Shown: piece by piece, positions 1 through 51,770 of the stretch | How positions within the stretch are numbered: the stretch's first letter is position 1 | How the letters are laid out: each line of letters begins with the position of its first letter | Source: Candidatus Hebobacterum abditum | Lineage (GTDB): Bacteria > Armatimonadota > Hebobacteria > Hebobacterales > Hebobacteraceae | Assembly (NCBI GenBank): GCA_029821875.1 | Contig: JALGXW010000040.1 | Location: forward strand, 1-51,770 | Length of the DNA stretch: 51,770 bases | Direction: 5' to 3' | Made by a program: the position numbers and the translations under genes | The notes under the pieces: generated by a model | Database searches by the model: none | What the model was told of the DNA's origin: nothing | Seen by the model: only the letters and a program-made list of their open reading frames with translations

Positions 1-402
1 CGTCTGCTGGATGGCATCAAGGGCGACACGATGGAGCTGGAGGTTGTCATCGCGTCGCCAGAAGCCAAAGAGTTCGGAATCAATCTGCTGTGTGATGAGA
101 AAGGCGAGAATGGTTTCACCATCGCATCTGGAGTTGGGAGCACAACCTTGACTGTGGATTATGTCAAGCCTCCTTTCGAGCTCAAAGAAAATGAAGACCT
201 GACGCTGCGGGTCTTTATCGACAAGAGCATGATCGAGGTCTTTGCCAATGATCGCCAGGCCGCTGTGGCCTGGCACGAGTACTCCCCGGAGCACGTAAAC
301 GTTAGCCTGTTTACCCGAGACGGCGATCTGGCCATCAAACAAGTGACGGCCTGGGAAATGAAGTCTATCTACGAAGGTAGTTGTGTCCATGAGGGGAGGT
401 GA
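1..402 (+). CDS. Glycoside hydrolase family 32-type C-terminal domain (3' fragment)
   Basis: The frame is open from the first base and ends at a TGA at 400-402, so only the last 133 residues are present. The segment LRVFIDKSMIEVFANDRQ resembles the C-terminal beta-sandwich of GH32 enzymes (invertase, levanase, inulinase), where a D-x-S-x-x-E-V-F-x-N-D motif is typical. By family these enzymes cleave fructosides. The catalytic five-blade propeller lies outside the window, so the substrate cannot be judged. The gene is followed by a decayed insertion sequence. Confidence 0.75.
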   Translation, partial: RLLDGIKGDTMELEVVIASPEAKEFGINLLCDEKGENGFTIASGVGSTTLTVDYVKPPFELKENEDLTLRVFIDKSMIEVFANDRQAAVAWHEYSPEHVNVSLFTRDGDLAIKQVTAWEMKSIYEGSCVHEGR

Positions 403-474
403 CTGCCGAGATCGGCTTCAGAAGCAGGTGCTGGTCCGCGTCCGGGATTGACCCCGTAGATACTGTGTTCGTTG

Positions 475-790
475 TCAAGCGTTGCAGGCCTGGTAGTTCG
501 GATCGAATGGCTGCTGGGTTTTGAAGACCCCGAAAGCGAGATGGCGTAGTTTCCGCATGACAGCTCCGATGATGACCATTGTGGGTTTGCCCGCTCCCCG
601 CAGTCGGTCGGCGAAGGCCCACCTGCGCTCCGCCTCCCCGTGTGTGGCGGTCAGCCGCCCGTGAAGCCGGCCCGATAGTCGCGGAAGGGCGACGCTTGGA
701 TGTGCCGAACCCTCCGTGGCCGCAGGATGTTCAGGCATCACAGACAAGCGTGCGGCGCTGTCAGCGGTGTCCCATCCCTATCTGAGACCC
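475..790 (-). pseudogene. IS110-family transposase, decayed C-terminal remnant
   Basis: On the minus strand the open frame ending at 475 encodes [18 protein letters not shown] followed by a PFDPNY-type tail, typical of the C-terminus of IS110/IS1111 (DEDD) transposases. Further upstream the similarity moves to another frame that contains in-frame stops, so at least one frameshift and nonsense changes are present. The N-terminal DEDD domain is absent. Just beyond the stop, around 450-474, the minus strand reads TTGACAACGAACACAGTATC, which resembles the sequence that often follows IS110-family transposase genes. A fresh IS110-type start occurs at the other end of the window. Confidence 0.7.
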
Positions 791-813
791 ACAGATTGAC
801 CTGGTAGGTGGCA

Positions 814-1590
814 ATGGATGTTGAGAGTTGGCGGTGGGCGCTCGGAGCCGTCGCCGCGTACCTGATCGGCCTATCGAAGACGGCCATCCCCGGAGTCGCC
901 ACTCCCGTCGTGCCATTCCTGGCGGCCGTGTTTGGCAGTCGGCCGTCTGTCGGCATCATGGTGCTCATGCTGATCTGCGGTGACTGCTTTGCCATTGCCT
1001 GGTATAGGCGGCACGCTCAATGGCGCCGGCTGGTCGGACTGCTGCCCTGGGTCCTCGTAGGGATGGGCCTGGGAGCAGCTACCCTTGGAGTGATGGGCAG
1101 GCTGAGTTCGGGCACGGACTACCTTGGTCTCCTGATCGGACTGCTCGTGGTTGCCATGGTGATCCTCCATATGCTACAGCGACAGATCCCCACACACCTC
1201 ACGCCGAGGTCGTCTGCAGGCACGGCTCTCATCGGGGTCGCCGCCGGCTTCGCCACCACCACTGCGAACGCCGCCGGCCCGGTCATGGCGATCTACTTCT
1301 TGGCTCATCGGCTCACGAAGGAGCAGTTCTTGGGGACTGCGGCCTGGTACTTCTTCACCCTCAACGTGTCCAAGGTGCCGGTCTATATGGCCCTCACGGC
1401 TTTGAGCCCAGATGATCCGGTCATCACACTCCAGTCGTTGTGGCTCGTCCTTGGGGTGGCTCCGGCGCTCATCGGTGGGGCCGTCACCGGCAGGTGGATC
1501 CTCCCGCGAATCCCACAGAGAGCCTTCGACGCAGTCGTCCTGGCCCTCGCCATCGGGTCGGCACTCTATCTGATTGTCAGGAGTGTGTAG
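814..1590 (+). CDS. TSUP/TauE-SafE family membrane exporter
   Basis: A 258-residue hydrophobic protein with about eight predicted membrane segments. Two glycine/proline-rich half-repeats begin LSKTAIPG (near residue 20) and GFATTTANAAGPVMAIYFL (near residue 147), the hallmark arrangement of the TauE/SafE (TSUP) family. Members are inner-membrane carriers linked to export or uptake of sulfite, sulfoacetate or other small organic anions; the substrate cannot be predicted here. ATG 814 is preferred over GTG 808 because AGGTGG lies just upstream. It converges with the sugar-acid gene set, which may hint at an organic-anion substrate. Confidence 0.8.
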   Translation: MDVESWRWALGAVAAYLIGLSKTAIPGVATPVVPFLAAVFGSRPSVGIMVLMLICGDCFAIAWYRRHAQWRRLVGLLPWVLVGMGLGAATLGVMGRLSSGTDYLGLLIGLLVVAMVILHMLQRQIPTHLTPRSSAGTALIGVAAGFATTTANAAGPVMAIYFLAHRLTKEQFLGTAAWYFFTLNVSKVPVYMALTALSPDDPVITLQSLWLVLGVAPALIGGAVTGRWILPRIPQRAFDAVVLALAIGSALYLIVRSV

Positions 1591-1914
1591 ACCGGGCGCG
1601 CACATTGGACTGGGATGGGCCTCGCCACGTCCCCGAGCAAGAGGCTCTGCTTGGATGTCTCCATCTGGGCCATGTGTACGGCGTCGAGGCGTTCCCCAGG
1701 ACGACGAAGGGAACGAAGGCGCGCCCATGTACGTACCGAAAGAACGTGAGGCCGCTCTGAGGGCACCCCAGGGCGCGGATGACTTTCTGGACACCACGGC
1801 CGAGGCATGAGCGCGGCGGCCGCCTGCGCGCTCACACTACGATTGCCCGGCACAGCCACGGGGAGCTGTCAAGCAGCTCCTGCTCCGTAGGAGAGATGGG
1901 AGCCGAGCTTCGGG
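1591..1914. other. Intergenic region between convergent genes
   Basis: No convincing gene is seen in either strand; the overlapping short frames have no recognisable motifs or good ribosome sites. Two hairpins are present: arms 1808-1815/1827-1834 (8 bp) and 1862-1868/1874-1880 (7 bp). They probably terminate transcription from both sides. Confidence 0.5.
1862..1880 (-). terminator. Hairpin downstream of the galactonate-dehydratase-like gene
   Basis: A perfect 7-bp stem (GGAGCTG/CAGCTCC) with a 5-base loop lies about 35 bases past the stop of the leftward gene ending at 1915. There is no clear T-run, so intrinsic termination is only inferred. Confidence 0.4.
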
Positions 1915-3030
1915 CTAGAAGTCGGCCACCGAGCCATCCTCATGTAGGGATGGTGTGTGCTCCCATGAGCCGTCGTAGACCTGCTCGGCGAGCGCGTCGT
2001 CGTCGATCTCGATGCCGAGGCCAGGGCCGGTGGGCACCGCGATGTGGCCGTCGACGGCCTCAAAGGGCTGCTTGAGATAGCCATCACCGAGAGTCACGAA
2101 CTCCTGGATGAGGAAGTTCGGGATACAGGCGTCGAGCTGGAGGCAGGCGGCAAGCGAGATCGGGCCGAGCGGGCAGTGAGGAGCGATGGAGGCGTAATAG
2201 CACTCGGCCATGGCGGCGATCTTCTTCACCTCGAGGATGCCGCCCGCGTGACTGAGATCGGGCTGCAGGACGGCCGCAGCCTGCTTCTGGATGACCTCGC
2301 GAAACCCCCACCTGGTGAAGAGTCGCTCGCCTGTGGCGATGGGGATGGATGTGCTTCGCGCGACGCGCGCGAGCTCATCCACGTTGCCCGGCAGGACGGG
2401 CTCTTCGATGAACATCGGGTAGTACGGTTCGATTGCTTTCGCCAGCCTGATCGACATGGCAGGACTGGCCACGCCGTGGAAGTCGACTGCAATGTCGACC
2501 TCCGGGCCGACGGTCGCGCGCAGCGCGGCGAAGCGCCGCTCGAACTCCTGCACCTTCGCCAGGGAGTCTATCTGTCGCAGCGGCCCCCGCAGACCGGCCT
2601 TGATGGCGGTGAAGCCCTGCTCGACGATGCTCCTCGCGTCAGGCACCCGCTCATCGATGACCTGGAGTCGGCAGTGTTTGTAGAGGCGCACCTTCTTGCG
2701 AGTGGGGCCGCCGAGCAGGCGATATACTGGCTGGCCAAGCCACTTGCCGACGATGTCCCACATAGCCTGCTCGATCCCAGACAGGGCACTGGCAAGGATT
2801 GGGCCTCCGCGATAGAACTGCCATCGATGGACGGCCTGCCAATTGTGCTCGACATCGCGGGGGTCCATCCCGATGATAAAGCGGCCGATCTCCTGCACAG
2901 CGCTGGCAACTGTCTGGGAGCGGCCCTCGAGGATCGGCTCGCCGAGCCCGACGATTCCCTCGTCGGTGTGCATCTTGAGGAAGAGCCACCGCGGCTTGAC
3001 GAACATAGTCTCGAGCTTCGTGATCTTCAC
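1915..3030 (-). CDS. Mandelate racemase/muconate lactonizing enzyme family, D-galactonate dehydratase-like
   Basis: A 371-residue enolase-superfamily enzyme with the usual capping domain and TIM barrel. Metal ligands are visible as D183 (AVDFHG), E209 (FIEEP) and E235 (ATGERLF). Candidate acid/base histidines are H185 in DFHG and H285 in IAPHCPLGP, and QPDLSHAGG lies between them. The same spacing and numbering occur in E. coli DgoD, so dehydration of galactonate or a related aldonate to a 2-keto-3-deoxy acid is likely, though other acid-sugar specificities are possible. Start is GTG 3030 with GGGAG about 10 bases upstream. It is last in a leftward series after an MBL hydrolase (35-base gap), an SDR and an M20 hydrolase. 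Confidence 0.85.
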   Translation of the reverse strand: MKITKLETMFVKPRWLFLKMHTDEGIVGLGEPILEGRSQTVASAVQEIGRFIIGMDPRDVEHNWQAVHRWQFYRGGPILASALSGIEQAMWDIVGKWLGQPVYRLLGGPTRKKVRLYKHCRLQVIDERVPDARSIVEQGFTAIKAGLRGPLRQIDSLAKVQEFERRFAALRATVGPEVDIAVDFHGVASPAMSIRLAKAIEPYYPMFIEEPVLPGNVDELARVARSTSIPIATGERLFTRWGFREVIQKQAAAVLQPDLSHAGGILEVKKIAAMAECYYASIAPHCPLGPISLAACLQLDACIPNFLIQEFVTLGDGYLKQPFEAVDGHIAVPTGPGLGIEIDDDALAEQVYDGSWEHTPSLHEDGSVADF

Positions 3031-3065
3031 AGCCGGTTCTCCCGAAGGGCATGCGATGCGGTTCG

Positions 3066-3875
3066 CTAGGTGTCCGCCGGCACGATCTCGCCCGGGCCGC
3101 TGAGTGAAAACAGATAGCAGCCGCAGTAGGGTATGACGACCGGCCTCGTCGTGCTGCTTGACGGAAACTCGTCGACGAATGGAGCCGGATCGAAAGTGCG
3201 TTTGGCGAAACAGTGGTAGTGCGAGGGCACGGCGACCCGCGCGCGGATGGCGCTGGCCAGCTGGGCCGCCTCCGCGAAGTCGGGGAACTCCTCTTCGGTC
3301 GGCGAAGTCGTTATCAGGGCAACATGCGGCGCGGCCTCCTGCAGCGGCTGCATGAGGCTCGGCTCATCGGTCACGCCGCGCATGATGTCCCCGGTGTTGT
3401 AGACCGTCAGCCCCTCAGACTCGATGACATAGCCATAGTGGGCGACGTCGCTCACCGAAGACGTCTTCGACAAGACCACGCCGACTGAGGCCCGGCCGAC
3501 GCGAAACGTCTGCGCGTTCTCCAGCGCGCTTGCTCTGTCTCCAGGGACTCCGGCCGCGACCATCCTCGCTACACTCTCTGGTGGGCCGAAGAAGCGGCTG
3601 TTTGGGGATGAGCCGGCGAGTTCCCGGAGGAACGGGGGATCCGTGTGGTCGCTGTGATCGTGCGTGCACAACACCGCCTCCGGCTCGAGTTCGTCGGCGC
3701 GCAGAGGCGCCTCTTCGAGGAGGTACTTCTCCCGGGGGCCGGGGCGCGAGAAGAACGGGTCTATCATGACACAGCAGTCGCTGCACTTGACGACATACGA
3801 GTTCTGTCCGAGCCACCAGATGGCGACGCTGCCCGACGCCACAGACTGACGTCGGATTCTCTCAGCGACGCTCAT
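3066..3875 (-). CDS. MBL-fold metallo-hydrolase, UlaG-like
   Basis: A 269-residue metallo-beta-lactamase-fold protein. It begins with WWLGQNSYVVK and a D-P-F-F strand, has the metal motif THDHSDH at residues 71-77, an N-T-G-D aspartate and a C-terminal P-S-H-Y-H histidine pair. The layout resembles UlaG-type L-ascorbate-6-phosphate lactonases and UlaG-like phosphodiesterases. In this setting, hydrolysis of a lactone or phosphorylated sugar acid is plausible but inferred. ATG 3875 is chosen over the longer frame to 3911 because GGGAGG sits 7 bases upstream. It lies 52 bases after the SDR gene and was probably co-transcribed with it. Confidence 0.8.
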   Translation of the reverse strand: MSVAERIRRQSVASGSVAIWWLGQNSYVVKCSDCCVMIDPFFSRPGPREKYLLEEAPLRADELEPEAVLCTHDHSDHTDPPFLRELAGSSPNSRFFGPPESVARMVAAGVPGDRASALENAQTFRVGRASVGVVLSKTSSVSDVAHYGYVIESEGLTVYNTGDIMRGVTDEPSLMQPLQEAAPHVALITTSPTEEEFPDFAEAAQLASAIRARVAVPSHYHCFAKRTFDPAPFVDEFPSSSTTRPVVIPYCGCYLFSLSGPGEIVPADT

Positions 3876-3927
3876 GTGCGCCCTCCCAACCGGGGAATCG
3901 CAGGCCGGCACGCGGCTCTGACATGGC

Positions 3928-4728
3928 TCACAGGTGGACGCCCGGCGGCACGAGTTGGACGCTGGTGCCGCCGTCAGCGTGGATGACCTGCCCCGTTATG
4001 TAGCTCGACTGGTGGGAGAGAAGGAAGGCGACAATGGCTGCCATCTCCGCGGGGGTGCCGGCCCGACCGACAGGAATCAGCTCGTTAGGCAGTGAGTCCT
4101 CGGAGATCTCGCGGCGCGAGGCGATACGGCCAGGCGCCAGTGTGTTCACTCGTATGCCAGCATCCGCGAAGGCCGTCGCCAGTTGGCGGCCCATGGCCTC
4201 CAGCGCTCCCTTGGCCGCGACGTAGGCCAGACCGTTTCGGTTTGGCCGCTGTGCGAGGACCGATGATACGAAGACGATGCCGCCGTGTCCGCGTTCGGCC
4301 ATTCCCGGGATAAGTCGTTGGCACAGGAGGAAGGCGGCACGAGGGGCGGTCGCGAAGGTCTGGTCCCAGCGTTCGAGGGTCATCTCTTCGAAGGCCGGGA
4401 AATGCATTGCCATCGCGTTGTGGATCAAGGCATCGACCCGCCCGAACTCCCCCAAGGTGCGCTCGCAAAGGTCGTCAATCGCCGCCGCGTCACTCACGTC
4501 GCAGGGCACGGCCAGCACCTTTCCCCCCGCCTGCTGGATGAGATCGGCTGTCTCGGCAAGCCGCTCAGCTCGACGCCCGCAGATGGCGATGTGCATCCCC
4601 TCTGACGCGAGGCGCCGGGCGATGCCGCGGCCAATGCCCGTGCCGCCACCCGTGACAAGGGCAACTCGCCCGCGGACGTCGGCGAAACAGGGCGTCTTCT
4701 CGATGAGATGGCTCAACTCGAGCGGCAT
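3928..4728 (-). CDS. Short-chain dehydrogenase/reductase
   Basis: A 266-residue classical SDR. TGGGTGIG (residues 26-33) is the Rossmann nucleotide motif, S155/S156 and Y169-x-x-x-K173 form the catalytic core, and a C-terminal ITGQVIHADGG motif is present. The catalytic-tetrad Asn usually found in the helix after W121 appears to be Ala (A128), an oddity also seen in some dienoyl-CoA reductase-like SDRs. Start ATG 4728 is chosen because AGGAG is 9 bases upstream; upstream ATGs at 4737 and 4815 lack properly spaced sites. It probably oxidises or reduces a hydroxy/keto intermediate in the adjoining acid-sugar pathway. Confidence 0.85.
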   Translation of the reverse strand: MPLELSHLIEKTPCFADVRGRVALVTGGGTGIGRGIARRLASEGMHIAICGRRAERLAETADLIQQAGGKVLAVPCDVSDAAAIDDLCERTLGEFGRVDALIHNAMAMHFPAFEEMTLERWDQTFATAPRAAFLLCQRLIPGMAERGHGGIVFVSSVLAQRPNRNGLAYVAAKGALEAMGRQLATAFADAGIRVNTLAPGRIASRREISEDSLPNELIPVGRAGTPAEMAAIVAFLLSHQSSYITGQVIHADGGTSVQLVPPGVHL

Positions 4729-4959
4729 CCGGTTCATCTCCTGCGCGATCGAGCACGGCGAAGACTCGTCTTCGTGCTCCGGCAGCGATCCCCTGCGCCG
4801 CTGGTTCGCCGCCATTCTCCCGCGACTGCAGGCGCGACGGGCGCGCACGTGGTCTGCTCTGGTGGGTTGGGTCCTCGTATCCGGGAAGCCGGCCTGAGGG
4901 CAATCTAGGGCCGCCCCCTTCGTGCTTTTCCTGTACGGTCTGAAGGCAGAGTGGGGTGC

Positions 4960-6111
4960 CTACGTGCACGCACCTCTCATCAAGCGCTCGTAGACTGCCA
5001 CAGATTGCTGCAGGCTGTTGAGATCGAGTTCTTCGGTGGCCGTGTGGGCCTCACCGATGTCCCCCGGCCCCAAGACGATGGCGGGAATGCCCGCGGCCGC
5101 GATCTGGCCGGCATTGGTGGCGGCCGGCATGCCGCCCACGGCCGATTGTCCTGTTACTGCCGCCACGGCGGCCAAGGCCGCTTTCGGCAGCGGGTGATCG
5201 GCATCCAGACCTAGCCCAGGCACCGAGAGGTGCGGATCGGCGATCTCAAGACCGACGTCCTCTTGCAGGGCGCCATCCACGTAGGCCCGGAGGTCAGCTA
5301 TCGCCTTGAGCCCGTCCTCGTCCGGCAGCCGCCGCCGGTCCACTTCCACCTCACAGCGGTCTGGCACGACATTCGCATACTCGCCTCCTCGGATCACAGT
5401 GACACTGAGGGTAGCCTCCCCTATCAGGGGGAAGCTCCGGCCGCCGAGGCGCTCCTTTGCGTATGCCTCCAACACTGTCACCACTCGGCTCATGCGATAG
5501 ATCGCGTTGATGCCATCGTGTGCGCGCGAGCTGTGGACTGCCTTCCCTGTCGTCGTCATCCGGAACCGTACGAAGCCCTTGTGGGCGATGATGGTCCTGA
5601 GGCCTGTGGGCTCTCCCACCACAGCGGCGCGCGCCCGCAGCCCGGAATCGAGCAGTCCAAGGACGCCCGACATGCGGTACTCTTCGTCTGCAGTGGCCGT
5701 GAAGATAACCGTCCGCGGCGGCCTGGCCTGCGACTTCGCGCGCTGCATAAGAGCTGCCATCATGGCTGCGACACAACCCTTGTTGTCCGCCGCCCCCCGT
5801 CCGTATAGCCTGTCGCCCTCAACTCTTCCCGCGAATGGCTCGAACGCCATGCCCTGCGCCGAGACCGTGTCAATGTGTGCGTCGAACCAGATGGCCTCCT
5901 CGCTCTCCCCTGCTACGCATGCGACGACGCTCGGCCGACCTGGCACAGTCTCGCGGAGTTCGCACTCGATGTGCGCCTCCCTTAGGCGAGACGCGATGAA
6001 CTCCGCAATCCGTTTCTCCCCGCGCTGGCCGTCCACGGGCCCGTCGAGGGGATTGACGCTTGGGATCGCTACCAGGTCCGACGCGAGCTTGAGCAGCTGT
6101 TTCCCGTCCAT
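4960..6111 (-). CDS. M20-family zinc hydrolase (ArgE/DapE type)
   Basis: A 383-residue di-zinc amidohydrolase. Visible ligands and catalytic residues are H79 and D81 (DAHIDTV), bridging D109 (AADNKG), E143/E144 (ADEEY), E167 (VVGEPT) and a C-terminal H356 (GEAHTATEE). A dimerisation domain is inserted after the first catalytic part. Relatives remove acyl or dipeptide groups (acetylornithine deacetylase, succinyl-diaminopimelate desuccinylase, CPG2-type carboxypeptidase); the exact substrate is not evident. ATG 6111 is preferred to GTG 6117 for its spacing to AAGAAGG. It is first of the leftward set but sits 231 bases from the SDR, so co-transcription is uncertain. Confidence 0.85.
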   Translation of the reverse strand: MDGKQLLKLASDLVAIPSVNPLDGPVDGQRGEKRIAEFIASRLREAHIECELRETVPGRPSVVACVAGESEEAIWFDAHIDTVSAQGMAFEPFAGRVEGDRLYGRGAADNKGCVAAMMAALMQRAKSQARPPRTVIFTATADEEYRMSGVLGLLDSGLRARAAVVGEPTGLRTIIAHKGFVRFRMTTTGKAVHSSRAHDGINAIYRMSRVVTVLEAYAKERLGGRSFPLIGEATLSVTVIRGGEYANVVPDRCEVEVDRRRLPDEDGLKAIADLRAYVDGALQEDVGLEIADPHLSVPGLGLDADHPLPKAALAAVAAVTGQSAVGGMPAATNAGQIAAAGIPAIVLGPGDIGEAHTATEELDLNSLQQSVAVYERLMRGACT

Positions 6112-6361
6112 CGTCACGCCCTTCTTGCGGATCCAGGATCACGCGCGTTTCGCCAGCCGGTCGTCACGCCCTGCGCTGCCCAGGAATCCTGCCCGGATGG
6201 CCCCCCTGCCTGGGCGAGGCGCTTCGCCCATATGGGATCAGCCAGACACCGTGGTGGCCTGTTGGGAAGATCGCCGCAATATGGAACAAGCCGGGCAGTT
6301 CGGGACTGGGACCACAGCCGAGCCTACGGCGAAGCCGGCTTCACTCGGGAGATGGCAGACC

Positions 6362-6808
6362 ATGACAGAGGCGACTACACTGCACAAGGGGACAACCGCG
6401 GAGCGAGTCCCCATTGTCTTGATCGTCGATGACGAGCCAAGCGCGCGCAAGCTGCTGAGAGCTGTACTGGAGCAGCTGGACTTCCCGTGCCGGATCGAAG
6501 AGGCAGAAGACGGCGACTCGGCCATGGAGGTCGTGCGGCGCACGCGCCCCGACCTGGTGCTGCTGGACATCGTGCTGCGCGACTCGCGTGCCTCCGGTGT
6601 CATTCTGTGCCGCGTGTTGTGCGGCGACCCTCGGACTCAGGTCGTCATAGTGAGTGGACACGCAAGCGAGTCGGTCCTTCAGGCATGTCTGGCCATGGGC
6701 GCGGTCGAGTGCGTGCGCAAGCCGTTCTGCCCCGAACAGATGCGATCGAAGCTCGCACGATGGCTTGCGGTCCCTGCTCTCCCCACAAATGCTACCCGGG
6801 CAGTCTGA
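6362..6808 (+). CDS. Stand-alone response regulator receiver domain
   Basis: A 148-residue protein that is almost entirely a CheY-like receiver domain. The acidic pair is D23/D24 (VDDE), the phospho-acceptor D69 (LLDIVL), the switch residue S98 (VSGH) and the conserved K120 (RKPF). No output domain follows, so it should act by protein-protein contact or as a phosphate sink. A much longer frame is open upstream from 5507, but it is antisense to the M20 gene. ATG 6362, with a GGGAGA-like site upstream, gives the normal start. No histidine kinase is adjacent. Confidence 0.85.
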   Translation: MTEATTLHKGTTAERVPIVLIVDDEPSARKLLRAVLEQLDFPCRIEEAEDGDSAMEVVRRTRPDLVLLDIVLRDSRASGVILCRVLCGDPRTQVVIVSGHASESVLQACLAMGAVECVRKPFCPEQMRSKLARWLAVPALPTNATRAV

Positions 6809-6914
6809 CGACTCGTCCTGCGGGGACACAGGCAAGGGGTCCGATCGCGGAACGCCGAAGAGCACAAGCGCTTCGGGCTCTGTGAACACAACGCTTGGAG
6901 GTAAGTGGTAAGGG

Positions 6915-7724
6915 ATGAGCACCCCTAGAGACAGACTCTGGCTGTTCGGCATGCCTGTCATGGAGCGACACCGGGAGAAGCAGGAGAGCCGTTCCCCCAG
7001 GGGGCACCTGATGACGACGCTGGAAGCGGCGACATACTTGGGGATCCCCAACGGGCTCTACGTGACGCAGCATAACTTCCCGGAGCCTCCCTTCGACAGC
7101 TACGCGCGGGCGCTGGTATCGATGCAGCGCGTGGTGTGGTCCATCCTGGGCGACAGCCGGTCGGACCGCAACGACATCGACGAGGTCATCCGCCTCGCGG
7201 AGCACTTCCCGAACATCACCGGCGGCATCATGGATGACTTCTTCAAACACCCGAGAAGGGAAGGGCCGGTGGGGCGGTTTTCGCTGGCGCAAGTGGACGA
7301 GTTCCGAGAGCGGCTGCATGCCGCGGCCCGGCCGCTGGAACTGTGGGTCGTGATCTACGCACACCAGCTCGGCATGGAGACCGGCGAGCACCTGGCTCGA
7401 TGCGATGTCGTGACCTTCTGGAACTGGTGGGGGCGGGAGCTGGACGACCTCGAAGAGAACTTCGCCCGTCTCGAGGGTCGAGCCGGTGATCGCCGGAAGC
7501 TGCTCGGCTGCTACTTCAGCGATCCGGGGAATGCGGAGGAGGGAGGCGACGGCATCCTGCCCCTCGAGCTGATGCAGAGACAGTGCCAGACCGGCTTGAG
7601 GTGGATGAACGAGGGGCGGCTCGACGGAATCACCTTCCTGGGGAATCCGGCATGCGGCCTTGGGCTTGAGACGGTGGAGTGGACGCGTCAGTGGATTGCT
7701 CACATCGCCGATGAGGAGTTGTGA
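6915..7724 (+). CDS. Conserved hypothetical protein, possibly TIM-barrel-like
   Basis: A 269-residue soluble protein without a signal peptide or membrane segment. I do not recognise a named family. Alternating strand/helix segments with acidic strand ends (GGIMDDFF near residue 112, ELWVVIYAHQ, DVVTFWNWWG, GITFLGNP) suggest an alpha/beta barrel such as those of glycoside-hydrolase-like families. No catalytic assignment can be made. The gene has GGAGGT at 6897-6902 and an AAGGG next to ATG 6915. It converges with carB. Confidence 0.7.
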   Translation: MSTPRDRLWLFGMPVMERHREKQESRSPRGHLMTTLEAATYLGIPNGLYVTQHNFPEPPFDSYARALVSMQRVVWSILGDSRSDRNDIDEVIRLAEHFPNITGGIMDDFFKHPRREGPVGRFSLAQVDEFRERLHAAARPLELWVVIYAHQLGMETGEHLARCDVVTFWNWWGRELDDLEENFARLEGRAGDRRKLLGCYFSDPGNAEEGGDGILPLELMQRQCQTGLRWMNEGRLDGITFLGNPACGLGLETVEWTRQWIAHIADEEL

Positions 7725-7837
7725 TCCTCGCTCTGGCTGGTCGACCCTCGTACGCTACGCGCCGTCTGAGCCGTCAGAGCCGGCCTCATGGACGCCCGAC
7801 AAGAACACAAAGAGACGCGTCTATCAGGACAGCGGCC

Positions 7838-10800
7838 CTACGCCTCGCGGATCTCCTTGTGGTAGTCCTGAAGCGCCCTCACCGTGCTCGCCTGTTCGCG
7901 CGCAGCTCGGATTCCCTCGGCGGCAGCTACCGCGGCTGCTGGCGTCGTGATGTACGGCGTCTTGTGCTTGACCGCGGCCATGCGGATGTAGCTGTCGTCG
8001 TAGATACTCTCCTTACCCGCGGGCGTGTTGATCACGAGGTGGATCTCGCGGTTGGCGAGTGCATCGAGGATGTTCGGCCGGCCCTCGTGGACTTTCTTGA
8101 TCGACTGAGCGGAGACGCCGTGCGCCCCGAGGAAGGAAGCGGTGCTCTCAGTGGCGAGAATCGTGAAACCCATCTCGGCGAGCTTCTCGACTGCGGGAAG
8201 CACCGTCTGCTTGTCGCGGTTTGCCACTGTGACCAGCACGGCCCCCTCCTTCGGCAGGGCCAGGCCGGCCGCCTCATAGGCCTTGTAGAAGGCCATGCCG
8301 AAGCTGTCGGCGATGCCCAGGACCTCTCCAGTTGAGCGCATCTCCGGGCCGAGGAGGGCGTCGACCTCGGGGAACATGTTGAACGGGAAGACAGCCTCCT
8401 TCACGCCATAGTGCGCGTAGGTACGGGGGCGAAGGTCCATGTCCCGGAGCTTGGCTCCGAGCATCACTTCGGTGGCGATGCGGGCCATGGAGACATTCGT
8501 GACCTTGGAGACCAATGGCACCGTGCGCGATGCGCGCGGATTCGCCTCCAGCACATAAACCGTGTCGTTCGCGATGGCGTACTGGATGTTCATGAGCCCG
8601 ACCACCCTGAGCGCCACGGCGATCCGACGGGTGTACTCCTCGATGGTCTCGAGGTGCTCTTGTGGAATGGTGAGCGGCGGGATGACGCAGGCGCTATCCC
8701 CGGAGTGGATGCCCGCCAGCTCTATGTGCTCCATGACCGACGGCACGAAGGCCTGCTCCCCATCCGCGATGGCGTCGGCCTCGGCCTCGACGGCCTTCTC
8801 GAGGAACTTGTCGATGAGGATGGGCCGCTCCGGTGAGATATCCACCGCCGCCCCCGCGTAGCTTGTCAGCATCTCCTCGTCGTAGACGACCTCCATGCCA
8901 CGGCCGCCCAGCACGTACGAGGGCCGGACCATTAGCGGGTAGCCAATTCGCGCGGCGACCGCAATCGCTTCCTCCACCGAGCTGGCCATGCCGTGTTCAG
9001 GCTGCGGTATGCCGAGCTGCTTCATCATCGCCGCGAATCGCTCGCGGTCCTCCGCCAGGTCGATGCTCTCCGGGGAGGTGCCCAGGATCTTCACGCCGGC
9101 CGCCGCCAGCTCCCCCGCGATGTTCAGAGGCGTCTGGCCCCCGAACTGCACGATGACGCCTTCCGGCTTCTCCTTCTCGTAGATGCTGAGCACGTCCTCG
9201 ACGGTCAGCGGCTCGAAGTAGAGCTTGTCCGAGGTGTCGTAGTCGGTGGAGACCGTCTCGGGGTTGCAGTTGACCATGATGGATTCATAGTCTAGGTCCC
9301 GTAAGGCGAAGGCTGCATGCACGCACGTGTAGTCGAACTCAATCCCTTGTCCGATGCGGTTCGGCCCGCCGCCCAGGATCATGATCTTCCTGCGCTCCGA
9401 GACCGGCACCGTATCCGGAGCATTGTAGGTGGAGTAGTAGTAGGCCGCATCGGCGCCGCTTACCGGCACGGCGTCCCACGCCTGCTTCAGCCCCAGCCCC
9501 AGGCGGCGCGTTCGTACCTCAGACTCGGACACGCCGAACCGCTGCGCAAGGTACCTGTCGGCAAACCCGTCTTTCTTCGCTCTGATGAAGAGTTCGTCGG
9601 TCAAATCAGTCCACTGGTACCTCAGCAGCTCCTCCTCGAGCTCGACTAGCCCCTGCATCTGTTCGATGAACCAGCGGGTGATATGGGTGAGCCCGTGGAG
9701 CTCGTCGACTGACATGCCCTTCCGCAGCGCCTCGTACATGATGAACTGGCGCTCCGACGACGGCTCGGCCAGGCGCTTCCGCAGTTCCTCCGGCGGGAGG
9801 TCGTGGAAGTCCTTTGCGAAGCCTAGCCCGTGGCGACCGATCTCTAGCGACCGGATCGCCTTCTGGAATGCTTCCTTGTAGGTCTTTCCGAGGCTCATCA
9901 CCTCGCCAACGGCCCTCATCTGAGTGCCCAGCTTGTCCAACGACCCGGGGAACTTCTCGAAGGCCCACCGAGAGAACTTCACGACGACGTAGTCACCCGA
10001 TGGCGTGTACTTGTCGAGGGTGCCCTCCCGCCAGTACGGGAGTTCGGCCAGGGTGAGGCCGGCTGCGAGCTTCGAAGATATGAGGGCGATGGGGAATCCG
10101 GTGGCCTTCGATGCGAGCGCCGACGACCGCGAGGTCCTGGGGTTGATCTCGATCACGACGACGTGGCCAGTCGCTCGGTCGTGGGCAAACTGGATGTTGG
10201 TCCCGCCGATGACTTCGATTGCGTCCACAATGCGGTAGGACATCTCCTGCAGACGCTCCTGCAGTTCGGGGGCGATGGTGAGCATGGGGGCAACGCAGTA
10301 GCTGTCGCCTGTGTGCACGCCCATGGCGTCGACGTTCTCAATGAAGCAGACGGTTATCTTGTTGCCATCGGCGTCGCGGACGACCTCGAGCTCGAGTTCC
10401 TCCCAACCCAGCACGGACTCCTCGATCAACACCTGGCCCACGAGGCTGAAGGAGATCCCGCGAGCGGCGATGGTGCGGAGTTCCTCCACGTTCCAGGCGA
10501 TGCCCCCACCAGTCCCGCCCAAGGTGTAGGCCGGCCGGAGGACAACTGGATAGCCGAGCTGCTCTGCAATCCGCTCCGCCTCCTCGACGCTGAGAGCCGG
10601 CTCGCTACGAGGCATGGAGACTTGAAGACGGTTCATCGTGTCCTTGAAGGCAATACGGTCCTCGCCGCGCTCGATGGCGTCGGCCTGCACGCCGATGATC
10701 TTCACGTCGTACTTCGCGAGGATGCCCTGTCGGTGGAGCTCAGCCGTCAGGTTGAGTCCGGTCTGCCCCCCGAGGTTAGGGAGGACTGCGTCCGGCCGTT

Positions 10801-11041
10801 CCTTCTCGATGATCTGCGCTATGCTCTCCACAGTGAGCGGCTCGAGATAGGTGGCGTCGGCCATCCCAGGATCGGTCATGATCGTAGCTGGGTTGGAGTT
10901 GACCAGCACGATCTTGTAGCCGGCGGCGCGCAGCGCCTTGCACGCCTGAGTGCCGGAGTAGTCAAACTCGCAGGCCTGGCCAATGATGATCGGGCCGGAG
11001 CCGATGATGAGAACCTTGCTGATGTCTTCTCGCGGCGGCAC
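7838..11041 (-). CDS. carB: Carbamoyl-phosphate synthase large subunit
   Basis: The 1067-residue product is close to the usual ~1070. It makes carbamoyl phosphate for pyrimidine and arginine synthesis. Two homologous ATP-grasp halves are present: the first begins KVLIIGSGPIIIGQACEFDY, the second KIMILGGGPNRIGQGIEFDY. The allosteric MGS-like domain is the last ~140 residues. The open frame extends to 11413, but GTG 11041 matches family N-termini (P-x-R-x-D-I-x-K) and has GAGGAGG 9 bases upstream, so the extra 124 residues are rejected. The small subunit gene carA is not adjacent, and no other pyrimidine genes are in the window. Confidence 0.97.
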   Translation of the reverse strand: MPPREDISKVLIIGSGPIIIGQACEFDYSGTQACKALRAAGYKIVLVNSNPATIMTDPGMADATYLEPLTVESIAQIIEKERPDAVLPNLGGQTGLNLTAELHRQGILAKYDVKIIGVQADAIERGEDRIAFKDTMNRLQVSMPRSEPALSVEEAERIAEQLGYPVVLRPAYTLGGTGGGIAWNVEELRTIAARGISFSLVGQVLIEESVLGWEELELEVVRDADGNKITVCFIENVDAMGVHTGDSYCVAPMLTIAPELQERLQEMSYRIVDAIEVIGGTNIQFAHDRATGHVVVIEINPRTSRSSALASKATGFPIALISSKLAAGLTLAELPYWREGTLDKYTPSGDYVVVKFSRWAFEKFPGSLDKLGTQMRAVGEVMSLGKTYKEAFQKAIRSLEIGRHGLGFAKDFHDLPPEELRKRLAEPSSERQFIMYEALRKGMSVDELHGLTHITRWFIEQMQGLVELEEELLRYQWTDLTDELFIRAKKDGFADRYLAQRFGVSESEVRTRRLGLGLKQAWDAVPVSGADAAYYYSTYNAPDTVPVSERRKIMILGGGPNRIGQGIEFDYTCVHAAFALRDLDYESIMVNCNPETVSTDYDTSDKLYFEPLTVEDVLSIYEKEKPEGVIVQFGGQTPLNIAGELAAAGVKILGTSPESIDLAEDRERFAAMMKQLGIPQPEHGMASSVEEAIAVAARIGYPLMVRPSYVLGGRGMEVVYDEEMLTSYAGAAVDISPERPILIDKFLEKAVEAEADAIADGEQAFVPSVMEHIELAGIHSGDSACVIPPLTIPQEHLETIEEYTRRIAVALRVVGLMNIQYAIANDTVYVLEANPRASRTVPLVSKVTNVSMARIATEVMLGAKLRDMDLRPRTYAHYGVKEAVFPFNMFPEVDALLGPEMRSTGEVLGIADSFGMAFYKAYEAAGLALPKEGAVLVTVANRDKQTVLPAVEKLAEMGFTILATESTASFLGAHGVSAQSIKKVHEGRPNILDALANREIHLVINTPAGKESIYDDSYIRMAAVKHKTPYITTPAAAVAAAEGIRAAREQASTVRALQDYHKEIREA

Positions 11042-11404
11042 GCAGGTCGACCTCCTCTCTGGTGTGGCAATCTGGCGCACAGGCAGAGGGTCATCGTCCG
11101 TCGCCACATGCGCACTACGGCCACCAAGGTCCACTAGTTCAAGCCGCGGCCCGGGATGACCTGCTGCAGATCGGTGTGTGGGTGCCGCGGATGCCCCGAC
11201 CTCTGCCGCCGTCCGACGTTCGAATCTGCGCGACCGCGATGGCCGACCAGCGGTGCAACCGCGGGCTACTGGCGCCCGACGGCGACGGAGGAGACCGGCC
11301 CCGGGCGAGGAACTGCTCCCACCATGGGCCCGGCATCCTGCCGCGTACAGCGCGGTCCTGGCAGCGAGCGGCTCGGCTCGCGCTTCAGACCAGATGAGCC
11401 AGCG
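11042..11404. other. Divergent intergenic region, carB / nitrilase
   Basis: This 363-base stretch separates two divergent genes and must carry both promoters. It contains the strong ribosome site of carB (around 11050-11056). No convincing promoter hexamers, riboswitch or small gene could be picked out by eye. Confidence 0.4.
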
Positions 11405-12730
11405 ATGAGGCATCTGCTCCTGCTGCTCTCGTTCGCCACACTTCTTGCCGTCGGTGCATCTGCGGCAACAGACATCAGGAAGGGAACCATGTTCGCCCAG
11501 TCGTCGTTCTCGAAGGCTGACCCCCTCTGGACGGCATACGCAGCCCGCGATGAGATCCTGCCCGCCTGCGATGTCGACTCTGGGGTCTCTCGCTCCGGTG
11601 AGGACGGGTCATTGCGGATCTCCTGCCACGACCGCCTGCAGTACGGCGGGTGGACATGCGGCCGAGACGGCATCAAGGGAGGAAGCTGGTACCGCTTCGA
11701 TGCCCACTACCTCGCCGAGGGGGTCGTCGAACCGGAGCGCACGATCGTCGCACGACTGGACTGGCGCACCCCGGGGGATGATCGCGCCGGCCAGCCCGAG
11801 TACGTCTACCACACCGAGGAGGCAGGGGATGGCTGGTGGCATGTCTGGGCCCTGGCGCCGGCTCCCGAGGGCGCGACCGGAGTACGGCTGGAGCTGCTCT
11901 TCGGATGGAGCGCCGGCGGCACCGTCTGGTGGGATGATGTCATGCTCGCGGAGGCAGACGCTCCTTCTCCCCGTCTCGTGAAGATCGCGACCCTCTACCA
12001 TCGGCCCGTCGGGAACTCCTCTGCTCAGGAGAACGTCGACGAGTTCTGCGAATGGATCGACAGGGCGGCTCAGGCGAAGCCCGACATCATCTGTCTGCCC
12101 GAGGCCATTACGATGGTCGGCACTGGTCTGACCTCCGAGCAGGTAGCAGAGCCTATCCCGGGCCCCACCTCCCGCAGGCTGGGCGCGCTGGCGAAGAAGC
12201 ACAATTGCTACATCGAGGTCTGCTACAACGAGCGCGAGGGCCAGGGGATCTACAACACCGCCATTCTCCTCGACCGCAGCGGCGAGTTGGTTGGCAGGTA
12301 CCGGAAGCTGTACGTCCCGCGGGAGGAGATCGAGGGCGGCGTCGCGCCAGGGCTGGACTCCCCTGTGTTCGATACGGACTTCGGCCGAGTGGGCATGATG
12401 ATCTGCTGGGACGCTCAGTATGTCGAACCCGCCCAGCGCCTGGCCCTCAAGGGAGCGGAGGTGATTCTGCTTCCTATCTGGGGCGGCAACGAGGCTCTCA
12501 TCAGAGCGCGGGCAATCGAGAACCAAGTCTTCCTCGTGACTTCCGGCTACGATGTGCCCAGCTGGATTATTGATCCAGAGGGGAAGACGCTGGCGGAGGC
12601 CCCGGGGGCAGATGGCAAGGGGAGCGGGGTCGCGGTGGCCGAGGTCGATCTCAACCATCGCTACGTTGACCCATGGCTGGGGAACGTGCGGGCCAGGTTC
12701 ATCAAGGAGCATCGAGAGGATCTCCGCTGA
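11405..12730 (+). CDS. Secreted nitrilase-superfamily (C-N hydrolase) protein
   Basis: A 441-residue protein with a signal peptide (residues 1-20, cleavage near ASA-AT), a beta-rich carbohydrate-binding-like region (about 25-185) and a C-terminal C-N hydrolase domain. The nitrilase catalytic triad is visible as E233 (CLPEAIT), K301 (GRYRKLYVP) and C334 (MICWDAQYVEP). Family members hydrolyse amide or nitrile bonds, and export suggests action on an extracytoplasmic amide. Fusion to a jelly-roll-like domain may direct it to polysaccharide. The frame is open upstream to 11156, but only ATG 11405 gives the signal peptide; its ribosome site is weak. Confidence 0.8.
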   Translation: MRHLLLLLSFATLLAVGASAATDIRKGTMFAQSSFSKADPLWTAYAARDEILPACDVDSGVSRSGEDGSLRISCHDRLQYGGWTCGRDGIKGGSWYRFDAHYLAEGVVEPERTIVARLDWRTPGDDRAGQPEYVYHTEEAGDGWWHVWALAPAPEGATGVRLELLFGWSAGGTVWWDDVMLAEADAPSPRLVKIATLYHRPVGNSSAQENVDEFCEWIDRAAQAKPDIICLPEAITMVGTGLTSEQVAEPIPGPTSRRLGALAKKHNCYIEVCYNEREGQGIYNTAILLDRSGELVGRYRKLYVPREEIEGGVAPGLDSPVFDTDFGRVGMMICWDAQYVEPAQRLALKGAEVILLPIWGGNEALIRARAIENQVFLVTSGYDVPSWIIDPEGKTLAEAPGADGKGSGVAVAEVDLNHRYVDPWLGNVRARFIKEHREDLR

Positions 12731-12751
12731 GGCCCTGGTGAATCCAGGGCC
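12731..12751 (+). terminator. Hairpin directly after the nitrilase gene
   Basis: A perfect 8-bp stem GGCCCTGG/CCAGGGCC with a 5-base loop begins at the base after the stop codon. No strong T-run follows. Its position strongly suggests a 3' end. Confidence 0.55.
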
Positions 12752-12923
12752 GATTGGGGCTTCGCCACCACGCAGAAGCTCCCGGGTGTGAGTCCGGGAT
12801 GACGTGCCGGCCCCAGCCATCAGGAAGGGGTGTGGGCGGCCGCCCCCGACCACGTCAGGTCGGGTCAGATGATTCTGTCATGGCCGGCGAATCCGGCGCG
12901 GAGTGGGCGCCAGGGATGACCCC

Positions 12924-14933
12924 ATGTCCGGCGGGAGCATGACCGCTTCCCACAACGCGGAGGCGGCCTCACATGCGCGGGAGCGCTCGCTTGCACACCC
13001 GCGGCCTCGAGCACTGCTTCTCGGCATCGCGCTCGTCGTCGCCCTGACTTTCCTGCTGCCCTACGTCAACCTCTCTTTGAACAAGTACGACTGGGCCTTC
13101 CGGCCACTGGCCCTCGGTCCCCTGTTCCTCCTCTGTGCCCTGATCTGGCCCGTCAACTCGATCCTGCGGCGGGCCCGACCCGCCTCTGCCCTCACTCGAT
13201 CTGAGCTGCTGCTCGTCTACGCGATGATGGCGATCTCCGCCGCCATCTCCGGCGAGGGGCTGTTCGTCTACGCCATGGTCAATGCGGTGCAGCCTCAGTT
13301 CTTTGCCGCGCCGGGAAACCGCTGGGCCGAGGTCGTCCTCCCCCATGTGCCAACGTGGCTGCTTATCGATCAGCCGAACGCGATCAACTGGTTCTACGAG
13401 GGGGCGCCACCTGGCATGCCACTGCCATGGCGGGAGTGGGTCTCGCCCATCAGTTCCTGGACGCTGTTCGCCTTCAGCGCCTACCTCGGCCTGTTCTGTC
13501 TGGCTGCCTTGGTGCGGAGGGACTGGATCGAGTCGCAACGGCTGGCCTTTCCGCTCGCGGCTGTCCCCCTGGAGGTGGCCGGCGACGCTGTTCCGTCTGA
13601 CCGCAGCAGGATCTTCCGCAATCCCATGCTGTGGCTGGGGTTCTCACTGCCGGTGATCAAGTCTCTGCTCCAGATGGCGAACGCATTCAGCCCTGCGGTT
13701 CCCTATAGATCGCTCTACTGGCCGCTGAGGCCGCTGTTCGGCAACGCGCTTCCCTGGAGTTCCATCGCGGATACGACCGTCTACATCGGCTTCGAGACCA
13801 TTGGGATTCTGGCGCTGGTGCCGGCCGAGGTCTCCCTCAGTCTGTGGGGCTTCTTCTTGCTCAACCGGTTGCAGCTGCTGGCCTTCGCCGCGCTCGGATT
13901 CGGGGAGGAAGGGCTGGGCGCGAGCGTCTTCAGTCCTCGTGCCTTCGTCAGGTACCAGACTGCAGGCGGGTGCCTCATGTTGGCCGTGCTGGTCCTCTGG
14001 TATTCTCGGGGTGCCATCGCCGGCGCCTTCCACAGCCTGCTCGGCGGGCGGGCCGTTCGTGATCCGCTCGGTCCCATCTCCCCCCGTGCCGCTGCGCTCG
14101 GCCTGCTGCTCGCGGCCACCTCGACCATCTTCTGGGCCCATCATGCCGGGATGGATATCTGGGTGTTCGGGTCTCTGATGACGGTCTTCGTCGCGCTCTC
14201 TCTCGTCGTGGGCCGGCTGGTGGCGGCCGGCGGGATCTTCGCTCCCGCACTTGGGATGGGTCCAGTCGATATGCTGCTGGGACTCCGGGGCGCGACGCGC
14301 TATTCAGGCTCGTCTCTCACCATGATGATGTACATAGAGAGCACGCTCATGCAGGAGTGGAAGGTGAACTTCTTCCACTTCGCCATCAACGACCTGAAGA
14401 TAGCCCACTCCGCGCGACTCCCGGGACGTCTCGTCGGCGTGGGTCTGCTGCTCTCCGTAGTACTCATGCTGGCCATCGTGCCTTGGACGATCATCCGGGC
14501 CGCCTACAGCCACGGTGCCCTCAGCTTCAACACATGGCAGTTCCAGGACCGACAGACCTACGCGCTCAACGCCCTCGTGACTGACCTGCACTCTCCCTCG
14601 GGAGCCATCCCGTCCCTCCCCTGGGGCCTGCTGTGTGGCGCCGCTGTCATGTTCCTGCTGAGCTGGCTCCACAGCAGCTTCCTCTGGTGGGGCATCAGCC
14701 CACTGGGGTTCGCCATGAGCGATACGTACTTCATGAACGCGCGCATCTGGACCAATGCACTTATCGCCTGGATCCTGGTCGTGTCGATCCGTCGCTTCGG
14801 GGGGCTCCCCCTCTACCGCAAGGTGCGCCCAGGGTTCTTGGGGATGGTGCTGGGGCACTTCGTGATCCTCGGTCTGCGCAGTCTCATCGATCCCCTCCTG
14901 GGCCTCCATATGCAGCTCTCGTCGTGGGCATGA
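12924..14933 (+). CDS. Polytopic membrane protein, DUF6785/DUF6784-like
   Basis: A 669-residue protein with roughly 14 hydrophobic segments spread through its length. The features LYVNLSLNKYDW-like near the first helix, a long loop ending in PLPWREWVSPISSW, and a C-terminal HSSFLWWGISPLGFAMSDTY segment resemble the uncharacterised DUF6785/DUF6784 proteins of Armatimonadota and Planctomycetes-type genomes. Those are large inner-membrane proteins, perhaps transporters; no substrate is known to me. ATG 12924 is preferred for an AGGGA site upstream, but GTG 12903 and ATG 12939 are possible. Confidence 0.7.
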   Translation: MSGGSMTASHNAEAASHARERSLAHPRPRALLLGIALVVALTFLLPYVNLSLNKYDWAFRPLALGPLFLLCALIWPVNSILRRARPASALTRSELLLVYAMMAISAAISGEGLFVYAMVNAVQPQFFAAPGNRWAEVVLPHVPTWLLIDQPNAINWFYEGAPPGMPLPWREWVSPISSWTLFAFSAYLGLFCLAALVRRDWIESQRLAFPLAAVPLEVAGDAVPSDRSRIFRNPMLWLGFSLPVIKSLLQMANAFSPAVPYRSLYWPLRPLFGNALPWSSIADTTVYIGFETIGILALVPAEVSLSLWGFFLLNRLQLLAFAALGFGEEGLGASVFSPRAFVRYQTAGGCLMLAVLVLWYSRGAIAGAFHSLLGGRAVRDPLGPISPRAAALGLLLAATSTIFWAHHAGMDIWVFGSLMTVFVALSLVVGRLVAAGGIFAPALGMGPVDMLLGLRGATRYSGSSLTMMMYIESTLMQEWKVNFFHFAINDLKIAHSARLPGRLVGVGLLLSVVLMLAIVPWTIIRAAYSHGALSFNTWQFQDRQTYALNALVTDLHSPSGAIPSLPWGLLCGAAVMFLLSWLHSSFLWWGISPLGFAMSDTYFMNARIWTNALIAWILVVSIRRFGGLPLYRKVRPGFLGMVLGHFVILGLRSLIDPLLGLHMQLSSWA

Positions 14934-15065
14934 TGGGCCTTCCCGCAGCGGCCCGCAGGCCTCCGCCCAGGCTCTTGCCCCGATCTGCTCGAACAGGAAG
15001 TGATCGCTCGAAGCTGAAGAAGTCTCATCCCAAGGCGTAGATGACAGCGGCAAGGACGATTCGTT

Positions 15066-16133
15066 ATGGAAGCAAGGGAAGAAGGGCTTCGATTCCCCGC
15101 AGACGCGGTGTACGATTTCGTCGAGAGCGTCTTCCTTGGAGCGGGGGCCGAGGAATCATCGGCGAAGCTGACGGCCAGAGGCCTCTGGCTCGCCTCTCTC
15201 CGGGGCGTGGACTCCCATGGACTCCGTCTCATACCCCACTACCTGAAGACCCTGCAGGGAGGACGCATCAACCCAGATCCGGATTTCAGCTTCGAGCAGA
15301 CCAGCCCCTCGACGGGGCGGCTGGACGCGGATCATGGATTCGGCCATGCGGCGGGAATTCGCGCGATGCACCATGCGATCGATCTGGCTCGGGAAGCCGG
15401 CTCCGGGCACGTTGCTGTGCGCAATTCGAGCCACTGCGGCGTCATGGCCTACTTCGCATTCGAGGCGTGCAGAGAAGATATGATCGGGACCGCCTACACG
15501 CACGCCACGCCCAAGATGCGCACGCCAAACGGCACCACGAAGTTCCTCGGCACGAACCCCATCTGCCTGGCCGCGCCCATGGCATCGGAGGGACCGTTCT
15601 GCTATGACGGGGCGACGACGCAGATGAGTGCCAACAAGATTCGAGTGTATGGCGAGCATGGACTCGAACTGCCGCCCCTTTGCGGTGCCGACGAGCAAGG
15701 GAACGAAACGCGAGTGCCCGATGAGGTCGTGCAGCTCCTGCCGATAGGCGACTACAAGGGATTCGGCATCGCCATGATCGTCGACATCCTGTGCGGACTG
15801 CTGAGCGGGATGCCGGCGGGCGACAGCATATCGGATATGTTCAATGATCCCTTGTCGCAGAAGAGGCTGCTGGGCCAGTTCTACGGTGCACTTCGGATCG
15901 ATGTGTTCGAGGAGCCGGACCGGTTCAAGGCGCGCTTGCAGGACCTGGCTGAGCGCATTCGCCGTCAACCGCGGCGCGATCCGAATACGCCCGTTCAAGT
16001 GCCTGGCGACCCCGAAAAGGCCTTCCAGGCCGACCGCGAGGCGAACGGCATTCCCATCGCCGAAAGGGATCTAGCGCAATTGGCGAGCGTCGCCGAAGAG
16101 TTGGGCGTCGAGCCGCCGCGGAGCGCAGGCTAG
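15066..16133 (+). CDS. Malate/L-lactate dehydrogenase (LDH2) family oxidoreductase
   Basis: A 355-residue member of the LDH2/YlbC/ComC family, which uses NAD(P)H with its own non-Rossmann fold. The motif GVDSHGLRL near residues 47-55 carries the expected catalytic histidine; NSSHCG, FLGTNPICLAAP and LLPIGDYKGFGIAMIVDILCG match other conserved blocks. Substrates in the family include malate, lactate, ureidoglycolate and 2,3-diketo-gulonate; this one cannot be fixed. The region downstream of the DGATTQMSANKI segment is somewhat divergent. It converges on the PL26-like gene with a 44-base gap. Confidence 0.85.
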   Translation: MEAREEGLRFPADAVYDFVESVFLGAGAEESSAKLTARGLWLASLRGVDSHGLRLIPHYLKTLQGGRINPDPDFSFEQTSPSTGRLDADHGFGHAAGIRAMHHAIDLAREAGSGHVAVRNSSHCGVMAYFAFEACREDMIGTAYTHATPKMRTPNGTTKFLGTNPICLAAPMASEGPFCYDGATTQMSANKIRVYGEHGLELPPLCGADEQGNETRVPDEVVQLLPIGDYKGFGIAMIVDILCGLLSGMPAGDSISDMFNDPLSQKRLLGQFYGALRIDVFEEPDRFKARLQDLAERIRRQPRRDPNTPVQVPGDPEKAFQADREANGIPIAERDLAQLASVAEELGVEPPRSAG

Positions 16134-16177
16134 AAAGCGCCGGCACATCCGACGGCGCGGCGTGTTCGCTCTCGCGA

Positions 16178-18658
16178 TCATCCGCCGCGGCCAAGGGTGG
16201 GCGGCGGCTCCTGCTGGAGCCACCAGAGGAAGTAGGGGCTGCTCCGGAAGGCCATGCCGTAGTCTTTGACCCGGCTTCCGTAAGACGTCGGAAGATAGTG
16301 CCCCGCGTGTCGCAAGGCAGCGTCTAGGTAGTGCTGGTCCCCCGTCATCTCCCAGGAGATTCCCAGACCAACGAAGCCGGCGTATGCGGTCGCATCGGTG
16401 AAGCCCTTCTCAGGGTCCCCGTAGGTCTCGATCATCCAATTCATGGCGCGCCGAATGCGCTCCAGCATCTCAGGATCGGAGAGCAGGTGGTGCCAGTCGC
16501 GCATCCCCTCCGCCGCCAATCCCACCTGGAACGACCAGTCGTGGGGGAAACCACCGTCGTGTTCGTCCTGATAATCGGCCACCCGCTCCCAGAAGTCCCA
16601 GCCTCGGTCGATGTACTTCTGCTCTCCTGTTGCCTCCCACGCGGCGCGCAGCGCAATGTACGCGTGGCCTGCGCTTCTCGGCTCCGCGGGATTCACGCCG
16701 TTCTGCGTCATGACGAAACTCGCGGAAAGCAGCGCTGTCTCGAGGAAGCGATAGTCGCCGGAAAGGTACCAAAGCTCGAACAAGCTCTGGTTCTTGTAGA
16801 AGTTGAAGGAGAGCGAAGTCTGCGCCTCACCGTTGTAGTAGGCGAGAACGTGGTCTATGGCCGGACAGACCCGCGGGCCGCCTGTCAGCCTCGGCGTGGA
16901 GTCATAGCAGCTGATGTCTATGTCCCCGAGATGTCGCGCATACTCGCGTGCAGCCTGCAGGTATTCGCTGCGACCTGTGCGAGCGAACTGCAGTATGAGC
17001 GCGTGCGGGAAGTCGTAGTAGTTGTCCGACCAGTAATGCGTTCCGTTGCGTTCGTGCTGGAAGCCGTCGCCGAAGTTGATGATGCCGTACTCTTCCACGC
17101 CAGGCGGCAGGCCCTGGCGCGTATCGCGGCGTTCGAGGATATGCAGAAAGGAGTCCCAGAAACGCCCCTCAAGGGCCTCGACGACGTCGCGGTACCGCCG
17201 ATCGTAGATGTCGGGGTCGGCCTCCGGCAGGAAGCCGAAGGCGAGCGTATCGTGGCAATACCACTTCGCAGGGGCCATTGCGAATAGGGGAGCCTGAGCG
17301 GCCGCCATCAGATCAGACAGCTCCCGATCGCCGGCTCCCCGGTGGAAAAGGACGGTCAGCTCGTGCGTGCGCGCCATCCCGGGATACATGAGCAGCGGCC
17401 TCTCGTACCGAACATCTGGGTAGAGGCCGATCACGACGTCGCCATCGGCCCTTGCCTCCAGCAGTTTGGGATACATCTGCCAGAAGTACCGAACTCCTGC
17501 TGCGACGCCCACATTTCCGGCCATGACGTCGATCCATCCTGTGCGATCGGTGTGTCCCGATCCGCGAGCGCGGGACCCGAGTCGCCATCCCTCCCACCAC
17601 TCCTCGTTCCGGGCGCCGTACACGGCGTAGCCATTCGGCGAGAACTGGTGTAGAGAGGCCGTCTCCCGGCGAACGAGAGTGCCTCTGTGGATCTCTTCGC
17701 TGCCGCCGAATCGGTAGTTCACTCCGCCTCGCCCGGCACCAACGTTCAGGGGCAGCACCAGTCCGATGTCGTGCAGAGAGACGTAGTCGGACATCGTGTC
17801 CCCCTGCCGTACGAGAACTACGTGGGAGATCGTGAGGTATGGCTTGCCGCGATAGGCGATGATGCGAGTGATGAAATCGGTGAGCGGCAGGCCGGCCTGA
17901 TCCAGATGCCGGCCCTCGGCACGCAGCACCACGCGGAAGGTATTGACCTCCTCCACCTCCACGCGGCAGTCCATGTCGGCGCGCGCCCAGGCCGCACGGC
18001 TCCCCTGTCGCACTCTCGCCCCTCGCGGGCGGTCGCCAAGCATGGCGTGAGCCTCATCGAACTGCCCCTCCGCAGTCTCGTCGAGCCATGCCTGATCGAA
18101 CAGGTTGAAGCCCTGTCTGGCAACGCGGAACCGGAGAGGGCCCGTAGTCACGGTGATGAAGTCACGCGACTCGTCCACCACCATCACCCCCGGCGCTTCG
18201 GCCGCAGGCGACGCTGTGTCGGCCAGCCGCAGATGGAGGGTCTCCTTGGCGCCGGCCGCTAGACTGCGCTGCAGATGGACATGCACCCACTTGACGGATC
18301 CATCCCGCCACCATCGGTTGGCAACAGTGAAGTGTGCTGGCACTTGCGCGCCGTCTTCGTCGAACAGGCGAAGCGCGGACACATCTCGGCAGACCCCTCT
18401 GGGCAGCGGTACCCCTGAGGTGATCGGCTCTCCCTTACGGGTGACGCCCGCCGTCTCCTCAAGTTGCAGCGGCACATCGAGCATCGTCGCAGCTCCGGGT
18501 GTTGCGGACAGGGCAACAGCAGTTACCAACACAGTGCAGGCAAGGAACCACAACGGCACGCCTCCAACAGGCCTGAATGGGTGTACGGGGTGACGCCGCA
18601 GGCCGCCTCCCGATCGGCGCCTCCATGTGTCCATGGCGCCATGCGTCACGGGCTCCAT
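16178..18658 (-). CDS. Exo-rhamnogalacturonan lyase-like protein (PL26/YetA-PcRGLX type)
   Basis: An 826-residue exported protein with a basic N-terminus and hydrophobic export segment (about residues 32-57). An N-terminal RIFT-barrel-like region starts LDVPLQLEETAGVTRKGEPI, a beta-rich middle follows, and a C-terminal alpha-helical toroid shows repeated aromatic helices such as GTHYWSDNYYDFPHALILQ and CPAIDHVLAYY. This order matches PcRGLX/YetA-like proteins, which remove unsaturated disaccharides from rhamnogalacturonan I ends. A pectin-derived galacturonate/rhamnose substrate would fit the acid-sugar catabolic genes nearby. The first Met is used; Met at 18634 is an alternative. Confidence 0.7.
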   Translation of the reverse strand: MEPVTHGAMDTWRRRSGGGLRRHPVHPFRPVGGVPLWFLACTVLVTAVALSATPGAATMLDVPLQLEETAGVTRKGEPITSGVPLPRGVCRDVSALRLFDEDGAQVPAHFTVANRWWRDGSVKWVHVHLQRSLAAGAKETLHLRLADTASPAAEAPGVMVVDESRDFITVTTGPLRFRVARQGFNLFDQAWLDETAEGQFDEAHAMLGDRPRGARVRQGSRAAWARADMDCRVEVEEVNTFRVVLRAEGRHLDQAGLPLTDFITRIIAYRGKPYLTISHVVLVRQGDTMSDYVSLHDIGLVLPLNVGAGRGGVNYRFGGSEEIHRGTLVRRETASLHQFSPNGYAVYGARNEEWWEGWRLGSRARGSGHTDRTGWIDVMAGNVGVAAGVRYFWQMYPKLLEARADGDVVIGLYPDVRYERPLLMYPGMARTHELTVLFHRGAGDRELSDLMAAAQAPLFAMAPAKWYCHDTLAFGFLPEADPDIYDRRYRDVVEALEGRFWDSFLHILERRDTRQGLPPGVEEYGIINFGDGFQHERNGTHYWSDNYYDFPHALILQFARTGRSEYLQAAREYARHLGDIDISCYDSTPRLTGGPRVCPAIDHVLAYYNGEAQTSLSFNFYKNQSLFELWYLSGDYRFLETALLSASFVMTQNGVNPAEPRSAGHAYIALRAAWEATGEQKYIDRGWDFWERVADYQDEHDGGFPHDWSFQVGLAAEGMRDWHHLLSDPEMLERIRRAMNWMIETYGDPEKGFTDATAYAGFVGLGISWEMTGDQHYLDAALRHAGHYLPTSYGSRVKDYGMAFRSSPYFLWWLQQEPPPTLGRGG

Positions 18659-19076
18659 GGACCATCAGGAGCCGTTCGCCCGTGCTTCCCCTGCTTCCTT
18701 CACTGTGGTGATCCTGTGCTTGTCGAGTGGGCTTGGGACATCCCGCGGGTGTCGACCGCGCGTAGGACCACCCCAGGCAGGCGGTCTCACAGATGGCTGA
18801 TAAGCCCGCGTGATCTCACACGCCGAGGCGCTCTGCGGAGTAGGGCAAGCCCTGCGATTCACCAGATCGGGCTCGGGGAGGCCCAACGACAGCCCGCGGC
18901 TGCGGTGCTGCCTGAGAGGCAGCATGGGTCCTGCGAAAACAGGACCGGCCGGTGGGACTTTCGCCTCATGCGCTCCAGCTTCTCACCTCTTACACTCGCA
19001 ATGTTCTCAGCGAGGCCCGCGTGTCGCTCGAAGAGAGATCGAGGGCCGGGGAGAGGCCAGCAGAGGAGGGACGACG
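18659..19076. other. Divergent intergenic region with tandem hairpins
   Basis: No gene is supported here; the long overlapping frames carry no motif. Two adjacent perfect hairpins occur: 18906-18913/18917-18924 (8 bp, loop 3) and 18927-18933/18940-18946 (7 bp, loop CGAAAA). A weaker GGGC...GCCC arrangement lies upstream near 18871. They may be the structured leader of the rightward genes. Confidence 0.4.
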
Positions 19077-19241
19077 ATGGCAGGGAGCGCGAGACCAGGC
19101 CTGCTGGTATCGGCGCTGGTTAGCAGGGCTGCTTGGGCGCTGACCGGTTGCGCGACAGCGGGCGAGGCCCACGTCCAGGGGCAGCTTGCAGAGGCCGAAG
19201 CGACGGCTGTCCTACCCCGGGGCTCTGTCCGGGCGCCCTGA
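19077..19241 (+). CDS. Possible small lipoprotein
   Basis: A 54-residue frame starting at ATG 19077 behind a strong GAGGAGG site six bases upstream. It has an arginine-containing N-terminus, a hydrophobic stretch and an LTGC lipobox ending near Cys25, followed by a short polar tail. This would give a tiny membrane-anchored lipoprotein. The hydrophobic core is short and I recognise no family. It could also be the surviving 5' end of a longer decayed gene. Confidence 0.4.
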   Translation: MAGSARPGLLVSALVSRAAWALTGCATAGEAHVQGQLAEAEATAVLPRGSVRAP

Positions 19242-19338
19242 CGGCTCTCAGGCACGTCCCATTCGCACTTAGCACACGCAGCGGTCTGCAGGAAGGAGGT
19301 GATGCGATCGACTGTCTGACGATCTGCAGTGGGCCAGA

Positions 19339-19359
19339 GGCTGGCCTGAGCGGCCAGCC
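19339..19359 (+). promoter_or_regulatory. Hairpin in the leader of the toroid/propeller gene
   Basis: A perfect 8-bp stem GGCTGGCC/GGCCAGCC with a 5-base loop ends 27 bases before GTG 19387. It follows AAGGAGGTG (19293-19301), which itself precedes a 5-codon mini-ORF. It may be an attenuator, or a terminator of the small upstream gene. Confidence 0.3.
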
Positions 19360-19386
19360 GAGCACCGAATGTAAAGGGGGATAACG

Positions 19387-22300
19387 GTGAAGAAGTATGA
19401 ATGTGTTGCCGCAACTTGCATGGTCGCCGCGGCACTTGTGACGATGACAGTGCTCGGAGGTGTTCCCGCTCGCGGCGACGTCGCAGTGACTCCCCATCAA
19501 GCAGCCATCAACCAGGCCATCAGCGACGGACTGGACTGGCTTGCGAACACCCAGCGGCCCGATGGCTCCTGGGACGCAGCAGGCGACAACTACGTCGGCG
19601 GAGCTGCCTTCGGCGCCATGGCGTTCATGGCGCAGGGCTATACTGAGGCCAGCTTGCACAACGGCCGCCCGGTCGTCGCCGATGCGCTGGACTTCATCCT
19701 GTCACAGCGGAAGATGGCTGGATGGATGGGACTGAGCAACACGGAGGGATCCATCTTCTGGGGCGGAGACCCAGCGGACCCCGAGCGCATACACCACGCC
19801 AACTATGAGACGAGCGTGGCCGTCATGGCCCTCGCCATGGCGAGCAACATGTACTGTGCAGATGACATCGCCGCGGCGGCCGCGTGGCTGGACAATAACC
19901 AGTGGGACGACCAGTACCCCAACAAGGTAGGTGATCCCGACTGGTCTGTGTGGGAGCAGTACCTCGGCGGCTTCGGCTACCAGTGCATGGTGCCGCAGGA
20001 CGAGCGCTGGGACGCCCGGCCCGACCTGAGCAACACCCAACTCTCGATTCTGGCGCTCTATGCAGCCGGGGCACTCGACAGCAGCATCGCCGAGGACGCT
20101 CTCACGTTCATCGCCAACTGTCAGGGCGCGCAGCGCGACACCCTCGTCAACCTGTCCAGAACTGAAGACAGCTGCGCGCGGAACGTCGTCTGGAACCCGG
20201 CGGGCACTGCCATTGCCTACAACTCCGACTACGACGGCCGTCCATGCGGCCCGCACGTCCAGAAGATGGTATCACAGGACATCTCGGTGTTGGCACCAGG
20301 CATCCTAGAAGTATCCTGGGCGCGCTACAGCCCGGCGGCCGATAGGATCGCCTTCAGCGCTTGGTGGGACGAGGCAGCGGACGGGGGCCGTATCTGCCTG
20401 GCGAACCCGGATGGCACCGGGCTCACGGAGCTGTCTGGCATGCCGGAACAGTACTGGGGCGCGTGGACTCTGGCCTGGTCCGCGGACGGCACGAAACTGG
20501 CCATCACAGCCTGCCTCGCCCAGGCCCAGGTCGACAACTGGCAGCCGGACATCTACCTCTATGACCTGGCGACAGACACGCTGGACCCAACAGGTCTCGG
20601 CGTGGGCACCTGTGCCTTTGGGCTCGACTGGTCTCCAGCCGCGGGCGTGGACAAGCTGCTCTACACCTCCTGCGGGACGCATCCCCCCGACGTCTGGACG
20701 GTGGACGTCCACACAGGCGCAAAGACTAACCTCACGGCCTCGGTGAGGGCCACGGGCACCGTGCTTGACGAGTGCGGCTGCTGTCGCAACCCCAGGTGGT
20801 CCCCAGATGGCACTAAGATCGCCTTCGCGGCGCCATGTTCGACCTCCGATGGCGACATCGTCCTGATGGCCCCGGATGCCAGTGACGCAGAAGTCCTGAC
20901 AGAATGGGGCGGCAGCGACGCCGCTCCTGTGTGGAGCCCGGACGGGTCGAAGATCGCCTTCCTTCGCGAGAGTGGCGATCAGATCTCGCTGATGGCGATG
21001 AACTCTGACGGGTCTGCCATTTGCCTCGCCGTGAACCCAGCGTCTCTGGCATACGAGTTCGATGCCTTCCACGGCGCGATGGACTGGTACGTGGACTCTG
21101 AAGGCGGAGACTGGGTGATCTACCACGAACCGACCTCCGAAGACGGCGGGAACATACATCACCTCGAACTGGCGCTGCCAACACGGCTTGCGCCGTGCGG
21201 ATGGGGCCCGACGTGGTCGGCAGCCGGAGACCAGGTCGCCTTCGAGGCGCCCTACAACATGCTGGACTGGTCGGACCCCAATGACAATTCGTGCGTGTGG
21301 GTCGCTGACCCCTGGGCACTCGCTCTGCCAGTCAATGTGAGCGGCGATGGGGTGCCTCCTGACCTCGGCGACGCCCACCCAACGTGGTCTCCAGATGAGG
21401 CCAAGCTTGCATTTCGAGGCCCCTTTGATCTGTTCGGCCTGCCTCCTGACTGGCCGCCCGAGTGGGGCGAGTGTGGGATGTCGAGCATCTGGATCGTTGA
21501 CCCCGCGGGCATAGACCCACCCCAGAACATCTGCGCGCCTCACCACGGGGTCCGCTGTGCCGACCAGCCCGACTGGGGCGCTCCCCCGGACGGCATGGGC
21601 GGCACGGAGCCGAGGATCGCCTTTCGAAGCGGCTATGAGCCAGTGTCCGGCACCTTCCGAAGCGACATCTGCACCGACAACCTGGAGGGCACGGATCGCG
21701 TCTACCTCACGACCGAGCAGCCGGAGTCGTGGTGGATAGAGGAACCGCGGTGGTCACCCGACGGCACGAAGCTCCGCTACGCGATCTGGGAGACCGCCGT
21801 CGACACCCGTGAGTTCTGGGTGATGGACTATGACGGCGGCAACAAGGTCCAGTTGTGTCAGTTCAGTGGCTCCGAATGGTGGGAGTACCCCGTATGGTCT
21901 CCCGACAGCACGATGCTCGCTTACCCGATGGGAGAGGGTGTACACCTCGTCAACGCAGATGGACTGCCGCCGGATCCGCAGCCTATCCCTCACGTGCCAT
22001 GGGTCGCCCAGATCAGCAGCTGGCCCGCGACCACGCCGTGGGCATCGGACGGGAGCCTGCTGACCGTCAGCACCTGCGCCGCCGGCGGCCAGGACCCGGT
22101 TCTACTCAAGGCCGACGGCTATGTGCCGAGCGGCTACATGTACGAGCCCACTCGGAGCGAGGCCGGATGGACCTGGTCGACCGGCAGCATGACCGCGGCG
22201 GCCCTATGGTCCCTGCGAGTCTGCGGCGTCGCGGTGGCCGACTACTGGGTGCAGAATGGCCTCGAGTGGCTGGCCAGCAACTACGCCTATGATGAGAACC

Positions 22301-22875
22301 CCGGCGGGCAGGGCGAGGAGTTCCACTACTACTACCTGTGGACGGCAGCGAAGGGCCTCACGGTCTGTGATGTTCACGAGCTGCCGGGCGTCGCCCATAT
22401 GCCCGTCGATCTCGACGATGAGCCGGCCTTCGACTCCGGCTGGTACTACGACTTCTCCAAGTACCTGTTGACGGAACAGGATGACCCTGGCTCCTGGCAT
22501 GGCGACAGCCTGGACACGTGTCTCTCGCTGCTGATCCTCGCAACGCCTGTCAGTCAGTGCTACCAGGCGAACGAACTCCTGGCCGCGCTGATCGCCGACG
22601 TCGCTGCGTCCGACGTCCAGCAGGGAGTCAAGAACACACTCATCAAGGAGCTCGAGCACGCTGTGAGCGAGAAGGATGCGGGACTCGAATACCTTCTGGC
22701 AGGCGAGACTGCGAAGGCCGGGAACCGCCTCGACACGGCAGCCGAAGTCCTGGCAGAGCTCCTGGACTACATCGCCTCTCAGCGAGGGAAGAAGATCGCT
22801 GAAGGGCTAGCCGACGAGTGGTCGGCCCGAGCATCGGACATAATGGAGCGGCTTACCGGGATACTTGACGACTAG
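19387..22875 (+). CDS. Secreted alpha/alpha-toroid protein with inserted TolB-like propeller and C-terminal FIMAH-like helices
   Basis: A 1162-residue exported protein (signal peptide residues 1-30). Residues ~36-246 are prenyltransferase/squalene-cyclase-type repeats (GLDWLANTQRPDGSWD). Residues ~248-913 are a PD40/TolB-type beta-propeller with many W-S-P-D-G-T-K-I-A-F blades. At ~915 the toroid resumes with GYMYEPTRSEAGWTWSTGS and ends near 1050. Residues ~1059-1162 are a helical FIMAH-like domain (VKNTLIKELEHAV, ASQRGKKI). Such toroids occur in secreted proteins of unknown role; no cyclase catalytic DxDD motif was seen. Start is GTG 19387 behind AAAGGGGG. A hairpin (19339-19346/19352-19359) lies in the leader. 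Confidence 0.75.
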   Translation: MKKYECVAATCMVAAALVTMTVLGGVPARGDVAVTPHQAAINQAISDGLDWLANTQRPDGSWDAAGDNYVGGAAFGAMAFMAQGYTEASLHNGRPVVADALDFILSQRKMAGWMGLSNTEGSIFWGGDPADPERIHHANYETSVAVMALAMASNMYCADDIAAAAAWLDNNQWDDQYPNKVGDPDWSVWEQYLGGFGYQCMVPQDERWDARPDLSNTQLSILALYAAGALDSSIAEDALTFIANCQGAQRDTLVNLSRTEDSCARNVVWNPAGTAIAYNSDYDGRPCGPHVQKMVSQDISVLAPGILEVSWARYSPAADRIAFSAWWDEAADGGRICLANPDGTGLTELSGMPEQYWGAWTLAWSADGTKLAITACLAQAQVDNWQPDIYLYDLATDTLDPTGLGVGTCAFGLDWSPAAGVDKLLYTSCGTHPPDVWTVDVHTGAKTNLTASVRATGTVLDECGCCRNPRWSPDGTKIAFAAPCSTSDGDIVLMAPDASDAEVLTEWGGSDAAPVWSPDGSKIAFLRESGDQISLMAMNSDGSAICLAVNPASLAYEFDAFHGAMDWYVDSEGGDWVIYHEPTSEDGGNIHHLELALPTRLAPCGWGPTWSAAGDQVAFEAPYNMLDWSDPNDNSCVWVADPWALALPVNVSGDGVPPDLGDAHPTWSPDEAKLAFRGPFDLFGLPPDWPPEWGECGMSSIWIVDPAGIDPPQNICAPHHGVRCADQPDWGAPPDGMGGTEPRIAFRSGYEPVSGTFRSDICTDNLEGTDRVYLTTEQPESWWIEEPRWSPDGTKLRYAIWETAVDTREFWVMDYDGGNKVQLCQFSGSEWWEYPVWSPDSTMLAYPMGEGVHLVNADGLPPDPQPIPHVPWVAQISSWPATTPWASDGSLLTVSTCAAGGQDPVLLKADGYVPSGYMYEPTRSEAGWTWSTGSMTAAALWSLRVCGVAVADYWVQNGLEWLASNYAYDENPGGQGEEFHYYYLWTAAKGLTVCDVHELPGVAHMPVDLDDEPAFDSGWYYDFSKYLLTEQDDPGSWHGDSLDTCLSLLILATPVSQCYQANELLAALIADVAASDVQQGVKNTLIKELEHAVSEKDAGLEYLLAGETAKAGNRLDTAAEVLAELLDYIASQRGKKIAEGLADEWSARASDIMERLTGILDD

Positions 22876-22914
22876 GCCCCGTGTCGCTGGCCGGGCGCGG
22901 GGAGCGATCCTGGG

Positions 22915-22949
22915 ACAGGGGGCCCGGCAGACCAGTCGGGCCCCCCTGT
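22915..22949 (+). terminator. Strong GC-rich hairpin after the toroid/propeller gene
   Basis: ACAGGGGGCCCG (22915-22926) pairs with the complementary C-rich arm ending at 22949, with one extra C bulged. It lies 40 bases past the stop codon; only a short T-containing tail follows. Confidence 0.6.
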
Positions 22950-23227
22950 TGCGCTCTCGGACCGTGCGTCCCGGGTGGTGCAGCGCGCGGTGGGCCACAC
23001 AGGCCGCGATGACTGCTGACAGAGAAGAGACGACTCACGTTTACGCCGCGCCCATTGCTCGAACCGCCGCCTCGGAACGATCGTCTCGAGGCGCCCTCGC
23101 AGCGCCGCCGGGTCCCACGAAAGCGGGTCCCCCGACGGCCGAGAAGTGGGCCGTTCGCCCCTATGGCGCCAGCGGGCCCTCTGTTAGCCTGAGGCCGAGG
23201 ACAATCGCGGAGCAGAAGGAGGGGAAC

Positions 23228-23713
23228 ATGAGAAGACTACCGGTTGTCGTGGGTGTTTCGGCTCTGCTATGCATGATTGCAGGCGCCTGCTGGGCGTCAG
23301 AGGAAGCTGAGCCACAGGCGGAGCCGACGCGCGTGAGCGGGGCAGTCTGGGTTCTGCCGCCAGCCTACGAGTTCCCGGTGTCAGGCAGGGGGCACCTCAG
23401 CCTGGAGGTCGGTGTCACTCGGGCACTGTGGCTCGCGAAGGACATCCAAGACGATGCATTCGGCCCGAGGATCGGCGCCTTCATCTATCCCGCAGGGAAC
23501 CTGGAGGGGTTGGCCCTCTACGCGGGTCTCGCGGAGGGCGGCCCTGAGGGCGGAGTCTGGGTCGTGTGGCGAGCCGATCGTGGTGACGGCTCCCCTGCCC
23601 GCGGGCGTGCCCTGTCATTCCGGCTGGGCGTCGGCATCGCCTCTGACGGAGGAGGGTCTGGGTACTCGTTCCCGGACATCGGCCTCGGCGCGGCCGTGGG
23701 GTTCAGCTTCTAG
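23228..23713 (+). CDS. Small secreted protein, outer-membrane-barrel-like
   Basis: A 161-residue protein with a clear signal peptide (residues 1-23, ACWAS) and a glycine/aromatic-rich beta-strand pattern ending in GLGAAVGFSF. The C-terminal Phe and alternating hydrophobic strands are typical of outer-membrane beta-barrels or their assembly signal. Start ATG 23228 has AAGGAGGGG upstream, which rejects the long upstream frame. A similar gene follows 70 bases later, so the two may form an operon. Confidence 0.65.
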   Translation: MRRLPVVVGVSALLCMIAGACWASEEAEPQAEPTRVSGAVWVLPPAYEFPVSGRGHLSLEVGVTRALWLAKDIQDDAFGPRIGAFIYPAGNLEGLALYAGLAEGGPEGGVWVVWRADRGDGSPARGRALSFRLGVGIASDGGGSGYSFPDIGLGAAVGFSF

Positions 23714-23783
23714 ATAAGTGAGTTCCACGTGTCGGCGTCCCGGAAGCGGTCGATGAACGCGTGACAACGACAGGAGGCTACAC

Positions 23784-24488
23784 ATGATGCGACTGCGGAG
23801 TGTGATGACGGTAGCCGTCGTGTGCCTCTTTCCGATCTCATCCATCTGCATTGCCGACGCCGCGGCGCAGGAGCGTGCGACGGACGGGCACGTCAGCGGC
23901 GAAGTTGCCGCGCCAAGCGCAGCGGAGGGAGAGCTTGCATCGGACGAGGCCAAGGGCCGTGTCGAGCAGAAGGCGCGCGAGCGCCGCAAGAGGGAGAAGG
24001 ACGCCCTCCCGGATGTTCGCTTCGGCCGCATGGGCGCCCGCGCTGGCGGACTCGTGTACGCTCCGGCCCGCACAGAGCACGGCAACGGCTTCGGCGCGGA
24101 GTTCTACTGGTGGCGCAAGGACGGCCGCCTCTCCGGCGGGGCGCTGTGGTTTGCCGGTTCCCTGGCACCCATACCAGATGTGGACGCGCCCATCCCCCAC
24201 GTTGACTTCACCCGACGGGCATATGACAGCAGATGGGGCGTGCTGTACCTCTTCGGCCGCGACAACGGTCAGGTCGCTCTCATCGGCGGCCTCGGACTGG
24301 CCATCGTCAAGGTCGATTACATCGACACGAGCACGATCACCGGCTGGACCTGGGACGGCGGCACCAGAGCCACCTTCGGCCTCCAGGCGCAGCTCGGTGC
24401 GCTGGTGCACGCGGGCGACAACGCAGCCATCCGCCTTGGATACGACTCGCAGTTCGGTGGATTCGTCGGTCTGAGCTTCGGGTTCTGA
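23784..24488 (+). CDS. Secreted protein with charged linker and barrel-like C-terminus
   Basis: A 234-residue protein: signal peptide (residues 1-28), a charged helical linker (about 45-75, GRVEQKARERRKREKDA) and a beta-rich remainder ending FVGLSFGF. The terminal Phe again suggests an outer-membrane barrel, here of about eight strands. It appears to be a distant paralogue of the preceding gene, sharing the C-terminal G-x-x-x-G-F-S-F pattern. Function unknown. AGGAGG lies upstream of ATG 23784. Confidence 0.65.
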   Translation: MMRLRSVMTVAVVCLFPISSICIADAAAQERATDGHVSGEVAAPSAAEGELASDEAKGRVEQKARERRKREKDALPDVRFGRMGARAGGLVYAPARTEHGNGFGAEFYWWRKDGRLSGGALWFAGSLAPIPDVDAPIPHVDFTRRAYDSRWGVLYLFGRDNGQVALIGGLGLAIVKVDYIDTSTITGWTWDGGTRATFGLQAQLGALVHAGDNAAIRLGYDSQFGGFVGLSFGF

Positions 24489-24519
24489 GGGAGATGAGCA
24501 GATGACCAACACTAGCCCA

Positions 24520-24861
24520 CCCAGAGGTTGCACGGCAGGTCGGTGTCAGCTTCTATGCCGAGTCGCCTGATGGTTCTTAATACCTCGAGGGCATCGGCAC
24601 CATGTCGCGCGACGGTGGTGAGATCGCACCAATCTTCCTCGACCCGCCCGGTGTCGTCTGTTGCGCGAACGCGGACATTTGGACGCGGTCCCCGGACGGG
24701 AAGTCGATCCTCTTCACCTCGGGTCACCATGCGTATGTTAAGTGGACTTGGGACACTGGGTCTTTGTCGGGCGAACGCGAAACCGATCTGACGGTCTCCA
24801 TGGGTTGCCTTGCCCTTGTCACCGCGCCATCGTCTGAGACCATTGGTCCCCGCAGGGCATG
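24520..24861 (+). pseudogene. Remnant of a PD40/TolB-like propeller gene
   Basis: One frame reads SFYAESPDGS, then a TAA stop, then GTMSRDGGEIAP and TRSPDGKSILFTSG. The two S-P-D-G blocks are the PD40 blade motif also seen in the protein at 19387-22875. There is no start codon or ribosome site at the beginning, and an in-frame stop near 24576. This looks like decayed coding sequence. Confidence 0.4.
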
Positions 24862-25176
24862 AGCTCCGGCTGCCCCTAGCCATATGCGGAATGCACACGA
24901 GAGTGCGCTCCCTCCTGCGCCTATGGGCCTCCGCCGAGAGACGACAGTAGCCCCTCTCATACTCGTCTCATCAACGCTCGACAAGGACCGGCGGCCTCAC
25001 AGTCGCTTAGCAAGGACAGCTGGTCCCTCTCACGCCACGCTTTCCCTGTAGAAAGCGCAGTGAATCGTGGAATGGACCCCACGGGAGGGTCCCATGGACT
25101 CGTGGCCCAATCAGGCGCGCGCCTGTGCAAAGCCAGAGGCCGAAGCACTCCGACACGAGATCGGGAGGGAGAGCTT
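24862..25176. other. Leader region of the Roadblock gene
   Basis: No gene is supported. Contains a 14-base self-complementary sequence CAGGCGCGCGCCTG (around 25112-25125) and an imperfect GGACCC/GGGTCC hairpin (around 25073-25093). No promoter could be assigned with confidence. Confidence 0.3.
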
Positions 25177-25809
25177 ATGCTGAACTCACCTTTCACTATC
25201 GATGAGGCGACCTACAGCTCGGTGAGCGAGCTGTGCGAGAACCTCGTCCGCCAATCCCGAGCAGCGTGCGCTCTGCTGGTCGGCCAGGACGGCATGCTCT
25301 TGCACGCATGCGGATCCGTGGAGGATCTTGACGTCGATAGTCTGGCAGCTCTGGCCGCGGGGGTCTTCGCCTCCAGCCGAGAGATAGCAAGGATGATCGG
25401 CGAACCGACCTTCGACGTCGCCACGCAGCAGGGCCGCCGGAACCACCTGCAGCTGATCCGCGTGGCGGACTGCGCCATTCTGGTCGCCGTATTCGATGAC
25501 CGCACCACAGCTGGCATGGTGCGGCTTTACGGTCTGCGTGTCGCCCGACGTCTGGCGCGTCTACTTGCGGAAGGCGATGCGGCCGGATCAGAGGAGAGTG
25601 CCGGCCGGAGATGGACTGACGCGTGGGAAGACGAAGTGGACGCTGCCACGACGCTGGAGGGGGATGACCGCGAACCCATCGAGTTCGCCAGCCGCACTCA
25701 GACTAGGGCAGAGCAGCTTCGGGCAGCTCTTCACATGCGAACTGCCTCTCTCGTGCTGGCCCTACTGGCAGCAGGAGTGGCAGTGGTGGGCGCGCTCTTG
25801 CGTCACTAG
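25177..25809 (+). CDS. Roadblock/LC7 domain protein with C-terminal membrane helix
   Basis: A 210-residue protein. Residues ~8-125 match the Roadblock/LC7 pattern (ACALLVGQDGMLLHACG, then a helix LAALAAGVFASSREIARMIG, then strands QLIRVADCAILVAVFDD). A linker of about 60 charged residues and one membrane helix (about 189-207) follow. Roadblock proteins such as MglB regulate Ras-like GTPases, but no MglA-like GTPase is in the window. ATG 25177 with GGGAGGGA upstream is chosen over a frame open from 25060. Tail anchoring of a Roadblock domain is uncommon. Confidence 0.75.
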   Translation: MLNSPFTIDEATYSSVSELCENLVRQSRAACALLVGQDGMLLHACGSVEDLDVDSLAALAAGVFASSREIARMIGEPTFDVATQQGRRNHLQLIRVADCAILVAVFDDRTTAGMVRLYGLRVARRLARLLAEGDAAGSEESAGRRWTDAWEDEVDAATTLEGDDREPIEFASRTQTRAEQLRAALHMRTASLVLALLAAGVAVVGALLRH

Positions 25810-25911
25810 AACTGCCCGCGCGCGTCGATGGCCCGCACGACCGCGGGTCCTCGTCTCCATCCCGCTCTGTGGTGCTGTCATCTGCCCGAAACCGGCCGGG
25901 TGGACTCGCCA

Positions 25912-26124
25912 ATGAGCACGGCCGAGCAGACCAGCGCGACGGCGAGGCCGATGGGGCTACGGATAGACGCGAGCTCCGGTGCCGATCTGACGGGCGACGT
26001 GGTTGACGAGACTCTCCTGAGCACCGCGGGCCGACTCATCGAAGTCCACCTGGGAGAGGAGTACCACTCCCTCCCCTATCCTGAATCCCCCGAACAGGAC
26101 GTGCGAGTTGCCCCCCCGAGGTAA
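25912..26124 (+). CDS. Short hypothetical ORF, doubtful
   Basis: A 70-residue frame from ATG 25912, about 100 bases downstream of the Roadblock gene. It has a weak GGTGGA site upstream and no recognised motif. It overlaps antisense to the hypothetical fragment below, so at most one of the two is likely to be real. Confidence 0.2.
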   Translation: MSTAEQTSATARPMGLRIDASSGADLTGDVVDETLLSTAGRLIEVHLGEEYHSLPYPESPEQDVRVAPPR

Positions 26125-26640
26125 CTCGATATGAGTGGCTCTCCTCCTTCCCGAAGGAGCGGCCCCTCCTGTTGGCCCCGTGAACCCAGGCCCCATAGCA
26201 GCAGATTCGGCGCAAGCAGCACGTCAGGAGAGCCCTGGACGGTGGCGAAGCCCACGACCTGGCCAAGCAGTGCGTGCAGCGCGTTGAGCCGGTCTGCTCC
26301 CGCTCCCGTAACGACGACACATGCCCCTGAGCTCACCTCAAACGCCAGCTTGTGGAGCCACTTGGCGTGCTCCTCATCTGGTGAAATCCACCCATCGCCT
26401 TTGAGGTCGAAGACCCCGACCACCGGCTCCGGAGCGACACGCAGGGCGCGGAGTTCCGTGCTCGGGATAAGACGCTTCACGTCGGGCAAATCGAGAGTCG
26501 GCTTCATGGCCCGAGTCAACAGGCTCTCCCAGAGCCATCCAGCGGCCGGTTCATCTTCGAGATGCAGCACTGCCAGGTCCGAGCAGACGACGAGGCGCGC
26601 CGCCGCATAGACCGCCTCCAGCGGCGGGAGCGGCCCGCTC
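26076..26640 (-). pseudogene. Hypothetical protein fragment, no intact start
   Basis: The minus-strand frame is open from about 26697 down to 26076. Composition is protein-like from roughly 26640 (LEAVYAAARLVVCSDLAVLHL, then MKPTLDLPDVKRLIP, VVGVFDLKGDGWISPDEEHA, GACVVVTGAGADRLNALHAL). I do not recognise the family. No ATG with a ribosome site exists; GTG 26570 is the first formal start and cuts through apparent coding sequence. Upstream it runs into a plus-strand SLH remnant, so it looks truncated by rearrangement. Confidence 0.35.
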
Positions 26641-26654
26641 GATCCTGGCCCAGA

Positions 26655-26741
26655 GTCAGGATTCCGGTTTCTCCCGCCCCGAGCACCCCGTCACCCCCAA
26701 CCAGATGGCCGTGTACGTGGCGAGGGCGTTTGGGTCCTGAG
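26655..26741 (+). pseudogene. 3' remnant of an SLH-domain protein gene
   Basis: The plus strand reads GFSRPEHPVTPNQMAVYVAR followed by A-F-G-S and TGA. This is nearly the same ending as the intact SLH proteins at 28244 and 36767 (V-T-R-D-Q-M-A-V-Y-V). Nothing upstream in this frame is SLH-like; the opposite strand instead carries an unrelated fragment. Ten bases downstream is a 13-bp terminator hairpin, so only the tail and terminator of the old gene remain. Confidence 0.55.
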
Positions 26742-26751
26742 GCGGTAGTCC

Positions 26752-26782
26752 CGTAGGGCAGGAGCGTGTCTCCTGCCCTACG
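26752..26782 (+). terminator. 13-bp hairpin after the SLH remnant
   Basis: CGTAGGGCAGGAG (26752-26764) pairs perfectly with CTCCTGCCCTACG (26770-26782) across a 5-base loop. The following GAAACAAGG is not T-rich on this strand. It could also be a dispersed palindromic repeat; a related CTCCTGC/GCAGGAG hairpin follows the other SLH gene at 36771. Confidence 0.6.
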
Positions 26783-26956
26783 AAACAAGGAAGTGATCTT
26801 CTCCCGCTGAGTCACGCCCTGAGTGCCGACGGGCTGCGCTGAACGAACGCGCCCTGGGGCGCGTCTAATAGCTGCCTCCAGTGTAAGGAGGGCGGCAGAC
26901 ATGCAGCGGCACGTCGTGTTTGCGCTCGTGGTCGTGCGGATTGGAGGTGTGGCCAG

Positions 26957-28244
26957 ATGAGCATACCTTCCAGCTTCGTCCGTTTCGCCACTGTAGTCGG
27001 CCTCGTCCATCTCCTGCTTGCCACTGTCCCGCACTACGCCCATGCCGGGGGGGGGGACCTGGCCGCCGGTAGGCCAGTTGGTTGGTGGTGGTAGTGGCTA
27101 CTCGGTAGCAGTTCAGGGAGACTACGCCTACGTGGCCGCCCTCCGCGCCATGGTTGTGATGGACATCTCCTGGCCCTCGCAGCCACGCCTGGTAGGCTAC
27201 TACGACACGCCCGGTTGGGTCACTCGGGTGGCGGTGGCCGGTGACTATGCCTATGTGATCGACCATGATTCTGGCCTGCTGGTGATCTCGGTCGCGGACC
27301 CGGCCAACCCGGTCGAAGTCGGCTTCTGCGCCACGCCCGGCGAGCCCCGTGGGATGGCGGTGGTGGGTGATTATGCCTATGTGGCCGCCTATGAGGCTGG
27401 CCTGCTGGTGATCTCGGTCGCGGACCCGGCCAACCCGGTCGAAGTCGGCTTCTGCGCCACGCCCGGCGGGCCTTGGGACGTGGCGCTGGCGGGCCGGTAT
27501 GCCTATGTTGCAGCTGGGGAGGCGGGTCTGCGGGTGATCGACGTCTCGGATCCAGCTGCCCCCGTGGAGGTGGCGTACTGGGACACGCCCGGAAGGGCCC
27601 ATGACGTGGCGGTGGTTGACGGATATGCATACCTGACAGATTACCTCTGGGGCATGTTCGTCTTCCGCGCTCTGTCCTTCGACGATGTCGGCGTCGGGCA
27701 CTGGGCACTCTGGGAGATAGAGGCATGTGTGGCGGCGGGGATCGTGGCGGGCCGCTATGACGGCCTCTACCACCCCGAGGGGTCTGTCACAAGGGCTGAG
27801 ATGGCCGTCTTCATCTCCCGCGCGCTGGCCGGTGGGGATGAAAACGTGCCCGACTTCGTCGGCACTCCCTCCTTCCGCGACGTGAACAGGTGGCACTGGG
27901 CATCCGATTATGTGGAGTACGCGGTCTCCCAGAGCGTCGTGGCTGGCTACGGTGACGGCCTCTACCACCCGGAGTACGAGGTCACCCGCGACCAGATGGC
28001 GGTGTATGTGGCCCGCGCCCTGGTCGCGCCGGAGGGAGAGGCCGGCCTGGCCGACTACGTGCCGGCCGACCCGCGGGACTTCCCCGACGTGGCCTCTGAC
28101 TTCTGGGCCTACAAGCACATCGAGTACTGCGTCGAGAACGGAGTGGTGCAGGGGTATGAAGACGGATACTACCACCCCGGGGTAGTCGTCACCCGCGATC
28201 AGATGGCGGTGTATGTGGCGAGGGCGTTCGGGTTGGTTCCATAG
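26957..28244 (+). CDS. LVIVD-repeat surface protein with three SLH domains, out of frame at a G10 tract
   Basis: ATG 26957 has GGAGG 9 bases upstream and encodes a good signal peptide ending HYAHA. Ten G residues (27047-27056) follow, and this frame then stops at a TAG near 27093. The long downstream frame (from the tract to 28244) encodes LVIVD-type propeller repeats (GDYAYVAA, GLLVISVADPANPVEVGF), then three SLH domains (about 27683-28241) ending QMAVYVARAFG. With nine Gs the signal peptide and mature protein join in frame. SLH domains bind the cell wall polymer, so this is an exported cell-surface protein. As sequenced, it is interrupted: phase-OFF, or a homopolymer error. Confidence 0.8.
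27271..27468 (+). repeat. Exact 72-bp repeat with 126-bp period inside the LVIVD domain
   Basis: Bases 27271-27342 and 27397-27468 are identical. They encode G-L-L-V-I-S-V-A-D-P-A-N-P-V-E-V-G-F and the following residues. The 42-codon period equals one propeller blade, indicating a recent duplication or gene conversion. Confidence 0.85.
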
Positions 28245-28760
28245 CGCGCCCCTGCACCTCCCAGAACGGACAGGAGGCAAGCGGCCGTCGGACGAGCGCG
28301 TGTCTTGCGAGGAGCAGTATCCGCCGGAAGCGCACGACATCCCAGCACGCCGTTGACGTTGTCCGGGACGTCTGGTCAGTTCTGCGCCGCGGCGCCACTG
28401 CAGCCCCATGAGCGCAGAAGCGCGGACAGGCCCAACAGCTGCCCTCGCCCCCGCGCGGCTAGGGCGAGAGCCACCGATAGCGGTGATGCAGACCTCCTAG
28501 TGCCGGGATGGCGATCAGCTCCCCAGCCGTCGCGCCGCCTCCATCGCCGACTCCTACTGCGCCATCTCTACGATCCGCGGCCTCTCAATGACCTTCTCCT
28601 TTTGCCTCGAGGGCACCATCCGACTGCCTCCTCCGGTGGTGTCCTAGTATCTGGCCGCGATTGCAGTTACAGCTCCTCCCACTCTTGAGAGTTACGGCAC
28701 ACCGGGCTCACGGCAGGGAGAACGCGCACACGCGCATAACGAGTGTGGCGAGGGGACAGA
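28245..28760. other. Intergenic region after the LVIVD/SLH gene
   Basis: No gene is supported on either strand. A hairpin CTCGCCC/GGGCGAG (28444-28450/28462-28468, 11-base loop) is the only obvious structure and lies 200 bases beyond the SLH stop. The ribosome site of the next gene (GAGGGG) is at 28751-28756. Confidence 0.4.
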
Positions 28761-30572
28761 ATGACCCATGGCTCAGAGCGCTCTGGCCAGGCCCGTCGGG
28801 AGGCGAGCACGTCGTCGCGCCGCCGCGGGCATTCGCGGCACGGAGAGCGCGGCCGGAGCCAGCGTCGGCAAGTCTTTGACCGGCGGCTGGCGGCCGTTGC
28901 CGCGGCAGTAACCGTTGCACTTCTGGCGATCGCCCGATGCTACATTGACCCAACAGGGCCCATTGGCTGGAGCTGGCCGATCCTCATGCTCTGCGTGCTG
29001 GTGGCGGCTGCCGCTGGGAGGGCGCTGTTGGGGCACCAACGCGCGGACGAGGGGGAGGAACGCCGACCTTCCACCCGTGTGAAGGCAGGTGTCTGGTTAC
29101 TGCTGCTGGCGGCCGCGACAGTGCCCAATCTGCATGGCTTGAGCATTGGGTTCCTGACTGAGGACGGCGGGCTGCTCCGCGCCGCGCGCCTGGCCGACCA
29201 CCCGCTCGACATTCTACGCATCCTGCCTCTCACGATCTTCTACCGTCCCATCCCCCTGCTCGTGTGGTGGGTGGGGCTGCACCTATGGAGCGGGTCCCCC
29301 CTGGGATACCATCTGGTGAGCGTCCTGCTGCACGCTGGCAACACGGCTCTGCTGTACTTGCTGGCTCGTCGGTATACGGCCAGCGTGTTCGGCGGAACAA
29401 TGGCCGCCCTGTTGTTCGCCGTCCATCCCATCCACCTGGAGGCAACGACGTGGCTGGCCGCCCAACCGGACCTGATCGGCACCGCCTTCGCCCTGTTGTC
29501 GATGTGGCTCCTGGAGCAGTATATCGGCACGCGTGGTGGGCACCAGAAGTGGCTCTCCCTGGTGGCGGCCCTCGCGGCATTCCTCTTCGCCCTCTGGAGC
29601 AAGGAGACCACTGCGGCCCTGCTGGGAATCGTATTCGTTCGGCTCGCCACGGTTCAGGATGACCGGCGTTGGGCGCGTGCCGTCGGCGTCAGTACCGCGT
29701 ACGCACTGACCATCGGCGTCTACCTGGCGGCCCGCTTCTTCGTACTTGGGGGGAACTGGCTCGGGGGGCAGGTCGGCGGGCAGGAAGTGAGCCTGACCCT
29801 GTGGGACGCCGTGTCATCCCCGATGCCTTTGCTGCTGACGGGCCAGCTCCTCTTCCCCGCCCATGTGAGCCTGTTCAGAGTGGTCCTGACTCCCTATCTC
29901 TGGCTGGCAGCGCTCGCCCTGATGGCGGCCGCACTCCTCTGGTGGATACGCAGCCTCGTCTTCGTGTCGTGGCAGCGGCTCGTGCTCTATGCCAGCTACC
30001 TGCTCGTGCCGATGATTCCAGTGGCGACGGCCGGGCTCACCATCGGAGCGGACATGGCGAACAGCAGGTACGGATATCTGCCAAGCGTCGGACTCGCGCT
30101 GCTCTTCGGCGGCATCTGCGCGCGACGCCCCCGTGGCTGGCGCCGGACCGGGCTGGTTGGCGTGGTGACCGTCTCCGTTGCGGCAGTGCTGTCGATGTGG
30201 TATCTGGCAGTGCCCTGGAGGGGAGCTGCTCGCCTGCGAGATGATGTCCTGTCCCAAGGGGTCCGCGCTGTCCAGAGCCTCCCCCACTCCCCGCCGCCAT
30301 CGACTGTCTTCTTCAAGGGGATGCCCTACTACCACCTCGGCGTAACTGTATTCCTGGAGAGCGGGTTCTCGGGAGCGCTCTCCCCGCTCCTGGATGGACA
30401 GGTCTCTGTCGAAGCGGTGTCAGACACCACTGCCGCGTGGGACGCGATGTCCGCATCAGATCTGCTCCCAGGCGAGTATCTCATGTCCTGGGACGCTGAC
30501 TCGCAGACCATGGTGATAGAGCGTGCGGGACCACCTGTCGTTGATCAACCCGCAGCTGAGGTCTCGCCATGA
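28761..30572 (+). CDS. Polytopic glycosyltransferase-like protein (TMTC/GT39-type)
   Basis: A 603-residue protein with a basic cytoplasmic N-terminus (residues 1-45) and about 10-12 membrane helices. The luminal acidic loop FLTEDGGLLR, followed by GYHLVSVLLHAGNTALLYLL and AVHPIHLEATTWLAAQPDLI, resembles the GT-C fold of TMTC-type O-mannosyltransferases. These transfer sugar from a lipid-linked donor to exported proteins. The C-terminal ~130 residues are soluble. The next gene, a TPR protein, overlaps by four bases (ATGA), giving in two chains what TMTC proteins carry as one. Glycosylation of the surface proteins on either side is an attractive inference. Confidence 0.65.
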   Translation: MTHGSERSGQARREASTSSRRRGHSRHGERGRSQRRQVFDRRLAAVAAAVTVALLAIARCYIDPTGPIGWSWPILMLCVLVAAAAGRALLGHQRADEGEERRPSTRVKAGVWLLLLAAATVPNLHGLSIGFLTEDGGLLRAARLADHPLDILRILPLTIFYRPIPLLVWWVGLHLWSGSPLGYHLVSVLLHAGNTALLYLLARRYTASVFGGTMAALLFAVHPIHLEATTWLAAQPDLIGTAFALLSMWLLEQYIGTRGGHQKWLSLVAALAAFLFALWSKETTAALLGIVFVRLATVQDDRRWARAVGVSTAYALTIGVYLAARFFVLGGNWLGGQVGGQEVSLTLWDAVSSPMPLLLTGQLLFPAHVSLFRVVLTPYLWLAALALMAAALLWWIRSLVFVSWQRLVLYASYLLVPMIPVATAGLTIGADMANSRYGYLPSVGLALLFGGICARRPRGWRRTGLVGVVTVSVAAVLSMWYLAVPWRGAARLRDDVLSQGVRAVQSLPHSPPPSTVFFKGMPYYHLGVTVFLESGFSGALSPLLDGQVSVEAVSDTTAAWDAMSASDLLPGEYLMSWDADSQTMVIERAGPPVVDQPAAEVSP

Positions 30573-31450
30573 GACGTTGGGCACTCCTTCTGGCCCTGAC
30601 AGCTTCTGTGTTCGGCGCTCTCTCTGCGTGGGCAGTCGTGCTGAGCATGATTCCGAGGCTGAGGGCGCGCCACGCCTCAGACCGCCTCGTCGATAGGGCG
30701 CAGGAGGCGTCCGGCCGCGGCGACAGGTGGGCCTCACGCCAACTTGTCGAGGAGGCGCTCGACCTCGACAGGAAGAACCCCAGGGCGCGCCGCGAACTAG
30801 CGATGCACCTGGTGGTGGAGGGGCGCCGCGAGCTGGCGCTGCACGAGCTGCGGTACGTTGCAGAGGCGAAGCGACGGGACTCGGGCGCGGCGCGGGAGTT
30901 GGCGGCTCTGCTCTGGACCACAGGTGATAGAGAGGGCGCACTTCGCTGGGTGCGAGAGGCCCTCAGACGGGATCCCAAGAGTGGACTTGCCCGGGTCGAC
31001 CTGGCCCACTGCCTCCTGGCGACTGGGGATGTGGTCAACGCGCTCAGCGCAGCAGAGCAGGCGGTTGCGCTCTACCCTCGGCTGCGATCCGCCTGGCAAG
31101 CTCTCGGCGTGGCTCGCTGGCAGTCCGGCGATCTCACCGGCGCGCGGGCGGCACTCGACGAGGCGCTGCTATTGCGCCCGAACGATGTGCCCACACTCCT
31201 CGCCGCAGCGGAGGTCTCGAACCAGCTCGCATCGTGGGACTCCGCTGTTGCCTACGCCCGACGGGCAGTGAGCGCTGATCCCCAGAGCGCCTCGAGTTGG
31301 TTCGTCCTGGCACAACTCCTCGCCGCCACAGGTCACAGCATCGAGGCCGATGAGGCGCTCGCACGCGCCCGCACCCTCGACGCGGCCCAGCGTGCAGATC
31401 GCCCGCCCTCGTCGCCCCAGGGGGCAGTCGCCCCGGAGCGCGGCCGGTAA
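30569..31450 (+). CDS. Membrane-anchored TPR protein
   Basis: A 293-residue protein with one N-terminal membrane helix (about residues 4-27) and about six TPR-like helical pairs (RQLVEEALDLDRKNPRARRE; GALRWVREALRRDPKSGLAR; ALDEALLLRPNDVPTL; AVAYARRAVSADPQSA). TPRs act as protein-binding scaffolds. ATG 30569 overlaps the stop of the glycosyltransferase-like gene, so translation is probably coupled and the products may form a complex. A weak hairpin (AAGGAG/CTCCTT, about 31459-31488) follows the stop. Confidence 0.8.
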   Translation: MRRWALLLALTASVFGALSAWAVVLSMIPRLRARHASDRLVDRAQEASGRGDRWASRQLVEEALDLDRKNPRARRELAMHLVVEGRRELALHELRYVAEAKRRDSGAARELAALLWTTGDREGALRWVREALRRDPKSGLARVDLAHCLLATGDVVNALSAAEQAVALYPRLRSAWQALGVARWQSGDLTGARAALDEALLLRPNDVPTLLAAAEVSNQLASWDSAVAYARRAVSADPQSASSWFVLAQLLAATGHSIEADEALARARTLDAAQRADRPPSSPQGAVAPERGR

Positions 31451-31952
31451 TCCTAAGAAGGAGTGCCCCCGGGGACCCACTCTCCTTGCCGCGCACGACG
31501 AGCGGCCAGGCCGAGATCGCTTATATGTCGCTCTGCCCTGCACCGCATCAGCCTCCAGTTCCGGACGTGAGGCTGCGGGCAACGGCAGTCCTGGATAGAT
31601 GGAGGCCGCGGGCGTTGAGCCCCGATTCTCGATTGGCTGGTTGCGGCCTGCAACCAGCCTGAGAAGGCCGTCACGCCCCGTCTCGTGGCCAGACGACGCG
31701 GTCTGAGTGGGCTGTCCGACCGGCCGGTCGGCATCGGTCCACGTGGATTGGCAGCCGAGGTAGTTCAGCCACACATCCCAGCTCCAGGGCCTGCGCCGCG
31801 TTTAATTTTCGTCAAAGGCACATGCCGGAGAAGGAGTCCCAGGCATTCCAGCGAAGACGTCGGCGAGGGGGTGCAACTCGGCCCTGAGCCATGCAGTGTG
31901 ACCCTACTGAGTTTCAGGCCTTGTACGAGGCAACTGCTTGGAGGGAAGGGCG
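31451..31952. other. Leader region of the InlB-repeat/SLH gene
   Basis: About 500 bases without a supported gene. A hairpin near 31459-31488 probably ends the preceding operon. A locally AT-rich patch (TTTAATTTT, about 31801-31809) could belong to a promoter, but no matching hexamer pair was found. GGAGGGAAGGG (31941-31951) is the ribosome site for ATG 31953. Confidence 0.35.
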
Positions 31953-34900
31953 ATGCACCACCACGCGCTGCTGCGCGGGCGAGCAGCAACGAGTTCCCCG
32001 CGCGGCCTACTCGGTTTGGCCCCCCTGAGGGCACACCAGCGTTTTGTCTGGCCACAGCCACTGCTTCTCGGCGTGCTTGCCGTCGCAGCCCTCGCGGTGT
32101 TCCTGTCGGCGAGCGCCGTCGATGCTCAAGCGACCACCATCTTCTCCGACGACTTCGAGACGGGCATAGTTGGGTGGACCACGGGTGGCACGCCCGATTG
32201 GTACGGCGGCGGGCCCAGCAACGGCAGCTTCTGTGTTCGTCTCCGCCGCACAGAAAGTATCCAGCAGACCATCTCCACAGTCTCCTATGAGAACATCGCC
32301 GTCTCCTTCTACATGGGAGCAAGCAGCCTCGAAGGCGCGGAGACGGTGCGAGCGCTCTGGTTCGACGGCGCGACGTGGACCGTCCTGGCGACCATAGCCA
32401 ACGGCGACCCGGAGGAGGACGGGCTCCTCCACTACTATGCGTTCGCTCTTCCGGTTGGCGCCGCGGACAACCCCGACTTCGCCCTGCGCTTCGAGGCCAA
32501 CGGAAACAACCCCGGCGATTACGGCTTCGTCGATGATGTCGTCGTCGCGGGTGACCTCATCTACTACACGCTGGACCTAACTGGTGTTGGCAATGGGTCG
32601 GTGACCGTGGACTGGACCTCGTATGCTCTTCCGTGGTCTGGCAGTTTCGCGTGGGGCACTGTAGTGACGCTGGAGGCGGTGCCCGCGGCTGGATGGCAGT
32701 TCGACAACTGGTCCGGCGGCCTGGCCGGCAGCACCAACCCCGACACCATCACCATGGACTCCGACAAGGCCGTGACTGCCAACTTCTCCCAGATCATGCA
32801 GACACTGGACCTAACAGGTGTGGGCAGTGGCTCGGTGACGGTGGACGGGACGCCGCGTGCTCTTCCCTGGTCTGGCAGCTTTGCATGGGGGAGCGTGGTG
32901 ACGCTGGAGGCGGTGCCGGTGGCTGGGTGGCAGTTCGCTAACTGGTCCGGCGACCTGGCCGGCAGCACGAATCCTGACACCGTTACCATGAACGCCGACA
33001 AATCCGTGACTGCGAACTTTGCCCAGATCATCCACACACTTGACGTGTCGGGGATCGGTAACGGCTCTATCACTGTGGACGGGACGCCGCAGTCCCTCCC
33101 CTGGTCTGGCAGCTTTGCGTGGGGCACTGTGGTCACCCTGGAGGCGGTGCCCGCGGCTGGATGGCAGTTCGACAACTGGTCGGGAGATCTGACCGGCAGC
33201 ACGAATCCTGACACCATCACCACGGACTCCGACAAGTCCGTGACCGCCAACTTCTCCCAGATCATGCACACGCTGGACCTAACTGGAGTAGGCAGTGGGT
33301 CGGTGACCGTGGACGGGACGCCGCGTGCTCTTCCCTGGTCTGGCAGCTTCGCCTGGGGCACTGTAGTGACGCTGGAGGCGGTGCCGGTGCCTGGATGGCT
33401 GTTCACCAGCTGGTCCGGCGACCTGGCCGGCAGCACGAACCCCGACACCATCACCACGGACTCCGATAAGGCCGTGACCGCCAACTTCTCGCAGATATTC
33501 CACACGTTGGACCTGACTGGAGCTGGCAGTGGGTCGGTGACGGTGGACGGGACGCCGCGTGCTCTTCCCTGGTCTGGCAGCTTTGCGTGGGGCACTGTGG
33601 TGACACTGGAGGCGGTGCCCGCGCCTGGATGGCAGTTCGACAACTGGTCGGGTGACTCGTCGCCAACTTCTCCCAGATCATGCATTCCCTGGACCTGACC
33701 GGAGTGGGCAGCGGCTCGGTGACGGTGAACGGGACGCCGCAGTCGCTCCCCTGGTCTGGCAGCTTTGCGTGGGGCACTGTGGTGACGCTGGAGGCAGTGC
33801 CCGCGGCTGGGTGGCAGTTCGATAACTGGTCCGGCGACCTGGCCGGCAGCGCCAATCCCGACACCATCACCATGGACGCCGACAAGTCCGTGACCGCCAA
33901 CTTCTCGCAGATATTCCACACGTTGGACCTGACTGGAGTTGGCACTGGCTCGGTGACCGTGGACGGGACGCCGCGTGCTCTTCCCTGGTCTGGCAGCTTT
34001 GCGTGGGGCACTGTGGTGACACTGGAGGCGGTGCCCGCGCCTGGATGGCAGTTCGACAACTGGTCGGGTGACCAACTTCTCGCAGATCATGCACGCGCTG
34101 GACCTAACTGGGGTCGGCAGTGGGTCGGCGACGGTGAACGGGACGCCGCAGTCGCTCCCCTGGTCTGGCAGCTTTGCGTGGGGCACTGTGGTGACACTGG
34201 AGGCGGTGCCGGCGGCCGGGTGGCAGTTCGACAACTGGTCTGGTGATCTCACCGGCAGCACCAACCCCGACACCATCACTATGGACTCCGACAAGGCCGT
34301 CACGGCCAACTTCTCCCAGATCATGCACTCGCTGGACCTGACCGGACTGGGCAGCGGCTCGGTGACCGTGGACGGGACGCCGCGTGCTCTTCCCTGGTCT
34401 GGTAGCTTTGCATGGGGGAGCGTCGTGACGCTGGAGGCGGTGCCGGTGGCTGGGTGGCAGTTCGCTAACTGGTCTGGTGACCTGGCCGGCAGCGCCAATC
34501 CCGACACCATCACCATGGACGCGGACAAAGCTGTCGTCGCCAACTTCTCCCAGATCATGCACTCCCTGGACCTGACCGGAGTGGGCAGCGGGTCGGTGAC
34601 CGTGAACGGGACGCCGCAGTCGCTCCCCTGGTCTGGCAGCTTTGCCTGGGGCACTGTGGTGACACTGGAGGCGGTGCCCGCGGCTGGATGGCAGTTCGAT
34701 AACTGGTCTGCCGATCTCACCGGCAGCGCCAATCCCGACACCATCACCATGGACGCCGACAAATCCGTGACTGCCAACTTCTCCCAGATCATGCACTCGC
34801 TGGACCTAACTGGGGTCGGCAGCGGGTCGGTGACCGTGGACGGGACGCCGCGTGCTCTTCCCTGGTCTGGCAGCTTTGCCTGGGGCACTGTGGTCACCCT

Positions 34901-36767
34901 GGAAGCGGTGCCCGCGGCTGGCTGGCAGTTCGATAACTGGTCTGGCGACCTGGCCGGCAGCACCAATCCCGACACCATCACCATGGACGCGGACAAGGCT
35001 GTCACCGCACACTTCTCACAGGCCTTTGCCCTCAGTCTGGACCGGACCGGCAACGGATCCGTGACGGTGGACGGGACGCCGCAGACACTTCCGTGGTCCG
35101 CGATGTTTCCACCTGGTACCACTGTGACGTTGGACGCGGTGCCAGATCCGGGCTGGCAGTTCGATAATTGGACGGGCGACTACAGCTGGGCGGACACTCC
35201 CATCACGGTCACAATGGATGCGGACAAGAGCATTACGGCGAACTTCAGCCCCCAGACGACTCTGACGATAACTGACAGCCCCCCTGGCAGCGGCTCATCG
35301 GTGAGGGTGGATAGCGTGCTCCACGCGCTGCCCTGGACGGGCTACTTCGACACCGGCACCAGCGTCACGCTGGAAGCAGTCGCAGGCCCGGGCTATGAGT
35401 TCGACTCCTGGTCGGGCGACCGGAGCTGGTCTGGCCCCGTACTGACAACGACGATCACCGAAGACACCAACCTAGTCGCGAACTTCGTCGTCGCGCCTGG
35501 CTTCTCTCTGAGCATATCGGGGAGCGGCGGCTCGGTCCTGGTCGATAGCAATGAGGTTACGTTGCCGTGGTCTGGGAACTTCGACGTCGGGGAGACTGTG
35601 ACGCTCGAGGCCGTGCCCGCGCCGGGATGGGGATTCGACGGCTGGTCGGGCGACGTCACTAGCTCGGACAACCCCATCTTCGTCACGATGAACAATCACA
35701 CATCGGTCACGGCCAACTTCTCCCGACTCGTGCATACACTGGATCTCGCCTTTGACGGGAGCGGGACCGTCGTTGTGAATGGCTCCACCTGGTCCTTGCC
35801 AGGCACAGAGGAGATATCCCAGGGCAGCATCGTAGAACTCGAGGCCCTGCCAGAGTACGGGTGGCGCTTCGTCGGCTGGTCCGGAGACGTGTCAGACACG
35901 GACAACCCGGTCGTGTTCATCATGGACAGCGACAAGACGATTACGGCCGAGTTCATCCTGCCGAGCACGTACTTCCTGACCGTGCAGAAGACGGGCTCTG
36001 GCACTGTCCTGGTGGACGATGGAATCGTCTCGCTGCCCTGGACCGGGGAGTTCACCCCGGGGACCGAGGTCGTTCTCGACGTTGTGCTGGAGGAGGACGA
36101 GGAGTTTGAGGCCTGGTCAGGAGCCCTGACGGGAAGCGACCTCCCCGCGACCGTCGTGACGGATGCGGACAAGGAGGTCACCGCACACTTCGGGTGCATC
36201 GCGAGGTTCCCCGACGTCCCGTGCGAGTACTGGGCCTTCGACGCGATAGAGACTGTTGCCGAGGTGGGACTGGTCTTCGGCTATCCCGACGGTTTCTATC
36301 GACCCCGTCTGGGCGTTGACCGAGCGCAGATGGCTTCCTTTGTCGCCAGGGCGATGCTCTTCCCGGCTGCCGTCCCGACCGGCCCGGCGGAGGCAACCTT
36401 CCCGGATGTGCCGCCTGAGTTCTGGGCCTTCGAAGCGGTAGAGTACACCGTCGACAGCGAGGTAGTTCAGGGCTATGGCGACGGGAGCTACCAGCCTGCA
36501 TACGGCGTGACGCGCGGCCAGATGGCCGTCTTCATCGCTCGCTCCATCTGCACTCCCACCGGCGAGGCCGGCTTGGCTGACTACGTGCCACCGGGGACGC
36601 CGACGTTCCCGGACGTCCCTGAGTCCTACTGGAGCTACAAGCACATCGAGTACTTGGCCGAGCGCGGTGCGGTCAAGGGATACCCAGATGGGATGTACCG
36701 CCCTACCGCCTGGGTCACCCGGGACCAGATGGCCGTATACGTCTACCGGGTCTACAATCTGGAGTGA
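31953..36767 (+). CDS. Giant InlB-B-repeat protein with three C-terminal SLH domains, frame broken in two repeats
   Basis: Signal/anchor segment at about residues 36-58, then a jelly-roll-like domain (IFSDDFETGIVGW, residues ~65-205). From residue 207 follow 16 divergent InlB B-repeats of 78 residues with core L-D-L-T-G-x-G-S-G-S-V-T-V and W-x-F-x-x-W-S-G-D. Three SLH domains (from about 36208) end in DQMAVYVYRVYNLE. Two internal deletions (52 bases near 33658; 59 bases near 34073) shift and then restore the frame. As sequenced, translation stops at 33698. The intact product would be about 1640 residues and cell-wall-bound. Adhesion is the usual inference for such repeats. Confidence 0.8.
32571..35036 (+). 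repeat. Array of eleven near-identical 234-bp repeats
   Basis: Units begin at 32571, 32805, 33039, 33273, 33507, 33689, 33923, 34098, 34332, 34566 and 34800. Spacing is exactly 234 bases except for the 33507 unit (182) and the 33923 unit (175), which carry the deletions. Five more divergent units follow to about 36190. High nucleotide identity implies ongoing recombination or gene conversion, and makes assembly error possible. Confidence 0.9.
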
Positions 36768-36770
36768 TGT

Positions 36771-36798
36771 CTCCTGCTTCGGCGCCGCATGGCAGGAG
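36771..36798 (+). terminator. Hairpin after the InlB/SLH gene
   Basis: CTCCTGC (36771-36777) pairs with GCAGGAG (36792-36798) three bases past the stop codon. The arm sequence is the same as part of the hairpin at 26752-26782, supporting a shared ending for SLH genes. Confidence 0.5.
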
Positions 36799-37282
36799 TA
36801 AAGGACGAGTCCTGCTCCCTTCACCTCCATGACGAGGGAGTGGCGCGCGGCAGGCGTCCGGCCCCGGCGGAATCGTGCTGACTGGGTTCTTGCGCTCTAG
36901 GCTGAGCACCGGGGCCGGGCCTGCCCGAGGTCCTTCATCTGCTCTTCGATTCCCCAACTGAAGTCTCGCTGCCGAAGCCGATGAGTTGCTCGGCTCTGCG
37001 CTTAACGGGAGGCCCATAGCCCGTCGTGAGGCAGGAAGCGTCGCGCCGTGTCTCTCACCGACTCCTGTTGCGGTCTGCCACGATCCTGGACCTCTCAGTC
37101 GCCCTCACCTCTCGCCTCAACAATGCCATCCCGTGTTTCCCTCCCCTGGTATGTTCCGGCCGTTCACCTTCGGGCGCACGACCTCGACCCGTCCTGGAGG
37201 TCGCATCACACGCCAGGCGAGCAGGAGAGCGAGCCCCGAGCCAGAAAGGGTGCCGACGAGAGGTGCCAGGAGCGGTCCTGCC
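36799..37282. other. Intergenic region upstream of the PIG-L gene
   Basis: No complete gene. The minus strand between about 37290 and 37117 encodes PLLAPLVGTLSGSGLALLLA followed by a V-N-G-R-N-I-P-G segment. This faintly resembles the N-terminus of GT4/MraY-type glycosyltransferases and may be a remnant. The plus-strand frame open from 36986 lacks any motif before 37283. Confidence 0.3.
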
Positions 37283-37984
37283 GTGAACGTATTGGCTGTC
37301 GGTGCCCATCCGCTTGACATCGTGTTCCTGTGCGGAGGCACGTTGGCGCGCTACGCGCGCGCAGGCCATGCCATCGCCGTGGCCTACCTGGCACTGCCCA
37401 TGTCGGAGTCGCCGGATTTCAACCTCGAGGAAGTGACTGCCACACGGGAAGAGGAGACGGCACGCGCGTTCTCCCTCATCGGCGCGAGCGTTCACTTCCT
37501 GCGGCTCGGCCCCCTGGAGTTCTCCACAACGCCGGAGAACAAGCTGCGCGTCACCGACCTTATCCGCAGGGCCAAGCCCGAGGTGATCCTCACCCACGAC
37601 CCGGCTGACTATCACCCGGAGCATCGGGTCACGACGGCGCTCGTGCAAGAGTCGTCGCTGCTCGCCAGGCAGTATGTCGTCGAGACCGAATCTCCCGTAA
37701 TCCAGACCCACTCCGAAATCATCTGCATGGACACAGTTGCCGGCGTCGGCTTCCGCCCGGAACAGTTTGTGGACATCAGCGACGTCATCGAGACGAAGCG
37801 CAACATGATGCTGGCCTACGAAAGCGAGATCAAGGCCTGGGAAGACGACCCTGTGATGCCTTGGATGGAATGGATGGAAGTCACAGCACGATATCGGGGC
37901 ATCCAGGTCGGCATGCGCTACGCGGAGGCGTTCCGGCCGCTGCACACATGGGGCAGCCTGTCCTCAGAGCGTCGCTTACCATGA
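37283..37984 (+). CDS. PIG-L family deacetylase-like protein with altered catalytic motif
   Basis: A 233-residue protein of the PIG-L/LmbE fold. The usual A-H-P-D-D motif reads AHPLDIVFLCGGT, so metal ligands H9 and D12 remain but the first Asp, the general base in MshB-type enzymes, is Leu11. The third ligand is H114 in DYHPEHR. The family removes acetyl groups from N-acetyl-glucosamine-type amino sugars; here activity is uncertain. GTG 37283 has AGGAG 11 bases upstream, and the longer frame is unsupported. Its stop overlaps the next start (ATGA), so it heads a coupled set. Confidence 0.75.
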   Translation: MNVLAVGAHPLDIVFLCGGTLARYARAGHAIAVAYLALPMSESPDFNLEEVTATREEETARAFSLIGASVHFLRLGPLEFSTTPENKLRVTDLIRRAKPEVILTHDPADYHPEHRVTTALVQESSLLARQYVVETESPVIQTHSEIICMDTVAGVGFRPEQFVDISDVIETKRNMMLAYESEIKAWEDDPVMPWMEWMEVTARYRGIQVGMRYAEAFRPLHTWGSLSSERRLP

Positions 37985-38259
37985 CAGACGTCAGATCGGA
38001 GGGAGACGTGTCCGAAGAGCAATCCGTGGAGAACGTGTGCCCAACCTGCGGCGCAGCGACAACTGCAACCGGGCATCTGTGCCGGCCCTTCAAGCCGACG
38101 AAGCCCTACGTCTGCGAGTACTGCGGCGCCGAAACAGATGATCCCCGCCATATGTGCTATCCCCAGATCGAGCACCTCACCTATCAGTGCGTGCACTGCG
38201 GCCGCCTCGCCGCCAAGGCCGAGGCCCTCTGTCACCCGAAGCGCATAGCCGGAGCCTGA
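37981..38259 (+). CDS. Small triple zinc-ribbon-like protein
   Basis: A 92-residue protein with three repeats of C-x2-C-G/R followed by H/L-x-C: CPTCGA...HLC, CEYCGA...HMC and CVHCGR...LCHP. These should form three small zinc sites. There is no signal peptide and I know no named family. ATG 37981 overlaps the PIG-L stop by four bases; GTG 38008 behind GGAGGGAGAC is an alternative start. Eight bases separate it from the Eis-like gene, so the three genes are probably co-expressed. Confidence 0.65.
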   Translation: MTDVRSEGDVSEEQSVENVCPTCGAATTATGHLCRPFKPTKPYVCEYCGAETDDPRHMCYPQIEHLTYQCVHCGRLAAKAEALCHPKRIAGA

Positions 38260-38267
38260 TCCGCCAA

Positions 38268-39494
38268 ATGCCGGAGGATCGCTCGGCAGTCCGCCCCCTC
38301 ACCGACGAAGACATACCGGCCGCGCTCGATCTCATTCGCTTGGCCTGGCCCGACATCCCGCGGCGGGCACAGGAGGAGATGGTCAGGCGCGACCCCTGGC
38401 GCGCGCACCAACGGAGCTTCGGAGCCTTCGTCGACGACCGCCTGGTCAGCCACGCTCGCTTTCACTACCGGCCGGTCCGCTACGGCACCGTGGTGTTGCA
38501 CATGACCGGCGTCTGTGAGGTCACAACCCATCCCGACTTCCGTCGTCGCGGACTCGGACATCGTGTGCTCGGGGCAGCGCTTGAGTGGATGCGATCCGTC
38601 GGCAGACACTTCGTCATGCTGTACACCGGCGTTCACGCTTTCTACTCTCCTCTGGGCTGGGGCACGATTGAGGTCCCTCTCCATTATCTGCCCGTGCGGT
38701 CTGTCCCGACATTGGGCCGGGGGGCATATCGCGTCACGCGTCTCCCGGCCGTTCACTCGGCACGTACACTTGCAGACATGTACGAGCAGACGTGCGGCCG
38801 TCACCCGATCTCCCTTATCCGGACCCCAGATTACTGGGAGCAGTGGCCGCACTGGGGGAAGCAGAACCTGTGGTTCGGCCTGCTCGAGGACGAGTGGTCC
38901 GTCGCGTGGTTGGATGACAAGCCAGTCGCGTACGGCGGCCTCAATTGGTCTCTGAAGCGCAAGGGGTCGCCGAGCATCCACGAGGCCTGTGTGCTGCCCG
39001 GCCATGAGGAGGCCCTCTTCGACGTGTTCGACGATCTCGTCGAGCGTTCTCGGGCCGCAGGCGGCGATCCCCTGGAACTGAACCTGCCCAACGACCATGC
39101 GCTCGTCAGGCGTCTCGAGGACGTAAGTGAGCCCTCCTCCAACACGAGCGCCATGGTTCAGATACTGGATCTGCCGGCTCTGCTCGAAGCGCTGAGACCT
39201 GAGGTCGAGCGCCGGACCAGCACGCTCACGAGGTCGGCGAAGCTGAGACTCGCGTCCCCACTGGGTGCAGTGACGATAGCGGCCGCTCCCGGCGAGTTCG
39301 TCGTGTCTGACACAGAGGCGCCCACGAGCGTCGAGCTCACCTCGGCTGGCCTGGCTTCACTCGTGCTCGGATTCCGGCCCGTAGTCGAGCTATGCGCCGC
39401 GGGGGAGATCACAGCGGCAGCCGAGGCGCAGAAGGCTCTCGGAGTCCTCTTCCCCTGCCTCCACACCCACTACTGGCAGATAGACCACTTCTGA
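38268..39494 (+). CDS. GNAT acetyltransferase with C-terminal sterol-carrier-like domain (Eis-like)
   Basis: A 408-residue protein. The N-terminal GNAT domain contains the acetyl-CoA signature VTTHPDFRRRGLGHRVLGAAL (written within 20 as VTTHPDFRRRGLGHRVL). A second degenerate GNAT-like region follows (about residues 175-290), and the last ~100 residues look like an SCP2 fold (SVELTSAGLASLVLGF). This three-part layout matches Eis-type N-acetyltransferases, which acetylate amines. The real substrate is unknown. ATG 38268 lies just after the zinc-ribbon gene, with only a weak ribosome site. Confidence 0.75.
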   Translation: MPEDRSAVRPLTDEDIPAALDLIRLAWPDIPRRAQEEMVRRDPWRAHQRSFGAFVDDRLVSHARFHYRPVRYGTVVLHMTGVCEVTTHPDFRRRGLGHRVLGAALEWMRSVGRHFVMLYTGVHAFYSPLGWGTIEVPLHYLPVRSVPTLGRGAYRVTRLPAVHSARTLADMYEQTCGRHPISLIRTPDYWEQWPHWGKQNLWFGLLEDEWSVAWLDDKPVAYGGLNWSLKRKGSPSIHEACVLPGHEEALFDVFDDLVERSRAAGGDPLELNLPNDHALVRRLEDVSEPSSNTSAMVQILDLPALLEALRPEVERRTSTLTRSAKLRLASPLGAVTIAAAPGEFVVSDTEAPTSVELTSAGLASLVLGFRPVVELCAAGEITAAAEAQKALGVLFPCLHTHYWQIDHF

Positions 39495-39651
39495 GGGCGC
39501 GTGGGCCCGTTGGGCGCCATGTGTCGCCCCTAAGCGCAAGGCTTCCTGCGCATCGCGCTGAACCTGAGTACAGAGAAGAGTGCTGGCGCTGTGATGGCAG
39601 CACGTACCGCTGCAGACCAGACCCGCAGCAAACACGGAGGCTGAGGATTCC

Positions 39652-40698
39652 ATGACATCGAACCGACCTATTCTCGCCACCCGCCGACTTGGCAAGACCG
39701 ATCTCGAAGTGACGGTTGTGGGATTTGGCGGCATTCCCATTCAGATCGTGCCCGAAGATGTCGCCGTCGCCGCCGTGCGTAGGGCGTACGAGCTCGGAAT
39801 CAACTTCTTCGATACGGCACGGGGATACACGAACTCCGAGGAGCGCATCGGCAAGGCCCTACACGGAAGAGACTACTTCGTCGCGACGAAGTCGGGCAAC
39901 AGAGAGGCCGAGGGCGTCTACCGCGACGTCGAGCGCTCTCTCGCCAACCTACGCCGACGTCAGATCGACTTGTACCAGCTCCACGGAGTCAACAACGATG
40001 ACGAACTCGACAACGTGTTGGCCGCGGGCGGCGCACTCGAAGGGCTGCGCCGCGCTCGCGAGGAGGGGAAGATAGCCCACATCGGCATCACGGGGCACCG
40101 GCGCGAGACACTGGTCAACGCGATCCAGAGGTGCGACGACTTCGCGTCGGTACAGGTGCCCTTCAACGTAGTGGAGGACGAGATTCTCGACAACCTCGTT
40201 CCGCTCTGCGCCGAGCGGGACGTCGGCATCATCGCGATGAAGCCCATCGGTGGAGGCAACTTCACCAATGCGCCACTTGCCGTCAAGTGGTGCATGGCTC
40301 AGCCCATCACGGTGGCCATTCCCGGCATGGCCACCCCTCAGGAAGTAGAAGAGGATGTGGGAGCGGCCCACGACTTGGAGATGACGGCCGAGGAGCAGGC
40401 CGCAATCGAGCGTATGCGCTCGGAGCTGAGCCACCGCACCTGCCGTCGCTGTCGATACTGCGAGCCCTGCCCTCAGGGAGTGCAGATCAGCTCCCTGCTG
40501 CACGGCCGCTCGATCATAAGAAGGATGGGTGCGGCCCGCTGGAAGGAGTGGGGAGCCGTCGAGGTGATCGCCAGTGTTGACCTGTGCACTGAATGCGGAG
40601 AGTGCCTCGAGAAATGCCCGTATGAGCTGCCGATACCAGAGCTCATCCGGGAGGCGGCGGCCCACTATCGCACCGTGCCGGAGCTCACAGAGGACTGA
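39652..40698 (+). CDS. Aldo/keto reductase with C-terminal ferredoxin-like [4Fe-4S] domain
   Basis: A 348-residue protein. The AKR barrel shows the tetrad D54, Y59 (FDTARGY), K80 (ATKSG) and H111 (YQLHGVN). The C-terminal region carries C-x2-C-x2-C-x2-C-P (TCRRCRYCEPCPQG) and C-x2-C-x2-C-x3-C-P (CTECGECLEKCP) motifs for two iron-sulfur clusters. Such proteins are common in anaerobes and may couple NADPH-type chemistry to electron carriers; the substrate is unknown. GGAGG lies upstream of ATG 39652, with a second GAGGA nearer the start. Confidence 0.88.
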   Translation: MTSNRPILATRRLGKTDLEVTVVGFGGIPIQIVPEDVAVAAVRRAYELGINFFDTARGYTNSEERIGKALHGRDYFVATKSGNREAEGVYRDVERSLANLRRRQIDLYQLHGVNNDDELDNVLAAGGALEGLRRAREEGKIAHIGITGHRRETLVNAIQRCDDFASVQVPFNVVEDEILDNLVPLCAERDVGIIAMKPIGGGNFTNAPLAVKWCMAQPITVAIPGMATPQEVEEDVGAAHDLEMTAEEQAAIERMRSELSHRTCRRCRYCEPCPQGVQISSLLHGRSIIRRMGAARWKEWGAVEVIASVDLCTECGECLEKCPYELPIPELIREAAAHYRTVPELTED

Positions 40699-40746
40699 TT
40701 CTCCGCCGGGGCGCTCCGCCCCCCAGACGGCAGCAGAGGGGGAGAC

Positions 40747-40775
40747 TTGTCCGCCCTCAGGCGCTGTGCTATAAT
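40747..40775 (+). promoter_or_regulatory. Sigma70-type promoter of the rpmH cluster
   Basis: TTGTCC (40747-40752), a 17-base spacer and a perfect TATAAT (40770-40775). Predicted transcript start is near 40782, leaving a leader of about 150 bases before rpmH. Confidence 0.75.
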
Positions 40776-40935
40776 CGACGGTGCAGTGTGGCCTCGGCCG
40801 TCGACCGGCCGGGTTTTATTCTGTCAGGACGGCGTCCGCGCGGGCGGGCCGTCGCGGGTCGGCCCGTCAGGTGTCGAGCGCCCGGGCGATGGGCGAGTTG
40901 GATCTCGCGGAGCAGCCACTCTCAGGGAGGGCCCT

Positions 40936-41082
40936 GTGAAGCGCACTTATCAACCGAAGCGGAGGAAGCGCGTCCGCACCCACGGCTTCCGCCGCCGGAT
41001 GCGAACGGCATCGGGGCGCCGGATTATCCGCCGCAGGCGGACCAAGGGCCGAGCGCGCCTTGCCGTAGGCCCCTCCCGGTAG
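40936..41082 (+). CDS. rpmH: Ribosomal protein bL34
   Basis: A 48-residue highly basic protein, [18 protein letters not shown] followed by the R-R-M-R-T-A-S-G-R motif, diagnostic for bL34 of the large ribosomal subunit. Start is GTG 40936 behind GGGAGG. It is first in the conserved rpmH-rnpA-yidD-yidC-jag order and is driven by the promoter at 40747-40775. The dnaA gene commonly found upstream is absent. Confidence 0.97.
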
Positions 41083-41092
41083 GGCCACGCCA

Positions 41093-41455
41093 TTGGAGCG
41101 TCTCCGCCGGAAGACCGACATCCAGCGAGTGTTCCAGGAGGGCCGGCGCTTCCATTCTCCGTCGGTCCTTCTTCACGCGCGCCGTCGATCCGCAGATGAG
41201 GACGTTCCGTCCGGTCCTCGACTCGCAGTCGTCGCCGGCCGGCAGTTCCGCGCTGCCGTGGCTCGCAACCGCGCTCGGCGCCTGCTAAGGGAGACGAGCC
41301 GCCTCCTGCTGCGCGAGGCGGCGGCCGACTGGGACCTCGTGCTGGTCGCGCGGCCGGACGTGCTGACTGAATCGTATGGGACCCGGCGTGAGAACCTAAC
41401 ACGCCTCTTCCGTGGCGCTTACGTGCTCTGCGAGAGAGTGGCTTTGCCGACATGA
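41093..41455 (+). CDS. rnpA: Ribonuclease P protein component
   Basis: A 120-residue basic protein that binds the RNase P RNA and aids tRNA 5' maturation. The RNR motif [13 protein letters not shown] and the N-terminal [15 protein letters not shown] match the family. The only start in range is TTG 41093, ten bases after rpmH, so expression may depend on coupling. Its stop overlaps the yidD start by four bases. Confidence 0.93.
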
Positions 41456-41730
41456 AGATCCTGCACGCGAAACCTGCACCGGGCCTTGCCGCGCGCGGCG
41501 CCGTCGGGCTGCTGGGGTTCTACCAGCGCTTTCTGAGCCATCTCAAGCCGCCCACGTGTCGCTTCTACCCCACGTGCTCCGAGTACGGCCGCCAGGCGAT
41601 CGCACACTGCGGGCTACTGCGCGGCGGCATGCTGGCGGCGTGGCGACTTCTGCGATGCAACCCCTTCTCGGCCGGCGGCTACGACCCGGGGCCGTGGGCT
41701 CGCGAGCCCAGTGGGGGGGTGGACGCATGA
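41452..41730 (+). CDS. yidD: Membrane protein insertion efficiency factor YidD
   Basis: A 92-residue protein with the family signature [20 protein letters not shown] and a second cysteine block [15 protein letters not shown]. YidD is a small membrane-associated helper of YidC insertion. ATG 41452 overlaps rnpA by four bases, and its own stop overlaps yidC in the same ATGA manner, so rnpA-yidD-yidC is a tightly coupled unit. Confidence 0.95.
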
Positions 41731-43133
41731 GGCGCATCGGCCTGGTCGTCATCGTCCTTTTCCTGCCCGTGCTGGCGGGATGCGGCCCTCAGGGAATCCC
41801 GCTGCCCGAGGACAGGCGCGCACCTCTCGTGGAGAGCCTGGCAGAGATAGACCGGCTCGGAACCGAAGAGGAGTTGCGGGCCAAGGCGGGATCGCTCGAG
41901 GAGAGCCTGGCCTCGGTCGCGGACAGCAAGGAACCTCTCCTAAAGGACAAGGCCCCCAAGCTCCGGCTGCTGATAGGCTACTGCTGGGAGCGCCTCGGCG
42001 AGTTCGATGAAGCCGTCCGTGTGTACAGCAAGGTCAGGGGTAGCGAGTACGAGTCTGTCGCCTACATGCGAATCGTCCAAGTGGCCGAGCATGTGCTGGA
42101 GAATGACCCCTCGGCCGATTCGGAGAAGTGGGAGAAACACGCTCGCGATGCGCTCGAGCGCGCCGTCTACTACCCCGTGCAGTACGATTCCACCGCCGAG
42201 GAGCTGCGCGGGCCCTATGTGCTGCTGCGAACGCCACCCGTGGGCACGGAGGGGATAGGCTACTGGAAGACCGATTGCGACATCCTCAAAGAAGCGCGTA
42301 GACGGGTCGACAAGTACTACCGTGAGCGCCTCATCTACCGGATCTTCGACTTCCTCGTGACCGTCTGCTCCCCGGCCGGAGAGAACGCGGGCTACCTGCT
42401 GGCCATCGTCGTGCTCGCGGTGCTTGCCAAGCTCATCACGACGCCGCTCTCCGCGGCGCAGTTTCGCAGCATGCAGGCCATGCAGCGGGTGCAGCCGGAG
42501 CTGAAGAAGCTCCAGGAGAAGCACAAGGGCGATAAGCAGGGGATGGCCAAGGCGCAGATGGAGCTGTTCAAGGAACACAAGATCAACCCTCTGTCGAGCT
42601 GTCTGCCAATGCTCATCCAGATGCCCATCCTCATCTGGGTCTACTACGGGATCCGCTACTTCGTCTACCGCTTCGAAGGCGTTCACTTCCTCTACCTCGC
42701 CAGCCTGGCCAACCCCGACGTCATCCCCATCGCCGCTCGGCTCTGGCCGGGGCCTCTTCTGCTGCTTTACGGTGTCAGCATGTACTTCTCCCAGAAGCTC
42801 ATCGCGACTCCGGCGGCCACACCCGAACAGCAACAGCAGCAGAAGCTGATGGCCTACATGATGCCGGTGCTGCTGGTCGTGATCCTCAAGAGCCTGCCGG
42901 CGGCGTTCATCCTCTACTGGTTCCTCCAGAACATCCTCATGACCGCCCATCAGTACTTCATCATGCGCGCAGGGCGCGCCGCTCTCCCTGCCCCTGCAGG
43001 CGCCGGAGCCGACAGGAGAGAGAGGAGAGGCGCGCCCGAGCCGTCTGCTCCCAGCGCCGGGCCACCCCCGGAGGCAATGGAACGGCTTTCACAAGGAAGT
43101 CGTCGCCGAAAGAAGAAGAAGAAGCGGAAGTAG
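41727..43133 (+). CDS. yidC: Membrane insertase YidC/Oxa1 with lipoprotein signal and TPR-like N-terminal region
   Basis: A 468-residue insertase. Residues 1-19 look like a lipoprotein signal with lipobox LAGC (Cys19). Residues ~30-185 are helical and TPR-like ([20 protein letters not shown]) rather than the beta-sandwich P1 domain of proteobacterial YidC. The Oxa1 core follows, with helices near 216-241 ([20 protein letters not shown]), a coiled cytoplasmic hairpin, [20 protein letters not shown], a helix near 345-360 and [20 protein letters not shown]. The basic tail [10 protein letters not shown] probably contacts ribosomes. ATG 41727 is translationally coupled to yidD. Confidence 0.92.
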
Positions 43134-43181
43134 ACAGGCATCGCTTCGCGTCGGGGGTTTGTGGGCTGTGGAGGCACGCAG

Positions 43182-44039
43182 ATGGACTCGATCGAACAGA
43201 CGGGGAGAACCGTTGACGACGCCGTCGAAGCCGCCCTCAACACACTTGGCGTTGCGCGAGATGAAGTGGATGTGGAGGTCCTCGCGGAGGAGAGGCGCGG
43301 CCTGCTCGGAATTCTGGGCTCCTCCTCCGCCCGCGTCCGCGTCACCGTAAGACAAGAGCCGGGCGAGCCGGAGACCCCTCCCGAGCTGCGGGAGTTGGAG
43401 GCGGAAGAGCCTCAACCACCAGATTTGCGGCGCGAGGTGGAGGCGGAAGAGCCTCAACCACCAGATGTGCGGCGCGAGGCAGAGGCGGAAGAGCCTCAAC
43501 CACCAGATGTGCGGCGCGAGGCGGAGGCGGAAGAGCCTCAACCGGCAGTTGTCCCGACCGAGGCAGCCTCAGAGCTCGCCCAAAGGGCGGTTGAGACACT
43601 GACCCGTATCATAGAGTTGATGGGGCTCGAGGCGACGGTCGAGGTCACGGGCGATGATGAGGAGTCTGTATCCATCGACATGCGCAGCGAGGAGGACCTC
43701 GGACTTCTCATCGGCAGGCGAGGCCAAACGCTGTCCGCTCTCCAGCTTCTCGTCGCCATGATGGCGAACCGCAACCTTCCCCCGGATCTTCGCAGACGCG
43801 TGATCCTCGATGCGGAGGGGTATCGCGCTCGCCGCGATCGCAGCCTGAGAGCGATGGCAAGAAGCGCGGCCCAGCGGGCAAAGCGCAGCGGCCGCCCCGT
43901 CACGCTGAGTTCCCTGAACCCACGTGAGAGGCGAGTGGTCCATCTGGCGCTCGCCGACGACCCATCCGTTACGACGCGCAGTGAGGGCGACGACCCCGAC
44001 CGATCCATCATCGTCACTGCACGTCGGCGAAACAGGTAG
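43182..44039 (+). CDS. jag: RNA-binding protein Jag/KhpB with repeat linker
   Basis: A 285-residue protein. The Jag-N domain (about residues 1-60) has the pattern VDDAVEAALNTLGVARDEVD and GLLGILG. A 42-bp-repeat linker covers about residues 73-120, then a KH domain (EDLGLLIGRRGQTLSALQLL) and an R3H domain (LSSLNPRERRVVHLAL). KhpB-type proteins bind RNA and affect cell elongation and division. ATG 43182 has GGAGG upstream. It closes the rpmH cluster. Confidence 0.92.
   Translation: MDSIEQTGRTVDDAVEAALNTLGVARDEVDVEVLAEERRGLLGILGSSSARVRVTVRQEPGEPETPPELRELEAEEPQPPDLRREVEAEEPQPPDVRREAEAEEPQPPDVRREAEAEEPQPAVVPTEAASELAQRAVETLTRIIELMGLEATVEVTGDDEESVSIDMRSEEDLGLLIGRRGQTLSALQLLVAMMANRNLPPDLRRRVILDAEGYRARRDRSLRAMARSAAQRAKRSGRPVTLSSLNPRERRVVHLALADDPSVTTRSEGDDPDRSIIVTARRRNR
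43398..43540 (+). repeat. 42-bp tandem repeat in the jag linker
   Basis: Units start at 43398, 43440, 43482 and a partial one at 43524. Each encodes EAEEPQPPDxRRE plus one residue. Near-identity between units indicates recent expansion; the copy number may vary between strains. Confidence 0.85.
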
Positions 44040-44101
44040 CGACCGCGGGCCCGTAACAGCACACAGACCCCTGCCGTCGAGCCGGGCGTTGGCGTTGCCT
44101 C

Positions 44102-44857
44102 TTACTCGAACTGCCTGTAGTAGGCCTCGACGCTCTCGTAGTCGACGGTAGAGTCCGGCTCCTTGTCCAACCGGCGGTAGAGGTCGCTCCGGGCCTTCAT
44201 GTCGCTGAGAAGGACGGCACGCGCGTGTACTGCGACCTCTTCGGCCACCTCAAGCGGCACCACGACTACTCCGTCATCATCACATCCCACGATGTCCCCC
44301 GGCCGGACCTGCACACCGCCGCATCCGATGCGCGCTTCGAGTTCCACTACCTCTATGCGACCGGGTATGATTGTCCGGCCGCGCTTCCTGGCACACACCG
44401 GGGTCTTCTGCAGCGCCAGCTCAGCGGTGTCACGTGCGTAGCCGTCGGTCACGATGCCAACAGCTCCGCTCGTTACCATTGCCATGCTGTTGGCCGATCC
44501 CCAGCACCCGACTTCGCCAGCGCCGCCGGTATCGGTGACGATGACATGGCCGGGACGGATCGTGTCGCCCGGGCCGATGCTCCCAACCTCCTTGAACCAG
44601 ATGCCGTGCGCGTCCACAATCTCTTCGGTCGTGTCCAACTTCCACATCGGCCTGTTCGCGGGGACACACCGCATCGTCAGAGCTGGGCCCCAGAACTCCA
44701 TCCCCAGCCACAGAGGCCGGACCTCGGCGGACATCAATGTCAGATCGAAGTACCCAATGCCGTCCAAGGCATCGCACACGTCCACCACGCGCAGGTACTT
44801 GTACAGCTTCCTCACGTCGAACGGGTCTTTCGTCCGGCTGGACGCGCCACCACTCAT
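44102..44857 (-). CDS. RraA-like family protein (HMG aldolase/RraA fold)
   Basis: A 251-residue protein. GSANSMAMVTSGAVGIVTDG followed by Y-A-R-D contains the G-x-x-x-D-G-x-x-R-D substrate/metal site of RraA-like proteins, and a later segment PGDIVGCDDDGVVVVP is the second conserved block. Members are either class II HMG/CHA aldolases acting on oxo-acids or RNase E inhibitors; the retained R-D pair favours an aldolase or decarboxylase. ATG 44857 has GGGAGG about 6 bases upstream, so the longer arginine-rich frame to 44923 is rejected. Confidence 0.8.
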   Translation of the reverse strand: MSGGASSRTKDPFDVRKLYKYLRVVDVCDALDGIGYFDLTLMSAEVRPLWLGMEFWGPALTMRCVPANRPMWKLDTTEEIVDAHGIWFKEVGSIGPGDTIRPGHVIVTDTGGAGEVGCWGSANSMAMVTSGAVGIVTDGYARDTAELALQKTPVCARKRGRTIIPGRIEVVELEARIGCGGVQVRPGDIVGCDDDGVVVVPLEVAEEVAVHARAVLLSDMKARSDLYRRLDKEPDSTVDYESVEAYYRQFE

Positions 44858-45034
44858 AGTCGACCTCCCTTGTGTACTCTCGCCTTCTCTTCGACGCCGC
44901 CGGCGTCGCTTCCCCCGCCACACGTGTGGGCAGCACCGCGCCCAGCACGCGGGCCGATCAGTGCCTGGCCTGTACCGTCGGACGGCGCGCCGACGCCCGT
45001 TGCGGTCGTTCGATCCTATCGGGATGTCGACCAG

Positions 45035-45064
45035 TTGACAGCAGCCACGGGCCGGCCCTACAAT
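45035..45064 (+). promoter_or_regulatory. Sigma70-type promoter of groES
   Basis: TTGACA (45035-45040), an 18-base spacer and TACAAT (45059-45064). Transcription should start near 45071, upstream of the CIRCE-like site. Confidence 0.65.
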
Positions 45065-45100
45065 GCTCAGCGCCAGCTTGCGTAAAGCCGCTCGGCGAGC

Positions 45101-45127
45101 GAGGCACTCTCATTCCGAGAGTCCAAG
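45101..45127 (+). promoter_or_regulatory. Degenerate CIRCE-like operator in the groES leader
   Basis: GCACTC (45104-45109), exactly nine bases, then GAGTCC (45119-45124). The CIRCE consensus bound by HrcA is TTAGCACTC-N9-GAGTGCTAA; the inner half-sites match but the outer bases mostly do not. The site lies just before the AAGGAGG ribosome site, the usual position for CIRCE. Confidence 0.45.
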
Positions 45128-45140
45128 GAGGAACTCACCT

Positions 45141-45425
45141 ATGCTCAAGCCGCTGGGTGACCGGGTGCTCGTGCGCCCGTCACAGGAAGAAGACGTGACC
45201 GCCAGCGGGATCGTTCTCCCTGACTCGGCCCGCAAGAAGCCGACAGAGGGAGAAGTGCTTGCGGTAGGCAGCGGACGTGTTCTGGATAACGGCCAGCGCG
45301 TCCGAGTGTCCGTTAAGCTCGGCGACATAGTCGTCTACTCCAAGTATGCGGGAACACAGGTGAAGGTCGAAGGAGAGGAACTCATCCTCGTCGACGAGGA
45401 CTCAATCCTCGCGGTACGCGAGTAG
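45141..45425 (+). CDS. groES: Co-chaperonin GroES
   Basis: A 94-residue protein, MLKPLGDRVLVRPSQEEDVT, with the mobile loop ASGIVLPDSARKKPTEGEVL and the C-terminal EEELILVDEDSILAV-type ending. It caps GroEL during protein folding in the cytoplasm. ATG 45141 has AAGGAGG upstream. groEL does not follow; a 12-bp terminator and unrelated genes do. This is therefore an isolated groES with its own promoter. Confidence 0.97.
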   Translation: MLKPLGDRVLVRPSQEEDVTASGIVLPDSARKKPTEGEVLAVGSGRVLDNGQRVRVSVKLGDIVVYSKYAGTQVKVEGEELILVDEDSILAVRE

Positions 45426-45829
45426 CCGCCGACGCGACCCTCAACCGCCCCGCGCATTGGCGACATGTGCTCCTCCATGTGAGCCGACACAGCCGGACAT
45501 CCTCACTCCTGCACGTCGATCCATACGCGTAATCGCGTCGCGCTAACGCAGTCGAGATGAAACGACCTCCGCTTGGAAGCGGAGGTCGTCATCATCTCCT
45601 CGCACGCGCGAGCGCGACACTCGCCGACTTTTCGCGCATTACGTGTTCGAATTACTCTCAATAGTATGGCATATTCCGATGGAGTTTGTCGCGCGTACGC
45701 GCACGCGCGCCAGTGGCCACTGAGGCGGTTCGGCCACTCACTAACGTGCCGTGCCGAAAGGGCCTCGACCCGGGTGTAGGCGATGCGACTGATAGCATCC
45801 GCGGCGCGCACGAAAGGGGGGCACGAGAG
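45426..45829. other. Intergenic region after groES
   Basis: Holds the groES terminator (45562-45589). The segment 45620-45690 is noticeably richer in A/T than its surroundings (TTCGAATTACTCTCAATAGT) and could carry the promoter of the lysine-rich gene, but no confident hexamer pair was found. Confidence 0.4.
45562..45589 (+). terminator. Terminator of groES
   Basis: ACGACCTCCGCT (45562-45573) pairs perfectly with AGCGGAGGTCGT (45578-45589) across the loop TGGA. It lies about 137 bases past the groES stop and is followed by a C/T-rich tail. Confidence 0.7.
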
Positions 45830-45985
45830 TTGCCTGCCAAGAGGAAGGCGAAGAAGAAGAAGAAGGCCGTGAAGAAGAAGGCAGCAAAGAAGAAGACGAA
45901 GAAGAAGAAGGCGAAGAAGAAGGCAGCAAAGAAGAAGGCCAAGAAGAAGGCGAAGAAGAAGGCCAAGAAGAGGAAGAAGAGGTAA
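45830..45985 (+). CDS. Lysine-rich histone-H1-like small protein
   Basis: A 51-residue protein of which 33 residues are Lys and 4 Arg, arranged as K-K-K-A(-A) repeats. Every lysine codon is AAG. It resembles the lysine/alanine tails of bacterial histone-H1-like proteins (Hc1-type) and probably binds DNA or RNA; this is inferred from composition only. The likely start is TTG 45830, preceded by AAAGGGGGG; the frame is open further upstream to 45686 without a better site. Two hairpins follow the stop. Confidence 0.55.
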   Translation: MPAKRKAKKKKKAVKKKAAKKKTKKKKAKKKAAKKKAKKKAKKKAKKRKKR

Positions 45986-45999
45986 GCTGCCACGGTCAG

Positions 46000-46025
46000 T
46001 GCCGATTCGATTCGATGAATCGGCA
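46000..46025 (+). terminator. Hairpin after the lysine-rich gene
   Basis: TGCCGATTC (46000-46008) pairs with GAATCGGCA (46017-46025), loop of eight bases, 14 bases past the stop. The loop itself repeats GATTCGAT. Confidence 0.55.
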
Positions 46026-46036
46026 GAGAGGGATTC

Positions 46037-46061
46037 GGGCGAGGGGCTCTGCCCCTCGCCC
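46037..46061 (-). terminator. Hairpin after the M23 peptidase gene
   Basis: GGGCGAGGGG/CCCCTCGCCC, a perfect 10-bp stem with a 5-base loop, 16 bases beyond the stop of the leftward gene. It may serve both converging genes. Confidence 0.6.
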
Positions 46062-46076
46062 GACCATTTACTGGCC

Positions 46077-46940
46077 CTAGAAGCCCGGAAGATCAGTCCA
46101 GAAGAATGGATCGACCGCCTCGTGGTAGGCGTATACGGCGAAATGGAGGTGTGGCCCAGTGGCCACCCCGGTCGAGCCGACCCGCCCAATGGTCTCGCCT
46201 TGACGCACCCGCTGTCCCGCAGCAGCCGATATCTCGGAGAGATGGATGTACAACGTCGATACCCCCTGGCCGTGGTCGAGAATGACGGTCGTGCCGTGCA
46301 GGATGAAGCCCTCCTCAGCAAGCGAAACGGTTCCATCTGCGGCAGCCTTGACCGGGGTCCCAGACGGGCAGGCAATGTCAACGCCGCGGTGACGGTAGCT
46401 GAACCTGCCGTTGACGTAGCGCTCGAGCCCGAACTCAGTGCTCACGCGCCCATCCACAGGCATCACGAAACTCCCGTGCCATCGGCGCTCAGAGGTGACG
46501 AGGTCCAGCGCCGCGCCGATCAGTTTCTTCTCCCGCTCGGTATCCTTTGCCGAATACTTCCTCTCCTGGCTCTTCGAGAGCTTCAGATGTTGCACGCCGA
46601 ACTCACGCGGCTGCACGGCGAGCGGCAGGAACAGCTCCCCCATGCGTCCGTCGGTGTACTTCCAGTACACCACAGCGTGAGTCTTTCCGGGTCTTGCCTT
46701 GAGTGACACCGGCAGCACCACGTCATATGTCGCGCCATTCTGCAACAGTGGGTACGACTTGCCCGACCATGAGCAGGCCGCCCGCAGCACTTCGCCCTCC
46801 GGCCACATCGCCAAGAACATGACCTCGCCAACCCGAGGATCGCGTGGAACTAGGTCTACGTGTGGCGCCGCGCGGCCGACGCCGGCGAACAGATTCAGAG
46901 CGAGTATCGCTGCTGTTCCGACTCCTAGTAGCTGTCTCAT
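46077..46940 (-). CDS. Secreted M23-family (LytM) metallopeptidase
   Basis: A 287-residue protein with a signal peptide (residues 1-24) and a beta-rich middle. The C-terminal LytM domain has H-x3-D in YRHRGVDIA, the YIHLSEIS strand and HLHF near the end, the full zinc/catalytic set. It should cleave peptidoglycan cross-bridges or act in envelope remodelling. ATG 46940 overlaps the stop of the upstream DUF2156 gene (ATGA), so the two are coupled; the frame open to 47057 is therefore rejected. Confidence 0.85.
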   Translation of the reverse strand: MRQLLGVGTAAILALNLFAGVGRAAPHVDLVPRDPRVGEVMFLAMWPEGEVLRAACSWSGKSYPLLQNGATYDVVLPVSLKARPGKTHAVVYWKYTDGRMGELFLPLAVQPREFGVQHLKLSKSQERKYSAKDTEREKKLIGAALDLVTSERRWHGSFVMPVDGRVSTEFGLERYVNGRFSYRHRGVDIACPSGTPVKAAADGTVSLAEEGFILHGTTVILDHGQGVSTLYIHLSEISAAAGQRVRQGETIGRVGSTGVATGPHLHFAVYAYHEAVDPFFWTDLPGF

Positions 46941-47842
46941 CTTCGTGTCACGCGGAACTTCTCCACCATGTGAGTTGGGTGATAGGACTCTTTGGCCCGA
47001 CGCAGCCCCTGGACCCCGAGATCCTGTTCGCGATTCGTGTAGCGAACGTGCGACCACGCGTTCGCCAGGAACTGCTGGTTGATCACCTGATAGAGCCCAT
47101 GGAATGCTGCGTTCGCCTTCTCTATGTGAATTACCACGGTATCCTCATTCAGTAGCTCGCCGAGGCCCAGGGCCTCGACCTTTCCCTCGATCTCTATGCA
47201 GCCACCCGTGACGCCAAGAACATCGAGGTTCTCCAGGACTTCCTTCACTGCCCGCGCTTCGGCGCGCAGAGTTGCCACGAGGTCGCAGTGCTTCTCATCG
47301 CACCACCGATCCTGTAGCTCCTGGCAGGCCGGGACCAGGTCTGGCGTCAACGGGACGTATCTGAACTCGTGCTGGCCCTTGAACTGCTCGATGTGATTCC
47401 GCTTCCGGTGATAGCGGTTGCCGCTGAGCGAGATCAGATCCTGCACCAGGTACACGTAGTCCCAGTTCTCTCTGTCCGGCTCTACTGCGAAGTCATCCTC
47501 CGTCACGCCCAGACGTTGTAGGTCTTGTCCGGTTGCGCGGCTCATCACGGCTGCGTGGCCGTTGGCGGCCAGATGGTCGAGGCATCGGCGCACAGCATCC
47601 AAGTTGGCGCTGCCGACCGGCGGGAAGACGAAGGAGTCTTCCGGGTCTGCTCGCCAGGAGAAGATGACCAGCGCTCCATCAAGCGTCGACAGGCGGAGCT
47701 GATGGGCGTCACGCCACATGAACAGGTTCGTGAAGGTCAGCTCGGACTGCTGCGGCGGTTCCTCACGCAGGAGGGCCTGAATCGCCTCTCGATCATCCAG
47801 CGTGATCGGCCGCATGTCTGGGAAGGCCGGGATGCCCGTCAC
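46937..47842 (-). CDS. DUF2156 protein, phosphatidylglycerol lysyltransferase C-terminal domain-like
   Basis: A 301-residue protein with tandem GNAT-like folds. SELTFTNLFMWR, GNRYHRKRNHIEQFK and a late ANAWSHVRYTNREQDLG block are characteristic of DUF2156, the catalytic half of MprF/LPG synthases, here without the membrane flippase half. Stand-alone forms are poorly understood; aminoacyl transfer to lipids or a cell-wall precursor is possible. Start GTG 47842 is tentative (an internal ATG at 47815 is an alternative). Coupling to an M23 peptidase suggests an envelope role. Confidence 0.8.
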   Translation of the reverse strand: MTGIPAFPDMRPITLDDREAIQALLREEPPQQSELTFTNLFMWRDAHQLRLSTLDGALVIFSWRADPEDSFVFPPVGSANLDAVRRCLDHLAANGHAAVMSRATGQDLQRLGVTEDDFAVEPDRENWDYVYLVQDLISLSGNRYHRKRNHIEQFKGQHEFRYVPLTPDLVPACQELQDRWCDEKHCDLVATLRAEARAVKEVLENLDVLGVTGGCIEIEGKVEALGLGELLNEDTVVIHIEKANAAFHGLYQVINQQFLANAWSHVRYTNREQDLGVQGLRRAKESYHPTHMVEKFRVTRR

Positions 47843-47882
47843 ACATGCACCTGTTCTTGCTCAGGACCGCCGAAAAGAGGTC

Positions 47883-47914
47883 TTGACAGAATTATCATAT
47901 GTGGTATATGATAA
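47883..47914 (+). promoter_or_regulatory. Promoter with perfect palindromic operator upstream of the GspF/GspE-like genes
   Basis: TTGACA (47883-47888) is followed after 18 bases by TATGAT (47907-47912). TTATCATAT (47892-47900) and ATATGATAA (47906-47914) form a perfect 9-bp inverted repeat with a 5-base spacer, covering the promoter spacer and the -10. A bound protein would block polymerase. The AT-rich patch stands out against the GC-rich surroundings. Confidence 0.7.
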
Positions 47915-47963
47915 CGGATGATCACTGTTGATATATCCGCCCTGCCGGCACGGGAGGAAGCCC

Positions 47964-48602
47964 ATGAGCCCACAGAGGACCTCGACCATCCAGACAGAGC
48001 ACCTTATCTGGCTTTGCCGCCGACTGTCGTCTGCCCTGCAGGCCGGCATGCCGGTCCTGGAGGCTCTGGACTTCGTGGCGCACGAGGCACCATCGGAGGT
48101 GCGCGAGCACCTGAAGCTCATGCGCGCCAGCATGGCCGCAGGCAAGTTCATGGCCCGCGGGCTGGCGAGCGCGGGCGCGCCTGGTTGGGTCTGGGGATTG
48201 CTCCTTGGGGCAGAACAACGGGGTGCGAGCATTCAGGCCCTCGACCAGATCGCCGATCGCCTGGAGGCAGAGAAGGACCTGCCCGCGACAGCAGATCCTC
48301 AGCTCGGCTCGATCGCGGTGGCCCTGGGCCGCCTCGGCCTGATGCTCGAGCTGGAGGTCCCGATTCTCACGGCGCTGGAACGCGCCGCCGAGGCGGTACC
48401 CAACGAGGAAGCCCAAGCCGCGTTCTTCGGGGTCCACGAAGAAGTGCGCCATGGGGCCGACTTGAGCGACGCACTGGCGCGGGCCGCGCCGGGCCTGCCG
48501 CCTTTGACTGTCGAGATGATCCGGGATGCGGAGCGCGATGCAAGGTTGCCGCAGGCCCTCTCCGTGGTGGCGGACTACATCCTCGATACGGCCTCGGAAT
48601 AG
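47964..48602 (+). CDS. Tandem GspF-domain-like protein without visible membrane helices
   Basis: A 212-residue protein with two GspF/PilC-type helical domains: residues ~10-95 (WLCRRLSSALQAGMPVLEAL ... SIQALDQIADRLE) and ~108-205 (LGLMLELEVPILTALERAAE ... LPQALSVVADYIL). The canonical protein has three membrane helices linking these domains. None is visible here, so the product should be soluble. By analogy it would bind the cytoplasmic assembly ATPase encoded next. ATG 47964 has GGGAGG upstream. The genes are ten bases apart. Confidence 0.65.
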   Translation: MSPQRTSTIQTEHLIWLCRRLSSALQAGMPVLEALDFVAHEAPSEVREHLKLMRASMAAGKFMARGLASAGAPGWVWGLLLGAEQRGASIQALDQIADRLEAEKDLPATADPQLGSIAVALGRLGLMLELEVPILTALERAAEAVPNEEAQAAFFGVHEEVRHGADLSDALARAAPGLPPLTVEMIRDAERDARLPQALSVVADYILDTASE

Positions 48603-48612
48603 GAGGTATCAG

Positions 48613-50136
48613 ATGGCCAGGAAGAAGCAGGCGCGGCGAAAGCCGGCAACTGACAGCAGAGACAAGAAAGCCGACGCGGAGGTCCTCGACCTCGCATCTG
48701 CCGCGGACCTCCTCAAGGTGAGCAAGCCGACCTTCTACCGGTGGCTCGCCCAGGACAAGATCAAGGGCTTCAAGGCCGGGGGCCAGTGGCGGTTCTACAA
48801 GCACGACCTCGAGGCATTCCTCCGGGCGGAGGAACCCTCGGCCTTGCACATAGATGCCGATGCTCTGCGCGCGGCCGTGACGAAGGCGAGGAAGTCCAAG
48901 GGGCTCAAGCCCATCGAGTGGCCGGAGGCGGAGACGGCCGAGGAGAGCACGGTCATCGGGACCGTGCATACGCTCATCACGGATGCGATCGAGGCCCGCG
49001 CCAGCGACATCCATTTCGACAACAACGTGGACGAGATGCTCGTCCGCTATCGGATCGACGGCGTCCTCAACGAAGTCATGTCCCTCCCGCGGGATGTGGC
49101 GCTCCCGCTCGTCTCCCGCCTCAAGCTCATGGGCGATATGGACATCGCCGAGCGCCGTCTGCCTCAGAATGGTCGGATTATCGTTGATCACAAAGGGCTG
49201 GGGTACGACCTCCGCGTGACCACCGTCCCCGCGGTCTTCGGTGAGAGCGCGATCTCCCGCATTCTGGATCAGAGCAGCATTCTGATCGGCCTCGAGAAGC
49301 TGGGTATGTCGGAATCGACCCGCAAGCAGTTCGAGAGTATCCTGCACGCACCCAACGGCCTGGTCATTGTGACGGGCCCGGCCGGGAGTGGCCGCACCAC
49401 CACTCTCTACTCGTCCCTGAACCTCATCAACTCGCCGAAGAAGAAGGTCTGTACCATCGAAGACCCGGTCGAGTACCGGCTGCGCAATGTCATGCAGGTC
49501 CACGTGAACCGTAAGGCTGGACTGACGTCTCCCGCCGCGATGCGCACGTTCATGCGCTCCGATCCGGATATCGTCATGGTCGGCGATCTGCGCGACCTCG
49601 AGACGGCGGAGGGCTGCGTCAGTGCCGCCATGACCGGGCACCTCGTCCTTACCGCGATGCTGCCGCTCGACGCTCCCTCCGTGGTGACCCGGCTCATCGA
49701 CATGGGCCTCGAACCGTTCCTTGTGAGCGCGTCGCTGAACGCGGTCCTCGCGCAGCGGCTCATACGGCGAGTGTGCGCCAAGTGCCAGGAGAGATACGAG
49801 CCATCCCCGGACGGCCTCAGGCGGCTCCAGGCGGAGACCGATCTGCACATCACGCAGGCCGAGTTCTATCGCGGCAAGGGGTGCCGCGAGTGCCGGAATA
49901 CCGGCTACCGCGGGCGGATAGGCGCCTTCGAACTCCTCGAGGTGGACGACTCCATCCGCGAGCGGATCGCGCGTCCCGCCAACACCGCTGAGCTCCAGGC
50001 TGCCGCCGTCGAGGCCGGCATGACCACGCTCCTGAAGGACGGCGTCGAGAAGGCCATGCAGGGGATCACGACGATTGAGGAGGTCATGCGCGTGCTGAGC
50101 TACCACCCGAAGGAAGATGCAGACGATCAGAAATGA
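48613..50136 (+). CDS. GspE/PilB-like protein with N-terminal excisionase-type HTH and altered ATPase motifs
   Basis: A 507-residue protein. Residues ~24-72 form a MerR/excisionase-like HTH (LASAADLLKVSKPTFYRWLA). Residues ~112-500 are a type II secretion/type IV pilus ATPase with ASDIHFD and intact Asp box TIEDPVEYRL. Walker A is GPAGSGRTT (R261 instead of Lys), the Walker B region is MVGDLRD (D325 instead of Glu), and the His box TLHTNDA is AMLPLDA. A C-x2-C/C-x2-C zinc site (C388, C391, C424, C427) is kept. It may bind nucleotide without normal hydrolysis, and may bind DNA. ATG 48613 follows AGGAGG. Confidence 0.85.
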   Translation: MARKKQARRKPATDSRDKKADAEVLDLASAADLLKVSKPTFYRWLAQDKIKGFKAGGQWRFYKHDLEAFLRAEEPSALHIDADALRAAVTKARKSKGLKPIEWPEAETAEESTVIGTVHTLITDAIEARASDIHFDNNVDEMLVRYRIDGVLNEVMSLPRDVALPLVSRLKLMGDMDIAERRLPQNGRIIVDHKGLGYDLRVTTVPAVFGESAISRILDQSSILIGLEKLGMSESTRKQFESILHAPNGLVIVTGPAGSGRTTTLYSSLNLINSPKKKVCTIEDPVEYRLRNVMQVHVNRKAGLTSPAAMRTFMRSDPDIVMVGDLRDLETAEGCVSAAMTGHLVLTAMLPLDAPSVVTRLIDMGLEPFLVSASLNAVLAQRLIRRVCAKCQERYEPSPDGLRRLQAETDLHITQAEFYRGKGCRECRNTGYRGRIGAFELLEVDDSIRERIARPANTAELQAAAVEAGMTTLLKDGVEKAMQGITTIEEVMRVLSYHPKEDADDQK

Positions 50137-50185
50137 TTGTCGGCGAGCGCAACCTTCCGGCGCGTTTTCGCGTCTATGTAGGTGG

Positions 50186-50214
50186 TTGACAAGTCATCGG
50201 CATGCCGCTATACT
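50186..50214 (+). promoter_or_regulatory. Sigma70-type promoter of a short transcription unit
   Basis: TTGACA (50186-50191), 17 bases, TATACT (50209-50214): among the best consensus promoters in the window. The transcript would start near 50221 and end at the hairpin 50363-50391, about 170 bases. Confidence 0.75.
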
Positions 50215-50250
50215 CCAGGCTCCACACGCGCCCGCACGGGCAGAAAGGAG

Positions 50251-50337
50251 ATGGCGGCAATGACTCACCCTAGAGTGCTGTTGCTGGACAACCCAGGCCG
50301 CCTCGCTTTCCTGCCTGAGGGGCACATGCGTAACTGA
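50251..50337 (+). CDS. Micropeptide ORF or part of a small RNA
   Basis: ATG 50251 or, with AAAGGAG nine bases upstream, ATG 50260 opens a 28- or 25-codon frame (beginning MTHPRVLLLDNPGRLAFL) ending at TGA 50335-50337. It lies between a near-consensus promoter and an 11-bp terminator, with room for nothing else. It might be a translated micropeptide, a leader peptide, or a small RNA with fortuitous ORF. The start resembles the first strand of B12-binding/radical-SAM proteins (V-L-L-L-x-N-P), so a gene relic is also possible. Confidence 0.5.
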   Translation: MAAMTHPRVLLLDNPGRLAFLPEGHMRN

Positions 50338-50362
50338 CCGTTCTAGCGATCGCTTGACCCAT

Positions 50363-50391
50363 GCGCCACAGGCAGACAGAGCCTGTGGCGC
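50363..50391 (+). terminator. 11-bp terminator hairpin
   Basis: GCGCCACAGGC (50363-50373) pairs perfectly with GCCTGTGGCGC (50381-50391), loop of seven bases, followed by TTCTGATTG. It closes the short unit beginning at 50221. Confidence 0.75.
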
Positions 50392-50409
50392 TTCTGATTG
50401 CGTTGGCCC

Positions 50410-50438
50410 TTGACGTGAGAACATTTGTTTGCTATCGT
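50410..50438 (+). promoter_or_regulatory. Probable promoter of the DUF5916-like gene
   Basis: TTGACG (50410-50415), 17 bases, TATCGT (50433-50438). It lies between the upstream terminator and GTG 50532, giving a leader of about 85 bases. Confidence 0.5.
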
Positions 50439-50531
50439 GCCAGCGACCAGATCTCCTGATCTGGGGGTGATCTGTCTGAGTTTCCGGCCGCCTTGCGTCA
50501 CTTGCCGCGGCCAACATAGAGGGGACCCGAA

Positions 50532-51668
50532 GTGATTGAATTGAGAGTTGCTGTTGAACAAACACGACGCACCGTCGCCTGTCTCGGCGCGCGTCCTGGG
50601 GCATCGCGCCGGCCGGTACTCGCGCAGGTCGCCCGCGCGCTCCGTGCGCTTGGCGCGTGCGCAGTGCTTCTGTTGCCAGCGCCTCTGTCGGCCGCTGTCG
50701 AGGAGGCCGCGCCTGAAGGCCCGGTCTCCGTAACGGCCGTCGTAGTGACCACAGCGCCAACGATCGACGGCGTCCTCGACGATGCCTGCTGGAAGGAGGC
50801 GACGCACATAACCGACTTCTGGCGCGAGCGTGAGGACGAGCCGCCGATAGAGAAGACCGAGGCTTGGCTTGGCCACGACGCCGAGGCGATATACATCGCC
50901 TTCCGCTGTCACGACAGCAAGCCCTCGGAGATTCGCGCCGCCCAGAAGAAGCGCCAAGGCCGCGTCTGGGACGACGACCGCGTGTTGGTGTTCATTGACG
51001 TGGGCAACACCGGCAGGAACTTCTACAGCTTCAACGTCACCCCGATTGGCACCCAGTATGACAATGTTCCCGGCGGGACATCTGAGAAGATCGAGTGGAA
51101 GGGCGACTGGCGCGCCGCCGGGTCGGTGGACGAGGAGGGCTGGTCGGCTGAGATCGAGATACCGTTCTCGATCCTCCGATACCCGAACGGACAGGATACG
51201 TTCCGCATCTGGCTCGCCCGGATCCTCGCCCGCCAGGACGACTGGTGCACCTGGCCCCGCGCCTTCGCCCGAGTGTGGGACGCGGACAACTGCGCGCGCT
51301 GGACCGGTCTGACAACGCCGCCGGTTCCCTTTCGCTGCACCTTCATGCCGTACGCGCTGTCCGTGCTGTCCGAAGATGAGGAGGATCGAGAGCCGCTGAC
51401 CGCGGGATTCGACGTGAAGGGGACCTTCCCCAACGGGGTCGTCGGCCTGGGCACCTACAACCCGGACTTCCGGAACCTCGAAGATGTCGTCGAGACCATC
51501 GACTTCACCTATGTCGAGCGCCATCTCCCGGAGTATCGTCCTTTCTTCCGGGAAGGGGAGTACTACTTCCCGGGAGGCATCTTCTACAGCCGACGGATCG
51601 AGGACTTCGATCTGGGAGCCAAGGCCTTCGGCACGCTCGGCCGCCACCAGTTCGGTGTGCTCGACTAA
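50532..51668 (+). CDS. Secreted DUF5916/CBM9-like protein, truncated by an insertion sequence
   Basis: Residues 1-378 of a probably much longer protein. A hydrophobic export segment (about residues 37-54) precedes a family-9 carbohydrate-binding-like domain (PTIDGVLDDACWKEA, YIAFRCHD, DDRVLVFIDVG, GWSAEIEIPFSILRY). It then enters the DUF5916 region (LPEYRPFFREGEYYF, FYSRRIEDFDLGAKAFG), normally followed by several hundred residues of outer-membrane-barrel-like sequence. The frame ends at TAA-adjacent codons just where IS110-type sequence begins. Start GTG 50532 has GAGGGG upstream. Role in binding or uptake of sugars is inferred. Confidence 0.75.
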   Translation: MIELRVAVEQTRRTVACLGARPGASRRPVLAQVARALRALGACAVLLLPAPLSAAVEEAAPEGPVSVTAVVVTTAPTIDGVLDDACWKEATHITDFWREREDEPPIEKTEAWLGHDAEAIYIAFRCHDSKPSEIRAAQKKRQGRVWDDDRVLVFIDVGNTGRNFYSFNVTPIGTQYDNVPGGTSEKIEWKGDWRAAGSVDEEGWSAEIEIPFSILRYPNGQDTFRIWLARILARQDDWCTWPRAFARVWDADNCARWTGLTTPPVPFRCTFMPYALSVLSEDEEDREPLTAGFDVKGTFPNGVVGLGTYNPDFRNLEDVVETIDFTYVERHLPEYRPFFREGEYYFPGGIFYSRRIEDFDLGAKAFGTLGRHQFGVLD

Positions 51669-51770
51669 CATAAGGCGGCCTCCTCCTGCTAGTGTAAGTT
51701 GGTGCTCGAGGCACATACACTACTTCAAGGAGGAGACCGACGATGATCTACGTCGGACTCGATGTGCATA
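51669..51770 (+). mobile_element. Left end of an IS110-family insertion sequence (continues past the window)
   Basis: Sequence changes abruptly at the end of the DUF5916-like frame, and a transposase start follows 75 bases later. GGCCTCCTCC (51677-51686) and GGAGGAGACC (51729-51738) are inverted with one mismatch, and the second arm overlaps the ribosome site. IS110-family elements lack terminal inverted repeats, so the exact boundary is unknown. The short left non-coding end suggests that a long guide-RNA region, if any, lies on the other side (IS1111-type layout). Confidence 0.55.
51743..51770 (+). CDS. IS110-family transposase, 5' end only
   Basis: ATG 51743 behind AAGGAGG encodes MIYVGLDVH before the window ends. 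IS110 transposases typically begin M-x-x-x-G-[IL]-D-[VL]-[HA], the first strand of the DEDD/RuvC-like domain, where the Asp is catalytic. Only nine codons are visible, so the call rests on this motif and the interrupted gene upstream. Confidence 0.6.

Follow-up and report, generated by a model that had tools for sequence, protein, structure and literature searches.

Organisation of the locus

The window, the whole 51,770-nucleotide stretch of DNA analysed here, is taken from a contig of the Candidatus Hebobacterum abditum genome (G000; 4.3 Mb, 103 contigs, 95% complete). In it, a gene for a surface protein is divided between two reading frames at a run that, on inspection of the sequence, contains exactly ten Gs (Table 1). 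As the first-pass annotation had described, an ATG at 26957 preceded by GGAGG opens a signal peptide that runs into the tract and meets a stop soon after it, and in the assembled state this ORF (26957-27094) encodes 45 residues, MSIPSSFVRFATVVGLVHLLLATVPHYAHA-GGG-DLAAGRPVGWWW. The tract is the longest homopolymer of the window, the runners-up being one G7 and one C7. It occupies codons 31-34, in the 5' coding region, exceeds the cut-off of at least nine used for G/C tracts and begins at the codon right after the AHA of the signal peptide, thus encoding the first glycines of the mature protein. The LVIVD repeats and the three SLH domains, both scoring above their family cut-offs, identify the body as an SLH-anchored LVIVD protein, to which the signal peptide, in the assembled state, is joined out of frame only.

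Table 1. Features of the split SLH/LVIVD gene and its 5' flank (window coordinates)
Feature	Position	Strand	Basis or remark
C-terminal relic of another SLH gene, HPVTPNQMAVYVARAFGS then stop	26660..26740	+	upstream of the gene; a similar relic precedes the C26 paralogue
19-codon upstream ORF (mini-ORF), MQRHVVFALVVVRIGGVAR then stop	26901..26960	+	sequence; also present in the C26 paralogue
GGAGG, ribosome-binding site of ATG 26957	26943..26947	+	sequence
Signal peptide MSIPSSFVRFATVVGLVHLLLATVPHYAHA, 30 codons, ends AHA	26957..27046	+	closely similar in the intact C26 paralogue
G10 tract	27047..27056	+	ancestral in-frame length 9 nt; homologous to GAGGGTGGG (C26) and GAAGGGGGG (G002)
Protein body, 395 codons open	27057..28244	+	+1 frame
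TAG closing the signal-peptide ORF in the G10 state	27092..27094	+	
LVIVD (beta-propeller-type) repeats	27100..27670 (outer bounds approximate)	+	PF08309, 4 stretches, E 4.2e-45
Three SLH domains	27678..28235	+	PF00395, 3 stretches, E 1.6e-33

The body lies in the +1 frame relative to ATG 26957, in keeping with the earlier statement that it occupies another frame; that frame was said to open exactly at the tract, but it is open from 26997, 50 nt 5' of it (the ORF is listed as 27018-28244). The further claim that the frames join once one G is lost or two are gained holds in silico, where G9 gives a protein of 428 residues and G12 one of 429, while G8, G10 and G11 give 37-45 residues, a one-unit change in tract length thus separating full-length from truncated product. 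Expression of the gene without any change in tract length, be it through +1 slippage (ribosomal or transcriptional) at the G run or through initiation inside the gene, is very improbable. A long G run does adjoin the frame change, and the body frame is open slightly upstream of it, but ribosomes slipping on homopolymers do not usually shift in the +1/-2 direction required here, and the intact homologues described below need no recoding. We rejected internal-start translation, for no usable start was found in the body frame that has either a ribosome-binding site or a signal peptide: TTG 27018, the sole start near the tract, lacks the former, and none of the in-frame starts leads into the latter.

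The leader carries traces of a second signal peptide. The mini-ORF corresponds to the beginning, cut short, of the 'MQRH' signal peptide found in other SLH genes, and its TGA overlaps the ATG at 26957 (ATGA), an arrangement that would make translational coupling of the two possible. Intact MQRH/MKRH signal peptides stand behind the same leader in other SLH genes of this genome (on contig C22) and of its congener, G001. A homologue in G002, from a different genus of the same family, starts with MRRFVLFLVLILRA, a signal peptide of the MRRFVLF type that resembles the window's mini-ORF. The window gene and its paralogue on contig C26 appear to be recombinant: an older signal peptide was probably truncated and a second took over. 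A perfect hairpin with a 13-bp stem (CGTAGGGCAGGAG...CTCCTGCCCTACG, -27 kcal/mol) occupies 26752-26783, in the interval that separates the SLH relic from the gene. The genome holds at least 12 near-identical copies of it, and many matches occur across relatives in the family and order, marking it as a palindromic repeat of the family as a whole, possibly a terminator or a small mobile element.

Homologues and the ancestral reading frame

Comparison within the genome and, as the first-pass annotation had proposed, with related genomes identifies two intact homologues that align in frame at the junction. The paralogue in the same genome (C26:11542-13986, - strand) is uninterrupted: starting at the ATG that corresponds to 26957, it stays open for 814 codons. 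It shares with the window gene the leader, mini-ORF, signal peptide, TWPP.GQL N-terminus, LVIVD repeats and SLH trio; identity is 82% across some 680 bp from the leader through the signal peptide to the N-terminus, and 79% in the LVIVD/SLH body. It differs in being in frame, in carrying GAGGGTGGG in place of the G10 and in having extra LVIVD repeats. At the tract its GCC GAG GGT GGG ACC TGG aligns with GCC, ten Gs and ACC TGG in the window, a difference of two substitutions and one inserted base. The homologue in G002, a single-contig genome, reads GCG GAA GGG GGG ACT TGG in frame ('VLAEGGTWPPIGQLAGG'). It (L031) has the same AEGGTWPPIGQLAGG junction, and the DNA 3' of the junction is 76% identical, but unlike the window gene it is in frame and shows no homopolymer above G6 in the part of the gene that is not masked. 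Because these two homologues fix the ancestral frame, the break between signal peptide and body is not a chance juxtaposition: the ancestral reading is signal peptide-A-(E/G)GG-TWPP(I/V)GQL in a joined frame, judged from this alignment, and the window copy is +1. The homologous nine-base stretches GAGGGTGGG and GAAGGGGGG are not long runs, and the tract is therefore not conserved as a mutable run. Disrupted copies with other inactivating mutations, which the first-pass annotation had envisaged among relatives, did not appear; both homologues are intact.

Among other species of the class the junction was found in G002 only, apart from weak pieces in G004 and G001, and the viral contigs gave no match. 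In the sole congener the gene is absent from the corresponding position, upstream of a conserved neighbour encoding a 609-residue membrane protein; because apparent Lon/Clp genes occupy that position, the congener supplies no orthologue. A second strain was sought in the genome itself, its relatives, viral contigs and named genomes, with one genome per species, and no sequence of one was found. The scan of named genomes returned, as the nearest named record, a Candidatus Hebobacteria MAG (Armatimonadota) with a similar SLH trio (72% identity), and otherwise one weak unrelated match. The class Candidatus Hebobacteria was described from Illumina-sequenced marine sediments (PMC10290634).

Constraint on the protein body

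The body bears no sign of decay. Over the SLH trio, dN/dS between the window gene and its C26 paralogue is 0.18. With eight other SLH trios of the genome used to polarise the changes, 7 nonsynonymous and 11 synonymous ones fall on the window branch, where neutrality would predict a ratio of about 3:1 (P 0.0007). This branch is tighter than that of the intact paralogue (16 to 8), and gene conversion within the SLH family could blur these counts. Synonymous divergence between the two genes is 0.09 in the signal-peptide part versus 0.4-0.6 further down. The open 395 codons and the substitution pattern on the window branch led us to reject an old pseudogene, which on these sequence comparisons is unlikely. 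The frame break is therefore recent, reversible or not real.

The SLH family and long G runs genome-wide

The SLH family of this genome is unusually large: an LVIVD/SLH protein query gave 106 matches across its 4.3 Mb, for the most part SLH trios within genes 400-1600 codons long, and 63 in the congener G001. Short C-terminal relics, consisting of the last SLH motif and a stop, adjoin full SLH genes at several places (26660-26740 in the window, and L051, L052, L053, L054 and L068), which suggests frequent duplication, recombination and loss within the family. In such a setting an ordinary recent loss-of-function frameshift, a fresh pseudogene in a large, turning-over family with no switching involved, has some appeal. 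The family has many members and several SLH-tail relics, one of them directly upstream of the gene, the gene is missing at the congener's corresponding position, and contingency tracts are not enriched in the genome. We nevertheless consider it improbable: the window branch shows neither a second lesion nor relaxed constraint, and a frameshift at G10 is mechanistically reversible whatever its history.

The genome statistics come from pattern searches and fetched stretches. The 4.3 Mb contain 35 G8, six G9, three G10 and one G13 (ten runs of nine or more); for runs of at least ten, about 1.8 are expected from run-length decay and four are observed (P ~0.1), and there is no genome-wide excess of tracts of nine or more relative to that decay. 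Among the full-length SLH genes sampled, none but the window's looks broken by a tract, and an ordinary in-frame signal peptide is present in most sibling SLH ORFs whose 5' end lies inside a fetched stretch. The G13 (C27:177820-177832), longest of all G runs in the genome, falls in no clear gene; an SLH gene (C27:179291-179971) lies about 1.5 kb away.

Reliability of the tract

The first-pass annotation had named sequencing error as its main alternative, and in that case the cells would carry nine Gs and an intact gene. A ten-base G run is a classic site of a one-base miscall, the ancestral length is nine nucleotides, and the body is constrained and free of further lesions. General failure of base calling on long G runs is nonetheless not supported, and a systematic error of this kind is unlikely, because in about 20 other G8-G10 coding runs of the same genome the assembled length preserves the frame. 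These include a G9 in a phosphate permease gene and both other coding G10s, which lie within an NHL-repeat SLH gene; about 20 G8 runs likewise fall within unbroken coding frames, and in all these frames G+C follows the codon-position pattern expected. Sampled G9-G10 coding runs in the assemblies of relatives, for example in mutL, keep their frame too. The NHL-repeat gene (C87:52149 and 52893; L025, L027) resembles the window gene in encoding an SLH surface protein with G10, here in two runs, but both derive from a recurring RGGGF motif and lie inside an unbroken frame. These two runs serve as natural stutter controls and are also candidate slippage sites.

Elsewhere in the window, at 31938-36767 (+ strand), lies an SLH gene with a signal peptide, InlB-type Flg_new_2 repeats and three SLH domains. 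It is split into three frames at two junctions (near 33657 and 34071) of near-identical 234-bp repeats, the shortened units being 52 and 59 bp short, which together make 111 bp, a multiple of three, and restore the frame. The pattern resembles misassembled or truly deleted repeats more than it does a homopolymer error. Because this gene breaks twice, the assembly may contain errors and frame breaks in this contig need caution; the two breaks, suggestive of misassembly, lend weight to a consensus error at the tract as well, although losses of 52-59 bp are a different kind of error. The in-frame runs lower the probability of an artefact, and an error confined to this one site we rate as a serious contender if on balance an unlikely one.

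A possible recent and reversible frameshift

The tract, the two frames, the ancestral frame and the undecayed body are observed features of the locus. Taken together they point, with a probability we put at roughly 0.45, to a gene for a secreted LVIVD/SLH surface protein in its OFF state, disrupted by a recent and in principle reversible slippage frameshift that would work like that of Neisseria pilC. Two substitutions would have turned an ancestral nine-base Glu/Gly stretch just past the cleavage site into a G run, to which slipped-strand mispairing would have added one G (9 to 10). With ten Gs, ATG 26957 would yield just the 45-residue secreted peptide; removing one G or adding two would bring back the full protein of 428-429 residues, and the number of glycines at this site would hardly matter. 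Such a model presumes that the ten Gs are real in the cells, that tract length changes frequently and that both states matter.

The gene may thus be a slippage on/off switch by accident at least, and by selection possibly. The probable phase switch proposed in the first-pass annotation finds support in the layout, with the G10 behind the signal-peptidase site, homologues in frame and a body without decay, and loses ground to the lack of any G-tract excess, of another tract-broken SLH gene and of a congener copy at the position. Since G runs are not in excess, the tract is absent from the homologues and the sibling genes are ordinary, such a switch would have arisen by accident, and the cells might or might not use it. 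That a glycine-coding stretch has, after duplication, newly become a true slipped-strand phase switch for an S-layer-anchored propeller-type protein is a tentative proposal that we regard as rather doubtful.

Homopolymer switching of surface proteins has been recorded chiefly in host-associated bacteria. If the switch is real, a free-living lineage would here have been caught in the act of evolving a contingency locus, its genome still holding the non-switching C26 paralogue as the 'before' state, and this would suggest that surface variation, whether against phages or grazers or for attachment, arises in uncultured environmental Armatimonadota too. A one-base error or a fresh pseudogene would be of little importance beyond annotation.

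Comparison with known phase-variable genes

Our literature searches found no paper pairing SLH or LVIVD proteins with tract-based phase variation, and none pairing Armatimonadota with phase variation; a broader search likewise listed none that names SLH domains. Among established systems, contingency tracts of Neisseria have been catalogued with a cut-off of nine or more (PMC5953494), which the window's G10 exceeds. The nearest parallel is pilC1/pilC2 of Neisseria, in which poly-G in the region encoding the signal peptide switches expression (PMC13190605) and for pilC1 a G10-to-G9 change is documented as an on-off switch (PMC5231331). Both pilC and the window gene have a poly-G run by the signal-peptide region of a surface protein, where one-base changes toggle between full-length and truncated product. 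In pilC, however, length variation is seen in isolates and is tied to phenotype, whereas the window gene is represented by one assembly in one state; its LVIVD/SLH protein is unrelated to PilC, its host is an uncultured environmental member of the Armatimonadota and its homologues are without the tract. The design is thus already known from pilC, and it is the host lineage and the class of protein that would be new.
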